13,121 bases of DNA. Origin: Candidatus Parcubacteria bacterium. GTDB lineage: Bacteria; Patescibacteriota; Minisyncoccia; UBA6257; 2-01-FULL-56-20. The notes beneath the pieces are model-generated. The model saw only the letters and a list, made by a program, of their open reading frames with translations, was not told the origin of the DNA and did not search any database. The stretch is taken from positions 1 through 13,121 of the forward strand of contig DAIBYH010000013.1 of the NCBI GenBank assembly GCA_027424065.1. The letters run 5' to 3'. Positions 1-13,121 of this stretch are shown here, piece after piece (position 1 is the first letter of the stretch; the number at the start of each line of letters is the position of its first letter). Made by a program: the position numbers and the translations under genes.

Positions 1-1
1 T

Positions 2-106
2 TGTGGGAACAGTTATTGTACGCCTCCCGAACAGTGTGTTGCAGCGGTGACCGTTCCGGGTATAGGCACCGTAAGTCCCGCGCATTGCGGGGTGCCGACG
101 CCGTAA
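2..106 (+). CDS. C-terminal end of a cysteine-rich protein (5' end outside the window)
   Basis: An open frame enters from the left edge and ends at TAA (104-106), giving the last 34 residues of a protein. The fragment reads CGNSYCTPPEQC followed by a short Val/Gly/Pro-rich tail containing HCG. Four cysteines in 34 residues, with a C-x4-C-x5-C spacing, suggest a disulfide-stabilised extracytoplasmic tail, but the family cannot be recognised from so little. It lies 28 bases before the pilin-lysozyme fusion gene on the same strand, so it may belong to the same surface cluster. The reading frame is inferred from codon structure and from its fit to the next gene; the short length limits confidence. 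Confidence 0.5.
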   Translation, partial: CGNSYCTPPEQCVAAVTVPGIGTVSPAHCGVPTP

Positions 107-122
107 CGGAGACAATTAAAGC

Positions 123-128
123 TAAAAT
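123..128 (+). promoter_or_regulatory. Candidate -10 box for a leaderless transcript of the pilin-lysozyme gene
   Basis: TAAAAT lies 6 bases before the ATG at 135, so a transcript starting about 7 bases downstream would begin at the start codon itself. No Shine-Dalgarno sequence is at a normal distance; the only GGAG (108-111) is over 20 bases away. No clear -35 box is seen. The call rests mainly on the same arrangement recurring before other genes here. Confidence 0.4.
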
Positions 129-134
129 CAGAAC

Positions 135-983
135 ATGCGCACGAGACGGATGATTTCATTGCTTCCCTTCTCGTTTTTTATGTTTCTTATTCCGATTTCC
201 GCATTTGCTCAGGCGACGATTTCCGTTTCCATCCCAGGCATGAGCAATGTCTCATCAAGCACACCTCCGGGGGCCTATATCGGGGCATTCTACAACTTTG
301 CCCTCATGATCAGCGGTATTCTGGCCCTGGGAGCCATCGTCTATGGCGGCGTTCTCTATGCCATGTCGGCAGGGAATTCCAGCAAGCAATCGGAGGGAAG
401 AGCCTGGATCACGAGCGCGCTCACGGGATTGCTGCTCCTTGGAGGCGCCTATCTGATCCTCTATACCATCAATCCGAATCTGGTGGAACTTGGCCTGCCG
501 ACACTGCAACAGATCAATTTGCCGACCAGCACCTACGTTTCAGGCTGGGGAAATAGCGGAAGCTGCCAGGCTCCAGCGAGCGGCGCTTGCAGCACCGCGA
601 TGCTCCAAAGCAGCTGTTTCGGGGCAAGTGCCCAGGCGGCCGGCGGCATCTGCAATACGGAGAGCAGCAACAATCCAAACGCCGAAGGCGACGATTGCGG
701 CGGCGGCAATTATGCTTCCATCGGACTTTTCCAGATCAACCTGTCGGCGAATACGATCCAGGACCCGAAAACGGGGCAGACGCTTAATTGTCCGAGTGCG
801 TTCAGTAACCCATACACAGGAAGCAACCCGCATTGCACGATCGTAAATCAGAACCTTTATAACGAATGCGTCGCCGCGGCAAAGAATCCTTCCACCAACA
901 TCCAGGAGGCGTGCGCTCTTTCAAAGCAAGGCACCAACTGGTCGTTGTGGGGCCCGCGTACGCGTCAGGTATGCGGTGTATAA
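135..983 (+). CDS. VirB2-like pilin hairpin fused to a lysozyme-like (VirB1-like) domain
   Basis: 282 residues. Residues 1-25 form a signal peptide with likely cleavage after SAFA. Two hydrophobic segments follow (about 52-74 and 92-112), separated by a polar loop, SAGNSSKQSEGRAW, in the layout of VirB2/TrbC-type T4SS pilins. After a Thr/Ser/Gly linker, residues 143-282 resemble a lysozyme or lytic transglycosylase fold: TESSNNPNA (candidate catalytic Glu176), then SIGLFQINL (195-203), then WSLWG near the C-terminus, as in SLT enzymes. This part has ten cysteines, suggesting an oxidised extracytoplasmic domain. Known: in classical type IV secretion loci, the muramidase VirB1 and pilin VirB2 are separate, adjacent genes. 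Inference: this protein is a membrane-anchored or pilus-linked peptidoglycan cutter. The pilin half is clear; the enzymatic activity is plausible but not shown. The ATG is the only start that keeps a complete signal peptide. Confidence 0.8.
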   Translation: MRTRRMISLLPFSFFMFLIPISAFAQATISVSIPGMSNVSSSTPPGAYIGAFYNFALMISGILALGAIVYGGVLYAMSAGNSSKQSEGRAWITSALTGLLLLGGAYLILYTINPNLVELGLPTLQQINLPTSTYVSGWGNSGSCQAPASGACSTAMLQSSCFGASAQAAGGICNTESSNNPNAEGDDCGGGNYASIGLFQINLSANTIQDPKTGQTLNCPSAFSNPYTGSNPHCTIVNQNLYNECVAAAKNPSTNIQEACALSKQGTNWSLWGPRTRQVCGV

Positions 984-984
984 T
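979..984 (+). promoter_or_regulatory. Candidate -10 box overlapping the upstream stop codon
   Basis: A perfect TATAAT contains the TAA stop (981-983) of the pilin-lysozyme gene and lies 12 bases before the ATG at 997. A transcript from it would have a leader of about 6 bases. No convincing -35 hexamer is seen at 16-18 bases upstream. Confidence 0.45.
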
Positions 985-996
985 GATTGAAACAAC

Positions 997-1542
997 ATGA
1001 AGAAGATCATCATTCTCGGCCTGCTGGTGCTCCTCGCCCTCGCTGCGGTATTTTTCTTCGTTTCAAGGCAATCTGGAGCTCCGGGTCTTGGGGGAGTCAC
1101 GGGAACGTTGCCTGCGGCAGTGACCAGCACGCCGGTCGCGCCGGCAACTACATCTACGTCGTCTGCCGCGGGCTTCGTTCCCTCAGTGCCGAGTGGCGGC
1201 AATTTTGTACTTGGGACGGCGCAGGGCAGTGTGACGGTCAATAATTTCTATACCGGCGCGAAGGTCAGCGCGGACGGAACATCGGTATTGGTCGCTGAAA
1301 CGCCAGCATATGTCATCAGCTATTACGCACCCGATAGCAGCTTCAATATTCTTATAGAACAGATGCCCTTTGCGACGGTCCGCGCCGAGGCCGAAAGCGC
1401 GTTTTTGCAGAAATTGGGCATTTCCGAACAGGACGCTTGCAAATTGAAGGTACAGGTCGGTGCTCCGATCGGCGTGGATCCGAGCCATGCGGGGCAGAAT
1501 CTGGGGCTTAGCTTCTGTGCGGCAAGCACCTTTGGACAATAG
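997..1542 (+). CDS. Membrane-anchored protein of unknown function in the pilin cluster
   Basis: 181 residues; family not recognised. Lys-Lys at positions 2-3 followed by a hydrophobic stretch (4-22) gives an uncleaved anchor or signal peptide, so the remainder lies outside the membrane. Residues 26-68 are rich in Ser, Thr, Ala, Pro and Gly, an extended spacer. Residues 70-181 look like a compact beta-rich domain (GSVTVNNFYTGAKV, then VLVAETPAYVISYY) and have two cysteines, C148 and C174, that could pair. It lies between the pilin-lysozyme fusion and the first stand-alone pilin, 13 bases after the former. It could be a minor component or assembly factor of the same surface apparatus, but that rests on position only. 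Confidence 0.75.
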   Translation: MKKIIILGLLVLLALAAVFFFVSRQSGAPGLGGVTGTLPAAVTSTPVAPATTSTSSAAGFVPSVPSGGNFVLGTAQGSVTVNNFYTGAKVSADGTSVLVAETPAYVISYYAPDSSFNILIEQMPFATVRAEAESAFLQKLGISEQDACKLKVQVGAPIGVDPSHAGQNLGLSFCAASTFGQ

Positions 1543-1550
1543 CGCGGTCG

Positions 1551-1559
1551 TGGTATAAT
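1551..1559 (+). promoter_or_regulatory. Extended -10 promoter for the first stand-alone pilin
   Basis: TGG-TATAAT matches the extended -10 form (TGn-TATAAT) and ends 9 bases before the ATG at 1569, leaving room for a leader of only a few bases. A weak TTGGAC lies 16 bases upstream of TATAAT (1532-1537). No Shine-Dalgarno sequence is present. Confidence 0.55.
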
Positions 1560-1568
1560 CATTGAAAC

Positions 1569-1916
1569 ATGATGAGGGCTGCAAAAAAGTGGGGGGGCGC
1601 CGTGATTGCCGCAGGGACGTTCGTTTACGCCTCGGCGGCGTTCGCTGACTCTCTTACGCTCACCAATCCGCTCGGCCAGAATTCCACTTTTCAGACGGTT
1701 TTGGACAATGTTAATGTTTTCCTTTTGGCGATCGCGGCTCCGATCTGCGGGATCATGGTGGTATGGGGAGGCTTCCAGATGATCACCGCGGCTGGAAATC
1801 CGGAAAAGTTTTCCAGCGGCAAAAAAACGCTTTTATATGCGGCGATCGGATTTGCGGTCGTCATTTTCGCGTCGAGCGTCGTTCCGGTCATACAAAGCAT
1901 CTTTGGGCAATCGTAG
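1569..1916 (+). CDS. VirB2/TrbC-like pilin, copy 1
   Basis: 115 residues. A signal peptide ends near SAAFA (residue 26). Two hydrophobic helices (about 48-67 and 88-108) flank the polar turn ITAAGNPEKFSSGKK, which holds the conserved Ala-Ala-Gly-Asn/Asp and positive charges seen in T4SS-type pilins of Patescibacteria. Known: VirB2-type subunits insert as membrane hairpins and can be extracted into a pilus. Its only cysteine (C60) is inside the first helix, unlike copies 2-4, so it lacks their paired cysteines. ATG at 1569 is immediately followed by a second ATG (1572), and either could start translation. The stop is separated by one base from the start of copy 2, so the two are probably translated from one message. 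Confidence 0.82.
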   Translation: MMRAAKKWGGAVIAAGTFVYASAAFADSLTLTNPLGQNSTFQTVLDNVNVFLLAIAAPICGIMVVWGGFQMITAAGNPEKFSSGKKTLLYAAIGFAVVIFASSVVPVIQSIFGQS

Positions 1917-1917
1917 T

Positions 1918-2277
1918 ATGAAAAGGATCTTGTGGATTTCTCCGGGAATCGCTTCCATTATCGCTTCCGCGGCCGCTTTTCCCGTACTCGCCGCGAGCAG
2001 CTATCCCGTCATAACGAACACGGCTGGAATTCGTAGCGAGATTTGCAACGTATTCACTATCATGTTCGAGGTTCTGATCGCCGTTTCGGTCATTATGGTG
2101 CTTTGGGCGGCATACCTGTACGCAACCGCGGGCGACGACACGGAACAGGTCACCCAAGCGCGGCGAGCATTGTTTTACGCGGCGATCGGATTGGTCGTTG
2201 CATTTGCCGCAAAAGGGTTTCCATTTTTGGTCGCGAGCATTTTCCCGAGCGGGACATCGGGCATCCAGGGATGTTGA
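1918..2277 (+). CDS. VirB2/TrbC-like pilin, copy 2
   Basis: 119 residues. The frame is open further upstream to 1837, but the ATG at 1918 is preferred: it directly follows the stop of copy 1 and begins a proper signal peptide (MKRILW, cleavage near VLAA). Two helices (about 45-68 and 86-108) flank the loop ATAGDDTEQVTQARR. A cysteine sits just before helix 1 (C43) and another is the very last residue (C119). Both should be extracytoplasmic after signal cleavage, so they may pair. The DNA for helix 1 and the loop is closely related to copy 3. There is no Shine-Dalgarno sequence; the one-base gap suggests coupling to copy 1. The gene stops with TGA, evidence that UGA is not recoded. Confidence 0.82.
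   Translation: MKRILWISPGIASIIASAAAFPVLAASSYPVITNTAGIRSEICNVFTIMFEVLIAVSVIMVLWAAYLYATAGDDTEQVTQARRALFYAAIGLVVAFAAKGFPFLVASIFPSGTSGIQGC
2062..2150 (+). repeat. Duplicated pilin core, unit A
   Basis: 89 bases match 2472-2560 at 77 positions, with an uninterrupted 28-base identity (2084-2111 against 2494-2521). It encodes helix 1 and the loop of pilin copy 2. The fixed 410-base offset and synonymous-type differences point to tandem gene duplication. Confidence 0.8.
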
Positions 2278-2301
2278 TCAAGTGGCTTGTCTCGACGAAA
2301 A

Positions 2302-2310
2302 TGCTATAAT
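2302..2310 (+). promoter_or_regulatory. Extended -10 promoter for pilin copy 3
   Basis: TGC-TATAAT has the extended -10 form and ends 8 bases before the ATG at 2319, again leaving almost no leader. No -35 hexamer stands at the usual spacing and no ribosome binding site is present. Confidence 0.55.
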
Positions 2311-2318
2311 AAAAACAA

Positions 2319-2741
2319 ATGAAGAAACATTTATTCCGGGCCGCGGAAATCATCGGAGTTATGTTGCCGATCGCAATTTTTGCGACAAGCGTCGCAAGTG
2401 CGCAGGTGCCGTCGATCATTTCCGACAAAAGCCAGCTCGGATCCGGGCTCCTCTGTCCCATTATCAGCGTTATGTTCGTGATCCTGATCGCCATTTCGGT
2501 CATTATGGTGCTTTGGGCGGCCTATTTGTACGTTACGGCGGGGGACGACACGGAAAAGGTGCATAAAGCAACCAAGACCATTACCTATGCCGCAGTTGCC
2601 ATCGTGGTCGCCTTGATCGCCTACGGCTTTCCGAGTTTGATCGCAAGTATTTTCGGCCAGACCTCCTCCAATCTTTTTCAGTGCAGCGGAGGCGGTGGCG
2701 GCGGGGGAACGCCCGCCGGCAGCGGTTTGATTTCTTCCTAG
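2319..2741 (+). CDS. VirB2/TrbC-like pilin, copy 3, with polyglycine tail
   Basis: 140 residues. A signal peptide probably ends at SVASA (28). Helix 1 (about 49-71), the loop VTAGDDTEKVHKATK and helix 2 (about 88-111) follow the same plan as copy 2, with SVIMVLWAAYLY nearly identical between them. Cysteines C46 (before helix 1) and C122 (after helix 2) match the C43/C119 pair of copy 2. The protein is longer than its paralogs because of a low-complexity tail: Ser, then a run of seven glycines, then TPAGSGLISS. Such a tail would be flexible and exposed outside the membrane. The gene has its own near-leaderless promoter 41 bases after the end of copy 2, so its level can differ from that of copies 1-2. 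Confidence 0.82.
   Translation: MKKHLFRAAEIIGVMLPIAIFATSVASAQVPSIISDKSQLGSGLLCPIISVMFVILIAISVIMVLWAAYLYVTAGDDTEKVHKATKTITYAAVAIVVALIAYGFPSLIASIFGQTSSNLFQCSGGGGGGGTPAGSGLISS
2472..2560 (+). repeat. Duplicated pilin core, unit B
   Basis: Partner of 2062-2150 (77 of 89 bases identical), encoding helix 1 and the loop of pilin copy 3. Confidence 0.8.
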
Positions 2742-2787
2742 TAATAGAGATCAAGAAAGGTCGAGAACTTAAATCAAGCTTTAACTT

Positions 2788-3165
2788 ATGAAACAGATCA
2801 AGCGCTTTGCTTTCAATTTTATCCCGGTTGCGCTGTTGGCCTTGCCGGTGATCGCTGCCGCACAGGTCGGCGGCGGTTCTCCGGGGTATGCTCCGGTCGC
2901 GCCTGTAACGAGCCTGAATGCGGTTGCCCAGTCGTTGTGCAATATCACGAACTGGCTGTTCTACTTCCTGATCATTCTTGCGGTCATCTTCATCATCCTG
3001 GCGGCCTTCAAGTATCTTACGGCTGCCGGCGATCCGGACAAAGTGAAATCGGCGAGCCACATGCTGTTGTATGCTGTTATCGCCATCATCGTGGGCATCG
3101 TGGCCAAGGCCGTTCCCGGCCTGGTCGGAAGCTTCATGGGAACCGGTACGGCAGTCAGCTGCTAA
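2788..3165 (+). CDS. VirB2/TrbC-like pilin, copy 4
   Basis: 125 residues. A signal peptide ends near IAAAQ (about 25), followed by a Gly/Pro/Val-rich stretch (28-42). Helix 1 (about 54-76), the loop LTAAGDPDKVKSASH and helix 2 (about 93-116) are the pilin hairpin. C51 just before helix 1 and C125, the last residue, repeat the cysteine layout of copies 2 and 3. The sequence is more distant from copies 2 and 3 than they are from each other. The 46-base leader has a purine-rich GAAAGG (2755-2760), too far from the ATG to be a normal ribosome binding site, and no clear -10 box, so it may be read from the copy 3 promoter. A strong terminator follows 22 bases after the stop, closing the cluster. 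Confidence 0.82.
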   Translation: MKQIKRFAFNFIPVALLALPVIAAAQVGGGSPGYAPVAPVTSLNAVAQSLCNITNWLFYFLIILAVIFIILAAFKYLTAAGDPDKVKSASHMLLYAVIAIIVGIVAKAVPGLVGSFMGTGTAVSC

Positions 3166-3187
3166 TACGAGGTCCGTCCGTTTTTTC

Positions 3188-3216
3188 AAAAAACTCCGCC
3201 TACGGCGGAGTTTTTT
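3188..3216 (+). terminator. Rho-independent terminator closing the pilin cluster
   Basis: CTCCGCC (3194-3200) pairs with GGCGGAG (3204-3210) around a TAC loop. The stem extends as six A-T pairs and ends in a run of six T. Because of the flanking A and T runs it could work on both strands, but only the plus strand has a gene running into it. Confidence 0.9.
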
Positions 3217-3283
3217 GATATTGAAATGAGCTTGATTTGTTCTGGAAAAAAAACGATATGCGGGATATAGTGTGAAGGATTCT

Positions 3284-3367
3284 GCCGAGGTGGCGGAATT
3301 GGCAGACGCACAAGGTTTAGGGCCTTGCGGGAGCAATCCCATGGGAGTTCGACCCTCCCCCTCGGCA
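3284..3367 (+). tRNA. tRNA-Leu (anticodon UAG)
   Basis: 84 nt class II tRNA. The acceptor GCCGAGG pairs with CCTCGGC (3360-3366), with discriminator A3367. The anticodon stem CAAGG/CCTTG closes the loop TTTAGGG, giving TAG at 3318-3320. A long variable arm (GGGAGCAATCCC) and T-arm GGGAG-TTCGACC-CTCCC follow. CCA is not encoded; the next bases are CGG. The T-arm and 3' acceptor strand form the first half of a 41-bp direct repeat. Confidence 0.95.
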
Positions 3368-3387
3368 CGGCAGGTCGAACGGGAAGG
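3347..3387 (+). repeat. 41-bp direct repeat, copy 1 (T-loop to trailer of tRNA-Leu)
   Basis: The repeat starts in the T-arm of tRNA-Leu, runs through the acceptor strand and continues 20 bases into the trailer, ending GGGAAGG. It matches 3476-3516 at 40 of 41 positions; the only difference is A3352 against G3481. Within it GTTCGACC (3347-3354) and GGTCGAAC (3373-3380) are perfectly complementary. Confidence 0.9.
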
Positions 3388-3391
3388 GGGT

Positions 3392-3413
3392 CGGGGAAAC
3401 GGGAGTTTCCCCG
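3392..3413 (+). other. Nine-base-pair hairpin with GNRA tetraloop
   Basis: CGGGGAAAC (3392-3400) pairs perfectly with GTTTCCCCG (3405-3413) around GGGA, a GNRA-type loop. No T run follows, so it is not an intrinsic terminator. It lies between the two repeat copies and may be part of a structured trailer RNA or a processing element. Confidence 0.55.
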
Positions 3414-3431
3414 TGTTGGAAGGAATGGGAA

Positions 3432-3496
3432 ACCGAGGGTGTCCCAGGAGCGAGTCATGTTGCATGGCGAGCGACGTTCGGCCCTCCCCCTCGGCA
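3432..3496 (+). pseudogene. Probable degenerate tRNA-Leu remnant
   Basis: CCGAGGG (3433-3439) can pair with CCCTCGG (3488-3494), as in the acceptor stem of the intact tRNA-Leu, and the 3' end through A3496 is nearly identical to it. Upstream of the strict repeat, CATGGCGAG resembles CATGGGAG of the functional gene with small insertions. The T-stem is not preserved (GCGAC where GGGAG is needed) and no anticodon arm can be drawn, so this should not be a working tRNA. A partial duplication followed by decay is the simplest reading; a non-tRNA structured RNA is an alternative. Confidence 0.4.
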
Positions 3497-3516
3497 CGGC
3501 AGGTCGAACGGGAAGG
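3476..3516 (+). repeat. 41-bp direct repeat, copy 2
   Basis: Second copy of 3347-3387, offset 129 bases. The inverted pair GTTCGGCC (3476-3483) and GGTCGAAC (3502-3509) is kept; the single base change converts an A-U pair to a G-U pair, so the hairpin survives. Confidence 0.9.
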
Positions 3517-3553
3517 AGAACCCTTTTCTCTTCGGTGGTCGTAATATTTTTTG

Positions 3554-3562
3554 TGGTATACT
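3554..3562 (+). promoter_or_regulatory. Extended -10 promoter for ftsH
   Basis: TGG-TATACT has the extended -10 form and lies 16 bases before the ATG at 3579, giving a leader of about 10 bases. A loose TTCGGT lies at 3531-3536. No Shine-Dalgarno sequence precedes the start codon. Confidence 0.55.
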
Positions 3563-3578
3563 GAACCTATCACTTTTT

Positions 3579-5402
3579 ATGTCACGCTTTTGGAAAAACG
3601 TCCTCTGGGCGATCACCACTTTACTGTTCATCGCGTTCCTTTTTTCGCTCTTTGCGACTCCCGCAAAGGCGCCAACGACGCTCAGTCTGAGCCAATTGGT
3701 TGATAAGATCAATGCGGGGCAGGTTTCACAGATCGGCGTCAATGGAAACGCGGTCTCCATCACCATGAAGGACGGTTCGCAGGCGGTCGCCGAAAAAGAA
3801 CCAGAGAGCGGACTTTCGGAAACTTTGAAAAATATGAATGTCAGTTCCACGGCGCTCGCGGCCGTGAATTTTGAAGTACAGAACCAGTCGGGCTGGAGCT
3901 ATTGGATGAACCTTCTCTTGCCAACGCTCCTGCCGCTCATCGCGCTCCTGGTGCTCTTTTGGTACATGTTCCGTTCTGCCCGCGCCGGCGCGAATCAGGC
4001 ATTCAATTTCGGAAGGTCGAACCTCCGCCTTTCCACCTTCAAGGATAGAGTCACCTTCAAAGACGTCGCCGGACTGAAAGAAGCAAAAGAAGAGCTTATC
4101 GAGGTGGTTGATTTCTTGAAAAATCCTAAAAAATTCCTTGATCTTGGCGCCCGCATCCCTCGAGGCATCCTTCTTATGGGACCGCCCGGAACCGGAAAAA
4201 CCTTGGTCGCGCGCGCGGTTGCCGGGGAAAGCAATGTCCCGTTCTTCTATATTTCCGCATCAGAATTCGTCGAGATGTTTGTTGGCGTCGGCGCGAGCCG
4301 CACGCGGGATGCGTTCATGACGGCAAAACGCGCCGCACCTTCCATCTTGTTCATTGATGAGATCGATGCGGTTGGCCGCCAGCGCGGCGCGGGAATGGGG
4401 GGAGGCAATGACGAGAGGGAGCAGACCCTGAACCAGATCCTTGTTGAAATGGACGGCTTTGACCGGGATACGCGTGTTATCGTTCTGGCCGCGACGAATC
4501 GCCCCGACATTTTGGATCCGGCGCTCATGCGTCCCGGCCGGTTCGACCGCCGCGTGGTGTTGGATCTTCCCGATCTGGCTGATCGCGAGGCGATTTTGAA
4601 GATACATGCCCAGGGGAAGGTTCTTGATCCCGGCATCGATTTTCGGAAGGTCGCTGCGCGTACTCCGGGATTTTCCGGTGCGGATCTTGCAAATCTCATG
4701 AACGAGGCGGCGCTCATCGCCGCGCGCGAGGACAAAAAAGCGATAACCCAGGACAACCTCTTCAATGCTGCGGATAAGGTGCTGCTCGGCCCCGAGCGGA
4801 AGAGCCGCGTTATTTCGCCAAAAGAAAAAGAGATGACGGCCTATCATGAAGCCGGACACGCGCTGGTTGCTGTCGCACTGAAAGATGCCGATCCGGTACA
4901 GAAGGTTTCCATTATCAGCCGAGGATTCGCGGGTGGCTACACTATGAAGCTTCCGGCGGAGGATCGGCACTTGAAGACCCGGGCGCAGTTCCTGGCGGAT
5001 CTTGCCATGATGATGGGGGGATATGCCTCGGAAAAGCTTATTTTCGGTGATGTTTCCACTGGTGCGTCAAATGACCTGAAGCAGGCGTCGGGTCTCGCGC
5101 GTCAACTCGTGATGAAATATGGCATGAGCGATCTCGGCCCAGTCACCTTTGGAAAGAGCGAGGACATGGTCTTCCTTGGGCGGGAGATCGGAATGGATCG
5201 TGATTATTCGGAAAAGGTTGCCGCGGAGATCGATGCGCAGGTGCGCAAGCTTTTAATGCGGGCCTACGAGACGGCCGAAAAGGCGTTGAGGGGCCACGGG
5301 ACCGCCCTGAAGAAGATCGCGAGCACCCTCATGGAAAAGGAAACGCTGGAGCAAGAGGATTTTTACGCGATCCTCAAGCCGTTCAAGATAAAGCCGATAT
5401 AA
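3579..5402 (+). CDS. ftsH: ATP-dependent membrane zinc metalloprotease FtsH
   Basis: 607 residues, normal for FtsH, which unfolds and degrades membrane and short-lived soluble proteins using ATP. Two membrane segments (about 9-26 and 111-130) bracket a small extracytoplasmic domain. The AAA module has Walker A GPPGTGKT (201-208), the pore loop FVGVG (234-238), Walker B ILFIDEID (256-263) and arginine-finger region MRPGRFDRR. The peptidase has the zinc motif HEAGH (423-427), with Asp499 in GASNDL as the likely third ligand. All catalytic residues are intact. The gene stands alone: tRNA-Leu and its repeat lie upstream, and downstream the convergent adenosyltransferase gene ends only 12 bases away with no recognisable terminator between. 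The last codons include two AUA codons, relevant to tRNA-Ile(UAU) nearby. The start is fixed by the first membrane segment and the adjacent promoter. Confidence 0.98.
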
Positions 5403-5414
5403 GATTCGGCTGCG

Positions 5415-5942
5415 TTAAAATTCCACGAGTGCTTGGCCTGCTTTTCCTGATTGGAACGGATGTTTCAGTTCGCGCATCTCCGTGGCGAGGTCGGCACGGT
5501 CAATGAATGCCTGTGGCGCGCCGCGGCCGGAGAGGATAAGAAGTCGATCTTCAGGAAAGTCCCGGATCGCGGAGAGGACATCGTCCTCGGAAATGAGGCC
5601 GAGCGAAACGGCGACATTCACTTCGTCGAGCACGATCAATTGCCACTTTCCCGATAGTTGTTCCTGAATGAAAGCGTCGAGCGCATGCCGTGCCGCGGCC
5701 CGGTGCGATTCGATGGGTAAGTTATCGCCGAGAATACCGACGAATCCGAGTCCCATTTTCCGCACCTCAAAAATATCGGCAGGAATGCCGTATTTCTTTG
5801 CAAATTCATCCTCCCCGGAGATCCAGGGTCCCTTGATAAACTGGATCATGAGTGCCCCTTTTCCCCGGCCTGCGACGCGGACCATTTGTCCGAGGGAGGC
5901 GGTCGTTTTCCCTTTTCCATTACCGGTGAATACGATTATCAT
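5415..5942 (-). CDS. cobO: Corrinoid (cob(I)alamin) adenosyltransferase, CobA/CobO/BtuR family
   Basis: 175 residues. The family transfers the adenosyl group of ATP to the cobalt of corrinoids, making adenosylcobalamin. The P-loop GNGKGKTT (7-14), the Walker B-like stretch LIVLDEVNVAVSLGLI (102-117), SGRGAP (138-143; usually TGRGAP) and the signature DLATEMRELKHPFQSGKAGQ near the C-terminus are all present. The frame is open upstream to 6092, but that extension would overlap tRNA-Ile and adds nothing family-like; the ATG at 5940-5942 starts exactly where the family does (MIIVFTGNGKGKTT). No cobalamin synthesis, transport or B12-dependent gene is in the window, so the cofactor's source and user are unknown. 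The symbol follows the family; cobA or btuR would fit equally. Confidence 0.93.
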   Translation of the reverse strand: MIIVFTGNGKGKTTASLGQMVRVAGRGKGALMIQFIKGPWISGEDEFAKKYGIPADIFEVRKMGLGFVGILGDNLPIESHRAAARHALDAFIQEQLSGKWQLIVLDEVNVAVSLGLISEDDVLSAIRDFPEDRLLILSGRGAPQAFIDRADLATEMRELKHPFQSGKAGQALVEF

Positions 5943-5965
5943 GGTGTTTTTCAATCTGTCACTCC

Positions 5966-5974
5966 AGTATAACA
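5966..5974 (-). promoter_or_regulatory. Extended -10 promoter for the adenosyltransferase gene
   Basis: On the minus strand TGT-TATACT has the extended -10 form and ends 23 bases before the ATG at 5942, giving a short leader of roughly 16 bases. No consensus -35 box is visible 17 bases upstream. Confidence 0.45.
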
Positions 5975-6053
5975 GAACGCCGGCGGTCTTGCCGGAACTG
6001 GAAAGCTGAAGAGAGTTACAGTAGAATGGGCGGTAAGAGCAAGGATCCCTTTT

Positions 6054-6125
6054 GGGCGTGTAGCTCAGCGGTAGAGCAACCGTCTTATACACGGTCGGTC
6101 GCTGGTTCGAATCCAGCCGCGCCCA
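6054..6125 (+). tRNA. tRNA-Ile (anticodon UAU), rare in bacteria
   Basis: 72 nt with a full cloverleaf. Acceptor GGGCGTG pairs with CGCGCCC (6118-6124), discriminator A6125. The D-arm is GCTC/GAGC. The anticodon stem ACCGT/ACGGT holds the loop CTTATAC, giving anticodon TAT at 6086-6088 with U33 present. The T-arm is GCTGG/CCAGC around TTCGAAT. UAU reads AUA directly; most bacteria instead use a CAU tRNA with lysidine at position 34. CCA is not encoded. The gene's 3' end touches the stop codon of the minus-strand gene at 6126. Confidence 0.9.
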
Positions 6126-6725
6126 CTATCTTTTTGATTCCAGTGCGTCAAAACGGGTCATGGCCTCCTGGGCTTGATCGTTGAAATTGTTGATGGCGTT
6201 CACGTCCATGTTGATCTGATCGACGATGGACGTTACTTCGCCCGGCTTTATTGCAGTCCCGGTGAAGCGCCCCTGGAGCGTCACGAGGAGATGGCTTAGG
6301 TCGTTGCTATAGGTGATCAGTTCGCTTACGAGAGCAAGGCGGCTCGAGATCGCATCGAGGGCCGCTTGGCGCGCTTCGAGCGATGAAATGTCCGGCAATG
6401 ACCTTGCCATTGCCTCTATTTGCGACGAAAGCGAAAGCGCCTGATCATGGAGATCCTGATTTTTCGTGATGATGTTCGTGGTCAAAGAGAGCGCTGCGGC
6501 ATAATTGCCGGACCGATCCAGGTCGTTCACGGTTGTGAGATCATGGGTCGATTGATCAGAGAGCCCCACGATGCTTTGTGCAATGAGCGCTCCTTGCACG
6601 CGCGCCTGCGTGAATTCCTGCGGAACGCCGGCGCTTCTGCTTGAAAACCAGGCGGTTCCGGCGCCGACGAGAATAAAGGCGAGAAAGACCGAGACGATCT
6701 TGGTTTTTCGCGAGAGGGTCGGCAT
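6126..6725 (-). CDS. Membrane-anchored helical protein of unknown function
   Basis: 199 residues; family not recognised. RKTK at 6-9 precedes a single membrane segment (about 9-27), then about 170 residues that look almost wholly alpha-helical, with few prolines and no cysteines. Several stretches (for example 60-120 and 160-195) have regular hydrophobic spacing that could form a coiled-coil or helical bundle. The topology suggests an N-terminal anchor with the helical part outside the membrane. The stop codon TAG (6128-6126) directly abuts the 3' end of the convergent tRNA-Ile gene, and no terminator hairpin exists between them. The start ATG is the only one that includes the positive residues before the membrane segment. 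The upstream 108 bases are shared with the divergent tRNA-Gly promoter. Confidence 0.78.
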   Translation of the reverse strand: MPTLSRKTKIVSVFLAFILVGAGTAWFSSRSAGVPQEFTQARVQGALIAQSIVGLSDQSTHDLTTVNDLDRSGNYAAALSLTTNIITKNQDLHDQALSLSSQIEAMARSLPDISSLEARQAALDAISSRLALVSELITYSNDLSHLLVTLQGRFTGTAIKPGEVTSIVDQINMDVNAINNFNDQAQEAMTRFDALESKR

Positions 6726-6780
6726 CGAAATGGTGGATTATTTTTACCAAAAATCGGGACAGAGGACAAATCGGCAGGTT

Positions 6781-6809
6781 TTGATTTAATCCCCCTTTAT
6801 CTATATACT
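6781..6809 (+). promoter_or_regulatory. Sigma70-type promoter for tRNA-Gly
   Basis: TTGATT (6781-6786) and TATACT (6804-6809) are separated by exactly 17 bases and lie 24 bases before the mature tRNA-Gly 5' end. The surrounding sequence is AT-rich compared with the genes. Confidence 0.7.
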
Positions 6810-6833
6810 AAAACAATCGTCGTTTGGTTTCAC

Positions 6834-6904
6834 GCGGGTATGGTATAACGGTATTATGTCACCCTTCCAAGGTGAAGACGCGGGTCCGACTCCCGCTACC
6901 CGCT
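6834..6904 (+). tRNA. tRNA-Gly (anticodon UCC) with an atypical T-loop
   Basis: 71 nt. Acceptor GCGGGTA pairs with TACCCGC (6897-6903), discriminator T6904, as is usual for bacterial tRNA-Gly. The anticodon stem TCACC/GGTGA holds CTTCCAA, anticodon TCC at 6866-6868. The T-stem GCGGG/CCCGC is perfect, but the loop is TCCGACT, so position 55 (C6886) is C where U, normally made pseudouridine, is nearly invariant. CCA is not encoded. The D-arm is weak, as often seen in tRNA-Gly(UCC). Confidence 0.93.
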
Positions 6905-6936
6905 CACTTCTTCGCCCCTTGCGGGGCTACGAAGTG
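6905..6936 (+). other. Imperfect hairpin directly after tRNA-Gly
   Basis: CACTTC (6905-6910) pairs with GAAGTG (6931-6936), and inside it CCCC pairs with GGGG around TTGC, with mismatches between. It begins right after the discriminator base. No T run follows, so it may be a processing or attenuating element rather than an intrinsic terminator. Confidence 0.45.
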
Positions 6937-6956
6937 CATGCGCTCTTCAGGCTTGC

Positions 6957-6976
6957 ATTTCGTCAAATGACGAAAT
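6957..6976. other. Short hairpin just past the tyrS stop codon
   Basis: ATTTCGTC (6957-6964) pairs with GACGAAAT (6969-6976) around AAAT. It lies 4 bases past the tyrS stop on the minus strand and also downstream of tRNA-Gly on the plus strand. Neither side has a clear T tract, so a terminator or transcript-end stabiliser role is only possible. Confidence 0.4.
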
Positions 6977-6980
6977 CTTC

Positions 6981-8153
6981 TTACGTGCGGAAGAAGTTCT
7001 TTTTCCCGACACGAAGGACGGCGTTCGACTTAATGGCGAGCATGGCTTGCGGATCTTTAATGACAGTATTGTCATATTCAAAGCCGCCCTGCTCTATGAG
7101 TCGTCGCGCTTCGCTTTTGCTTTTGAAAAGCCCGGTTTCCATGGAGAGGTCCATTGCCGCGAGATTCTTTGCGGCAATGCGAAGCGCCGGAATGTTTTCA
7201 GGGATCTCTTTTCTGGAGAATATCTTTTCAAAATTTTCCTGCGCAGCGTTCGCGGCATGCACGCTGTGATATTTTTTGACGATCTCAAAACCAAGCCGTT
7301 CCTTTAATTCCTTCGGGGGCAATGATCCCGCAAGCCGGTCGACGACGTCGGGCTCGAGCTCGGTGCAGAGAAGGAAATATTTTTTAACCAGGCCGTCGGG
7401 AATGGACATGATCTTCCCGAACATGCTTTCGGGGGATTCACTGAGGCCGATATAGTTCCCGATGCTCTTGCTCATCTTCTTCACTCCGTCGAGACCCTCA
7501 AGGATAGGGACCGTCATGACGTCCTGCTCCTTCATGCCGAAATGGCGCTGGATGCGCCTGCCCATAAGAAGATTAAATGTTTGATCGGTGCCGCCAAGCT
7601 CTACGTCGGCTTTGATCTTCACGGAATCATAACCCTGAAAGAGGGGATAAAGGAGCTCCAGGAAGGTGATGTCCTGGTCTGCGTCGATGCGCTTTTTAAA
7701 ATCGGCCCTGCGAAGAACTTGCTGAAACGTTCCTGCCATGGCGAGCTGCACAAATTGCTCGATGCCCTCCTTGGCGAACCAGGAGCTGTTGTAAGCAACC
7801 TCCGTTTTTTTAAGATTCAGTATCTTTCCGGCATGAGAAAGATATTCCCCCATGTTTTTTTTGATCTCTTTCTCGATCAGCGGTTTTCGGGTTTCCGATC
7901 GTCCGCTCGGATCCCCGATGCGCGCCGTAAAATCACCGATGAGCAGGACGACCTTATGGCCCAGGTCCTGGAACTCTTTCAGTTTGTTCAGAGCGACGGC
8001 GTGGCCCAGATGCAGGTCGGGGGAGGTCGGGTCGATACCGAACTTTATGCGCAGTTTTTTGCCGGAGCGGAGCGCGTGCTCAAGATGATCTTTTTCGATG
8101 ACCTCTTCCACGTTGCGTGAAAGGAGGGATCGTATCTTTTCTTCCGGAATCAT
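6981..8153 (-). CDS. tyrS: Tyrosyl-tRNA synthetase
   Basis: 390 residues, class I aminoacyl-tRNA synthetase that charges tRNA-Tyr with tyrosine. The Rossmann catalytic domain has the HIGH-type motif HLGH (48-51) in KFGIDPTSPDLHLGH, the tyrosine-binding region GGTDQTFNLLMG (187-198) and KMSKS (226-230). A C-terminal S4-like RNA-binding domain occupies about 335-390 (FKSKSEARRLIEQGGF). The KFGIDPTSPDLHLGH form places it with the TyrZ-like long branch of bacterial TyrRS. It is complete. A terminator separates it from clpP, so it is a separate unit; a loose TAGGAT (8166-8161) lies 7 bases before the ATG, again suggesting a near-leaderless message. Confidence 0.97.
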   Translation of the reverse strand: MIPEEKIRSLLSRNVEEVIEKDHLEHALRSGKKLRIKFGIDPTSPDLHLGHAVALNKLKEFQDLGHKVVLLIGDFTARIGDPSGRSETRKPLIEKEIKKNMGEYLSHAGKILNLKKTEVAYNSSWFAKEGIEQFVQLAMAGTFQQVLRRADFKKRIDADQDITFLELLYPLFQGYDSVKIKADVELGGTDQTFNLLMGRRIQRHFGMKEQDVMTVPILEGLDGVKKMSKSIGNYIGLSESPESMFGKIMSIPDGLVKKYFLLCTELEPDVVDRLAGSLPPKELKERLGFEIVKKYHSVHAANAAQENFEKIFSRKEIPENIPALRIAAKNLAAMDLSMETGLFKSKSEARRLIEQGGFEYDNTVIKDPQAMLAIKSNAVLRVGKKNFFRT

Positions 8154-8160
8154 AGCCTGT

Positions 8161-8166
8161 ATCCTA
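8161..8166 (-). promoter_or_regulatory. Weak candidate -10 box for tyrS
   Basis: On the minus strand TAGGAT ends 7 bases before the tyrS ATG. It matches the -10 consensus at four of six positions; it is listed because it repeats the spacing seen at other starts here. Confidence 0.3.
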
Positions 8167-8184
8167 ACATGAAAACGGAGACCT

Positions 8185-8211
8185 AAAAAGACCCCTGCGA
8201 GGGGTCTTTTT
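8185..8211 (-). terminator. Rho-independent terminator after clpP
   Basis: GACCCC and GGGGTC flank a five-base loop, with five A on one side and five T on the other, making an 11-bp stem with a T tail on either strand. It lies 18 bases past the clpP stop on the minus strand and ends the presumed nusA-hppA-clpP unit just before the tyrS promoter region. Confidence 0.9.
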
Positions 8212-8229
8212 AATGCGGTGAGAGCCGTT

Positions 8230-8835
<606 letters not shown>

Positions 8836-8845
8836 TTTTTATTAT

Positions 8846-10834
8846 TTAGAGGAACGGCACCAGGAGGAGGGCGATGATGTTGATGATCTTGATGACCGGA
8901 TTGATGGCGGGTCCTGCGGTGTCTTTGTAGGGGTCGCCGACGGTGTCGCCGGTGACGGCGGCTTTATGGGCGAACGATCCCTTGCCGCCGTAGTTCCCTT
9001 CTTCGATATATTTTTTTGCATTATCCCAAGCGGCTCCGCCCGAGGTCATGGAGATGGCAACGAAGATGCCCGTAATAATGGATCCGACAAGGAGGCCGCC
9101 GAGCGCGATCGGGCCGAGGAGCCATGCGATGAAGACGGGAATGACCACCGGCAGCAATGCCGGGACGATCATGCCGCGGATCGCGGCGCTCGTGACGATA
9201 TCCACGCTTTTTGCGTAATCCGGCTTTGCGGTGCCTTCCATGATGCCGGGGATCTCTTTGAATTGGCGGCGCACCTCGATCACGATGCTGCTTGCCGCCT
9301 TGCCGACCGCCTTCATGGAGATGGAAGCGAAGAGGTAAGGGATCATGCCGCCGAGGAGGAGGCCGATGATGACCCGCGGATCGCTCAGATCGAAGTTCAC
9401 CGCCGCCCCGCCCATCTTGTTCTGAAGCGCTTCGACGTAGGAAGAGAAGAGGACGACCGCCGCGAGGCCCGCCGAGCCGATGGCGTATCCTTTCGTGACG
9501 GCCTTCGTGGTATTGCCGACCGCGTCCAGCGCGTCGGTTACGGCCCTGACCGATTCCGGAAGGCCTGACATCTCAGCAATGCCGCCGGCGTTGTCGGTGA
9601 TGGGGCCGAAAGCGTCGATGGCGATCACGATGCCCGCCATGGAGAGCATGCTCATGGCCGCCAGTGCGACGCCATAGAGGCCCGCGGCGGCATAGGCGAC
9701 CATGATGCCGGCAACGATGACCACGATCGGGAGCGCGGTCGCTTCCATGCCGACCGCGAGGCCGGTAATGATGTTCGTACCATGCCCCGTTTCAGAGGCC
9801 TCGGCGATCGATCGTACCGGACGGAACTTTTTGGAAGTGTAGTATTCCGTAATGATGACGATAAGAACGGTGATCAGGATGCCGGCTACGAGCGGCGTGA
9901 ACATCTGTCCGAACGGCAGGAAGCTGAAGGAATTGCCGGCGGCGATCCACGCGAAGCCGATGAGGGCAAGAACGCTCGATGCGGCAAGTCCTTTGTAAAG
10001 CGCCGCCATGATCGCCTGTGATTTTCCGAGGCGCACAAAGAAAATACCGAGAATGGATGCAAGAATGGAGATGCCGCCGATAAGGAGCGGCAGGGTGACC
10101 GCCTGGACCGAAAGCGGAAAGACGAGATGGCCAAGCAGCATTGCGGCGATTGCCGTAACGGCATATGTCTCGAATAGGTCCGCCGCCATGCCCGCACAAT
10201 CACCCGCGTTGTCGCCTACATTATCCGCGATGACCGCGGGGTTGCGCGGGTCATCCTCCGGAATTCCGGCTTCCACTTTGCCGACAAGATCCGCTCCAAC
10301 ATCGGCGCCTTTCGTGAAAATGCCGCCGCCAAGGCGGGCAAAGACCGAAATAAGGCTGCCGCCGAAGGCGAGGCCGATCATCGCCGTCACGTTCTGGGTC
10401 ACGGCGTAGAAGACGGAAACGGAGAATAGCGCAAGGCCGACCACCAGCAGACCGGTGACGGCGCCGCCCTGGAAGGCGAGGCTGAGCGATTTCTTGAGGC
10501 CCGACTTCGCGGCTTCGGCGGTCCTGACGTTTGCGCGCACGGAGACGTTCATACCGATATATCCGGCGAGGGCCGAGGCGATCGCGCCGACCAGGAATGC
10601 GATCATGGTCGTAACGCCGAGGCCCCAGCCGATCAGTGCGGCGGCAATGACGGCGACGATGGCGATCGTCTTATATTGCCGGTTCAAATACGCCTTCGCC
10701 CCGACCTGGATGGCGTGCGCGATTTCCTGCATTTTTTTATCACCGCTCGGCGCCTTCATCACCTTGGTGATGAGCCCGATTGCTACAACGATCGCTGCCA
10801 AGCTGCTCGCTATGGAAAACGATGTAATAGACAT
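8846..10834 (-). CDS. hppA: Membrane-bound proton-translocating pyrophosphatase (K+-independent type)
   Basis: 662 residues, many membrane helices. The enzyme hydrolyses pyrophosphate to pump H+ out across the membrane. Pyrophosphate/Mg-binding segments are intact: [18 protein letters not shown] (178-195), [12 protein letters not shown] (204-215) and, near the C-terminus, the Asp/Lys-rich region ending [16 protein letters not shown]. The residue after GNTT is Lys444 ([10 protein letters not shown]); established work on this family ties Lys here to K+-independent, proton-pumping members, while K+-dependent members have Ala. In a fermentative, reduced-genome cell this would recover energy from biosynthetic pyrophosphate. 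The gene follows nusA by 54 bases, containing an extended -10 candidate, and precedes clpP by 10 bases. Confidence 0.97.
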
Positions 10835-10876
10835 TTTATAAGGATTATTTTTTCAAGTTTCGGCTCTTTATCTCAC

Positions 10877-10885
10877 ATCATACCA
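10877..10885 (-). promoter_or_regulatory. Extended -10 candidate between nusA and hppA
   Basis: On the minus strand TGG-TATGAT lies 42 bases before the hppA start and just after the nusA stop. It could give hppA and clpP a supply of transcript independent of nusA. No clear -35 box accompanies it. Confidence 0.4.
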
Positions 10886-10888
10886 CGC

Positions 10889-12097
10889 TTACGACTCGCT
10901 TTCCTCGTCGCCCGCAGGTTCGGCCTCGCCGCTCTCCTCGGGCGCAATGGCAGTTCCATCTTCCTGGACCTCGTCGGGATGCGCCTGGGAGCGGACGTCG
11001 ATCTTCCAGCCGGTGAGCTTTGCGGCGAGGCGGACGTTCTGTCCACCCTTGCCGATCGCGAGACTCAGCTGGTTTTCGGGAACGAATGCGCGCGCTTCCC
11101 GCCGCGGCAGGACCTCGACCCGTTCCACTTTTGCCGGGGAGAGGGCGTTGGCAATGAAGTTCTCCGGATCCTCGGACCACTCGATGATGTCGATCTTCTC
11201 GTTGCCAAGCTCGTTGTTCACGGCCATGACGCGGGTGCCGCGCTGTCCGACCAGGGCTCCCACGGGATCCACGCCTTCGGATGTGGAGGCAACGGCGATC
11301 TTCGTGCGATTGCCGGCTTCGCGGGCGATCTCTTTGACCTCAATGGTGCCATCCGTCAGTTCGGGAACTTCCATCTTGAAAAGCTCGGCGACGAAGCGCG
11401 GATTTGCGCGGGAGAGAACAATGCCCGGCATGCGGGTGTCTTCCTGGACGGCGAGCACGAGGAAGCGGAGGCGTTCTCCGGCGCGGTAGTGTTCGGTCGG
11501 AATGGATTCATTGGCGAACATGACGCCGATCGCGCGGCCGAGATTCACGAAAACATTACCACGATCGAATCGCTGCACTTCGCCGCTCACGATCTGGCCT
11601 TCCTTGCGCGTCCATTCCGCAAGGATGGATTCGCGCTCCGATTCGCGGAGCTTCTGCAGAATGACCTGCTTGGCGGTTTGTGCGGCGATCCGGCCGAAGT
11701 CTTCTTTGGTTTCCAAAGGAAACATCATTTCGTCGCCGACCGCGGCATCGGATTTTATTTTTTGCGCTTCCTCAAGGGTGATATGGCGCTCCGGATTGAA
11801 GCGGGGCAGTTTTTGCTCCTCCTCAATTTCCGGCTCTTTCTTTTCCGCCTCTTCTTCGGCGGATTCATCAACGAACCTGACCGTCGTATCGTCCACGACC
11901 GTCTTGACCTGCCAGAACTTGAGCGTTCCCGATTTTTCGTCAAGCTTGCACTTTACGATCCCGCCCCGATCCGCGTAATCCCTTTTATAGGCCGCGGCAA
12001 TGGACGACTCAATGGCCTCAATGATGGTCTCCGGCGCGAGCCCTTTCTCTTCGGCGACCTGCCGGATCGCTTTTGAAATTTCTTTTATATCAAGCAT
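10889..12097 (-). CDS. nusA: Transcription termination/antitermination factor NusA
   Basis: 402 residues. NusA binds RNA polymerase and nascent RNA and modulates pausing, termination and antitermination. The N-terminal polymerase-binding domain (1-130) begins with the family-like MLDIKEISKAIRQVAEEKG but carries an acidic insertion at about 77-97. The S1 domain is at about 167-232 (GQIVSGEVQRFDRGNVFVNL), followed by KH1 with GALVGQRG (280-287) and KH2 with AIGKGGQN (347-354). The last 25 residues are a Glu-rich tail; the C-terminal acidic repeats of E. coli NusA are absent, as in many Gram-positive-type NusA proteins. The usual neighbours rimP and infB are not adjacent: upstream is a terminated DedA-family gene and downstream is hppA. 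The start ATG follows an AT-rich leader with a repeated ACTAAAT and no Shine-Dalgarno sequence. Confidence 0.96.
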   Translation of the reverse strand: MLDIKEISKAIRQVAEEKGLAPETIIEAIESSIAAAYKRDYADRGGIVKCKLDEKSGTLKFWQVKTVVDDTTVRFVDESAEEEAEKKEPEIEEEQKLPRFNPERHITLEEAQKIKSDAAVGDEMMFPLETKEDFGRIAAQTAKQVILQKLRESERESILAEWTRKEGQIVSGEVQRFDRGNVFVNLGRAIGVMFANESIPTEHYRAGERLRFLVLAVQEDTRMPGIVLSRANPRFVAELFKMEVPELTDGTIEVKEIAREAGNRTKIAVASTSEGVDPVGALVGQRGTRVMAVNNELGNEKIDIIEWSEDPENFIANALSPAKVERVEVLPRREARAFVPENQLSLAIGKGGQNVRLAAKLTGWKIDVRSQAHPDEVQEDGTAIAPEESGEAEPAGDEESES

Positions 12098-12140
12098 AAT
12101 ATTTAGTTTTTATTTAGTTTTTTTAACCTTTTTTTGAAAA

Positions 12141-12160
12141 AATCCGCGCAAGCGCGGATT
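12141..12160 (-). terminator. Rho-independent terminator between the DedA-family gene and nusA
   Basis: AATCCGCG and CGCGGATT pair around a four-base loop. On the minus strand the stem runs into a T tract (GGATTTTTTC). It lies 28 bases past the DedA-family stop and before the nusA leader, so it ends that transcript. Confidence 0.85.
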
Positions 12161-12188
12161 CATCACATTCATCATAGGCAATTTCCTT

Positions 12189-12830
12189 TCAGTTTGTCAA
12201 ACCTGCGGTTTTGTCGCCGTTGTCGGTGAATCGGTCAATGACCAGCTTGATGATCGTGAGGACAAGATAGTCAACGACAATGAATGCCAGGAGCCCGGCA
12301 AGGATGACCCATTCTATCCTTTTGAAGCTCGTCGGGATAAGCGGTGAGAGGCCGGATACGATGCCAAAGACCACGCCGCCGAGCACGGGAACCCAGAGCA
12401 TGCTGGAAATCAGTGATTTTCTGAAGAAGGTCCGGAAGTCCACGCCGCTCCACCCTACCGAGAATACGACAGCCGGTGCGAAGCCGAAGACGAATTTGGA
12501 AAAGACGATCCACTGGGCGCCGCGCTTTTGGAGCATGGTCTCCGCTTTCGTGTGTCCCGGTAGATGGGTTTCTATCCAGTAGCCGAATCTCGTCCCTCGG
12601 AGGCCGTTGCCGATGGAGTACCAGAGGAGGTCGCCGCTTACATCGGCAAGGAAGATGACTAGGAGTATTTCAATAAGGCTCAGGGCGCCAAGGTGCGCCT
12701 CGAAGATGATCCAGAAGCTGAAGAATGCCGCAATATTGCCGAAGAGGACCGTCGCCAGATAGATGATGAAATAGATCATCGGAAGGCTCTTCCCCAGAAG
12801 AAGGGCCAAAAACAGGAACGAATCGGACAT
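12189..12830 (-). CDS. DedA-family (VTT domain) membrane protein
   Basis: 213 residues with several hydrophobic segments (about 15-45, 52-72, 107-128, 142-165 and 174-197). DedA/VTT proteins are membrane proteins; some members recycle undecaprenyl phosphate or other lipids. Supporting features are GDLLWYSIGNGLRG (66-79), matching the conserved GD-xxx-Y-xx-G pattern with Asp67, and the re-entrant-type region FSKFVFGFAPAVVFSVGWSGVDFRTFF at about 110-136. The usual arginines of the RF-x-P-x-x-R core are not kept (Lys112 and Ala120 instead), so it is a divergent member whose transport role may differ. A promoter lies 6 bases upstream and a terminator 28 bases downstream, so it is a single-gene unit. 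It ends with TGA. Confidence 0.8.
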   Translation of the reverse strand: MSDSFLFLALLLGKSLPMIYFIIYLATVLFGNIAAFFSFWIIFEAHLGALSLIEILLVIFLADVSGDLLWYSIGNGLRGTRFGYWIETHLPGHTKAETMLQKRGAQWIVFSKFVFGFAPAVVFSVGWSGVDFRTFFRKSLISSMLWVPVLGGVVFGIVSGLSPLIPTSFKRIEWVILAGLLAFIVVDYLVLTIIKLVIDRFTDNGDKTAGLTN

Positions 12831-12836
12831 TTCTTG

Positions 12837-12845
12837 AGTATATCA
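12837..12845 (-). promoter_or_regulatory. Extended -10 promoter giving a leaderless DedA-family message
   Basis: On the minus strand TGA-TATACT ends 6 bases before the ATG at 12830. Transcription starting about 7 bases after the box would begin at the start codon. A TTGATT is present but only 12 bases upstream of the box, too close for a standard -35. Confidence 0.55.
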
Positions 12846-12879
12846 CGGGAAGAGAATCAAGCCATCTCCCTGTTTTTTC

Positions 12880-12908
12880 TTGTAAAAACGGGGAAAATCC
12901 ACTACAGT
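12880..12908 (+). promoter_or_regulatory. Sigma70-type promoter for tRNA-His
   Basis: TTGTAA (12880-12885) and TACAGT (12903-12908) are separated by exactly 17 bases and lie 14 bases before the tRNA 5' end, a normal arrangement for a short-leader tRNA transcript. Confidence 0.65.
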
Positions 12909-12922
12909 AATGTTGTTTTGAT

Positions 12923-12997
12923 GGTGCCTATGGTGTAATGGCAGCACTGGAGTTTGTGGCACTCCCGGTCCGGGTTCGAATCCCGATAGGCACCCCA
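12923..12997 (+). tRNA. tRNA-His (anticodon GUG), CCA encoded
   Basis: The extra 5' G (-1) at 12923 opposite discriminator C12994 is the identity mark of tRNA-His. Acceptor GTGCCTA pairs with TAGGCAC (12987-12993). The anticodon stem GGAGT/ACTCC holds TTGTGGC, anticodon GTG. CCA follows at 12995-12997, unlike the other three tRNA genes here. The T-stem outermost pair is C12970 opposite A12986, a mismatch. Confidence 0.95.
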
Positions 12998-13054
12998 TTT
13001 GGTTTAATACTTCTTTTAGAATCCTGGGTCTTAGGTGAGAATTTTAATCTTGCG

Positions 13055-13071
13055 ACCAGATTTTGCCTGGT
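13055..13071 (+). other. Hairpin sharing a motif with the terminal hairpin
   Basis: ACCAG (13055-13059) pairs with CTGGT (13067-13071). The segment 13058-13068, AGATTTTGCCT, recurs exactly at 13109-13119. It lies in the 124-base tract after tRNA-His, which otherwise shows no gene. Confidence 0.4.
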
Positions 13072-13101
13072 GGAATAAAAAGTCTTTTCACAAAGAGAAA
13101 G

Positions 13102-13121
13102 GGAGGCAAGATTTTGCCTCC
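13102..13121 (+). other. Eight-base-pair hairpin at the window edge
   Basis: GGAGGCAA (13102-13109) pairs perfectly with TTGCCTCC (13114-13121) around GATT. What follows is outside the window, so a T tract, and thus a terminator role, cannot be judged. Confidence 0.45.

Follow-up and report, generated by a model that had tools for sequence, protein, structure and literature searches.

Among described type IV secretion systems (T4SS), the nearest counterparts of the locus analysed here are T4SS-associated hydrolases of the VirB1/PrgK/TraG type and the PF18895 pilins of Patescibacteria. The former, as presented in the main text of a 2025 survey of T4SS in 3,035 Patescibacteria genomes (PMC12102498), are non-pilins with a lysozyme/SLT-type domain and comprise VirB1 and larger two-domain versions of monoderms; the latter, in the same source, have a signal peptide and a two-helix hairpin and are encoded by tandem genes. 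Homologues of VirB1 are also recorded in the main text of that survey, M23 or LysM domains being present in some of them, and in most classes, Paceibacteria excepted, their association with VirB4 is not strong. It also cites lysozyme and peptidase genes of S. epibionticum ML1 that lie downstream of virB4 and are essential. Because VirB1 is missing from most genomes that have VirB2, the pilus appears, on its account, to do without VirB1, and other glycosidases may substitute; fusions of a pilin to an enzyme are not described in its main text, as distinct from its supplements. Nor did titles and the openings of abstracts, a scope that leaves most subscription papers and bioRxiv preprints outside, yield any report of a T4SS pilin fused to a wall hydrolase. 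Passages in PMC10633639 and PMC12857230 describe the T4SS pilins of S. epibionticum as essential, the former with respect to the epibiotic growth of this Patescibacterium, which has been manipulated genetically, and another CPR bacterium is described in part of PMC8080830 as secreting peptidoglycan hydrolases.

What is new here, as read from sequence, is a T4SS pilin bearing a wall-hydrolase-like domain, the type of which varies at one locus, and with a hairpin that has a near-identical twin on the virB4 side in most relatives compared. It differs from the VirB1/PrgK/TraG-type hydrolases in that the domain is joined to a pilin hairpin and its type at one locus varies by genome, and from the PF18895 pilin arrays in its ~140 additional residues of lysozyme-like domain and in the virB4-side twin that its hairpin has in relatives. 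SLT_3 proteins (PF18896) share the lysozyme-like domain, but a hairpin model matched none of 13 such proteins from elsewhere in the phylum that served as a control (E ≤ 10).

Architecture of P0001 and its lysozyme-like tail

The window, that is, the whole stretch of 13,121 nucleotides that was analysed, is one entire contig of a genome (G000) of 532,786 bases in 83 contigs that is 85% complete. A 48-residue match to a contig of the uncultured Parcubacteria group gave the sole named relative. P0001, the product of its ORF at 135–983, is read in an uninterrupted frame from an ATG start, and we use the term armed pilin for a protein that, like P0001, combines the hairpin with an enzyme-like tail (Table 1). 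Two hydrophobic segments, at residues ~49–77 and ~90–113, enclose K84, E87 and R89, and each of the 10 Cys lies at residue 144 or beyond. The T4SS_pilin family PF18895 was matched with E 1.1e-5 and 25.9 bits against a cut-off of 26.6 in the Pfam search, and with 28.8 bits, above the cut-off, in the genome-wide search; SLT_3 (PF18896) was matched with E 4.2e-6 and 27.6 bits against a cut-off of 27. In all, 66 of 73 proteins matched PF18895 and 3 of 73 matched PF04956 (E ≤ 0.01). P0001 is thus a predicted pilin by its PF18895 match, its signal peptide (by eye) and its pair of hydrophobic helices, which enclose a polar loop. PF18895 and PF18896 are consecutive accessions, and Pfam curators may have met the combination of pilin and SLT_3 before.

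Table 1. Features of the window around P0001 (positions in the window).
Feature	Position	Strand	Basis
Preceding gene, last residues	2..106	+	Frame read; T4SS pilin here in relatives, identity by synteny only
Armed pilin P0001, 282 aa (signal peptide, T4SS pilin hairpin, lysozyme-like domain)	135..983	+	ORF translation, PF18895, PF18896
Signal peptide, residues 1–26	135..212	+	Hydrophobic N-terminus with R2, R4, R5; boundary by eye
Pilin hairpin, residues 45–113	267..473	+	PF18895 48–110; modelled helices 45–77, 82–112
Linker, residues 114–143	474..563	+	Between the two Pfam matches; mostly low-confidence coil (model)
Lysozyme-like (SLT_3) domain, residues 144–282	564..980	+	PF18896 164–272; holds 10/10 Cys
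E176 codon, predicted catalytic Glu	660..662	+	13/13 picked tails, 16/17 class matches; profile chain to lysozyme E-S Glu
GLFQIN, residues 197–202	723..740	+	G, L, Q, I, N invariant 13/13
ORF2, 181 aa, one N-terminal TM, remainder probably exported	997..1542	+	Matches in 25/61 genomes, own included
T4SS pilin	1569..1916	+	PF18895 E 1.5e-15, TrbC/VirB2 5.9e-8
T4SS pilin	1918..2277	+	PF18895 E 3.2e-10
T4SS pilin	2319..2741	+	PF18895 E 6.4e-7
T4SS pilin	2788..3165	+	PF18895 E 1.3e-8

A single-sequence structure model of P0001 had pLDDT values mostly of 77–86 in the hairpin helices and mostly of 23–49 in the tail. In a Foldseek search of the PDB, the hairpin model retrieved nothing at E ≤ 0.001, and a T4SS pilin was absent among the 50 of 155 matches listed. 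P0001 itself had no match among PDB sequences or among plasmids and phages and no family in NCBIfam, five proteins searched had no family in PHROGs, and a search of viral contigs with profile A1 gave 31 pattern-matching stretches with none confirmed.

To describe the tail, we denote lysozyme-like tails as LYS, their tail profile as A3, and a set of nine SLT_3-type proteins as A6. Twelve further proteins with a LYS tail, chosen by eye, are 31–58% identical, and E176, S177, D186, S195, G197, L198, Q200, I201 and N202 are invariant in all 13 tails, window included; as the rows of A1/A3, and equally those of A4 and A5 described below, were picked by eye from translated matches, invariance inside them is partly selected. 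Because the choice of the 13 rows favoured the motif, a class-wide search with A3 was used as an independent check. In 16 of its 17 matches outside G000, an E-S motif precedes a GLFQIN-like segment, variants of which include GLYQIN, GLFQVN, GLMQIN, GLWQIN and GMFQI; the exception is L131 (G410), in which SIGLFQIN is present and the equivalent Glu is missing. Searched alone, 12 of the 13 tails matched SLT_3 and 5 of the 13 Transglycosylase SLT at E ≤ 1, with a best SLT E-value of 3.1e-4. In hhalign, A3 aligned with A6 (96.6%, E 5e-10), and in the PDB A6 matched lysozymes (best E 4.6e-8) and, with E 5e-5, the lytic transglycosylase MltE, the ES-motif Glu being aligned. Lysozyme was not matched when A3 was compared directly with PDB sequences, which returned one irrelevant match. 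The tail of P0001 is likely to belong to the lysozyme superfamily, and profile and motif together point to the VirB1-type feature of a lysozyme/SLT-superfamily domain with a predicted catalytic Glu.

These data agree with what the earlier note had read from the window. The signal peptide, the two-helix hairpin with its polar loop and the Cys-rich domain accord with the Pfam matches, hydrophobic segments and Cys positions, and assignment of the hairpin to the T4SS pilin family is borne out by the PF18895 match. The conservation expected of E176 and GLFQIN holds in the picked tails and, save for L131, in the independent class matches. The central claim, of a VirB2-like hairpin and a VirB1-like wall-cutting domain in a single polypeptide, is supported by both Pfam profiles, by this conservation and by the further fusions of hairpins to hydrolase-like domains described next.

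The gyrA-side locus and its alternative tails

P0001 belongs to a locus that was examined in 14 relatives of the family (L055–L067 and L070), with the order, within contig reach, of gyrA, a solute-binding protein gene, a pilin gene, the hairpin-plus-tail gene, ORF2 and further pilin genes; the identity of gyrA and SBP_bac_1 comes from Pfam at one locus, and similarity located them at others. There is no ORF2 match in G299 (L067), L058 and L059 stop before ORF2, L061 starts at the hairpin and L065 at the solute-binding gene. The four array pilins of the window are 115–140 aa long and have no enzyme domain.

Two observations go beyond the earlier note: the tail type varies at this one locus, and in relatives the hairpin has a twin close to virB4. 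At the locus, the tail is LYS in 9 of the 14 cases (G311, G291, G320, G297, G318, G321, G303, G309 and G307) and M15-like, our term for the Hedgehog/DD-peptidase-like tails of groups A4 (nine rows) and A5 (five rows), in the other 5, being of A4 type in G300 and G314 and of A5 type in G306, G316 and G299. Both kinds occur inside single genera: in g253, the tail at the locus is LYS in G291, G311, G318, G320 and G321 and A5 in G316, and in g259 it is LYS in G297 and A4 in G314. A further genome of g253, G596, gave a single match, with an A4-like tail. ORF2 is homologous next to either tail type and is a frequent partner of armed pilins, beyond the family too, in G264 and G191; Pfam and NCBIfam gave nothing convincing for it, and PHROGs had no family. 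In G264, from another family of the class, positions 5650–8467 (L072) hold a hairpin-LYS gene and ORF2, followed by another hairpin, whose tail is of A5 type.

Matches to P0001 were present in 57 of the 61 genomes, own included (E ≤ 0.001), many of them covering the hairpin only; the stronger ones were translated for tail typing, the weaker second matches being mostly left out. The kinds of tail found on hairpins were LYS, A4, A5, SLT plus GDSL, M23, canonical SLT, Cys-rich, coiled-coil-like and other. A4 and A5 both carry the motif H..G..-D with a His further along, the His, Asp and His columns being invariant in 9/9 and 5/5 rows that were picked by eye for the motif; in a class-wide A4 search, H..G..D occurred in 23 of 24 matches, with the later His also present by pattern in 18 of the 24. 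The A4 profile matched Sonic hedgehog chains in the PDB (best E 3.2e-6) in an alignment that covers T-E and H..G..-D, and one A4 protein (L051) matched the Pfam Hedgehog signal domain with E 0.056. Hedgehog and DD-peptidases have a fold in common. No PDB match was obtained with the A5 profile, and the Pfam M15 family was absent at E ≤ 0.1 from the eight alternative-tail proteins scanned; the label M15-like was therefore given to A4 because of the Hedgehog match and to A5 because of motif and context. Among the remaining kinds, L022 (G099) has, in one protein, a hairpin followed by SLT (E 5.8e-7) and GDSL/SGNH-like (E 9.2e-7, below the Pfam cut-off) domains, L111 joins a hairpin to M23 (E 3.5e-17), and L161 (G337) has a canonical SLT domain (E 1.1e-20) in the same ORF as a hairpin (E 4e-5, slightly below cut-off).

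The tail-only profiles matched 18 (A3, own included) and 24 (A4) of 285 class genomes, most of the sampled genomes having neither an A3 nor an A4 tail. Where such tails do occur, they are mostly fused to the hairpin: an in-frame hairpin was found in 14 of the 17 A3 matches outside G000 and in 23 of the 24 A4 matches. Without the genomes that had supplied rows to the query, the counts were 13/16 for A3 (G264 removed) and 20/21 for A4 (G302, G332 and G341 removed); hairpins of these four genomes are among the 68 on which the hairpin model was built. The hairpin-less exceptions were G403, G348 and G418 for A3 and, for A4, G444, where the 5' end of the frame is truncated.

Twin hairpins near virB4

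With PF19044 (TraG P-loop) taken as a marker of VirB4-type ATPases, matches were obtained in 55 of the 61 genomes, G000 counted (21/25 plus 34/36). In G000 itself, 85% complete, there was no PF19044 match and one hairpin copy was found, without a second, so that the pairing is visible in relatives only. There, a twin hairpin gene lies ~2 kb from the VirB4-type gene, usually with a different tail. In G286, a congener of the window genome, the contig that bears PF19044 ends within a hairpin.

Hairpin genes were classed as virB4-linked if their start lay ≤5 kb from a PF19044 match and as ORF2-linked if it lay ≤3 kb from ORF2, which divided the 70 genes tabulated into 36 virB4-linked, 20 ORF2-linked and 14 linked to neither. 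LYS or M15-like tails were present in 18 of the 20 ORF2-linked genes (10 LYS, 8 M15-like) versus 3 of the 36 virB4-linked ones (G296, G332, G341), with a Fisher p of 1e-9 that serves as a guide only, related genomes being non-independent. Without one near-duplicate contig (L102/L103, two contigs of G296 with 99.7% identity, both inside the 20) and two virB4-linked genes cut by a contig end ahead of any tail (L084, L049), the counts became 17/19 versus 3/34 (p 5e-9). The tail motif script gave L105 and L107 as "other"; by eye, L105 was put in A4 and L107 taken as enzyme-less. L166 (G292), near ORF2 and with an A5-like tail, is outside the 20, and L012, L014 and L022 are outside the 70. G296 carries an A4 tail on its virB4-linked copy and LYS on its ORF2-linked ones, and the 14 genes linked to neither marker include 2 LYS, 2 M15-like and 1 M23 tail. 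Tails of virB4-linked proteins are not uniformly short, as these proteins reach several hundred residues in some genomes. Three virB4-linked proteins of genus g256 (L047, L087 and L094 of G317, G294 and G312) have tails that, by eye, are long, charged and coiled-coil-like, Cys being rare or absent in them. The armed pilin is thus tied genetically to T4SS genes by its position in a pilin array and, in relatives, by a twin hairpin at most 5 kb from a match to PF19044.

Between copies of the hairpin core in the same genome, compared over up to 74 codons (47–68 only in G287, G292 and G319), DNA identity was 92.8–100% for 11 of 15 genomes and 70–76% for the other four (G314, G293, G321 and G318); pairs from different genomes (n = 2,537) reached 75.2% at best, with a median of 50.9%. 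At the protein level, the own-genome partner was the nearest relative for 30 of 30 copies in the 15 genomes. By the distance rule, only 11 genomes have one ORF2-linked and one virB4-linked copy, near-identical in 8 and with 71–76% DNA identity in the other three (G293, G314 and G321). Outside the hairpin, the tails gave low raw alignment scores (22–74). A hairpin tree, built on few columns and with many unresolved forks, grouped copies by genome and required 25 tail changes versus 24.2 when tails were shuffled. Over the 15 pairs we counted 191 synonymous differences (799 sites) and 88 nonsynonymous ones (2,378 sites); G302, G306, G307 and G309 together have 36 synonymous and 2 nonsynonymous differences, and the G311 pair 9.3 and 6.7. 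In G309, both copies are present in a single-contig assembly. Since synteny of the armed locus is kept from genome to genome, twin identity is most simply explained by repeated gene conversion, repeated recent duplication being the alternative.

Draft contigs of G292, G319, G303 and G286 end inside the hairpin (L045, L084, L049, L085, L099, L163, L164, L166, L167, L054), as expected of near-identical repeat DNA, and short-read assemblies may lose or truncate hairpin genes.

Predicted role and competing explanations

We consider it likely that P0001 is an armed pilin of a Patescibacteria T4SS, with a hairpin that in relatives recurs in the virB4-linked pilin, and that it does, as predicted from its domains, the job of VirB1. 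The strongest argument is that lysozyme-like and peptidase-like domains occupy one and the same place, which points to peptidoglycan cutting as the task; the near-identity of the hairpins connects this task with the pilin linked to virB4, and the two together lead us to read P0001 as a VirB1 function inside a VirB2-type subunit. The protein would be exported, with its hairpin in the membrane, the short polar loop on the inner side and the C-terminus on the outer side, an orientation suggested by the signal peptide, the two TM helices with their short loop and the Cys-rich tail, and by the topology of VirB2-type pilins. The Cys-rich lysozyme-like domain, probably held by disulfides, would then be turned toward the cell wall. 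Plain and armed pilins would use one assembly platform or filament, and the armed pilin would cut the glycan strands of peptidoglycan where the machine crosses the wall, in VirB1's stead; in some relatives, an M15-like, peptidase-like domain takes that position. Stand-alone cutters are few by the single profile PF01464, which matches 12 of the 61 genomes. Armed pilins may thus explain how a secretion machine crosses the wall without a separate cutter. Should the cutter sit inside pilins, the conclusion that VirB1 is dispensable would change for the lineages concerned, and searches for stand-alone VirB1 would undercount.

A bolder version is a two-subunit pilus, in which hairpins kept alike by conversion and selection co-polymerise into a filament that displays wall-cutting domains on its surface and would be a drill through a cell wall, the host wall included, with the cutter swapped according to the wall. 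Co-assembly of plain and armed pilins in one filament is plausible, and the near-identity of the twins may equally stem from gene conversion at the DNA level without co-assembly; we regard the drill as a whole as possible but doubtful. If the cutter does reside in pilins, plain and armed pilins would form a concrete two-subunit system open to experiment, the choice between own wall and host wall included.

In polymorphic toxin systems, C-terminal domains vary behind a constant N-terminal module, and armed pilins resemble them in having a constant N-terminus and variable tails. An anti-host weapon in the style of such effectors, with a constant delivery module and varied lytic domains directed against the wall of a host or prey, would account for the scatter of tail types over the hairpin tree, within the limits of its forks, and for the differing tails inside one genus, and it would suit the epibiotic life that passages in PMC10633639 describe for Saccharibacteria, a different group of Patescibacteria. 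Against it, ORF2 is homologous under either tail, and locus and partners are fixed. With this homology across tail types, ORF2 does not stand out as an immunity gene for one particular cargo, and a polymorphic toxin with ORF2 as its immunity gene was rejected on the ground that ORF2 is independent of tail type. Armed pilins differ from polymorphic toxins also in that no cargo-specific partner was seen in the loci compared and that their assignable tails resemble wall hydrolases or an esterase, and we judge the weapon unlikely.

Rather less probable still is a membrane-tethered autolysin, in which the hairpin is a mere anchor and the enzyme serves general growth or division of the wall with no part in a T4SS. 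A two-helix hairpin would be enough as an anchor, virB4 was not found in the genome of the window, and on shared contigs the gyrA-side gene lies at least ~30 kb from the VirB4-type match (G291, G311, G307, G299 and G287). The armed gene, however, sits inside a pilin array, and its hairpin is near-identical to the virB4-linked one in most genomes compared, versus 20–30% identity with the array pilins in the window and in G291, where the two were compared.

We think it very improbable that the tail is a catalytically dead, wall-binding relative of lysozyme that anchors the pilin to peptidoglycan. C-type lysozymes use the catalytic pair Glu35/Asp52 and have the Asp directly before GIFQIN, where P0001 has Ser195-Ile196 before GLFQIN, with Ser195, two places ahead of the motif, near the place of that Asp; the Glu-less L131 would also fit a dead domain. 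Yet the Glu is kept in 13/13 and 16/17 tails, single-Glu lytic transglycosylases exist, and hhalign pairs the invariant D186 with an Asp of A6, which makes D186 a candidate for a second acidic catalytic residue that may be present; P0001 is accordingly not classed here as a C-type lysozyme. The invariant His, Asp and His columns of the A4 and A5 tails likewise speak against loss of activity. Finally, an assembly or binning artefact that fused two genes, conceivable as a misjoin at a repeat since draft contigs of relatives end within the hairpin, has a negligible chance of being correct and was rejected, the fusion recurring with conserved neighbours in many genomes, among them the single-contig G309 with both copies.

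Downstream of the pilin array, window positions 3284–3544 contain a tRNA-Leu by ARAGORN, not recovered by Rfam at gathering, that overlaps a stretch with RPSPSARQVEREG; RPSPSARQVEREG occurs twice in one frame of this segment, which suggests a direct DNA repeat. Further along, positions 5415–6092 encode an ATP:corrinoid adenosyltransferase (PF02572, E 1.7e-47) in this small genome.
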